Source: a virus. From it: a DNA stretch of 35,817 nucleotides. Positions within the stretch are counted from its first letter, which is position 1; each line of letters starts with the position of its first letter. Below, piece by piece: positions 1-35,817 of the stretch. A program made the position numbers and the translations under genes. The stretch spans positions 1 to 35,817 of IMG/VR virus record IMGVR_UViG_3300032156_000041. One strand, 5' to 3'. The notes beneath the pieces were generated by a model that ran no database searches, was not told where the DNA came from, and saw nothing but the letters and a program-made list of their open reading frames with translations.

Positions 1-924
1 TTGTCTAACAGAACTCTCTACAGTTCTAAGTGTAGACATAACAGAGTCACCAAAAGCTAGATGAGATCTATATGCCTTCTCAATTAAAGTTTGACCTTGT
101 TGTGAGCGGGGAATATTTCCAAGTGACGTCTTTAAAAAGGTATTAGCCTTTGGACCTTCTGGTCTACCAGGAGCTACTGTCTGTAAACCCTGCATTAACT
201 TCTCAACCCAAGGTCTATTGTTCTTGAGTGAGTCTCTAAGAGCTAGTGCACCAGTTCCGCCTGCCGCTTTGGCTAAAGCTGGAATTCCGTGAAAACCAAG
301 ACCGTAGATTGTATTAACGCCAAGCCACTTAGTAAAATTTCCAACCTGACCTGGGACATCCCATAATGGCTTCCTTTCAATACCCATATCACGCGTAATA
401 CCTGCAGCATTATCAATAGCGTAAGCAACTCCTGCCCCTGTCCAGACTGTCTTTTTAAAGGCACGCCCGACAGTTCCAGAGAAGGTTCTCATATCTTTAA
501 AAGCACTAGTTATTCTTGTAACTGCGTGAGATGCTGGACCCATTTGCTGGGCTGCCTTAATTCGGGCGTCTCTTGATTCTAATGCAGAACTAAAATTTTT
601 GGTGGCATCTGAATAGAGCTTATTAAGAGCTTTTCCATTATCCGTCTTAGCAAAGATCCCACCTAAAGATACTACTTCTCCCTTAGTGGCCATCTGCTTA
701 GCAATATTCGCTAAACTTCCACTACCGTAGTTCTTTATAAACGAACCTATACCACGACTGATTCCTCTGGTGGCAACTCGACCAATAATATTAACAGCGC
801 CAAAAACCACCATATTCTTGGCAAAAGAAGCCGCAGCTTGAAGTATACCTGGTGCTACAGGTTGTTCACCTTCATAGGGATTAAACTTATCTGAGTCGTT
901 CTCGTATGGGTTATACGTCGCCAT
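1..924 (-). CDS. Probable tape measure or internal virion protein, N-terminal part (runs off the window)
   Basis: The reading frame is open from an ATG at 924 to the window edge, giving 308 residues with the C-terminus missing. It starts MATYNPYENDSDKF and repeats the tetrapeptide NPYE twice in the first 20 residues. The visible part is rich in Ala, Gly, Lys and Arg and has several hydrophobic stretches (roughly residues 38-48, 160-175 and 198-212) separated by basic segments. It starts 14 nt inside the end of the previous gene. By synteny (sheath, tube, hub, two chaperone candidates, then this gene) the tape measure protein is expected here, and alternating hydrophobic and basic segments suit that. 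However, the NPYE N-terminus and composition also resemble the basic protein at 30041-31078, so an ejected internal virion protein is an alternative. The tape measure call is inference from position. Confidence 0.6.
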   Translation of the reverse strand, partial: MATYNPYENDSDKFNPYEGEQPVAPGILQAAASFAKNMVVFGAVNIIGRVATRGISRGIGSFIKNYGSGSLANIAKQMATKGEVVSLGGIFAKTDNGKALNKLYSDATKNFSSALESRDARIKAAQQMGPASHAVTRITSAFKDMRTFSGTVGRAFKKTVWTGAGVAYAIDNAAGITRDMGIERKPLWDVPGQVGNFTKWLGVNTIYGLGFHGIPALAKAAGGTGALALRDSLKNNRPWVEKLMQGLQTVAPGRPEGPKANTFLKTSLGNIPRSQQGQTLIEKAYRSHLAFGDSVMSTLRTVESSVRQ

Positions 925-1471
925 TCTTTACAAATCCATTCAGATTTTCCATCTTCTCTTGTAGTGATTGAGAAGAGTCATTTGGATTTACAAGTCTCAT
1001 ACCTTTCTTCTGAGGTCCTGAAGACTTAAATCCTTTTACTTGAAAGATAGATTTATCACCATACATTTCGCAAAAACAAATTAATTCTATAATATCCAGA
1101 TGAGTTAACTTAAATAAATCGGTTATAGATTGACCAGGAAACAATCTTAATAAATGAGTAAGACCTAGTAATACTGGATCTTTAGATACCCTATCTCTAT
1201 ATTCTTTAACTGTTAGTTCAAATAATTCAGAATCAGATACTGGTTGAATAGATAATTCTAATGATCGTTCTCCAATCTGCATTACTATTGGCCACGGTAT
1301 TTCTATCTTATCTAGTATGACTAGTTCTCCCGCTAATCTATTTCTCTCGATTATATTTTTAATATCAGATAGATATCCTATCTCTTCTAGGGTTAGAGTC
1401 CGAAAGTTAACAACTGTCTTATTCGTAGATGTTACAGAAGTAGCCTTATATAACTTTGTATTCTTAGTCAT
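911..1471 (-). CDS. Tail-assembly chaperone-like or baseplate-associated protein, uncharacterised
   Basis: This gene encodes 186 residues starting MTKNTKLYKATSV. I chose the ATG at 1471 because AAGGA lies five bases upstream of it, whereas the upstream in-frame ATG at 1525 has no ribosome site and lies across a terminator hairpin. The N-terminus contains FRTLTLEEIGYLSDIKN, similar in style to the FRGLTRGDFLNIS segment of the preceding gene and to the FRPLTRxE-type openings of phage tail assembly chaperones. The middle is helical (LTHLLRLFPG, LTHLDIIELICFCEMYGD) and the last 40 residues are basic and polar. No catalytic motif was seen. Its place between the hub protein and the probable tape measure gene is the usual chaperone slot. 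The role is inferred from position and a weak motif. Confidence 0.6.
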   Translation of the reverse strand: MTKNTKLYKATSVTSTNKTVVNFRTLTLEEIGYLSDIKNIIERNRLAGELVILDKIEIPWPIVMQIGERSLELSIQPVSDSELFELTVKEYRDRVSKDPVLLGLTHLLRLFPGQSITDLFKLTHLDIIELICFCEMYGDKSIFQVKGFKSSGPQKKGMRLVNPNDSSQSLQEKMENLNGFVKNGDV

Positions 1472-1480
1472 GGAAGTCCT

Positions 1481-1521
1481 TAAAATAAAACAGGTTACGG
1501 CAGTGCTTCTGCCATAACCTG
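1481..1521 (-). terminator. Rho-independent terminator or attenuator between the two chaperone candidates
   Basis: Bases 1491-1521 form an inverted repeat: CAGGTTA pairs with TAACCTG and GGCAG with CTGCC, with one C/A mismatch and a five-base loop. On the minus strand the hairpin is followed by TTTTATTTT at 1489-1481. It lies after the stop of the 1553-1858 gene and just before the ribosome site of the 911-1471 gene, so it probably lowers read-through into the downstream gene rather than ending the operon. Confidence 0.75.
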
Positions 1522-1552
1522 CCATGGGTTAACGTAAGATATCTTTTAAGTA

Positions 1553-1858
1553 TTACAGTTCTTCAACCTCTACTGACTGGAATCCAGATCTAATCATAAT
1601 CTGTTCAGAGAGTACAGTAATAAGACCTGGCTTATTCTTTAGATACGTATCATCTACCTTTGGATCTAGAAGACAAACCTTAACTGTTTCTAATTCAGAA
1701 TCAAAGTCTTTTTCAATTAACTGTTTCTGAGAGATATTTAAAAAATCTCCTCTTGTAAGTCCTCGAAAGAAATATATAGAATCATTAACAGTTGCTTTAT
1801 AAACACCACCATATTGTTCTTTCCAGACTTTAATCATTTCCAGTGAAACTTCCGACAT
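1553..1858 (-). CDS. Small tail-assembly chaperone-like protein
   Basis: This 101-residue protein opens MSEVSLEMIKVWKEQYGG. A segment IYFFRGLTRGDFLNIS lies near residues 28-43, the kind of short beta hairpin plus FRxLTRxE/D motif seen at the start of many phage tail assembly chaperones. The rest is mixed helix and strand with an acidic C-terminus. The start at 1858 is well supported by AAGGAG five bases upstream. It follows the hub-like gene after a 51-base AT-rich gap. Tail chaperone genes often come as a frameshifted pair; here the next gene is separate, with its own ribosome site and a terminator hairpin between, so no frameshift is needed. Function is inferred from the motif and position. 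Confidence 0.65.
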   Translation of the reverse strand: MSEVSLEMIKVWKEQYGGVYKATVNDSIYFFRGLTRGDFLNISQKQLIEKDFDSELETVKVCLLDPKVDDTYLKNKPGLITVLSEQIMIRSGFQSVEVEEL

Positions 1859-1909
1859 TCGAACTCCTTGTTAATTGTGTAATATTAGTATAGTTATTTC
1901 AATTATGTA

Positions 1910-4636
1910 TTATTTTTTGCCAGCTAATATATCCTTTATAGTTTCAGGAGATAGCGGAACTTTAGGTTGGGATTCAATAGAGTTTTGCCAACCTTCTCTA
2001 ATTGCTTTTGGAACCAAAGTTTTAATCCATTGTCTAAATTCTATAGATGTTTTTTCACCTTGTTCTTCTGCGTTTCTTTGTAATTCTTTATATTCTGATG
2101 ATGTTTGATATTTAAGAATCAACTCATTGTCTCTTTGAGTTTTCATAGAAAGTTCTGGCAAAAGAAATTGCTCCAATTTCAAAACTACATTATTAGTTGG
2201 ATTTTCAGCAAAGTATTCTTTAGCAATATCTTTTTTAGATATTGGTGCTTCTTTAAGTGTCCAGTGATGAGGTTCATAAATTGGTTTATTAGGATCGTTA
2301 AGTGGCTGATAAAATCCCTCTTTTTTTGCTGCTGCACTAAATTCTGGATCGGCTGAAATTTGTCTAGGAACATCTAGTCCTCTCCAGTCTTCGTGAGGTG
2401 ATGTCCCTGGTTCCATAGCAAAATTACCTTCACCTCTTTCATATCTTGCTCGGAATTCTGTTTGTTCTTTGAAAGTTCTATAAGCCGAATTAATTGGAAA
2501 TTCACCAAAGTCTTTCTCAATATTTTCAATTTTTTCTTCAAAACGTTTCTTCTTAATATTTTTAATTAATGAGAGGTCTAAAATATTAAGAGTATCAAGT
2601 TCTTTTCCAACATTAGTTGTTACTATTTTAGTTTCTTTTACCTCTGTATCTTTTAATATGCTTGTCTGCTGTAATCTTTTTAATTCGTCTCCACTTAAAG
2701 TTCTATTTTCCCTTGCGGCTCTAGACAAAAAGGATTCGGTAAGTTTTATTTCACTTTGAAGTTCTAAAGTACGTTTTTGCTCTTCTGTCATCGTTCCAAA
2801 AATACTTTTATTTGGACTAATAATATTACCTAAATTTTTAAGTTCCAACTTAGCTTTATCCAGTTGTCCTTTTATTAATTCTGTTGAAGTATCTGATATA
2901 TTTCCACTTGGAAGTTTTTTAGCTTCTGTCTTATTTTGTTCTCCTTGTGGAGGAGTAACTGGATCTTCTGGCTTTGGTGCAACTGGAAGAAGCTTTTCAT
3001 CCTTCTTTGGTTCAGAGGAATTTATACCAATAGTTTCGTCTTCTTTTTCTCTTTCAACTGGAGGAGCCGCCGCTAACCAAAGATCGTCTCTAGTAACTGT
3101 ATTAAAACTAGTAAAATTAGTTCTAGTTGGAGATATTACTCTATATGTATAAGTATTTGGTATAGTTTGTTTAATAACCATTGTAATTATTTTCGGCACA
3201 GAAAATAATGAAATATCCGATGTTGGTTTTCCCGTATTATCTATAGATGAGATTGGATAAACTTGAATAATATATTGAGATTTAGAAAGATCTAGTTGTG
3301 TTCCATTCTTAGATAATCCATCAACTTCTAAAGCGTTGTTTACTATCTCTTCTACCTTCGCGATTAGACTATCGATATATGGAACAGTTCTATTATTGGT
3401 CACGAAAAATCTTTTAAAAGGAACGTTAGCTAATGACCAACTGGTATCAAACGCAGACATAAATTCCAATTTAAATTGTGTATCTCTATCCCAACTTTCT
3501 AGCATCTGTCCCATCTTTTCTACGTCTTCGTACTTAGATAAAGATAATGTATCGTCTCCGACTTTTAATTTTAGCGGATTAAAATTAAATGTCTTAGTTC
3601 CTAAATTCCGATTTATATTTCTGGCAAAGAAAGTATATTGCTCTGCTATTGGATTTCCGTCTGGAGAACATATGAGCGTCTGTCCAGTAAAGTGTATATC
3701 ATTAAGAGCTATCAATGTATGTTCTGCTCTAAAGTCATTTATATCTCCAAAGGTTAAAAGTATATTTAAGCAATCGGTATAGTCTTGTCCCTTTGGAACT
3801 TTTATTCCTAACGGAAAATCACCATTACTAATCTTTCCACCACTAGACGACATATAATCAAATTCGTCAGCTCTCTTAATTCTAGGATATTTACTCCAGT
3901 CATTAAATGGTCTACCATCGGAATCTCCCCAAATAGTATCCTCAAGTAATTCGGCTACATCTTCGAAGTCTCTAGTCTTATTATCTCCAAAGTAATCTGA
4001 TACAAATCCTTCCCCTACTATTCCCTTCTTATCTATTAGAATACTTTCAATCGTTTGTTGTGATCTAATAATATCAGGAGTTCCATTAGGATTATAATTA
4101 ATAGATGTTGTTCTAACTTCTGAACTACTCTGTCCGCCAGCATTAAATATATCTGTTACTCCAGGAATAAATGGAGTCTGGGTATCATTAAAATTTTCTT
4201 TAATCTTATTAAATTTTTTATTAATAGAAGCATCTGCTCGATTACGTTGTGATTCTAAGAGTGCCATTATTGTATTTAAATATCCTACCTCTTTAAACGC
4301 AATTGTAAGAACACCATTTACTAAAATTTGTCCAAGCGCAATACCTTGATAGTATTGAGAAGCATATCCATAGATAGGAGATTTAGATTGAGTAATGTTA
4401 TATTGTACTGTAATTATATCGTCTACCCATATATCTCCAAAGAAAACTTTACAGTCTGTACCTGAAAAATAATCATAAGGATAAGTTTGATAGTTATCTC
4501 TCTTAGGATTGTTAAAAGGATTCGATGTTTGACTTAAAGAACCAGCAATAGAATTATCGAACTCTTTCTTAATCTGTGTAAGAGTACGATTTTCTTTTCC
4601 TATATTAGAGGTTTCTCTTTGAGAAATAAATGCCAT
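1910..4636 (-). CDS. Tube-like baseplate/hub protein with C-terminal M15 (VanY-type) peptidase domain
   Basis: The protein has 908 residues. Residues about 55-130 and 285-345 match the tail tube gene and its neighbour in order: an FSGTDC opening, a TFGDINDFR-like segment corresponding to the MNEYGN region, and a later YTFFARNI segment corresponding to FVARAI. The middle (about 520-680) is a charged Pro/Glu/Lys linker with likely coiled coil. Residues about 705-800 look like an M15 D-Ala-D-Ala or L,D-peptidase: SAYR at 717-720, then H748 and D755 in SPHEDWRGLDV (the H-to-D spacing of the family's HxxGxAxD motif), and E788/H791 in EPHHW, corresponding to EPWHW. Zinc ligands would be H748, D755 and H791, with E788 catalytic. 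It would act on host peptidoglycan during injection. The start overlaps the previous stop (TAATG) with GAAGG upstream. A C-terminal helical tail of about 100 residues is unexplained. Confidence 0.8.
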   Translation of the reverse strand: MAFISQRETSNIGKENRTLTQIKKEFDNSIAGSLSQTSNPFNNPKRDNYQTYPYDYFSGTDCKVFFGDIWVDDIITVQYNITQSKSPIYGYASQYYQGIALGQILVNGVLTIAFKEVGYLNTIMALLESQRNRADASINKKFNKIKENFNDTQTPFIPGVTDIFNAGGQSSSEVRTTSINYNPNGTPDIIRSQQTIESILIDKKGIVGEGFVSDYFGDNKTRDFEDVAELLEDTIWGDSDGRPFNDWSKYPRIKRADEFDYMSSSGGKISNGDFPLGIKVPKGQDYTDCLNILLTFGDINDFRAEHTLIALNDIHFTGQTLICSPDGNPIAEQYTFFARNINRNLGTKTFNFNPLKLKVGDDTLSLSKYEDVEKMGQMLESWDRDTQFKLEFMSAFDTSWSLANVPFKRFFVTNNRTVPYIDSLIAKVEEIVNNALEVDGLSKNGTQLDLSKSQYIIQVYPISSIDNTGKPTSDISLFSVPKIITMVIKQTIPNTYTYRVISPTRTNFTSFNTVTRDDLWLAAAPPVEREKEDETIGINSSEPKKDEKLLPVAPKPEDPVTPPQGEQNKTEAKKLPSGNISDTSTELIKGQLDKAKLELKNLGNIISPNKSIFGTMTEEQKRTLELQSEIKLTESFLSRAARENRTLSGDELKRLQQTSILKDTEVKETKIVTTNVGKELDTLNILDLSLIKNIKKKRFEEKIENIEKDFGEFPINSAYRTFKEQTEFRARYERGEGNFAMEPGTSPHEDWRGLDVPRQISADPEFSAAAKKEGFYQPLNDPNKPIYEPHHWTLKEAPISKKDIAKEYFAENPTNNVVLKLEQFLLPELSMKTQRDNELILKYQTSSEYKELQRNAEEQGEKTSIEFRQWIKTLVPKAIREGWQNSIESQPKVPLSPETIKDILAGKK

Positions 4637-5772
4637 TATTTACCTTCTTGCCAGTTCTTCCATTCTTCCTCTGCTTTGGTGCTTGACTGAGCCTTTGGAA
4701 ACGTAGAATCATAGTTTATTATAGACGGGTTTGTTTGTTGATCTGTAGGATTTGCCTTAAGATTATCTTTACTCATAGATCCATCTATTCCATTCTGAGC
4801 ATTATATCCTCTGGTCTCGTGTTTCTTAATTTCTCCATCTACTCTCTTTAATTCTGCGACCCATAAACTTTTCTTCTTAACGGCTAAATCAAGTTGCATT
4901 TTTAAGTCTTGATTTCCACCAAGTGCAGATATACCGAGGGTAACTATATTCTTTCTACCCATCTCAGTGTATATTCTACCTATTAATACATCTTGTTCAG
5001 CAATCTTAGAATCTATACTTCTTCTATATTCTAGCATAGATCCTAATAAATTATCTGTAAATTGTCCAGCCAATTGTCTCTCAAATATTAGATCTTTAAA
5101 ACTTCCAATTTCTTTAGAATTAATAAGAACGTCCATATCTCTTGCGACATATTGCATTGTATTTTCTGAGTAAAGATCATTAATTGAGTGCACTTGGTTT
5201 TCTTGTGCAATTTCTACACCGTATAATTTAAGCACTGATGTGTGTCCATATTCATTACCAAATACTAACATTAAATCTATTGGAGGCATCTGGTCTGGCA
5301 GGGGACTGGTATATCTATCCGAAGGATTATTTGTATGTGTAAATAGTTTTAATAGATCATAAAGAGGAGATCTATCAAAGACTATAAAGATTATACTTCC
5401 AGCGATGGTTCTTCCACCAGCAGTATAGGCTTTAGCGTGAGATCTTCCAAGTACTCTAACGGGAACCTTTTCTCTAAATACCGAATAAGAGAAAGTAGAT
5501 ACATTACCTAGTAGTACAAGTTTTTCATTTACTTGTGCTACTGCGTAACAATCTGTACCTGAGTAAGAGGAATTTGCCTTTACGATATTATCTCGTACAG
5601 GATCTTTAGCTAGATCTGGATATGGTCCGCTTGTAAGAGTTCTAAGTCCATTTGTAATTAATTGAGGATCACCATTATTTAGACCAAGTTTAATATTGGT
5701 TAAACCAACTCTATCCGAGATTCCATTAAAGAATCTTGCGTTTCTATCTACTGCTGAACTTAACCAGGACAT
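4636..5772 (-). CDS. Second tail-tube-like virion protein (tube paralogue)
   Basis: This gene encodes 378 residues. Residues about 68-240 align by eye with the tail tube protein of the next gene upstream in transcription: YSGTDCYAVAQVNEKL matches SGCDIIATIDGIV, FREKVPVRVLGRS matches TREKAPIYVMGST, GSIIFIVFDRSPLYDL matches GSLIFTNFDRHALYDI, and FGNEYGHTSVLKLYGVE matches AMNEYGNRSVMHILGVE. Extra parts are an N-terminal 67 residues and a C-terminal 140 residues with a long charged, probably coiled-coil region. The start at 5772 follows AGAGG with good spacing. A tube-like fold with extensions suits a tube terminator or tube-to-baseplate adaptor; it could also be an alternative tube subunit. The paralogy is seen in the sequence and the role is inference. 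Confidence 0.75.
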   Translation of the reverse strand: MSWLSSAVDRNARFFNGISDRVGLTNIKLGLNNGDPQLITNGLRTLTSGPYPDLAKDPVRDNIVKANSSYSGTDCYAVAQVNEKLVLLGNVSTFSYSVFREKVPVRVLGRSHAKAYTAGGRTIAGSIIFIVFDRSPLYDLLKLFTHTNNPSDRYTSPLPDQMPPIDLMLVFGNEYGHTSVLKLYGVEIAQENQVHSINDLYSENTMQYVARDMDVLINSKEIGSFKDLIFERQLAGQFTDNLLGSMLEYRRSIDSKIAEQDVLIGRIYTEMGRKNIVTLGISALGGNQDLKMQLDLAVKKKSLWVAELKRVDGEIKKHETRGYNAQNGIDGSMSKDNLKANPTDQQTNPSIINYDSTFPKAQSSTKAEEEWKNWQEGK

Positions 5773-5791
5773 CTATACCTCTTCTTAGATA

Positions 5792-5820
5792 GAATAGAGC
5801 CCAATTAAGGGCTCGTATTC
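5792..5820 (-). terminator. Hairpin after the tail tube gene, possible weak terminator or mRNA-stability element
   Basis: GAATAGAGCCC pairs with GGGCTC-G-TATTC around a six-base AATTAA loop (one bulged G), just after the stop of the tube gene. On the minus strand the following bases are TCTATCTAAG, not a clean T-run, so termination would be weak. It may instead protect the 3' end of the tube message. Confidence 0.5.
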
Positions 5821-5826
5821 CATTCA

Positions 5827-6564
5827 TTAAATTGCGGGTAGCTGAGAAGTTAATTCAGCCTGTTTGATTGCGGTTAAGGTATTAAGACGATCACGAATAT
5901 TTGTAGCACCAATAACTTCGCTATAATATGCGCTCTTTCCTGTCTTGGATAATCTACCTAATGGTTTCCATCCAAGGATAGCTCTAGCTACAAAGGTCAT
6001 CTGAGTTTCTGTTACTATATCGTCAATAGATATACCAGAACCTTCATTAATTAGTTCTACACCAAGAATATGCATAACAGATCTGTTTCCATATTCGTTC
6101 ATAGCCGTTAATGATACTGTAAATGGTGGTAACTGATCAGAATAGTTACAAGGTGCTAGTTCTTGACCTAGAGTTTCAAAAACTAGATCATCCCTACTAC
6201 CTAATAACGTACTTCTACCGCCTGCTGGAACGTCGTGGAGTTTTCTCCAATAATAATATCTGTATTTGTCTGTAGTTCCGACTGCTAAACCCTCCATAAT
6301 ATCATAGAGAGCGTGTCGATCAAAGTTTGTAAAGATTAGTGATCCTGCGTGTCCTCTTTTACCACGACCAAAAGATACAGCGTCGGTGCTGCCCATTACA
6401 TAAATAGGTGCTTTTTCACGTGTAGTTGAGAACGAGATACCATTAAGATTTCCTATAACTATTCCATCTATAGTCGCAATAATATCGCAACCAGACGAAG
6501 CATTATAGGTTTGCTCTAGAGCATCCATAGCCTGACCAATTTTTTGAAACTGAGCATTAGCCAT
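5827..6564 (-). CDS. Tail tube protein
   Basis: The protein has 245 residues and lies directly downstream of the sheath gene, the normal myovirus order. It shows SSGCDIIATIDGIVIGNL near residues 22-39, then TREKAPIYVMGS, GSLIFTNFDRHALYD, a mid-region MNEYGNRSVMHILGVELI and a C-terminal TQMTFVARAILGW. These are beta-rich, suited to the tube fold that stacks as rings inside the sheath. The ATG at 6564 is preceded by AGGAGG. It is flanked by hairpins on both sides (6584-6606 upstream, 5792-5820 downstream), so its message level can differ from its neighbours; tube subunits are needed in high copy. Two longer paralogues follow it. The tube assignment rests on synteny and beta composition rather than on a catalytic signature. 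Confidence 0.75.
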   Translation of the reverse strand: MANAQFQKIGQAMDALEQTYNASSGCDIIATIDGIVIGNLNGISFSTTREKAPIYVMGSTDAVSFGRGKRGHAGSLIFTNFDRHALYDIMEGLAVGTTDKYRYYYWRKLHDVPAGGRSTLLGSRDDLVFETLGQELAPCNYSDQLPPFTVSLTAMNEYGNRSVMHILGVELINEGSGISIDDIVTETQMTFVARAILGWKPLGRLSKTGKSAYYSEVIGATNIRDRLNTLTAIKQAELTSQLPAI

Positions 6565-6576
6565 TATTAACCTCCT

Positions 6577-6606
6577 AAAAGAGAAGTGGGGTAATTAACC
6601 CCACTT
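6577..6606 (-). terminator. Hairpin between sheath and tube genes, attenuator-like
   Basis: A perfect eight-base stem, AAGTGGGG with CCCCACTT, spans 6584-6606 around a TAATTAA loop. It begins three bases after the sheath stop codon and is followed on the minus strand by CTCTTTT. The short T-run merges into the ribosome site of the tube gene, so partial termination or mRNA processing is more likely than a full stop. Confidence 0.6.
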
Positions 6607-6608
6607 TA

Positions 6609-9341
6609 TTACGCTGTGGTTGGTAAGTTCTTACGAAGCTTTACTGTTGTTCTAATCTTTTTGATCGTAAATATTGGAACCAATATAAGATCAATTTCGA
6701 TTATACCAAGTACCTGTTGCGACGCACTAGAATTAATTGAGAAGTTAAATGCTCTCAGGCCGTTCATATTCTGCAATGCGTTAGAGATTAATTGTTCCAT
6801 TGCGTTTCTAACTTCTGCACTATTTGGACGACCAATAAAGGATTCAGCAACACTTCTAACTCTATTTGCTGATTCAGCTGTAATACTGAATATAGACCAA
6901 TTGGTAAAATCTGAACCATAGGGAGCTGCTGTTACGTCTTCTACCAGAGTTGGTGCGCGACCTGGTCTTTCTCTCATTGTTACGTATCTCATTGCATTCA
7001 TTGCTTCGTACTGAGAGATCGCTAGATCAAATCTGAGTGCCTGAATTCCAGGAATCTCTTTATTTGTTGGAGATAGATCATAAGGCATTGAGGCAATCAA
7101 ACCAGCATAAGCTGCTTGACCGTTCGCTGTATATGGTCGACCTCTCCCAATATTCAAAAAGACTGGTTCAAAAGCTACAACCGACATAAACTTATTCTGA
7201 ATCTGTGACATTACATTTGCGCCACGATTAGGATCATTAAGATCTATTACTGTAAGGTTTGTTGTCCAATCATCTTTATTTGTCTGATTAACAGTTGCCA
7301 TTGGTGTTATACCTAAGACAGCGTGTGGCTGTAAAGCGTTAATCGACATATCATCAAGGAAATCCTCTAGAAGAGTATGATATCCAATAGATACCTCTTC
7401 CTTTAGACCAGTAACTGGATTATATCTTTCAGCAACCGCATCTATAAATGCATTCATCGGCAACCAGATATCTGCTGTATAATTTCTAAGTTTATCTAGA
7501 GCCTTCTTTAGTTCATCATATCTCTGAGTATCACTTAGAACATTACCGTTAGTTCCATTTTGCAGATTCTTTGATGCTGTTGTAATTGCTGGAAACTGTG
7601 GCATATAAGTGTACTTGAATCTTAAGTATGTTACTTTTGTATCACTTAACGGACCACCACCTGGGCCAGGTAACAATTCTGGATCTGTGAATTTAACATA
7701 ACCTTCAGCAGCATCAGAAAGCGTCACATTAGCACCTGTCTCGTATGTAATACGAGTTCCATAATTTACAACGATATCGAATTCGGGAGCCTTATTAAAG
7801 AGAATTTCGTCTCCTCGAACAAAGTAAGATGAAAGAGTTGTTGATCCTGCATCTTCTAGTTGTGGTAGACTCTCTACTTCACTTAAGAATCCTTTAACTG
7901 TATATGCTGTTATTCTAACAAACTTATCTGCGAGAATTCTTCCACTAGCGTCGACGAGTGCCCTCATCTGTGAATTCAATCCAGCTGAAGCACCAATTGA
8001 GAACTCTGCGTATCCACCACTATAAGCCGATAGATATATACCAGATACTGAACTATATGGTAGTTCTTGCCAGAAACCATTAATATCAGAATCAGTAGAA
8101 GCGTATAATTTAATTAATCCAGAAGGTCTTACTGCTACGTTATCTACTAACTTAGTGTCTATTGCAGAACAAGTTGCATTTGTCCATGTTCCGTAGTCGG
8201 CATAAGTTGTACCAACTAGACCGACAATATAACCAGAAGCTACGTTTGTACCGTAGGTTTCTTCACTATCGTCTAGACATATTGGTACGGCGATTCTAAC
8301 TTTATTCTGGGCAGTAGATCCAATATAATATCCACCAGATACTGTAGGAAGATCATCCACAAGATCAAAACTCAAAGAATAAGTGAATTCTGATTTTACA
8401 TTTCCAGAAGGACTATGGATCCAGTAGTTATCAGAATTGTAATCTTTTAAGCACTGAATTGTATCCCACTCAGATGTACCTTTTCCATCTAAAGGAAACA
8501 GATCGAATTTATTTGTTACGATACCTTTACATAAGATCTCTTCCCATTCAGATATACTAACTGCTTCTACTTGTGTAAGATTAATAATATTATTTGAAGA
8601 TGTAATTCCTGTACCAACTGGATCTGGAACCATAAAGCCATTGGTTGTTACATAGTTACTAGTAAGAATATCTTCAAGACTAATCTGTACTGATGTAGCA
8701 GTATTCTCTACGCCTGAACTAAGACCACTAATCATGACTTCATAGTCTGATTCAAGTGCTGTATAAGAAGCAGTTAATATTGACCCAATATTTCTATCGG
8801 CATTAATTGCGTCTACTAGTTCCGATACATTATGTACCTGAACATTTGCATTATTTGCTCTTTCTGTATCAACGGTGAACGATGATGTTAAACCTGTCTT
8901 TGGATTATATATTGCGACATTTCGATTGTCGTTATATCCAACTGTTACCTGGTTATAAATCTGGCCAGGATAACGAGCTTCAAGTTTAATTGCTGTTGCA
9001 GGTGTTCCCTGCGAAGCATCATCACCAGCACCAGAGGTTTCATCTATTTCGATAAAGGCTTGTTTTCCATTACCGATTCTGACACCTACAACTGTTGGAT
9101 AACCGTCCTGAACTCCCCACGTTTCGAAGATACCTCTCACTAGATCACCTGCTCCCATACGACCCCAAACATACTCTGAGTCTTCAGGTTTATCTATAAG
9201 CATTGGTTCGTACATTGGTCCATCTTCTGCGGTTCCAATTACGACGATCTTCTTATTTCTAATTGATGGAGGAGGAGTTACATTCAGTCCGAAATCCTGT
9301 ATAAATGTCGAAGGTGACGGAATAGTTCTTTCTCTTGCCAT
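6609..9341 (-). CDS. Contractile tail sheath protein
   Basis: The protein has 910 residues with the start at 9341: MARERTIPSPSTFIQDFGL follows GGAGG, and the ATG overlaps the previous stop (TAATG). The longer in-frame start at 9374 lies inside the upstream gene and lacks a ribosome site. The N-terminus has a sheath-type opening with KKIVVIGTAEDGP and a W-rich GRMGAGDLVRGIFE segment. The C-terminal 250 residues carry the conserved sheath domain: LTVIDLNDPNRGANV, a GRGRPYTANGQAAYAGLIAS stretch near a P/I-rich loop, AMNAMRYVTMRERPGR, and a final beta region IIEIDLILVPIFTIKKIRTTV. The long middle (about residues 130-600) is Ser/Thr/Gly-rich and probably forms domains exposed on the sheath surface. 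It is larger than the common sheath sizes of roughly 400-700 residues. This identification marks the phage as a myovirus. Confidence 0.92.
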   Translation of the reverse strand: MARERTIPSPSTFIQDFGLNVTPPPSIRNKKIVVIGTAEDGPMYEPMLIDKPEDSEYVWGRMGAGDLVRGIFETWGVQDGYPTVVGVRIGNGKQAFIEIDETSGAGDDASQGTPATAIKLEARYPGQIYNQVTVGYNDNRNVAIYNPKTGLTSSFTVDTERANNANVQVHNVSELVDAINADRNIGSILTASYTALESDYEVMISGLSSGVENTATSVQISLEDILTSNYVTTNGFMVPDPVGTGITSSNNIINLTQVEAVSISEWEEILCKGIVTNKFDLFPLDGKGTSEWDTIQCLKDYNSDNYWIHSPSGNVKSEFTYSLSFDLVDDLPTVSGGYYIGSTAQNKVRIAVPICLDDSEETYGTNVASGYIVGLVGTTYADYGTWTNATCSAIDTKLVDNVAVRPSGLIKLYASTDSDINGFWQELPYSSVSGIYLSAYSGGYAEFSIGASAGLNSQMRALVDASGRILADKFVRITAYTVKGFLSEVESLPQLEDAGSTTLSSYFVRGDEILFNKAPEFDIVVNYGTRITYETGANVTLSDAAEGYVKFTDPELLPGPGGGPLSDTKVTYLRFKYTYMPQFPAITTASKNLQNGTNGNVLSDTQRYDELKKALDKLRNYTADIWLPMNAFIDAVAERYNPVTGLKEEVSIGYHTLLEDFLDDMSINALQPHAVLGITPMATVNQTNKDDWTTNLTVIDLNDPNRGANVMSQIQNKFMSVVAFEPVFLNIGRGRPYTANGQAAYAGLIASMPYDLSPTNKEIPGIQALRFDLAISQYEAMNAMRYVTMRERPGRAPTLVEDVTAAPYGSDFTNWSIFSITAESANRVRSVAESFIGRPNSAEVRNAMEQLISNALQNMNGLRAFNFSINSSASQQVLGIIEIDLILVPIFTIKKIRTTVKLRKNLPTTA

Positions 9342-10213
9342 TATTTTCCTCCGATTGTATTGCGACGAATCCACTTATCGATTATCCTAGAATACATATC
9401 ATAATCAATAAGCTGATCATTAAGACTGTCTACGTTTTTAAGTAATGTTGAAACGTCTACGTCCAGATTAATACGTTTTATGGGTGAAATTGATTCCACC
9501 GAAACTCTCTCAGTTCTAACATAGTATAGGACCGATCGAGCATGGTACCCATTCTTCATGTTAAAGAGTGCTTCGTCTCTAACTCTTCTATTGAAAAGGA
9601 GTTGAACGATTCCTGCTTCTCTAAACATTCCCGTATAACTATCCATAAACTCTTCAAACCACTCAGTCATGGTCTCGGCCTCGTAGTTTGACTTAGACCA
9701 TATATTATACTGTACTAAATTGTCGAATACTTGCGCACTAATCTTGAGCATCTTAAAACGTTCATTAATTGGATTGACCTCAGACGTATCTGTTCCAACT
9801 ACATAAGTTTTACTCTGATCATTAAAGATTGCAATATATTCTCTGTGTCTAGCTTTAACTTCTTGCGTTCCACTAAACGGTGTTCCTGAAACTGTGCCTG
9901 GTTCTTTTCTAACTACTCCCCATGTTATAACTTTCTTTGGAACTTGTGTTGCCGCTTTATAACTTGGATTATCCTGAGGTAATAAGAACTCTGGAAAATC
10001 TGGAGAGTACCAAATTGCTGGATCTATTATCTCTAAGGCTTTAGACATTATTTCATTCATTCCTAGAATAGTCTGTACTGTACCAACGGATTTTAATCTT
10101 TTAGTTACAGAATCCCAACGAACAACGTCTATTGGAACCTCTGTATCTGGTTTATTCTCTAGGATAATAAATGAAAAGTCTGGGGCGTCTTTTGTTATAA
10201 AATCTATAGCCAT
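9341..10213 (-). CDS. Virion protein upstream of the sheath, probable tail completion or sheath-terminator component
   Basis: The protein has 290 residues and opens MAIDFITKDAPDFSFIILEN. Its middle has a beta-strand-rich part (VITWGVVRKEPGTVSG, REYIAIFNDQSKTYVVGTD) followed by helices (SAQVFDNLVQYNIWSKSNYE, WFEEFMDSYTGMFREAG) and a paired ARSVLYYVRTERV strand. It has no signal peptide, membrane segment or enzymatic motif. It is translationally coupled at both ends through TAATG junctions with the neck protein before it and the sheath after it. Genes in this position in myoviruses often encode the tail terminator or the sheath-stabilising neck protein. I do not recognise the family, and the role is inferred from position only. 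Confidence 0.7.
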   Translation of the reverse strand: MAIDFITKDAPDFSFIILENKPDTEVPIDVVRWDSVTKRLKSVGTVQTILGMNEIMSKALEIIDPAIWYSPDFPEFLLPQDNPSYKAATQVPKKVITWGVVRKEPGTVSGTPFSGTQEVKARHREYIAIFNDQSKTYVVGTDTSEVNPINERFKMLKISAQVFDNLVQYNIWSKSNYEAETMTEWFEEFMDSYTGMFREAGIVQLLFNRRVRDEALFNMKNGYHARSVLYYVRTERVSVESISPIKRINLDVDVSTLLKNVDSLNDQLIDYDMYSRIIDKWIRRNTIGGK

Positions 10214-10773
10214 TAATAATTTACCTCATCAAATTGTGCTACTACTAACCAATATTGAATTCTTCCATTCTCTAATCTATATGGATGTACACGCTTTATC
10301 TTATATCGTTCAGTATATCTATATGCGCATGCTACAGGATTAGTAATGCTATGGTCTTCTAGATCTAACTCGAATATATCATCGTCAATCTTTGGTCTAA
10401 TATCATAATCAAGATAATAGACATATGTATCACCTATATCTATTCCAGGTTTAAGTTGCATTAGTTGATCTGATGATTTAGAAATTGGTACTTTTCTAGT
10501 TCTATAATACGAATCAGTATAAATATAAGCTGGTCCTTCTACGCCTTCTTTAGTGCGTTTATTATAGAATTCAGATGTTATAGTAGGATCGTAACGACGA
10601 TAGGATATCCAATGTCCTTTTGGTCTCGCTGAACCATATCCGTATAATATCCTATGAAACTCGATTCTTAAGTCTATACCGTCAGCATTAGTGAGACCAC
10701 CATATAATTGCTTGGAAAAGAAAGTATCAATTCCAGAGGTATCAGTAAAAGTAAAGTTTATAGGAGATGCCAT
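10213..10773 (-). CDS. Neck or head-tail connector protein, uncharacterised
   Basis: The protein has 186 residues. It opens MASPINFTFTDTSGIDTFF and has a basic, aromatic-rich middle (ILYGYGSARPKGHWISYRRY) and strands such as GDTYVYYLDYDIRPK and GRIQYWLVVAQFDEV. It is probably all-beta with a small helical part. The start overlaps the stop of the downstream-neighbour gene pair by the TAATG arrangement on both sides, so its expression is coupled to the connector before it and the 290-residue protein after it. Position between a connector-like protein and the tail genes suggests a head completion or neck protein. No family was recognised with confidence. Confidence 0.65.
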   Translation of the reverse strand: MASPINFTFTDTSGIDTFFSKQLYGGLTNADGIDLRIEFHRILYGYGSARPKGHWISYRRYDPTITSEFYNKRTKEGVEGPAYIYTDSYYRTRKVPISKSSDQLMQLKPGIDIGDTYVYYLDYDIRPKIDDDIFELDLEDHSITNPVACAYRYTERYKIKRVHPYRLENGRIQYWLVVAQFDEVNY

Positions 10774-11525
10774 TATCTACCCCAGTATGTTCTATATGTC
10801 TGCCAATCGTATCCATTTTCCCAAGGACCAACTGGATTAACATTATTTGTCAGGATTGGTCTTACTACTCTATTATGATATGGTTCGCGAACTGGATGAG
10901 CATACATCTTTGACTCATCATAGTAACCTCTAACTGCGGTTCTTATTCCATTAAGAGAATTTAATATTTCTGTCCAGCAGTCCAGTAATTGTTTCTTCTT
11001 AGACGGATCAGACTTTGGACCACTGCCACCACCAGTACCACCGTACTTAATAGTTAAATCACCTAAGGTTTTAAGTTGATCGACATTATTTCCATTAACT
11101 GATTCCATAAGAGCTAAGATATCATATGCTGTCTTACATTCAACATATCTTCTAAATAAGAACGGTATATCATTTGGCCCACAACCCCAAGTTGTATATG
11201 TATTTGTTTGACTCTTAGCTAAGTTATATATATCCACTGCATCCATAGAATTTTTATAGATCATTCGATAAATTGTATCATCTATAAGGGAATCAGCTAC
11301 TGGACCAGCCTCAAGTCTAACTCTATTAACTGTGGTAAATAATGGACAGTATGTAGAAGTAAACCAAAAAGTATAGTCTTCATCTAGTGTATCATATGCT
11401 CCAGTCTCGGGCAGATAACCAGACATTCCAGTATTAATAGTTATTTTATATAGTGTATTATATGATAGACTTCCCGAAGGAACAATCGATACAAGATTTT
11501 CATAAGTCTGTAAAAGATAAACCAT
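10773..11525 (-). CDS. Head-tail connector-like protein with N-terminal Ig-like segment
   Basis: The protein has 250 residues with the start at 11525 (MVYLLQTYENL), because GGAGG lies just upstream; the longer GTG start at 11537 is less likely. Residues 1-58 resemble the second half of a bacterial Ig-like (Big_5) domain: LSYNTLYKITINTG, then DEDYTFWFTSTYCPLF. Residues about 65-155 contain helices (VRLEAGPVADSLIDDTIYRM, CKTAYDILALMESV) resembling the helical gp6-type head-tail adaptors. A Gly/Ser/Lys linker (GGTGGGSGPKSDPSKKK) leads to a C-terminal helix and an Arg/Trp-rich tail. It would sit at the neck joining the portal to the tail. The connector call is moderate and the Ig-like call is by pattern only. 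Confidence 0.65.
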   Translation of the reverse strand: MVYLLQTYENLVSIVPSGSLSYNTLYKITINTGMSGYLPETGAYDTLDEDYTFWFTSTYCPLFTTVNRVRLEAGPVADSLIDDTIYRMIYKNSMDAVDIYNLAKSQTNTYTTWGCGPNDIPFLFRRYVECKTAYDILALMESVNGNNVDQLKTLGDLTIKYGGTGGGSGPKSDPSKKKQLLDCWTEILNSLNGIRTAVRGYYDESKMYAHPVREPYHNRVVRPILTNNVNPVGPWENGYDWQTYRTYWGR

Positions 11526-11537
11526 TACAACCTCCAC

Positions 11538-14500
11538 TTAACGCCAGATATCTACACTGGACTCGCCAACACAAACAAATACTGTGGCCCAGCCAGATGA
11601 AGTATCTCCAGGATTAATAGTAGTATACGACTCTGAACTAAACGAACTTGAGTATATAGGAATAGTATCCCATGAGGATCCTTCTCCAGAACAAGGATAT
11701 ACGTAACCTTCAGAAGAAGAACTAGACATCGAAGATATACTACTTAAACTTGATAGACTAGAACTTTCTGACGATATAGAACTCGAACTAAGAGAACTTA
11801 GACTAGATCGTGACGATTCTTCTGAACTTGCCGAAGAATACGAACTAATAGAAGATTTACTACTAATAGAAGACGAAGAACTTAAACTTGACTCGCTCGA
11901 CTTACTCGAACTACTTGAAGACTCTGAACTCTTACTTGAACTAGATGAACTGCTTTTACTTGAACTCTCCGATGACGGAGAGCTTAATGACGATACACTT
12001 GACGCGGATGATTTTGAACTACTTTCTGAAGACGGACTACTTAGAGTGGATAGACTACTTAAACTTGATGGGCTCGACTTGGAACTGCTCTCAGACGAAG
12101 CAGTACTTTTCGATGATACTGAACTCGGACTCGATTTGGAACTTGATTCACTTGATAAACTTGAAGCAGTACTAACGCTTGACACGCTGGACTTACTACT
12201 TGATTCGGAAGAAGGACTAGATACCGAACTCGGACTACTAGGACTAGATTTAGAACTACTTTCGCTACTTTTAGACGATGCAGTACTTAAACTAGATGGA
12301 CTACTTGCCGAAGACTTTGACGAACTTTCTGAACTAGGACTAGACTTAGAGCTTACGCTACTCTGACTCGACTTGCTAGAACTTTCGCTCGATGGACTCG
12401 ATTGACTAGATGGCGAAGATTGGGTACTAAGAGAACTAAGACTAGAAACGGAAGACTTACTTGAAGACTCAGATGATGGAGAACTCAGACTACTCTTACT
12501 ACTAGGAGTAGATTCACTACTTAAACTAGAAAGACTAGATAACGACGAAGTAGAACTACTAGAAGAACTAGAACTACTTTCTGAACTTTTACTGGATGAC
12601 GATGAATTACTTATACTTGATAGACTAGATAGCGAGCTAATACTTGACTTAGAACTGCTGCTCTCACTACTGAGACTTGACGGCGAACTCTGACTACTCT
12701 GACTTGATGCGCTTGACGCACTACTAACTGAAGAAGATTCGCTACTTTTCGAAGACGCAGTAGATAGAGAACTTAGACTCGATTTACTTGAACTAGAACT
12801 AGACTCACTAGACTTGGAACTTGGAGAAGAAAGAGATGACTTGGAACTACTAGACTCACTCGATGGACTCGAAAGACTAGATTGGCTACTCTCCGACGAA
12901 GAACTCTTTGAAGATTGAGTGCTTAGACTACTTAAACTACTTAATGAACTTGCCGACGACTTAGACGAAGATTCACTAGAAAGAGAAGAAGGACTACTCG
13001 CACTAGACGAACTATTAGAACTAGAACTTTCACTTGATTTAGAACTTATACTTGTAGCAGATGCAGTACTAGCAGAAGATAAAGAACTGCCACTAGAAGG
13101 AGAAGAACTAGATAGACTAGATGAGCTACTACTTTCGCTTGATAAACTGCTCGCGCTAGATTTACTAGAACTTTCGCTACTTAAACTTGAAGCAGAACTT
13201 TTAGAACTTTCACTACTTGAACTACTCTCTGAACTTAGTGTAGATAAACTAGATTGTGAACTTTTGGAGCTACTCTCTGAACTTAGAGATGACTGAGAAC
13301 TAATAGAAGATACAGAACTTGGACTACTACTAGACTTTGAGGAACTTGACGAACTGGACTCTGATGAGACCGAACTCTTTGAACTACTTTCAGAACTAGG
13401 ACTAGATTTGGAAGATGCCGAACTAGCGGATGATTTACTACTAGATTCGGAAGACTTCGAACTAGGAGAACTAGCACTAGATAAAGAAGAAGGACTACTC
13501 TTAGAAGAACTAGAACTAGATTCACTTGATAATGAACTCTCTGATGATTGACTCGAACTACTCGGAGAACTTGAACTCTCACTAGACGCTGAACTAGCAG
13601 TTTGTTCTGATGCCGAACTAGGAGAAGATATAGAACTAACACTAGACTTTGAACTACTACTCGAACTTTCAGAACTTTTTGAAGACGATTCACTACTAAC
13701 ACTACTTGGACTTGACGCTGAACTAGGTGACGAGACGCTACTTTTAGACGAAGTAGACGAACTAGATTCACTACTCTGAGATGACTGAGTACTTTGGGAT
13801 GACTTTGAGCTACTCTCACTTGAAGGAGACGACGCAGAACTTATACTTGAAACCGAACTCTTCGAACTGCTTTCGGAACTAGCCGACGAAGGACTAGATA
13901 TAGAACTTACACTACTCTTACTAGAACTTTCAGAAGAAGGGGAACTTAAGGATGAGGCACTAGACGCAGAAGATTTAGAACTAGACTCACTTGACACACT
14001 AGACTTACTACTTGGACTAGAAACAGATGATTTTGAACTACTTTCGCTACTTGGAGACGAAGGCGAGGACGGACTTGATTGACTCGATTTAGACGAACTC
14101 TCACTTGATGGACTACTTACACTAGACGCACTAGATTTCGAACTACTTGATTCTGAGCTAGGACTAGACACGGAACTTTTAGAACTACTCTCGGAACTAA
14201 CACTTGAGGGCGTACTTAAAGAACTATCTGAACTTTTACTTGATATACTACTTACTGAACTCTTACTACTACTTTCGCTACTAGGTGAGGACTCTTCAGA
14301 TGCACTACTGGGAGACGATAGAGAACTAATAGATGATTTAGAACTACTTTCACTTGATAGAGATGAAGGACTACTTTGACTTGATTTAGAACTACTACTA
14401 GAACTTTCCGATGATATAGAACTAGGACTAGATGCGCTAGAGGCACTAGATTTACTACTTGACTCAGATGATAAACTAGATGGAGACGATGGAGAACTAA

Positions 14501-16547
14501 CACTAGATTTAGACGAACTCTCACTAGAGGGCGTAGATAAACTTGATACAGAACTAGCACTTGATTTTGAACTGCTTTCACTGCTAGGAGAAGAAGGACT
14601 ACTAGGTGAACTCGCAGAACTCTTACTAGAAGATTCAGAAGACGGAGAACTCGCGCTAGACACTGAACTAACTGATGACTTAGAGGAACTTTCAGATGAG
14701 ACACTAGATATAGATGACGGACTACTTGCGCTTGATTTAGAACTAGACTCACTACTAGGCGACGAAGCAGAACTAACACTTGACGGAGATGACTCAGATG
14801 ATTTTGAACTAGATTCACTCGAGAGAGAAGACGCACTAGAAGGAGAACTAACAGACGATTTACTTGAACTCTCTGATGACCCGCTACTAGGAGAACTAGC
14901 CGAAGAAACACTAGAAGGAGTAGATAAGCTACTTGCAGATGACTTACTACTACTCTCGCTACTTTGTGATGAAATTTCTGATGCGCTACTTGGACTTGAT
15001 ATTGAACTCGCAGAAGATTTCGATGAACTCTCACTAGATGGCGAACTAATACTAGATACCGAACTTACACTACTTTTACTTGAACTCTCAGAAGATCCAC
15101 TCGAAGGACTACTAGCACTTGATGCGCTAGACTTACTACTAGATTCGGAAGACGGACTTGATGCCGACGAAGGGCTACTAGCACTTGACTTTGAACTACT
15201 TTCACTGCTTTTGGATGACGCAGTACTTAAACTAGAAGGACTACTAGCAGAGGATTTAGATGAACTCTCAGAACTAAGACTACTGGCGCTACTCGGTGAA
15301 CTAGCTGATGACTTGCTACTTGATTCACTAGATTTGGAACTGGCGCTACTCGGTGAACTAGCTGATGACTTGCTACTTGCTGATGATTTACTACTCGATT
15401 CGCTACTCTTTGAACTAACCGTTGAAGCAGAACTAGCAGATGACTTACTCGATGACTCTGATGATTTGCTACTAGCCGATGATTTACTCGATGACTCTGA
15501 TGATTTGCTACTAGCCGATGATTTACTCGATGACTCTGATGATTTGCTACTAGCAGACGCAGAACTAGCACTAGAGGCAGATCCAACTGTTGATTCATCA
15601 GCACCAATATCACAAGTTGAACCTGATCTGGTATTATCATCAATATCTTTTGCGGGCACATTTGCATCAGCTGAGGGACCAATTCCTGCTCCTATTGCAG
15701 CAGTATCGGATGAAGCTAAATGTAAGTCGCCACCAGCTTTGTCAGCAAATGTCAATGTTGTACTTGTTACTGACCCTGTACCAGTAGCAGTTGCATCATC
15801 TGATAGGTTATAACTTTGACCTGTACTTGTACTAAAGCAAGTAGATATATCCTGACCTATATTATTCTTGGAAGTCCAAGTTCCACCTGATCTTGAGTAT
15901 CCAGTAGTGGTAGAGGCGTTATCACCTACCAAGGTATTATTGTAAACAGATACATTGCCACCTGCCGTGGTCTCAATTATTGAATTAGCACGATATAAAT
16001 GACTAATGTTATTAGTAATTGACCAGGTAATGTTTGCTGAGGTACCTGTTATACAACGGACGTTTCCTGTGCTTGCTGCTGAATAAGTGAACACACACTT
16101 ACCAACAGAATAAGTGGAACCTGCTCCTGCTGTACCAGTACCAGATATTGGCCCATGACTTGATCCAGAGGTTGTCTTATTAGGTTTAAATCCAATACCA
16201 ATTACGAAAAGATCAATTCGATTAGTATTATTTACATGGATAGTAATAGGAGATGCGCTGGAAAGTTCCATACGGTACTTATTACCTGTTTGGTAAGTAC
16301 CATTATGGCGATAAGTTTCTGTGGGTTCTGTCCAGACTATGATGTAGCGGGTAGCATCACAAGTCCATCCTGTAAAAGTAACTGCTGTAGTATCCGCAGT
16401 ACCACCTGTACATCTGCATCTACCAACCATTATCTGATCAGCAGTAACTAAATCTGTATCTTCTCCAGCCTCAAATGCAGACATAGATGCATAGTCAAAA
16501 CCAGCACCACTATCAGGATCTATTATTTTTGTTACAGTTGTTGCCAT
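11538..16547 (-). CDS. Giant serine-repeat fibre protein with N-terminal beta-helix-like domain
   Basis: The protein has 1669 residues in three parts. Residues 1-320 are Thr/Ser/Gly-rich strands with Asn ladders (VYNNTLVGDNAS, WSITNNISHLY) ending in KDIDDNTRSGSTCDIGADES, the D-D-x-R...DIGAxE signature common at the end of right-handed parallel beta-helix domains. Residues about 322-1612 are almost pure SSx triplets (x = A, P, V, L, I, Q, K, E, T) with a recurring ESSSKSS core. Residues 1613-1669 are a short cap with aromatic residues and two Cys. The start at 16547 has no Shine-Dalgarno site; the upstream bases are all A/T in a short palindrome. The likely role is a long fibre or whisker. It lies between capsid and neck genes, so head or neck attachment is plausible. 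The stalk is probably extended and could be glycosylated, but no glycosyltransferase is in the window. Confidence 0.8.
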   Translation of the reverse strand: MATTVTKIIDPDSGAGFDYASMSAFEAGEDTDLVTADQIMVGRCRCTGGTADTTAVTFTGWTCDATRYIIVWTEPTETYRHNGTYQTGNKYRMELSSASPITIHVNNTNRIDLFVIGIGFKPNKTTSGSSHGPISGTGTAGAGSTYSVGKCVFTYSAASTGNVRCITGTSANITWSITNNISHLYRANSIIETTAGGNVSVYNNTLVGDNASTTTGYSRSGGTWTSKNNIGQDISTCFSTSTGQSYNLSDDATATGTGSVTSTTLTFADKAGGDLHLASSDTAAIGAGIGPSADANVPAKDIDDNTRSGSTCDIGADESTVGSASSASSASASSKSSESSSKSSASSKSSESSSKSSASSKSSESSSKSSASSASTVSSKSSESSSKSSASSKSSASSPSSASSKSSESSSKSSASSPSSASSLSSESSSKSSASSPSSLSTASSKSSESSSKSSASSPSSASSPSSESSSKSSASSASSPSSGSSESSSKSSVSSVSSISSPSSESSSKSSASSISSPSSASEISSQSSESSSKSSASSLSTPSSVSSASSPSSGSSESSSKSSVSSPSSASSLSSESSSKSSESSPSSVSSASSPSSESSSKSSASSPSSISSVSSESSSKSSVSSVSSASSPSSESSSKSSASSPSSPSSPSSESSSKSSASSVSSLSTPSSESSSKSSVSSPSSPSSLSSESSSKSSASSASSPSSISSESSSSSSKSSQSSPSSLSSESSSKSSISSLSSPSSASEESSPSSESSSKSSVSSISSKSSDSSLSTPSSVSSESSSKSSVSSPSSESSSSKSSASSVSSPSSESSSKSSQSSPSSPSSPSSESSSKSSVSSPSSKSSVSSESSSKSSASSASSLSSPSSESSSKSSVSSISSPSSASSESSSKSSVSSISSASSPSSESSSKSSQSTQSSQSSESSSSTSSKSSVSSPSSASSPSSVSSESSSKSSESSSSSSKSSVSSISSPSSASEQTASSASSESSSSPSSSSQSSESSLSSESSSSSSKSSPSSLSSASSPSSKSSESSSKSSASSASSKSSPSSESSSKSSVSSESSSSSSSKSSSSPSSVSSISSQSSLSSESSSKSSQSSLSTLSSESSSSSESSKSSASSLSSESSSKSSASSLSSESSSSSSLSSSSPSSGSSLSSASTASATSISSKSSESSSSNSSSSASSPSSLSSESSSKSSASSLSSLSSLSTQSSKSSSSESSQSSLSSPSSESSSSKSSLSSPSSKSSESSSSSSKSSLSSLSTASSKSSESSSVSSASSASSQSSQSSPSSLSSESSSSKSSISSLSSLSSISNSSSSSKSSESSSSSSSSSTSSLSSLSSLSSESTPSSKSSLSSPSSESSSKSSVSSLSSLSTQSSPSSQSSPSSESSSKSSQSSVSSKSSPSSESSSKSSASSPSSLSTASSKSSESSSKSSPSSPSSVSSPSSESSSKSSVSSVSTASSLSSESSSKSSPSSVSSKSTASSESSSKSSPSSLSSLSTLSSPSSESSSKSSASSVSSLSSPSSESSSKSSSSSSSKSSESSSSSSKSSESSLSSSSSISSKSSISSYSSASSEESSRSSLSSLSSSSISSESSSLSSLSSISSMSSSSSEGYVYPCSGEGSSWDTIPIYSSSFSSESYTTINPGDTSSGWATVFVCVGESSVDIWR
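15282..15379 (-). repeat. Pair of identical 41-base direct repeats, 57-base period
   Basis: The 41 bases at 15282-15322 recur exactly at 15339-15379. The repeat lies inside the serine stalk near its N-terminal end and preserves the reading frame (57 = 19 codons). It looks like a recent in-frame duplication. Confidence 0.8.
15439..15555 (-). repeat. Three tandem copies of a 39-base repeat (13 codons)
   Basis: Copies at 15439-15477, 15478-15516 and 15517-15555 are nearly identical, differing at one or two bases (GATGAC versus GATGAT at the start and the last base). Each encodes one ASSKSSESSSKSS-type unit. This is the clearest nucleotide-level tandem array in the stalk and probably the youngest expansion. 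Confidence 0.88.
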
Positions 16548-16562
16548 ATTATTTTAATAATA
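16547..16562 (-). promoter_or_regulatory. AT-only palindrome at the start of the giant fibre gene
   Basis: TATTATT and AATAATA form an inverted repeat with a two-base spacer that includes the first base of the start codon. No ribosome site is present upstream in the 29-base gap. It may keep the start region unstructured or act as a weak promoter element. The assignment is speculative. Confidence 0.25.
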
Positions 16563-16576
16563 CTAAGTTAAAATAC

Positions 16577-16759
16577 TTATCTCCAACGTATCTTGTATCG
16601 ATTTATTACTCTTGGAGTATTAAGATGCCTATTAAGTTTAATCGTTAAGATATATGCGGGCGTAGATTCTACTTTAAGAACATAAAAAGTATCCATTGCC
16701 GAAAATGCGTCAACTATATAAAAAAGAACAAAAGCAAAAACTAAAAAAAACTTCGACAT
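16577..16759 (-). CDS. Small exported or membrane protein (60 residues)
   Basis: The protein opens MSKFFLVFAFVLFYIVDAFS, a Lys followed by a strongly hydrophobic stretch of about 14 residues and then Ala-Phe-Ser-Ala, which looks like a signal peptide with a possible cleavage site near residue 21. The remaining 39 residues are basic and polar and end YKIRWR. GAGGA precedes the ATG at suitable distance, so it is very likely translated. It sits between the fibre-type protein and the giant serine-repeat gene. It carries no known domain. It could be a small membrane protein acting late in infection or an exported accessory to the fibre. No function can be assigned. Confidence 0.7.
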   Translation of the reverse strand: MSKFFLVFAFVLFYIVDAFSAMDTFYVLKVESTPAYILTIKLNRHLNTPRVINRYKIRWR

Positions 16760-16776
16760 CTATTATCCTCATCTAT

Positions 16777-17217
16777 TTAATCGATGCTGGTTGTTAAACC
16801 ACCAATAGCAAAACGGGGCGTTACACCAACACCTACTGTAAATGACGGCGTAAGAATACCACTAATTAATAAAGTTCCTGTACCTGTTGCCGCCGTTCCA
16901 ATTCCAAAATAAGTAACTACATTAGAATTAGCAGTACACTGTCCAAAAGTAATTATGGTTGCGTTAGTACAAGTACTTCCAGAAACTGTCCATCCAGACG
17001 AAGAACGAACCACAGTAACTCGAGAATATCCCGTATACGTCGCTTCAGATGTACTTTGATTTCCCGCTTCTCCTGGATCAGAGGTATGCAAACTAACATA
17101 TAAATTACCTGCTGCACTAGCTCCACGTAGACCAGTCGCATTACCAATATTAGCAATATTAGCATTTTGAAAGATGTGAAGAAGATTAGAATTTTCAAAT
17201 GAATTAGATGCAGACAT
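16777..17217 (-). CDS. Fibre-type beta-sandwich virion protein
   Basis: The protein has 146 residues. It matches a phage protein pattern I recognise from tailed phages: LYVSLHTSDPGEAGNQ, then SEATYTGYSRVTVVRSSSGW, NATIITFGQC, VVTYFGIGTAATGTGTLL and a closing TPRFAIGGLTTSID. The pattern predicts a compact beta-sandwich, often annotated as a tail fibre or minor structural protein. It is Ser/Thr/Gly-rich like its neighbours. It sits between the two genes that carry SSx serine repeats, which suggests that the four genes 11538-18054 form one fibre or decoration module. The ribosome site is weak (AGGAAATAAAT). The family is recognised by pattern and its exact function is not established. Confidence 0.75.
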   Translation of the reverse strand: MSASNSFENSNLLHIFQNANIANIGNATGLRGASAAGNLYVSLHTSDPGEAGNQSTSEATYTGYSRVTVVRSSSGWTVSGSTCTNATIITFGQCTANSNVVTYFGIGTAATGTGTLLISGILTPSFTVGVGVTPRFAIGGLTTSID

Positions 17218-17226
17218 ATTTATTTC

Positions 17227-18054
17227 CTATGTTGATAAGGTTCCAGTCCCAGACATAGTCATTATAGTAGATCCAGCTAATAGACTATCTTCATAACTAG
17301 ATGAACTTTCACTACTATTGGAGCTATTAGAAGAGGCACTACTCAAAGACGAATCAGAACTTAAACTTGATTTAGATGATGACTCACTAGATATACTAGA
17401 GTTACTACTTTTAGAACTGTTAGACGAATTAGAAGATGCACTTTCTGAACTGGTGGAAGACTGAGATGAGTTACTACTAGAAGATACATAAGTAGTAGTA
17501 CTTGGTACTATAATTCGTTCAGTATAATTATCGCTATATTTTAGATAATCGAATGGAATCTTCTTACCTTTAATTACTCGTTGTACTTCAAAATTATTGA
17601 GGGTTAGCATTCCAGTAGATTCAAGATAACTGTTTTGCGAATCTGTTAGCTCTGTAAAGTCTATATAGTAATTTTTCCAGACATAATCTAATAGTGGATT
17701 GTCTGTTAAGTTATCTCTAACTCTATAGTCATACTTGTAAACTTCATAAGGAGTCTCAATTTCATTTTTCAAATTAAACGGTATTGATGGAGCACATATA
17801 CGATAAAATCTTGGCAGTCTTTCCATTCTTCCCCAGGCGCAGATATCTTTTCTAACTTCTATAATATCTCCGCGACCGCGAACGTGCCATTCGGGTTTAT
17901 GATCATACATGTCTTTAGGTTCTTTATATACTCCTTTAACAGGAGTAAAAGGATCGTATTTACCCTGCCACTTCATAGGAATAATACGATCGTCCGTAAT
18001 TATATTATTCCTACGAGTTTCAGAACTTAAGGCTAAAACCAGAAGATTTGCCAT
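17227..18054 (-). CDS. Virion protein with short C-terminal serine-repeat tail
   Basis: The protein has 275 residues. Residues 1-190 form a folded, aromatic- and charge-rich domain (KWQGKYDPFTPVKGVYKEP, CAWGRMERLPRFYRICAPS) that I do not recognise. Residues about 191-253 are SSx repeats including ISSESSSKSSLSSDSS, the same core unit as the giant protein at 11538-16547. The last 22 residues (YEDSLLAGSTIMTMSGTGTL) are a small non-repeat cap. The ATG at 18054 lies two bases after the previous stop and lacks a clear ribosome site, so re-initiation is likely. A shared repeat suggests that both proteins belong to the same appendage, with this one perhaps a base or adaptor. That link is inference. 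Confidence 0.7.
   Translation of the reverse strand: MANLLVLALSSETRRNNIITDDRIIPMKWQGKYDPFTPVKGVYKEPKDMYDHKPEWHVRGRGDIIEVRKDICAWGRMERLPRFYRICAPSIPFNLKNEIETPYEVYKYDYRVRDNLTDNPLLDYVWKNYYIDFTELTDSQNSYLESTGMLTLNNFEVQRVIKGKKIPFDYLKYSDNYTERIIVPSTTTYVSSSSNSSQSSTSSESASSNSSNSSKSSNSSISSESSSKSSLSSDSSLSSASSNSSNSSESSSSYEDSLLAGSTIMTMSGTGTLST
17296..17484 (-). repeat. SSx serine-repeat coding segment (about 63 residues)
   Basis: The segment has Ser-Ser-x triplets with x mainly N, K, E, L, D, I and Q. Compared with the giant stalk it is richer in Asn and contains Asp, but it shares the ESSSKSS core. Serine codons are mixed TCN/AGY here as well. Confidence 0.85.
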
Positions 18055-18056
18055 AC

Positions 18057-18374
18057 TTAGAATGTAGTCGCATCTTTAAAGAGTCCAACTGCATATGAAG
18101 GATCGGCCGAACCAGTCTTAGTAAGATTCTTGAATGCTTCATACATATTTAATAAAGCTACTCTAAATGTACTAATATATGCAATTGATTGTGCGCTATA
18201 TCCATCAGGATCTGTATTTCCACTTGGTAGAGTTTCGAGATCTGCCTGTGTAAGAGTATTCAAGAAATCTGCATAGTCCATCCATCTCTCTATATTTCTA
18301 TCTACTTCATTAGCAATATTCTTATTCATACTATTTAACTGGGTCTTTGTAAGTGGGTTCAATTCTGGTAACAT
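18057..18374 (-). CDS. Small helical protein of the connector/fibre cluster, unknown function
   Basis: The protein has 105 residues and a strong ribosome site (AAGGAG eight bases before the ATG). It is predicted helical: NSMNKNIANEVDRNIERW, DYADFLNTLTQADLETLPSG, then AYISTFRVALLNMYEAFKNL. No membrane segment or catalytic motif was seen. It sits between the Ig-like protein and the protein with the serine-repeat tail, and its stop is two bases before the next start. A structural chaperone or small connector is possible, but nothing in the sequence decides this. Confidence 0.65.
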   Translation of the reverse strand: MLPELNPLTKTQLNSMNKNIANEVDRNIERWMDYADFLNTLTQADLETLPSGNTDPDGYSAQSIAYISTFRVALLNMYEAFKNLTKTGSADPSYAVGLFKDATTF

Positions 18375-18396
18375 AAAACTTTCTCCTTATTAATTA

Positions 18397-19002
18397 TTAA
18401 ATTACGGGTTCTTCTTCTACCGTTATATATCTATAAAGTCTACAAGTATGATCTATAAATCCTGTAAACGTAAGTACTATTCTTTCAAGATCATTTGTTA
18501 TATTTGGTTCTTGATTAGTTGGATCTGTCTTATATACGTAAAATGTTGATGCATCTATAGGTGCTCCTCCATGTAACGTATGTCCTTCAAAAGGATTCGA
18601 TACTCCAGATTCGGATACTCCAGATTCGGATACTCCTGATCCTGTCCCTTCTAAGAGGCCGCTTCCCGTTGTAAAAGACCATTGATAGGTTGTATCTAAT
18701 TGTTCGTTCGCTGTACTTATTACACTATTAGGAGAGCCATAAACATAGAATCTATACTTAGCATATGGAGACAGATTTATAGTAGGAGTAAAGTGTATCG
18801 TATCAGCTACCCCACTAGTATTATAATGCAATTCTAGTGTTCCAGGAACGGTTGTAAAATAGTTATAATCGTTTAGACTTAAGTGAGTATAATCAAGAGA
18901 ATTAAGAATAATTCCCTGATTAAATTTAATATCTATAACGGGATTCCTTGGAATATCTACAGTATTAATTCCAGGATAGTGTTCTATGACTCTTAGTGAC
19001 AT
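18397..19002 (-). CDS. Bacterial Ig-like (Big_5-type) virion protein
   Basis: The protein has 201 residues. Residues 1-113 show the Big_5 pattern: an N-terminal HYPGINTVDIPRNPVIDIKF strand pair, NQGIILNSLDYTHLSL, TIHFTPTINLSPYAKYRFYV and a closing TTYQWSFTTGSG. A flexible linker with three SGVSE-type pentapeptides follows (residues about 120-135). The remainder may begin a second, incomplete Ig-like unit (DLERIVLTFTGFIDHTCRLY). Ig-like domains in phage capsid, neck or tail proteins usually give weak surface or carbohydrate adhesion. The ribosome site is poor and the ATG lies three bases after the previous stop, suggesting re-initiation. The domain is called by pattern. Confidence 0.7.
   Translation of the reverse strand: MSLRVIEHYPGINTVDIPRNPVIDIKFNQGIILNSLDYTHLSLNDYNYFTTVPGTLELHYNTSGVADTIHFTPTINLSPYAKYRFYVYGSPNSVISTANEQLDTTYQWSFTTGSGLLEGTGSGVSESGVSESGVSNPFEGHTLHGGAPIDASTFYVYKTDPTNQEPNITNDLERIVLTFTGFIDHTCRLYRYITVEEEPVI
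18599..18643 (-). repeat. Three 15-base tandem repeats encoding SGVSE linker units
   Basis: GATACTCCAGATTCG occurs twice in direct succession (18599-18613 and 18614-18628), then a degenerate third copy at 18629-18643. The repeat is in frame and lengthens the linker after the Ig-like domain. Confidence 0.85.
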
Positions 19003-19005
19003 AGT

Positions 19006-19647
19006 TTAATCCAAATCGTTCTTTCTAATAGCGGACATGCTAGGACCGTACTCTTTTAGTTTAGAACTAATTAGATCTAATATCTCTGCTCTTGGTCTAC
19101 TAAACATGTTATAACCCTTTTTCTCATAGTCGAGAAGATCTAAGAGATTATCTCTAGTCTTCTCTACCTTAGGGCTGTCTACAATAAATTTCTTAATTTC
19201 ATCTGATTTAAGATTCATAAGTTTCTTATACATCTCTTTATTCTTGCCAATAAATATCCTGTCGCCCATCTTATCTACCGCAAATTCTTTCTTGGGTTCT
19301 GGTGCTTTTGGTTTAGGAGGATTATTTGGATCTGCTTCTTCTAGGACGCCGTTCTTATACGCCGTTATAATCCTGGATAGTTTCTCAGGAGGTATCTTAG
19401 TTGTATCAGTATACCACGGAAGAGTTTGTTCTACGAATCCATAAGTGATAGGATTTTGATTATCAAATTTATCCTTCTGTATTCCTCGATCTGTCTCCAA
19501 CTTACCCCTACCAACAAAAACTTCATTAAAAGAATAAAGCTTAACTCCCGATGAATCTTTACTATCGATATCAAACCACATCGATCCTTTAGCTAGCTTT
19601 AAATACCGTGGAAGTTTAAAATTGGATTTCTTATCTTTTTCTGACAT
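19006..19647 (-). CDS. Head/connector region protein of unknown function
   Basis: The protein has 213 residues. The N-terminal half has strands and aromatic residues (YLKLAKGSMWFDIDSKD, VKLYSFNEVFVGRGKLETD). A Pro/Lys linker (NNPPKPKAPEPKKE, residues about 108-121) leads to a helical, charged C-terminal part (NKEMYKKLMNLKSDEIKKFI, DNLLDLLDYEKKG). AAGGA precedes the start. It is the first gene after the major capsid terminator, so its transcription depends on read-through or on a promoter I cannot identify. Position suggests a head completion or connector protein. No family was recognised. Confidence 0.65.
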   Translation of the reverse strand: MSEKDKKSNFKLPRYLKLAKGSMWFDIDSKDSSGVKLYSFNEVFVGRGKLETDRGIQKDKFDNQNPITYGFVEQTLPWYTDTTKIPPEKLSRIITAYKNGVLEEADPNNPPKPKAPEPKKEFAVDKMGDRIFIGKNKEMYKKLMNLKSDEIKKFIVDSPKVEKTRDNLLDLLDYEKKGYNMFSRPRAEILDLISSKLKEYGPSMSAIRKNDLD

Positions 19648-19670
19648 ATCAATTCCTTGATTAAGGGTTT

Positions 19671-19717
19671 TAAAAAGAAAAGGGGAGAGGAGTCGGTAAT
19701 TTCGATCTCCACTCCCC
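19671..19717 (-). terminator. Strong Rho-independent terminator after the major capsid gene
   Basis: GGGGAG-A-GGAG pairs with CTCC-A-CTCCCC at 19682-19717 with additional TCG/CGA pairing above it. On the minus strand it is followed by TTTTCTTTTT. It lies 25 bases after the capsid stop codon, a usual place to raise capsid message over downstream genes. Confidence 0.88.
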
Positions 19718-19741
19718 CGTGTCTAACATTGTTTGAAACGA

Positions 19742-21049
19742 TTAAGAAAGAATTCCTGAATTAGCAGGGATTGTCCTTAAAGTAACTTGGTTACTATTCT
19801 CAAAATTGTAATTTCGAGCAATAGCAATGTTACGTGCAATAGCTACACCCTTGCCTTGTTCAAGCATGGCCATACCATAAGCTTCTCGGAGTTTAATGTT
19901 CTGAATATCACGTTCTGGATCGGTCCACTGATCAGTTGTGATAGACTGAGACTGTCCAATAACTCCGCAAGCTCCAGAGTCAACCATGATTACGTTTGTT
20001 CTAGCACCAGTATCGATTCTCTCGTATCCAAACGAACCATAAGTAAATGGAACGTACTGGGTTACGATAACTTCGAGTGGTGTTGGAAGATAACGAGGAG
20101 CAATGTTAAAAGTCGCCCCGATTGGGTTAAGAGTCTGAGTCCACGCACTTCCACCTTTGATAGTATTACCAGAAGTGGCCGCATTTCCTGTTGCCGTAGT
20201 TCTTAAACCAAAACCGTTATGCGAGGTTCCCCAAGCAGCGGCTGCGTTACCATTAGGCGAACGAACTGAAGCGATTGTAGCACCAGCTAGAACAACTTCT
20301 CGCATCTCTGTATCGCACATGAAAGTTTTCCACGCAAGAGGATGCATTAAAAGTGTATCTGGACTGAAACCACGATTCAACAGGTATGCGTATAGTTCAA
20401 AAGTATCGTTTGCTGTTAGCGAACCATTTGCAGCACCAGTGATATCTCTACCAGTTGTATTCCCACCGTAGGAATTAGTAGGATTAACGTTATCAAAGAC
20501 GTCGTATCCCATTTCATTAATCAACTTAGCTGCTAATCTCTCCTTAAGTCTTGCGAGAGCTTTACCAGCTGCACGGAGCCATACATTCACTACATCCCAT
20601 GCGTTCTCCTGAAGAACTTCCTCTGTAAGGGAGATCTTGAGACCGTACTTGTCTGTAGTAATGGCAACCATGTCACCACCGTCGAGATCCAATGTTCTCT
20701 CTGGATATTCTCCTCCCTGACCAACTCTTCCTGCCTCCATTGTGCCGAGAGAGCCAATCTGGATTCTGGATCCGCGCTCAATAGTGATACTCTGAAACAA
20801 CTTATCTACGATGAAGAGGTTTGGTTCAATTGCTTCCCGAACAACTGTTTCAATTGTCTGAGGAACAAAGCGAGCCAGATCTTCTTTCGTAACTAAGTCT
20901 TTAAGTTCGAATTTCTGGACGTTACCATCTTTGTCAGCAAGACGTCCTCTATTAGTAAAAGCATCGTAGACGTTGTAGAATTTCACCCGATCTTCTTTCT
21001 TGGAAAAATGATCGATAGCTACTTCATCTTTAATATTCATGTATTCCAT
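19742..21049 (-). CDS. Major capsid protein (HK97 fold)
   Basis: The protein has 435 residues. An N-terminal helical region (to about residue 70) is followed by an E-loop-like segment with IERGSRIQIGSLGTMEAGRV and GGEYPERTLDLDGGDMVAIT. A long helix region contains LARLKERLAAKLINEMGYDV, the spine-helix position. The P-domain and A-domain follow (SPDTLLMHPLAWKTFM, PLEVIVTQYVPF), and a final strand region VIMVDSGACGVI closes the fold. AAGGAG lies upstream of the ATG at 21049; a second ATG three codons later is possible. It is placed after the protease and a capsid accessory gene and before a strong terminator, as expected for the most abundant virion protein. The base composition looks less AT-rich than in neighbouring genes, consistent with high expression. 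Capsid assignment is strong; the fold is inferred. Confidence 0.9.
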   Translation of the reverse strand: MEYMNIKDEVAIDHFSKKEDRVKFYNVYDAFTNRGRLADKDGNVQKFELKDLVTKEDLARFVPQTIETVVREAIEPNLFIVDKLFQSITIERGSRIQIGSLGTMEAGRVGQGGEYPERTLDLDGGDMVAITTDKYGLKISLTEEVLQENAWDVVNVWLRAAGKALARLKERLAAKLINEMGYDVFDNVNPTNSYGGNTTGRDITGAANGSLTANDTFELYAYLLNRGFSPDTLLMHPLAWKTFMCDTEMREVVLAGATIASVRSPNGNAAAAWGTSHNGFGLRTTATGNAATSGNTIKGGSAWTQTLNPIGATFNIAPRYLPTPLEVIVTQYVPFTYGSFGYERIDTGARTNVIMVDSGACGVIGQSQSITTDQWTDPERDIQNIKLREAYGMAMLEQGKGVAIARNIAIARNYNFENSNQVTLRTIPANSGILS

Positions 21050-21063
21050 AGTATATTTTCTCC

Positions 21064-22164
21064 TTATGATACCAGTAGCTGAATTCTAACTAGTCCAAAT
21101 GCGCCAAGTCTGACAGCATTATAGACACCCTCAACAGTTGGAGCAGTTCCCTGACCAATTCGAATGCAGTCATAGACGAAGTCGAAAAGGTACTTAGGAA
21201 TTCCAGCGGTCTGAGTGCCAGGCATTCCAGATCTCGGATAGGTTAGAACATCATCCATTCCACCCTTTGGAAATCTGTTATCAATTGCAAGAATCTTACC
21301 AACTGTTTGAGCAGTTAGACCCTGCGTAAGTGCACTTGCTCCACCCTGAATCTTATAGTTTCCTATTAGATCAGACTGTACAAGGCATCCAGTTCGAAAG
21401 ACATCACTATTTACTGTATCTACTGTAAGATACGCGTACTTTTTATTAATGTCTCTCCAGGTAAGAAGATTAGCATATGTATTCTGATACTGAGGATTTA
21501 CTCCTGAGTATACGCTATTGCTAACTTTAACGTATGGAACTTCTACGTACCAATCCGTGAGGACGTGGCCGCCATCAGCGTGCATACGATAATTAAGATA
21601 CTTTCCGTTAATGTCCTGATACCAGTCATGGAAAGCCACGCCGATAGGAGCATTTGCAGGAAGAGTACATGCGTTACCAGCTGCTGCTAGATTTCCATTA
21701 CTTAGGATAGTAGCTGCTGTTACGTCGTCAGCCGAATAGAATCCACTGCAGATCGCGCCACCATTAGCTGGAACTAAGAGTCCAGTAATGAATTCGCTAT
21801 ATCCCCAGAAGGAATTATCGATACTAACTGTCATACTTGCTCCACCAAGTTCTGAGGCTTGATGTCCAATAGCAATCGATCCGCTTGAATTGGGATAGAA
21901 CATCCCAGAAGCGCCATCTTCTGTTGTTAGAGCTGCTACAATACGGCCTTTTGGTATAACTACGTAATCTTCGCTAGTTACATCCTCAAACCCTACTGGC
22001 AGGTACTTATACACGCCATAATACTCGGCTGGTCTTACTCCCTCACTCTGTTCAAAACGCATATTTCCAAGATCAGAAATCGCGTACTTTGAAGGACGAG
22101 TTCGAATGTCAAACTTAGGAGCATTATGAGTGCTGAAAGGCATCGCAAAATTTCCAATAGCCAT
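21064..22164 (-). CDS. Probable capsid accessory or decoration protein
   Basis: The protein has 366 residues. It is Gly/Ala/Ser/Tyr-rich and predicted mostly beta: YVVIPKGRIVAALTTEDGA, ASMTVSIDNSFWGYSEF, HVLTDWYVEVPYVKVSN, KKYAYLTVDTVN. It has no signal peptide or enzyme motif. It lies between the protease-scaffold gene and the major capsid gene, has a good GGAGG site, and its start overlaps the previous stop (TAATG). Genes in this position usually encode a head decoration protein or a second capsid protein. A head-surface role fits the beta composition and the position but is inference. Confidence 0.7.
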   Translation of the reverse strand: MAIGNFAMPFSTHNAPKFDIRTRPSKYAISDLGNMRFEQSEGVRPAEYYGVYKYLPVGFEDVTSEDYVVIPKGRIVAALTTEDGASGMFYPNSSGSIAIGHQASELGGASMTVSIDNSFWGYSEFITGLLVPANGGAICSGFYSADDVTAATILSNGNLAAAGNACTLPANAPIGVAFHDWYQDINGKYLNYRMHADGGHVLTDWYVEVPYVKVSNSVYSGVNPQYQNTYANLLTWRDINKKYAYLTVDTVNSDVFRTGCLVQSDLIGNYKIQGGASALTQGLTAQTVGKILAIDNRFPKGGMDDVLTYPRSGMPGTQTAGIPKYLFDFVYDCIRIGQGTAPTVEGVYNAVRLGAFGLVRIQLLVS

Positions 22165-23702
22165 TATTCAACCTCCATAGTTGTTCTGTCTTCATCAAAG
22201 ATAGAGTAAGGATTATCGGTTGATATTTCCTTAGGTTTATCTTGATTTGTGTTTACATTAGTATCAGCCTGAGCAGTTGGGTCCTGAACTGGCTGTTGTG
22301 TCTGACTTGCGTCTGTCTCAATAATTGTTGGTCTAAGATCAGACAGTGTATCAACGAGACTTTCTACTTTTCTTGCCGAATACTTCTTACTAAGTTCATC
22401 TTTACTGGTCTTTTCTCCGTCGAGAACTCTGAGGTCTACGATATGATTCACGACCGAGTCTCTGTATCGAACACTAATAAGAGCATTCTCATCTAAGAGT
22501 TTCTGAATCTCGTTATCTCTTTCAGATAGTATAGTATCTTTCTGTTTAACTGTATCTGTTAGTGTATTCTTTTCTGTCTCTAGTTCTGTAATCTTTGTAT
22601 CTTTTATTTCCAAAGCTTTCTTATGCTCGTCTTCTACTTCTTTAAGGTAGTCAAGAAGTTCGTTCTTCTTAAGAGCATTTAAATCTTTTTGTTCAGGTAC
22701 TACTGGGGTCTGAGGCTGGGGATCTGTTGATGTTGAATCAGTCTTTGGTTCATCAAAGTCTGGCTCATTCTTGAATAGTTCCTCAATAGCAGCAACTTCT
22801 TCCTCAGTAAAATCATCGCCTAATCGATAAACTAAAAGATCTGGTGTAACTTCAAGTTCGTCTTTCGACGGCTGAATGTTATACCGCTTACCTTTTCTAT
22901 AAAGGCATGCTTTGATCTTATTCTTTACCGAGTCGGGAAGTTTCGCCTGTGGAAGTCTTGCTAGGCCATTTCGAACGTGCGCTGCATCGTGTGCTGGGAA
23001 TTTTCTAAGCTTAGTCCCATCTTTTGTTACAACGTAGCAAAAGACAGAATCAGGGAGATTATTCCTAGCCGTAGTTGTCAGCACGGCGTCTTTTTGGTCC
23101 ATTAAAGCATCCTCCATTTGTATTTCAGATAAGATGACTTCTCTGTGGTCTAGAAACTGCTGGTATGGAATCCAGCCTGTTCCCAAGTCAATTTGATCGA
23201 TTGCGGCATATTCATCTGCAGGATCGTTAACAAATGAACTTTCCGTATAGTCGATCTGATCAATTAGCCAATGTACTTTCTTTCCTGATGCACTATATGT
23301 TCCTTTTTTATGTTCACAAAGGCCGTCTTCTGTTATAATTTGTCCACATTCACTACATATTACTTTACTAGATCTTGAGCCTACTGATACAGTATAGTAT
23401 CTACCATCTAGTATCTTGGATATTGCATCCTTATCAGTAATTCGCGCAGTGAGTTCTATATAATTTGGCGGTTCTGTAGTAGAGTCGGTCATCTTAATTT
23501 CGTATGATCTAATTCTACCTATTGGGTCTTTCTTAGTATCGTGTCCTACAAGTTTAGGTTTCTTATATGGAGAGATCCAGGATTTAGCGCCTTTTTCTAT
23601 TGCGTTCTTTGTATAAAAGACGGCGTTCTTATTTACATATTCGAAGTGAGTAGCCTTGAATCTTACATCTACCCAATCTGGTATAAATTTAACAGAACTC
23701 AT
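22164..23702 (-). CDS. Prohead maturation protease fused to scaffold-like domain
   Basis: The protein has 512 residues. Residues about 45-170 resemble the phage prohead serine proteases, with H54 in KPKLVGHD and S106 in YTVSVGSRS as likely catalytic His and Ser. An unusual Cys/His cluster follows directly (C116, C119, C129, H131), which may bind zinc. Residues about 215-275 contain NNLPDSVFCYVV, then KFPAHDAAHVRNGLARLPQ, a module recurrent in phage protease and head proteins. Residues about 335-425 form a long charged coiled coil (KNELLDYLKEVEDEHKKALE and onward), the scaffold part, followed by a Gln/Thr/Asn-rich tail. The fusion would be cleaved during capsid maturation. The start at 23702 overlaps the portal gene by 14 bases and has GAGGA upstream. 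Confidence 0.85.
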   Translation of the reverse strand: MSSVKFIPDWVDVRFKATHFEYVNKNAVFYTKNAIEKGAKSWISPYKKPKLVGHDTKKDPIGRIRSYEIKMTDSTTEPPNYIELTARITDKDAISKILDGRYYTVSVGSRSSKVICSECGQIITEDGLCEHKKGTYSASGKKVHWLIDQIDYTESSFVNDPADEYAAIDQIDLGTGWIPYQQFLDHREVILSEIQMEDALMDQKDAVLTTTARNNLPDSVFCYVVTKDGTKLRKFPAHDAAHVRNGLARLPQAKLPDSVKNKIKACLYRKGKRYNIQPSKDELEVTPDLLVYRLGDDFTEEEVAAIEELFKNEPDFDEPKTDSTSTDPQPQTPVVPEQKDLNALKKNELLDYLKEVEDEHKKALEIKDTKITELETEKNTLTDTVKQKDTILSERDNEIQKLLDENALISVRYRDSVVNHIVDLRVLDGEKTSKDELSKKYSARKVESLVDTLSDLRPTIIETDASQTQQPVQDPTAQADTNVNTNQDKPKEISTDNPYSIFDEDRTTMEVE

Positions 23703-25668
23703 AGAAACTATCTTCCTCTACTGTGCATTTGCAGCCATACGAAAATGGTGGCAAATCTTTATAATCCAAATTTCTTATATCCAGATTAATATTGGTATGT
23801 AGACTACAATCGGTTGTACTAGTTAGTATAGTCAGATATCCTAAAGATTTATATATTGAAGCCTTAGCGAGATTTTGAAGTTTCAATTCTAGTGTACTAA
23901 ATAAGTCTTCGAGAAGAGTTGAATATCCACTAATATGATTGTCTGTCTTTATAGTCTTTGTCATATCCAGTTTTGCGTCCAGGATTGGACCGAGAGAATT
24001 AATAAATTTATTGTATAATTCGTTAGAAGGAATTACATTTAATCTAAAGAAATCAATATATGATTTGCTACTTTCAATATAATATTTTAAAGATACGTCC
24101 ATTAACTCTTCTCTAATACTATTCTTATACTTTGTTATATTAGGACTGGACTTGTGACCGTCGTCTGTTAGAAGTACATCTATTAGTTTAATATTTGTAG
24201 AAGAGAGTTCTCTAACAAGATCTTTAGCAACCTTTGGTCTGGAATTTAACTTACCGTGTTGATTAGCTGGTTGATTTTTATTTGATATTGCTTTAGCTTT
24301 TGCACTTTCTTGAGCGATGGCAAGCATTCCATCATTCTTAGCTTCTATTTGTGGTATTGTAATTAGTCTTAAGAATGTATCTGGATCTTGTAGGCCACTA
24401 TCGTAATCCATCTCTAGTCTTGCTTCGGATCTAGTAACCAGATTATTCTGCCACTTTGCGATTATATGTGTCTCTTTCTTAATTTGATTTTCTAGGTCTA
24501 TCTCTGGGAAATTAAACTCTAATGCATCTATGAGATTACTATAACCGCCATCAAGCATTAGTTCTCGAATAAGTTCCATCTCTACTTTATTCTTAATTAT
24601 TCTTTGAAACGAAATAGTAATTGCTTGCATCGAAAGATCTAGCATCTGACTAGTATTTCTATTACTAGTATCTGAATCTCCCATTGCTACAGGAGAGACG
24701 CCTAGACCAGCAAAGACTCTTTTCTTGAAGTGATCGATAAAAGATATAATATCTAAGGGCGAGTTATTATTTGTTGGAACTTCTACTGTGTGATGCCCAG
24801 GAACCACAAGCATTCCATATGATGGCATATTATTAATAGTAGAGCGTACTTCGTTTATTTCTCCAGGAGATGGAGGAATATCTTTAGAACCTACTTTGTA
24901 TAGGTATAAAGGAATTGAGTACTGAAAACCTAGAATCTCTACTTCCTCTTCTAGCTTTCTAAGGGCGCGAACATCATCAAGTACCGATACAATATTTGAA
25001 AGTCCCGCAACTGTTCCTGGAATTTTATTATATGTAAAGTGTATTACGTCTCGTGCGTCCCATATTACTTCTTGTCCATTAACGGTTTGTCTATAATTTA
25101 CTATTTGATTTCTATCATTAAGACCTATCATTACTGTTGTTGCTTCCGCTACAAAGAGACCGACGATAGGATTTAGATCTTTACCATATAATCTAAATGA
25201 ATTTCCAAGAGAACTTTTTGCGCCAGATCTTACTTTTATAAGATAAGCATTTGCATATGTAACTAGTTGTCTGGATATTTGAGAGATAACTTCGTAGAAG
25301 GTTTGATTAGTTAGATTTTCAATTTCTTTAATTCTCTTAGTAACGTGCTTTTGAATCTTACTATCTTTTGAGGTAAACTCGTATCCGTTCTTTAATATTT
25401 GTTCTGTAAAAATATTAACAGATCGTCTTAAGAATCCATCAAGCATAACCGCATTAGCGATCGTAGGAAGATCGTATTCTGGTTTTACAAATTCTACATT
25501 TCTAGCAAGGTTATAAGGATAAGTCATCTTAGCTATCTGTACTCGAGCAAATTTGGTAGTTGGATCTTCAACATCTATTTTGTCGTATTTTACAATACCA
25601 TTTGCTAGTACTGTTTCGTCGACCATCAGTTCTTTAACTCTTCTTTTAAGAAAGTCTTTTATTCCCAT
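23689..25668 (-). CDS. Portal protein with C-terminal MuF-like remnant
   Basis: The protein has 659 residues. The portal core is visible as LARNVEFVKPEYDLPTIANA, a run of helices, GTVAGLSNIVSVLDDVRALR, then FAGLGVSPVAMGDSDTSNRN and an alpha-helical stem region. A Lys/Asn linker (NKNQPANQHGKLNSRPK) follows, common after portal cores. The last 150 residues include LPPFSYGCKCTVEE, resembling the PPFHPNCRC end of MuF head-morphogenesis domains, with SLHTNIN before it. The portal would form the DNA channel and anchor the terminase and the neck. The ATG at 25668 overlaps the upstream stop (TAATG) with AGGAAG nearby. Portal assignment is strong; the MuF remnant is a motif-level call. Confidence 0.88.
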   Translation of the reverse strand: MGIKDFLKRRVKELMVDETVLANGIVKYDKIDVEDPTTKFARVQIAKMTYPYNLARNVEFVKPEYDLPTIANAVMLDGFLRRSVNIFTEQILKNGYEFTSKDSKIQKHVTKRIKEIENLTNQTFYEVISQISRQLVTYANAYLIKVRSGAKSSLGNSFRLYGKDLNPIVGLFVAEATTVMIGLNDRNQIVNYRQTVNGQEVIWDARDVIHFTYNKIPGTVAGLSNIVSVLDDVRALRKLEEEVEILGFQYSIPLYLYKVGSKDIPPSPGEINEVRSTINNMPSYGMLVVPGHHTVEVPTNNNSPLDIISFIDHFKKRVFAGLGVSPVAMGDSDTSNRNTSQMLDLSMQAITISFQRIIKNKVEMELIRELMLDGGYSNLIDALEFNFPEIDLENQIKKETHIIAKWQNNLVTRSEARLEMDYDSGLQDPDTFLRLITIPQIEAKNDGMLAIAQESAKAKAISNKNQPANQHGKLNSRPKVAKDLVRELSSTNIKLIDVLLTDDGHKSSPNITKYKNSIREELMDVSLKYYIESSKSYIDFFRLNVIPSNELYNKFINSLGPILDAKLDMTKTIKTDNHISGYSTLLEDLFSTLELKLQNLAKASIYKSLGYLTILTSTTDCSLHTNINLDIRNLDYKDLPPFSYGCKCTVEEDSFYEFC

Positions 25669-26882
25669 TATTTCTTCCTATCCCTTAATCCAAGTGCCCA
25701 ACGTACAATCGCTTCTGGGTCTGGAGTATTTGGGCAGTCGGCGTTTAAGTTTGACAATCTATCAGAATTTATATCGGTCCCTTGAATACTATCAGCAGGA
25801 GTACTATTGGTCAAAATATTATCTACTTGTTCGTAATTATATCCCATATATTTGTGTAAAAATTCTCTGATAGACGAATTTGATAACAATGGTAAGGAAC
25901 CTTGCTGTAACTTGTTCTTATCGATTAGTATACGTCCTCGGTCGGACGATATATACACATAACCGAGATCTGATGGTTTTAGATCGTTATCTGTAGGTGA
26001 ACTTAACATAGAAATAGACGGAACATCTGGTTGACCTACTAAAGTAGATGTCTGTGCGGTAGCAGTCATATCATAATTAACACATAGATCCATACTTATA
26101 TAGGCATATTTCATTTTTAAAAGTAATTCTCTAAACCATTTAAGATACTCTAGATCCTTAACATTAATTGCTAGTTCTTTTATTGATTTCCAGAAATTAT
26201 ATTCTCCAGCAACATAACCAGTTAATTTATTAAAAAGATCAGCAAAGAGACCGTAGTCATCAACATATTTTAAAATTATTCTAATTAAGTCATGAAATGG
26301 TAAACACTTAGCCCATATCATATCTGTCTTAATTTCGTTCCTAAAGATACTAAGAACAGCATTAAAAATTGAATCTCTAAGAGTGAAGAACGTTTCTTGT
26401 AGAAGTGTAAGAATAGCAGCATATACATTATTCATAATTTCTTTAAAGACATCAGGTATAAAGAAAGCAAATTTTTGGGTATCATTAGATAGAAGAACAA
26501 GTATAAAATCTATAAATGCTACAAGAACATCAATCCACTTTGCGAAGTCTCCAGAATCTAACGATATAGTAGCTTTGTATTTATATGATTGAAGAAAGAC
26601 AGCCCATAATCCCTGTATAAGACAACAAACCACTTCAGGATTTTCAAACCAACTAGTTAGAACTGTATTCATGTCATGTAGTAGACCTTTAAGAATTGGT
26701 TTATCTACTTCTTGAATTGTTCGTTCTAGAAGACTCTTATATTTCGTATATGAATTGCTAGATGAAGCGTCTACTATATCCGCCAATGTTGGATTTGTTA
26801 TCTGATCCAACATAGAATCGAGCGTCCTACTAAAACGCTCTACATCTACTTCGGCGTTTGCGACTTGGTTATTTATTGGCAT
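25668..26882 (-). CDS. Helical virion protein between terminase and portal, unknown function
   Basis: The protein has 404 residues. The middle (about 100-250) is strongly hydrophobic and helical, including LVAFIDFILVLLSND and YAAILTLLQETFFTLRDSIF, and could be membrane-associated or a buried helical bundle. The pentapeptide MIWAK lies near residue 195 and also occurs in the 376-residue protein at 27111-28241, in a similar hydrophobic setting. The C-terminal third is polar and ends NTPDPEAIVRWALGLRDRKK. The start overlaps the 79-residue gene before it by 14 bases. Position among head genes suggests a capsid-interior or packaging-linked protein. I do not recognise the family. Confidence 0.65.
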   Translation of the reverse strand: MPINNQVANAEVDVERFSRTLDSMLDQITNPTLADIVDASSSNSYTKYKSLLERTIQEVDKPILKGLLHDMNTVLTSWFENPEVVCCLIQGLWAVFLQSYKYKATISLDSGDFAKWIDVLVAFIDFILVLLSNDTQKFAFFIPDVFKEIMNNVYAAILTLLQETFFTLRDSIFNAVLSIFRNEIKTDMIWAKCLPFHDLIRIILKYVDDYGLFADLFNKLTGYVAGEYNFWKSIKELAINVKDLEYLKWFRELLLKMKYAYISMDLCVNYDMTATAQTSTLVGQPDVPSISMLSSPTDNDLKPSDLGYVYISSDRGRILIDKNKLQQGSLPLLSNSSIREFLHKYMGYNYEQVDNILTNSTPADSIQGTDINSDRLSNLNADCPNTPDPEAIVRWALGLRDRKK

Positions 26883-27108
26883 TCTTTTTTCCCCAAGCAG
26901 TTAGTTTTTCTACTTCTATACTATTAAATCTAAACGCATAAATCCTATCTTTAAGTCCTTCTGTCTTTAATCTAAATTCTTGTGTGGTCTCGTTATCTAC
27001 CATAATTCTACACCAAAATTTTTCCCATTCTACATGATCTCGTATCTTCTTTAAAGCGGGTAGCATTAATGCAGCTCCTGCTACATATCCATTCTTATTA
27101 GAGTGCAT
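26869..27108 (-). CDS. Small basic protein, unknown function
   Basis: The protein has 79 residues. It opens MHSNKNGYVAGAALMLPALK, then a mixed region with Trp and Cys (VEWEKFWCRIMVDN) and a basic tail KLTAWGKKNANK. TAAGGATTTAATT precedes the ATG, a good ribosome site. It is squeezed between two larger hydrophobic head proteins and overlaps the next by 14 bases, so it is very probably a real coupled gene. No domain can be named. Confidence 0.6.
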   Translation of the reverse strand: MHSNKNGYVAGAALMLPALKKIRDHVEWEKFWCRIMVDNETTQEFRLKTEGLKDRIYAFRFNSIEVEKLTAWGKKNANK

Positions 27109-27110
27109 AA

Positions 27111-28241
27111 TTAAATCCTTACTGGTAATCCAAGATCTGTTGGATTTCTTGGGGTTAAAGCATCTGAAATTAATGCATTTAGAACAGTCTTAGCTGCTTC
27201 AAGACAATCGGGAGGTATACCTAAACCCAGAGCTTCCCCAGGATTAATTTCTGGAAAAACTTTATCGTCTTCGTCGGTAATACACGGGATTGCGTCTTCT
27301 GGAAACATACTATTCATATCTGATTTTACACCTTTAAGATCAGTAGAATCTTTAGTAGATTCCGAGAATCCTGTTCCTTTAGTACAAGGTGGTGGACAAT
27401 TTATTTCTTTAGGCGGTTGATATCGTTTATAATTCTTCTTAGGAATCTCACATAATAATCTAATTCTAAGTTTATTAAGTAATGTATTAAGTGGTCCGTT
27501 ATCTATTTCAGACTTCTTTGGTTTTCTTAGTTTCTTAAAGAATACTATAATTGTATCAATTGGTGTAATTAAAATCTTAAGTGGTTTAATAAAGAGTGGG
27601 TCTACTAGGTACTTAGCCCAAATCATATTCCACCAGAACATATTAAGCATCTCTAATAACATATTCTGCATCTTCTTATTATATTTATCGGCCATATCAG
27701 ATTTCTGATCGTTAATTGGTTCATCGTTAGATTTAGATTTAAGATTTCTTTTAAACATATCCGCTAAATCTTTAGTTACCTCATTACATTGTAACCAAGG
27801 TCCTTCTAGGTCCGCATTACCAGTGAGCGCTCCATCGATTGGAGAACCCATTCCAAAAAGTTGAGGAATATTATCTATAATAGACATTGCCCTATCAACT
27901 GTATCTCGAGTAATATTTGTATTACCATCAGGATTTAATTTCGCCGCAGCGGTCGCTACACTATCATTAGAAGGAGGAATATTCATATCTTTTGTAAGTT
28001 CGTCTACCATGTCTTCAGCATTTTCTAATAAATCTTCCATGCTCTTTACATGGTCAAGAATATCATCAATTCTCTTCTTAGTTCTTTGTTGTTCGTCAGT
28101 ATTATCTGCTGGTGTAGATATAGCAGAAGTTTCTGTATGTCCTAATGGAAATGTAACTCTACTCTCCACAATTAATTGTTGAAGAATTTCAGCAGGGATT
28201 TCTTTTCCTAAGTAATCTTCGATTCTTACGTTCTTATCCAT
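27111..28241 (-). CDS. Head-region virion protein with hydrophobic centre, unknown function
   Basis: The protein has 376 residues. The N-terminal 150 residues are acidic and helical (DDILDHVKSMEDLLENAEDM). A hydrophobic centre follows (MLLEMLNMFWWNMIWAKYLV, KPLKILITPIDTIIVFF) and shares MIWAK with the protein at 25668-26882. A Cys/Pro-rich stretch (EINCPPPCTKGTGFSE) and a polar C-terminal part complete it. The start overlaps the terminase stop (TAATG). The arrangement of two related hydrophobic proteins flanking a small one between terminase and portal suggests a shared packaging or internal-head role. That relation rests on a short motif and similar layout, so it is tentative. Confidence 0.65.
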   Translation of the reverse strand: MDKNVRIEDYLGKEIPAEILQQLIVESRVTFPLGHTETSAISTPADNTDEQQRTKKRIDDILDHVKSMEDLLENAEDMVDELTKDMNIPPSNDSVATAAAKLNPDGNTNITRDTVDRAMSIIDNIPQLFGMGSPIDGALTGNADLEGPWLQCNEVTKDLADMFKRNLKSKSNDEPINDQKSDMADKYNKKMQNMLLEMLNMFWWNMIWAKYLVDPLFIKPLKILITPIDTIIVFFKKLRKPKKSEIDNGPLNTLLNKLRIRLLCEIPKKNYKRYQPPKEINCPPPCTKGTGFSESTKDSTDLKGVKSDMNSMFPEDAIPCITDEDDKVFPEINPGEALGLGIPPDCLEAAKTVLNALISDALTPRNPTDLGLPVRI

Positions 28242-30037
28242 TAGAATATATTCCTACTAGATTTAAAGATACCCGTTCTATTTCCTAGTCTGGGTCCTGT
28301 TAACTTAAAAGGTTTAAAATTAATTGGTTTTTCTGGATCTCTATTCTTCATGGAACTTAGACCAATTGCAACTTTCGGAGTATGCTCTCTAACTGGAAAA
28401 TTTTCTTGCCTCGGATCACGCATAGACATTATCTTGAAGTGAAATCTAGTTCTTAATAGATCTCCGTATTCTTTCTGAAAACCATAAATTGCTAAATTAA
28501 ATGCGTCCAGTATGTGATCGTCTCCCTCATAACTATAGTCTCCTCTAGCTGTAACGTTCTTAATTAAGTACCCTCTCATCTGACCAACTAGTCTTGTCTT
28601 AGAATCTTCTTCTTTAGGTAAGACTAAAGCTAACTCTTCTAGTGCCAAGACCGAGAAATTAACCATCATCGACTTATTTCTTTTCTTTACTTTTTCTCTA
28701 AGTATTGGGTCCCAGTGTTCTACTACGGCGCCAGAGTCTATAACTCTAAGTTTTTCATTCATCTTTAACTCTAAGTGGTCTTTTCCATAGTGAGTTAACT
28801 CTTCAATATTTGTGTCTCCTGCACCATAGTCTACATAGACATAATCGATTTTCATATGTGTCATTAATCGTATAATTTCTTGTCGTGTATTCTTTTGTGT
28901 GGCTTCTTTACTCTTTATTCCTACTCTATAGAATAATCTATATTTATTCGTAAAATCTATGCTTATATCTTTTTCTTTAAGGTCATCGTAATATTTAACA
29001 ATTGTAGGTGCTCTACAATATTCTACTAGTACTATCTGTCCACCATGAACATAACTATTCCAATCAACTCCAATAATATATAAGTTATTGGGATCTTGAC
29101 TAAATCCTGGATCAAATCTATCTGGACTAGTAATATTTATATCTCTACCATATTTTACAATACTTTGATCGATAAGTGTATGTTTATATACTCCACCAAA
29201 TTCTTCTCCAAATTCTGCGCCATACTCTCTTATAAAGTTTTCGTTAGATGTAATAGCTTTAACTTGAAATTCAGAACTCTCAGTAATTGATTTTCCTTGA
29301 GTTTTTGCTTGTTCTATAGATAACCAGTTATCGTTATCAGGATGCCATGATGGATGATGTGTACAAAACCACCCAAGTTCTTTTGATCGCGTAAACCACT
29401 CATAGAAGAGGTCTCTTTTACCCGTTGGAGTAGAAGATATTCTTAATATTGTATCAGTATGCGTAGTCCAAATTGGCATAATAGCAGCTTCCATAATTTC
29501 TCTAGGTATATAATCCATCTCATCTATATATATAAGATCTCCAGATTGTCCTCTGGTTGCGATACCTTTATTCTGCGAACCTATTCCAACTGTCTGACCG
29601 AATATCTTAGAACCATTATCGAATTGTATTAAGTGTTCGTCTGTACTATGCCTAATTTTTATTATTTGATTTTTTAATAATTCGGAATCACCTATTAATT
29701 GACTAAAAGTTTCCCATAACTCTTTAATGTGTTTGTCGTATGGCGCATAAATTCTTACAGTAAAAGGCCGTTGTTTATTTTCTTTATTTTCTATCATTCT
29801 AACAAGTGGATACGCCTGAGCCCACCAAAGAATATCAGCGCACATTACTACGGACTTTCCTAGGCGCCTGCCCCAACATAGAAGGATTCGTCTTTGTTCT
29901 CTAGAATTTAAAAGAACTTCATCCTGATACGATCTAGGAATTAGTGGTTCTTCCCTCTTCTTTGGATTCTTTAAGAATGCCCTACACCACTTAGAAGGAG
30001 AAGAAAATAAGTCTAGTATTTCGTTTGTATTATCCAT
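28241..30037 (-). CDS. terL: Terminase large subunit (packaging ATPase and nuclease)
   Basis: The protein has 598 residues. The ATPase half has Walker A CWGRRLGKSVVM (residues 54-65), Walker B LIYIDEMD (168-175, with E173 the likely catalytic Glu) and the coupling motif SSTPTG (201-206). The RNase H-type nuclease half has D325 in GVDWNS, D403 in YVDYGAGD and D507/D511 in GDDHILDAF. It would couple ATP hydrolysis to DNA translocation through the portal and cut the concatemer at the end of packaging. The length is normal for the family. No intein or intron interrupts it. The start at 30037 lies just after the previous stop with only a weak ribosome site. Identification is strong. Confidence 0.95.
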   Translation of the reverse strand: MDNTNEILDLFSSPSKWCRAFLKNPKKREEPLIPRSYQDEVLLNSREQRRILLCWGRRLGKSVVMCADILWWAQAYPLVRMIENKENKQRPFTVRIYAPYDKHIKELWETFSQLIGDSELLKNQIIKIRHSTDEHLIQFDNGSKIFGQTVGIGSQNKGIATRGQSGDLIYIDEMDYIPREIMEAAIMPIWTTHTDTILRISSTPTGKRDLFYEWFTRSKELGWFCTHHPSWHPDNDNWLSIEQAKTQGKSITESSEFQVKAITSNENFIREYGAEFGEEFGGVYKHTLIDQSIVKYGRDINITSPDRFDPGFSQDPNNLYIIGVDWNSYVHGGQIVLVEYCRAPTIVKYYDDLKEKDISIDFTNKYRLFYRVGIKSKEATQKNTRQEIIRLMTHMKIDYVYVDYGAGDTNIEELTHYGKDHLELKMNEKLRVIDSGAVVEHWDPILREKVKKRNKSMMVNFSVLALEELALVLPKEEDSKTRLVGQMRGYLIKNVTARGDYSYEGDDHILDAFNLAIYGFQKEYGDLLRTRFHFKIMSMRDPRQENFPVREHTPKVAIGLSSMKNRDPEKPINFKPFKLTGPRLGNRTGIFKSSRNIF

Positions 30038-30040
30038 AAG

Positions 30041-31078
30041 TTATCCATGCATGAAATATGCTTCCTGTCCTAAAGCCGATCTTCCATTAATATATGCTTT
30101 ACTAATTGCTTGTACTGCTCTCTGTCTTTCTGTGGCCGCGCCCTGAGAAAGAAATCCCGCAGATAACGTTCCGCCTGTCTCTACCATAAATCTATTATTA
30201 AATGCGTTTAATGCTTTATCTGCTGCTCCTACTATTCCTCGACCTATCGGTTCTGTTAGACCAGCTGCGGTAGTAAGTACTATTCCCGCTATCATTCCCC
30301 ACGCAGTAGCTTTACCTAAGAACATACTTCCTTTAAATAACCTTCTACCCCAAGTAGCCGCAGCACCTTTACCTATAGTTCTATTTAATTTTGCAATTGA
30401 AGATAGTTCTCGACGACTTGCTACTCCAACAGAGTGTACTTCTTTAACAAATTCATCTGATAATCTTTCTTTAATCCATTTTGCATCTTTACCAAAATAT
30501 CTACCAGATAGATTAAATATTTCATTCTTACCTAATCTGCCACTACTTAAACTCTTAGCAACTTCTTTTTCTAAGTCTTCTAGACTCATTGACGCATTAG
30601 TTCCATAGAAACCTGGAGCAAACATTCGTCTATTTATTGATTCTGCTATTGACTTAGCTCTACCTGGAAGATTACTTTGAAATTGCTTAATCTTTTCGTT
30701 ATAAACCTTAATAGCATTCTTTCCAACAGCACTTGCTTTATTACTTGCTGTGCCAGCAGCAGTTGCTTGTCCTCCAAATCTCTGAGGTTTCCAAATACCA
30801 TTCCATACTCTACCCAATATAGATCCAGTACTTGCTAGTTTTCTATCACTTGATATCAGTCCTTTTAAATCTTCTCCAAAACCTTTCCAGTGATCTTTTC
30901 TAAAGAAACCAGAAAAGGGAGCACGAAAACCTTTAGATATACTAAAGGTCGTAGGATTAAAAAGTACGGCACCAGCAATATTTGTAGGAGAAAAGATACC
31001 TTTTAGGTGTTCGCTAATAGATTCACCCATACCTTGGGTGTTATTAGATTCATATGGATTATAGAAAGATGCAGACAT
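30041..31078 (-). CDS. Basic internal-virion-like protein with one hydrophobic segment and NPYE N-terminus
   Basis: The protein has 345 residues. It opens MSASFYNPYESNN, sharing the NPYE motif with the partial protein at 1-924. The body is rich in Lys, Arg, Gly, Ser and Ala. A hydrophobic segment, GMIAGIVLTTAAGL, lies near residues 262-275. The C-terminus carries RQRAVQAISKAYINGRSALG and ends with His-Gly. It lacks enzyme motifs. AGAAGG and a TAATG overlap couple it to the gene before. A strongly basic protein with one membrane-like segment beside packaging genes fits an internal head or ejection protein. This is inference from composition and position. Confidence 0.65.
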   Translation of the reverse strand: MSASFYNPYESNNTQGMGESISEHLKGIFSPTNIAGAVLFNPTTFSISKGFRAPFSGFFRKDHWKGFGEDLKGLISSDRKLASTGSILGRVWNGIWKPQRFGGQATAAGTASNKASAVGKNAIKVYNEKIKQFQSNLPGRAKSIAESINRRMFAPGFYGTNASMSLEDLEKEVAKSLSSGRLGKNEIFNLSGRYFGKDAKWIKERLSDEFVKEVHSVGVASRRELSSIAKLNRTIGKGAAATWGRRLFKGSMFLGKATAWGMIAGIVLTTAAGLTEPIGRGIVGAADKALNAFNNRFMVETGGTLSAGFLSQGAATERQRAVQAISKAYINGRSALGQEAYFMHG

Positions 31079-31596
31079 TAACCGTGCCTTCTCGCAGACA
31101 TTGCATTAGATAATCCTGCTACAGAATTATATTTATCAAAACGATATCCAAGACCAGCACCAGTTCGAGTCGCATTAGTAAGCATATTTCTCGAGTATCT
31201 GGCATCCTGCATATATCTCTGATATAGTATATCTCTTGCTTGTGAGGTTGCACCTCGCATCATACCAACAGATAACATACTAAGACCACCAAGTGCAACG
31301 GTGGCAAAAGGAAGAGTTGCTTTAGCCGCCTTATAAAGATTTGGAGCTCGCCAGGAAAGGAAAGGACGTTTTGCGCTACCAACAGGTCTACCTTCTTTCC
31401 TAATTTTAAATGATTCTGTAATATTTTTAGAACGAAGAGATAGTGGTTGAGGACCACCATATTTCTTTACAAGTTTTCCACCACTTATAGAATTAAGAGA
31501 CTTCTGGGTAAACCAATTTCTTGCGTCTTTAACTCTGTTCTTGGCAAAATTTGTAGTTATACGAATTGCACTTTTAGCTATATTAATAGGATTCAT
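31078..31596 (-). CDS. Small basic protein with one hydrophobic segment
   Basis: The protein has 172 residues. The N-terminal half is strongly basic (RITTNFAKNRVKDARNWF, KLVKKYGG). A hydrophobic stretch ATVALGGLSMLSVGMM lies near residues 98-113, followed by RYMQDARYSRNMLTNATRTG and an end of RRHG. The layout (basic N-terminus, one hydrophobic segment, Arg-rich tail ending in His-Gly) repeats that of its two neighbours. Only a weak ribosome site is seen, so translation is likely coupled to the gene before. It is probably a member of a set of internal virion or ejection proteins, inferred from shared layout only. Confidence 0.6.
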   Translation of the reverse strand: MNPINIAKSAIRITTNFAKNRVKDARNWFTQKSLNSISGGKLVKKYGGPQPLSLRSKNITESFKIRKEGRPVGSAKRPFLSWRAPNLYKAAKATLPFATVALGGLSMLSVGMMRGATSQARDILYQRYMQDARYSRNMLTNATRTGAGLGYRFDKYNSVAGLSNAMSARRHG

Positions 31597-31598
31597 AA

Positions 31599-32297
31599 TT
31601 AATATCTCGTATGTCCAATTGCATTCTTACTAGAACTTAATGCTTCATTTGAATTAATTAGACTATTGACGCTCTTAACTAGACCTTTTCGAATACTAGA
31701 TATATAAGGATTTAGTGCTCTAGTAATAACTGATGCTTTGACAGGAGATCCAAAATCACTAGTATATTCGCTAATTAAATCATATCCTCGTCTATAATTC
31801 TTTGGAATAACTCCCTCGTCTTTATCTTTCTCTGTTAACGCACCTCTTAACATATTAAAAGAAACAACTCCTCCAGCAGCCATAACTCCAGCAAATGTTA
31901 ATTTAGGATGTTTAGAAAAGGCTAACCACCAATCAGAGCCAATTCCTTTAAGTGCAGAAGTCGAACGAGAAACAACAGAAGAGACATGTTGTCTATAGAA
32001 TTGAGAAACAGCATCAAACATTTGATCCAACATCTCAAACTCTGCTGCGGTCTTCTTAGTAGGATCTTTAGGAAGCATGTTTTTAACTGTTGTTCTTTTA
32101 ACAGAAGAATCCATCAATTCTTTTGCTTTCCTTTGTCTCTTAATAAGAGTATTAATTTTACCTTGAGATTTATATACAGTACCAGACGTTTTATTAAAAT
32201 TTTCCTCTATGTTCCATCTAAGTCTGGCGCCAGCAGCATATACAGACGTTACTTGTTTTGTAAGAGCACCAACGTTAGGTTTAATTGCCTTAGACAT
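31599..32297 (-). CDS. Basic protein with one hydrophobic segment, unknown function
   Basis: The protein has 232 residues. The N-terminal part is basic and helical (GKINTLIKRQRKAKELMDSS). A hydrophobic segment, LTFAGVMAAGGVVSFNML, lies near residues 134-151, followed by an acidic patch (TEKDKDEG) and a Ser-rich C-terminus that ends AIGHTRY. The start lies inside the last eight bases of the intein-bearing gene. Layout resembles the next two genes. No catalytic motif was found. A structural or ejected internal protein is likely but unproven. Confidence 0.6.
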   Translation of the reverse strand: MSKAIKPNVGALTKQVTSVYAAGARLRWNIEENFNKTSGTVYKSQGKINTLIKRQRKAKELMDSSVKRTTVKNMLPKDPTKKTAAEFEMLDQMFDAVSQFYRQHVSSVVSRSTSALKGIGSDWWLAFSKHPKLTFAGVMAAGGVVSFNMLRGALTEKDKDEGVIPKNYRRGYDLISEYTSDFGSPVKASVITRALNPYISSIRKGLVKSVNSLINSNEALSSSKNAIGHTRY

Positions 32298-33504
32298 CTT
32301 CTATTACTTCTTTCTTAGAACCAGATACTGCCTTCTTCAATAAGTCTTCTAATGCATTTGACCCAACGTTCATTCCATACTTCTTCTTTGCTCTCCTGGT
32401 TGCGACAAAGGCATCAATAATAGAGTGCTTAATTTCTTTAAGCGCGAACTTAGCTGTTAATTCTGGTTTAATTTCTATCTTTGTGCTTTCTATCTTTCCC
32501 GCAATTGTCTTAATAACATTTGACATCTCGCCGTTTCTTAATAGTGCAGATGCTCGAAGATCTAGTATCTTAGTATCTATTAAGTCCCATAAAAGTTCCA
32601 TCTCTATTGGATCATTAGCATCAATTCCTAAAGATGTACTTATATCTGATTCTAATTCCATTACCATCTTTCTCTCTATAGGGCAGTTATGTACAATTAT
32701 CCCATTAGCTACAAAATTTTTATTGGTTTCAATAGTAAGATCGTAAACGGTATCAGTTCCAATTTTTTTTATAGACGTAATATGATCCCACAATATATCG
32801 CCTTCAATCCTAGATAATGTTTTATTTCTTTGATTTGCTAACTGTATTGCATCTTTAGATTTACTTTCTTTTTTTAAGATAGCTATTCTATCACTAACTT
32901 TTAAGCCATCAGATATAGATTTCCATACGTGTGGTAAATCTTCTGGTAACACACACTTTCCTTTTTTAGTTGGGTTCTTTCTGTAATGAATAGAACCATT
33001 AAGACTATAAAATGGATGATCTACAGTACATTGAACTTCGTGTCCAAATAAAGTTTTTATTTCATATATATCTTTTATTCCATTATTTATAGCATTTTTA
33101 ACAGTATCGATAGTAATTTTTTTAATATTTTCGTTAATATTAACTATTTTATCTCCCTTTTTTATAGAAGAGATTTGTTTTCTGTTTCCATCTTCCATTA
33201 GAATTTCAGTATGTCCTGGTAAACAAGAACCGCCCGTAGGAGCAAGATCATTCTTTAAGAGAATACATATTTCTTTATATGGACAAGTAGAAGTGTTACA
33301 TACCATAATAATTGCAGATATGGTTCCTCCTCGAGAGACATTCTCAAAGCACTTCATCACTTTATTTAATTTGTCTTTATTAGCAATTATCTTCTCTAGT
33401 TGATCTTCAGGATACGAAAGAATTAGAGAGTTTAAATTTGGATTTTCTTGTATCATTAAATCTACACAGGTCTTTGGAGTATTATCTCTAAGATCAATAT
33501 TCAT
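32290..33504 (-). CDS. Four-cysteine-cluster protein interrupted by a mini-intein
   Basis: The precursor has 404 residues (start MNIDLRDNTPKTCVD; an in-frame ATG eight codons upstream at 33528 is possible but overlaps the previous gene). Residues 94-273 form an intein; removal leaves 224 residues. The extein has C69 and C74 in CNTSTC, C80 in YKEIC and, after splicing, C94 in the segment GGS-CPIE. This C-x4-C-x5-C-x13-C cluster could bind zinc or an iron-sulphur centre. The remainder is helical and ends with a basic helix (VATRRAKKKYGM) that could contact nucleic acid. Its position upstream of the terminase with three genes between would suit a packaging-related or regulatory role, but I do not recognise the extein family. 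The metal cluster is inferred from spacing. Confidence 0.75.
   Translation of the reverse strand: MNIDLRDNTPKTCVDLMIQENPNLNSLILSYPEDQLEKIIANKDKLNKVMKCFENVSRGGTISAIIMVCNTSTCPYKEICILLKNDLAPTGGSCLPGHTEILMEDGNRKQISSIKKGDKIVNINENIKKITIDTVKNAINNGIKDIYEIKTLFGHEVQCTVDHPFYSLNGSIHYRKNPTKKGKCVLPEDLPHVWKSISDGLKVSDRIAILKKESKSKDAIQLANQRNKTLSRIEGDILWDHITSIKKIGTDTVYDLTIETNKNFVANGIIVHNCPIERKMVMELESDISTSLGIDANDPIEMELLWDLIDTKILDLRASALLRNGEMSNVIKTIAGKIESTKIEIKPELTAKFALKEIKHSIIDAFVATRRAKKKYGMNVGSNALEDLLKKAVSGSKKEVIEDV
32686..33225 (-). mobile_element. Mini-intein (180 residues, no homing endonuclease domain)
   Basis: The first residue is Cys in CLPGHTEILMEDG (block A). Block B is visible as VQCTVDHPFYSL with the T-x-x-H signature. 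Block F is TVYDLTIETNKNFVANG and block G ends IIVHN, with His-Asn at the end and Cys as the +1 residue of the extein. All residues needed for standard splicing are present. The 180-residue length leaves about 70-90 residues between the splicing halves and no LAGLIDADG or HNH motif there, so this is a mini-intein. It reads AT-richer than the surrounding gene, suggesting separate acquisition. Confidence 0.92.
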
Positions 33505-33505
33505 A

Positions 33506-34273
33506 TTACTTCTTTCCGATAAATTCATCTATATCTTCTTTGAATTTTGTTTTAAGGGAATTTACTTCTTTATCTGACTGTATCTTGATTTCTCTCGCTC
33601 TTTGAAAGAGTTCACTACACATTGCCTCTATCTTATGTATGTATATATCTTGTATATAGTGTAACCATTCAACACGAGCAACAATCATATTTTCATTTGG
33701 ATATTTACCGTCTACATAACTAGTTGATATCCCTACTAGTAACTGTACACGCCCTTTTACGTAGTCTAGAAACTGTATCTGTTCGAGTTCTTCAAAACCA
33801 TTTTCTTTAAAAGAGCGTCTAATCTCATCTTTAACTTGATAAAGAGATTGAGAGAGCGCACCTTCATAGATCTTATATTCTTTATCTTCTCTTATAAAGT
33901 CTGGTTCTTTCTTTAAATCTCTCTTACTTGTAATTGTAGATCTATATGTCTGTAAGATTTCGACATGACACTCCAAGAGTTTTTGTTCTGCGACATTCAT
34001 TTGTTGCTTTAGTATATTCTTTTGTATCATATCCAAGTCTGATTGTAAGTTCTCGCGTTTACCCATCGTTAGAAGTATACAATCTCCGCAAGTTCGTTTC
34101 TTTTTATCAGAGTTCGATTCTGTTCCTCCGAGACCGATCTGAGTCTTTCCCCATTGAATAGCTGCTTTTCCATATATGGAAACAATAATAACCGTAATCA
34201 GAACAAGTAGAGCAGTAAGACCAAAGACTGCCACTTGCCATACAATAGGCAAAGTACCAAGCCAAATCCACAT
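33506..34273 (-). CDS. Membrane-anchored coiled-coil protein, unknown function
   Basis: The protein has 255 residues. Residues about 8-34 (VWQVAVFGLTALLVLITVII) form a single membrane-spanning segment, followed by a Lys/Gly linker and CGDC at about residues 62-65. The rest is charged and helical, with likely coiled coils (DMIQKNILKQQMNVAEQKLL and the final SLKTKFKEDIDEFIGKK). N-terminal anchoring with a long soluble tail could place it at the host membrane late in infection; the CxxC could bind metal or be redox-active. It overlaps the preceding gene by TAATG and slightly precedes the intein-bearing gene. A spanin or holin accessory is possible but unsupported. Confidence 0.65.
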   Translation of the reverse strand: MWIWLGTLPIVWQVAVFGLTALLVLITVIIVSIYGKAAIQWGKTQIGLGGTESNSDKKKRTCGDCILLTMGKRENLQSDLDMIQKNILKQQMNVAEQKLLECHVEILQTYRSTITSKRDLKKEPDFIREDKEYKIYEGALSQSLYQVKDEIRRSFKENGFEELEQIQFLDYVKGRVQLLVGISTSYVDGKYPNENMIVARVEWLHYIQDIYIHKIEAMCSELFQRAREIKIQSDKEVNSLKTKFKEDIDEFIGKK

Positions 34274-34638
34274 TATCTATCCCTTAGTCGAGCGGGAACC
34301 CACATCTGAACTTTTGGACGATGGGAATTAATTTCTATATATGCGGTCTGGTCGCCAATATAAGACCAACAGACTGTACATACATCATTAGTTCCAAAAT
34401 TGAGTCCTGTAACTGTTACAGATTCATCTGGAGCAAATCTTGCATTTGGCGTGGCATCATTATAGAAACTATAACTTGTACCTGTCGTGCCAACAACCGT
34501 TATATATCCACTACATGTTGTAAGACTTGCAAAAGGAATCGAAAATTTAACATCTTTAACCATAACACCTAATTCATTATCTGGATGAACTGTAGCACTT
34601 TTATTAGTATTTCTAATTATGATTGTGTATGGATTCAT
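34273..34638 (-). CDS. Small beta-rich protein, probable virion component
   Basis: The protein has 121 residues. It is predicted all-beta: NPYTIIIRNTNKSATVH, a Thr/Gly-rich SGYITVVGTTGTSYSF, SVTVTGLNFGTNDVCTVCW and KVQMWVPARLRDR at the end. A strong AGGAGGAAGC site precedes the ATG. It follows the endonuclease gene after 41 bases. It may be a small structural or decoration protein; no family recognised. Confidence 0.6.
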   Translation of the reverse strand: MNPYTIIIRNTNKSATVHPDNELGVMVKDVKFSIPFASLTTCSGYITVVGTTGTSYSFYNDATPNARFAPDESVTVTGLNFGTNDVCTVCWSYIGDQTAYIEINSHRPKVQMWVPARLRDR

Positions 34639-34679
34639 GCTTCCTCCTAAACTTATAAGTAAAGAATTCTAAAGTTATG

Positions 34680-35168
34680 TTATTTATTATTAGAAATCTT
34701 ATTTATTACATAGTCATTAACTATAGGTTCATCATAATTAAAGACTACTAAAGTAACTCCTTGTTTATTTACAAGAGCAAATTTTTCTGAGTCTCTTCTC
34801 TTTTGATTAAGAAATCCTTTTCTATTCTTATGAAATATCTTGGTAAAGCAGTAGTGCTGTTTACCATTATATTCAACAAGAATATCCATGTTCTTAATAT
34901 AGATATCAAATTCAAAGAGTGCTCCCTTAGATGAGACCGCCCACAAGGGACGATAACTTGTTACGATATTTTCTGGTCCGTAAAAGTGCTCTAATATCTT
35001 AACCAATTGCGTCTCTGTCTTATGAAATAAATCTAGTGTATATCTGGATCCAGTATTTCGTTTCTTTCTTCTATAACCATGAATGGATGAATCCCAAATA
35101 TATTCAAGACTATGTTTAGAGCATAACTTATCTTTGCTCTTCTTTCGACAGAGTAAGCACTTATTCAT
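34680..35168 (-). CDS. Free-standing Vsr-like / PD-(D/E)XK homing endonuclease
   Basis: The protein has 162 residues. The N-terminus has C4-x2-C7...C16-x2-H19, a small zinc-finger-like motif. The nuclease core is GALFEFDIYI (D88), ILVEYNGKQHY (E99, K103, H105) and the helix KRRDSEKFALV (D126, K129), then a strand VTLVVFNYDE. This matches the Vsr-like fold group whose members read E-Y-D/N-G-x-Q-H-Y and which include phage homing endonucleases. It would cut a specific DNA site to spread itself or a linked intein or intron. It lacks a ribosome site, sits just after a terminator and looks like an inserted mobile gene. The target cannot be told from the sequence. Confidence 0.82.
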   Translation of the reverse strand: MNKCLLCRKKSKDKLCSKHSLEYIWDSSIHGYRRKKRNTGSRYTLDLFHKTETQLVKILEHFYGPENIVTSYRPLWAVSSKGALFEFDIYIKNMDILVEYNGKQHYCFTKIFHKNRKGFLNQKRRDSEKFALVNKQGVTLVVFNYDEPIVNDYVINKISNNK

Positions 35169-35182
35169 AAGTTTAGTATAGT

Positions 35183-35217
35183 AATAAAAAGTCCCTACCG
35201 AGGATGATAGGGACTTT
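35183..35217 (-). terminator. Rho-independent terminator upstream of the homing endonuclease
   Basis: AAAGTCCCTA (35188-35197) pairs perfectly with TAGGGACTTT (35208-35217) around a ten-base loop. On the minus strand the stem is followed by TTATTAC, with the T-run TTTTT partly in the stem. It follows the microORF and would insulate the endonuclease gene from upstream transcription. Confidence 0.75.
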
Positions 35218-35242
35218 CGCTGGAGAAAGGAGGAGAGGAGAG

Positions 35243-35293
35243 TTATTTGCCTTTCTTCTTACCTTTTTTAGGTTTGCACTTTTCGTTTGTCAT
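35243..35293 (-). CDS. 16-residue Lys-rich microORF (MTNEKCKPKKGKKKGK)
   Basis: The ORF has an ATG at 35293, 16 codons and TAA at 35243-35245. AAAGGAG lies nine bases upstream, as strong as the ribosome sites of the large genes. The peptide has eight Lys, one Cys and no hydrophobic residues apart from the initiator Met. It begins 28 bases after the stop of the 159-residue gene and is followed by the terminator, so it would be the last gene of its transcript. It could be a tiny nucleic-acid-binding peptide, a leader-type regulator or a remnant. Translation is supported only by the ribosome site. Confidence 0.45.
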   Translation of the reverse strand: MTNEKCKPKKGKKKGK

Positions 35294-35321
35294 ATCGTTT
35301 TGCTCCTTTGCGGGTTTTTTC

Positions 35322-35801
35322 TTACTTGGTTTTTTCTTGTTCATTCTTTTCCCTTGTATCTTCTAAGGTGATACCCAAATCTAGTGCTTTGTCGTTAAGA
35401 CTTTCAATCGATCTGGATAATAGAACTTCCCGATTGGGACAGTTTACTTTAAGTTCTTTGCACTTAACTTCTATCTTGTCTGCTAATGTTTCGACTTCTT
35501 TATCTGTCTCGTGTCCTACAAATCTTGCCACTTCATCTGCTGACTTGACTTTTCCAATATTTCCGTAGGGAATATCTGTCTGGCCATATCGAGTTGTCTC
35601 CATAAGACCTTTATCATCTACAGATGTAAAACTGCACCCTACCATTCCTGGTACTTTTTCACCTGAATATTTACTGGTATAAGGCGCCGATGCATACAAA
35701 GAGATGTCTACTACTTTTCTAGCTTTGGTGATTTCTTTTCCATCAACAGTTAGTTTTGTATTTTGTATTAGCCCGTCCGTGTTTATTACAATATCTGGCA
35801 T
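35322..35801 (-). CDS. Uncharacterised protein with charged helical C-terminus
   Basis: The protein has 159 residues with a strong GGGAGG site before the ATG at 35801, so the gene is complete although it lies at the window edge. The N-terminal 80 residues are beta-rich (DIVINTDGLIQNTKLTVDGK, YASAPYTSKYSGEKVPGMVG). The C-terminal 80 residues are charged helices with two Cys (CKELKVNC) and a Lys/Glu tail. No catalytic motif or membrane segment was found. It heads the block that leads to the intein and packaging genes. The function is unknown. Confidence 0.6.
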   Translation of the reverse strand: MPDIVINTDGLIQNTKLTVDGKEITKARKVVDISLYASAPYTSKYSGEKVPGMVGCSFTSVDDKGLMETTRYGQTDIPYGNIGKVKSADEVARFVGHETDKEVETLADKIEVKCKELKVNCPNREVLLSRSIESLNDKALDLGITLEDTREKNEQEKTK

Positions 35802-35817
35802 GTTTCCTCCCGAATTC

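Follow-up and report, generated by a model that had tools for sequence, protein, structure and literature searches.

The DNA analysed here, hereafter the window, is a virus fragment of 35.8 kb (IMG/VR record IMGVR_UViG_3300032156_000041, positions 1 to 35,817). PHROGs labels on its ORFs include terminase, portal, maturation protease, capsid, virion structural and sheath proteins, a set that indicates a contractile-tailed phage. The genes follow each other in the order terminase, portal, protease, capsid, ORF A, a cassette, ORF B, two virion proteins and sheath. By portal, the closest named phages are Moorella phage MTATph1 and Bacillus phage KLEB27-3 (26-31% identity) and, since the relative L012 is carried by a contig of 213 kb, a jumbo-like size is likely for the phage of the window. 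The cassette between ORFs A and B spans 6.9 kb and contains five ORFs, including the gene of a very long serine-rich protein, which we refer to as the Ser-stalk protein. The features of the locus are:

10773 to 11537, minus strand: ORF B, one border of the slot that holds the cassette, with a connector-like conserved region as described for L004
11538 to 16547, minus strand: Ser-stalk protein, whole ORF, 1669 aa in translation
11538 to 11711, minus strand: its C-terminal end, 57 aa, with Cys and aromatic residues
11712 to 15575, minus strand: its Ser stalk, aa 325-1612, 1288 aa, in 19-residue E-SSS-K-(SSx) units
15432 to 15557, minus strand: 39-nt tandem repeat, 3.2 near-identical copies, at the start of the stalk
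15576 to 16547, minus strand: its N-terminal domain, aa 1-324, beta-rich in look and possibly a beta-helix (by eye)
15594 to 15722, minus strand: aa 276-318, end of the N-terminal domain, weakly choice-of-anchor Q-like (17 bits, cut-off 25)
16577 to 16759, minus strand: 60-aa ORF that may not be a gene
16777 to 17217, minus strand: 146-aa protein of the PF23140 Gp80 family (GP4 fibre I), homologue of PDB 8JOU chain a
17227 to 18054, minus strand: 275-aa protein, 190-aa N-terminal domain and a Ser-rich tract of its own
17296 to 17484, minus strand: this tract, 63 aa, x mostly Asn, one ESSSKSS
18057 to 18374, minus strand: 105-aa ORF
18397 to 19002, minus strand: ORF A, the other slot border, one complete Big_5 Ig-like domain and the apparent first half of a second

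A preliminary description of this locus had reported a giant stalk of Ser-Ser-x triplets at 11712 to 15584. The stalk is indeed there and its coordinate 11712 stands, the other end being computed at 15575 instead of 15584. Ser accounts for 877 of its 1288 residues (68%), followed by 76 Lys, 72 Glu, 61 Pro, 59 Ala, 47 Leu and 32 Val; three Gly, one Asp and one Arg are among the minor residues, large hydrophobic residues are few, and 295 of the 388 Ser runs are exactly SS. The stalk was rightly called a neutral polyampholyte: its net charge is +4 and the cumulative charge stays between 0 and 7 from end to end, Lys and Glu being balanced throughout. The proposed pairing of Glu and Lys at i/i+4, with a shift of register inside ESSSKSS, was also confirmed, as we counted 43 E(i)-K(i+4) pairs (ESSSK) and 43 ESSSKSS words, when shuffling residues and run lengths apart gave a mean of 1.5 ESSSK and a maximum of 6 in 2000 shuffles. 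The Ser run is 3, 6 or 9 long after 52 of the 72 Glu and equals 2 modulo 3 after 72 of the 76 Lys, showing that the register shift is specific.

The repeat unit, however, is not the 13-mer that had been proposed. The 42 gaps from one ESSSK to the next measure 19 residues in 22 cases, 22 in four, 25 in three, 28 in three and 13 in two. When ESSSK words were kept intact and whole tokens shuffled 2000 times, a spacing of 19 was obtained 1.4 times on average and 6 times at most, and a spacing of 13 was obtained 2.5 times, so that a 13-residue period does not exceed chance and a 19-residue period holds in its place. Both 13-residue gaps fall within the first units of the stalk, the sole region with this spacing, where a 39-nt tandem repeat (3.2 copies, 96% match) is found. 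The string ESSSKSSxSSxSS occurs 36 times, as the opening of a longer unit, E-SSS-K-SS-x-SS-x-SS-x-SS-x-SS, in which x is preferentially Ala or Val at position 8, Pro or Val at 11, mixed at 14 and Pro at 17. The spectral peak of the stalk lies at 3.16 residues (19/6). Because the gap equals 1 modulo 3 in 36 of 42 cases, nearly each unit moves the Ser-Ser-x register forward by one. Composition and the 3.16-residue spacing also uphold the earlier view that the stalk is neither collagen (G-x-y triplets are lacking, with 3 Gly in 1288 residues), nor a Ser homopolymer, nor a coiled coil (no peak at 3.5 among the top 12 spectral peaks and frequent Pro, including at x positions).

The 43 ESSSKSS words are encoded by 42 different DNA forms, and the 22 units of 19 residues, 0.83 identical as protein, share a DNA identity of 0.511 compared with 0.508 +/- 0.007 for randomly drawn codons. 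Thus, the amino-acid pattern of the stalk, rather than a DNA repeat, appears to be conserved. AGY and TCN codons for Ser are mixed freely in the units; since passage between the two by single steps goes via a non-Ser codon, this one sequence suggests that the protein pattern has been under selection for a long time. With codons so randomised, an assembly artefact is likewise improbable, the 39-nt repeat excepted.

Residues 276-318 of the Ser-stalk protein match choice-of-anchor Q (NF041518) with 17 bits (E 0.005), below the curated cut-off of 25. In bacterial surface proteins this domain precedes the surface anchor, and the resemblance hints that the N-terminal domain may be the displayed part; in the usual order of phage fibres, the C-terminus is distal. 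By eye, no signal peptide or sorting motif was seen in the translation, which terminates in VCVGESSVDIWR and has no LPXTG at its C-terminus. One neighbour is the product of ORF 16777-17217, a member of PF23140 (69.6 bits for a cut-off of 27, E 4e-19) and a homologue of 8JOU chain a (E 6e-7; ten such chains in the PDB entry), with relatives in several phages. In podophage GP4, this family (Gp80) provides fibre I, and the Ser-stalk protein shows no match to it. ORF 6125-6556 of L012 was considered as a relative of the Gp80-like protein and the link was unsupported. For the 105-aa ORF (18057-18374) the search returned no relatives. The presence of two Ser tracts with ESSSKSS in one cassette suggests common origin or common use.

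The cassette occupies a variable slot. ORFs A and B are adjacent in the relative L004, with a 1-nt overlap in TAATG, overlap by one base in L009 and are 28 nt apart in L011; another ORF lies between them in L002, and four different ORFs, including one for a 756-aa protein, in L012. The slot is therefore empty in three relatives, holds other genes in two and holds the Ser-stalk cassette in the window. The more distant L013-L016, like Bacillus phage KLEB27-3 (where it is gp021, annotated structural), have B as part of a single ORF, about 490-590 aa long, whose C-terminal part matches it, and Big_5 domains precede the B-like part in L014, L015 and KLEB27-3, the three tested. The tail of ORF A is conserved and resembles the first half of another Big_5, while ORF B of L004 opens with Big_5 model positions 58-94, the second half, followed by the conserved connector-like region; the ORF B copies of the window and L012 align with that of L004, the window copy being below the Pfam threshold for Big_5. 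An ORF A profile gave no convincing alignment to KLEB27-3 gp021, though both are Big_5 by Pfam. From this comparison, the gene appears to be whole in distant relatives, whereas in this clade it is split within the second of its Ig-like domains; judging from the genes found there, this split is the site of gene addition. One Big_5 domain is apparently divided between two polypeptides, those of ORFs A (18397-19002) and B (10773-11537), in this clade. The B region of L014 weakly resembles DUF4054 (E 0.0018, below the cut-off), a lead that would fit a head-tail connector. A 15-bp tandem repeat (window 18594-18640, SGVSE repeated) lies in the linker between the Ig-like parts of ORF A. The 756-aa protein of L012 (7100-9370) is rich in Ser, Thr, Gly and Asn and possibly a beta-helix; it has no family match, and a link to the N-terminal domain of the Ser-stalk protein was unsupported.

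Short patterns of the stalk match 395 viral stretches. A TCN-biased ESSSKSSxSS pattern matches 69 viral stretches and at least 119 genome stretches, and the Ser-richest ORFs among these, mostly short frames, contain a single ESSSK each and no comparable stalk. DNA matches to the stalk in phage PDCC-1 and Klebsiella plasmids run antisense to annotated genes and are not relatives. No comparable Ser-rich ORF occurs in any piece of L012. With the stalk as protein query there were no matches, low-complexity filters most likely masking it, and sequence searches limited by these filters found no other multi-unit ESSSK stalk. Similarly, limited literature searches found no 1288-residue SSx stalk with a 19-residue charge-paired period. 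Relatives were found neither for the N-terminal domain, in viral contigs or in phages, nor for the 57-aa C-terminal end, in viral contigs; for this reason, the protein carries no direct fibre annotation.

We consider it rather probable that the Ser-stalk protein forms an accessory appendage on the virion of a jumbo-like phage with a contractile tail, a long disordered tether lying between folded ends. The net-neutral 1288-residue Ser-Ser-x tether, most likely soluble, extended and without a fixed fold, would link a folded N-terminal domain of ~324 aa to a small C-terminal one of 57 aa; one end of the protein would be attached to the head-tail neck or the capsid, the other reaching toward a surface to which it may bind. 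Because relatives have no insert or different genes in the slot, the appendage would be an optional and exchangeable module between two structural genes, and the products of ORFs A and B would together form one Ig-like domain. The preliminary proposal of a virion fibre gains indirect support from the head-to-tail order of the structural genes and from the neighbour with a solved fibre homologue, a gene position being no proof of a place in the virion. A very improbable alternative is a non-virion protein, secreted or acting as a surface adhesin of the infected cell: it would account for the weak choice-of-anchor Q-like end of the N-terminal domain, but the gene lies within a structural module beside a fibre-family protein and the translation seems to lack the signals for such a fate.

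The physical state of the stalk bears on two further alternatives. Disorder is probable. AlphaFold2 on six stalk units as one chain, with its own repeats as alignment, gave a pLDDT of 49 and no secondary structure, predictions on one or few sequences being weak evidence for disorder (the N-terminal domain gave 31 when run without alignment). The mean hydropathy, 0.419 for a charge-hydropathy boundary of 0.414, falls just on the folded side; general formulae give a radius of gyration near 11 nm if the stalk is unfolded and a length of about 400 nm if it is fully stretched. The stalk could instead be a new type of shaft, as first suggested; in an ordered, multimeric form of it, the non-Ser residues, recurring every 19/6 = 3.17 positions, form one stripe through which polyproline-II-like chains of roughly three residues per turn pack, the E/K pairs locking the register at the shifts. 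The sharp 3.16 spacing and the specific +1 shift at ESSSK, the small aliphatic residues or Pro at positions 8, 11, 14 and 17, and a pattern kept while codons were randomised would all fit. However, this shaft is not supported by the one-chain prediction, almost half of the gaps depart from 19, large hydrophobic residues are few and Pro is frequent at x, and we regard it as quite unlikely. The same holds for an undescribed fibre shaft of parallel 19/6-repeat chains standing on a neck with a two-chain Ig-like domain, the split of which would be both docking and gene-insertion site for exchangeable fibres. Somewhat less unlikely, though still doubtful, is a glycosylated scaffold like the streptococcal serine-rich repeat adhesins, where host or phage enzymes would add sugars to many Ser, stiffening the chain and masking the virion. 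Such a scaffold is compatible with the proposed appendage and differs in the cause of extension; it agrees with 877 Ser in 1288 residues, with x residues mostly small and with N-S-S words in the second Ser tract next door, but the PHROGs matches of the scanned ORFs of the 35.8-kb fragment include no glycosyltransferase and the repeat is unlike the published repeats of these adhesins.

Poly-Ser linkers of bacterial polysaccharide-degrading enzymes are flexible spacers between domains, tens of residues long and without charge pairing; the Ser stalk would likewise be a Ser-rich interdomain spacer, but one that is 1288 residues long and charge-paired. In streptococcal serine-rich repeat adhesins, a long Ser-rich stalk presents a folded binding domain. 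The proposed appendage would resemble them in this respect (these adhesins are reviewed in PMC7661464) but differs by its SSx unit with E-SSS-K every 19 residues, by the absence of a C-terminal sorting motif and by being phage-encoded. In lactococcal 936 phages, nps (neck passage structure) genes are optional in the head-to-tail region, being present, absent or different among close relatives. They encode the collar found between capsid and tail, which in some phages bears long whiskers tipped with knots (PMC4759559). Optional neck genes, some of which make whiskers, are thus of a known kind, and the Ser-stalk cassette is similarly present, absent or exchanged at one head-to-tail site. This likeness comes from gene position, not from sequence comparison: the 936 phages are siphophages, the nps site precedes the gene of the major tail protein whereas the Ser-stalk site lies inside a split Ig-like gene, and the place of the Ser-stalk protein in the virion is putative. 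If the appendage reading is right, phages can make very long appendages from a plain Ser-Ser-x chain, which is not collagen, coiled coil or beta-helix, and a strict charge-paired period is seemingly held by selection while the DNA scrambles freely. The slot would then be a place for the exchange of entire appendages among large phages, amid a split Ig-like structural gene, offering a place to seek further fibres of new kinds.

Two other observations concern the structural genes. Three ORFs past the sheath gene (window 1910-6564) match phrog_9206 'major head protein'; this label is probably wrong, as KLEB27-3 has three 'tail tube' genes in the corresponding place, and the three ORFs may be tube paralogues. 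Finally, the portal ORF of L004 (67-3141) is 1024 aa long, with roughly 300 additional residues past about residue 340, which are intein-like in look with a Cys at their start and an end near HLFITMRNGRIAIQGN.
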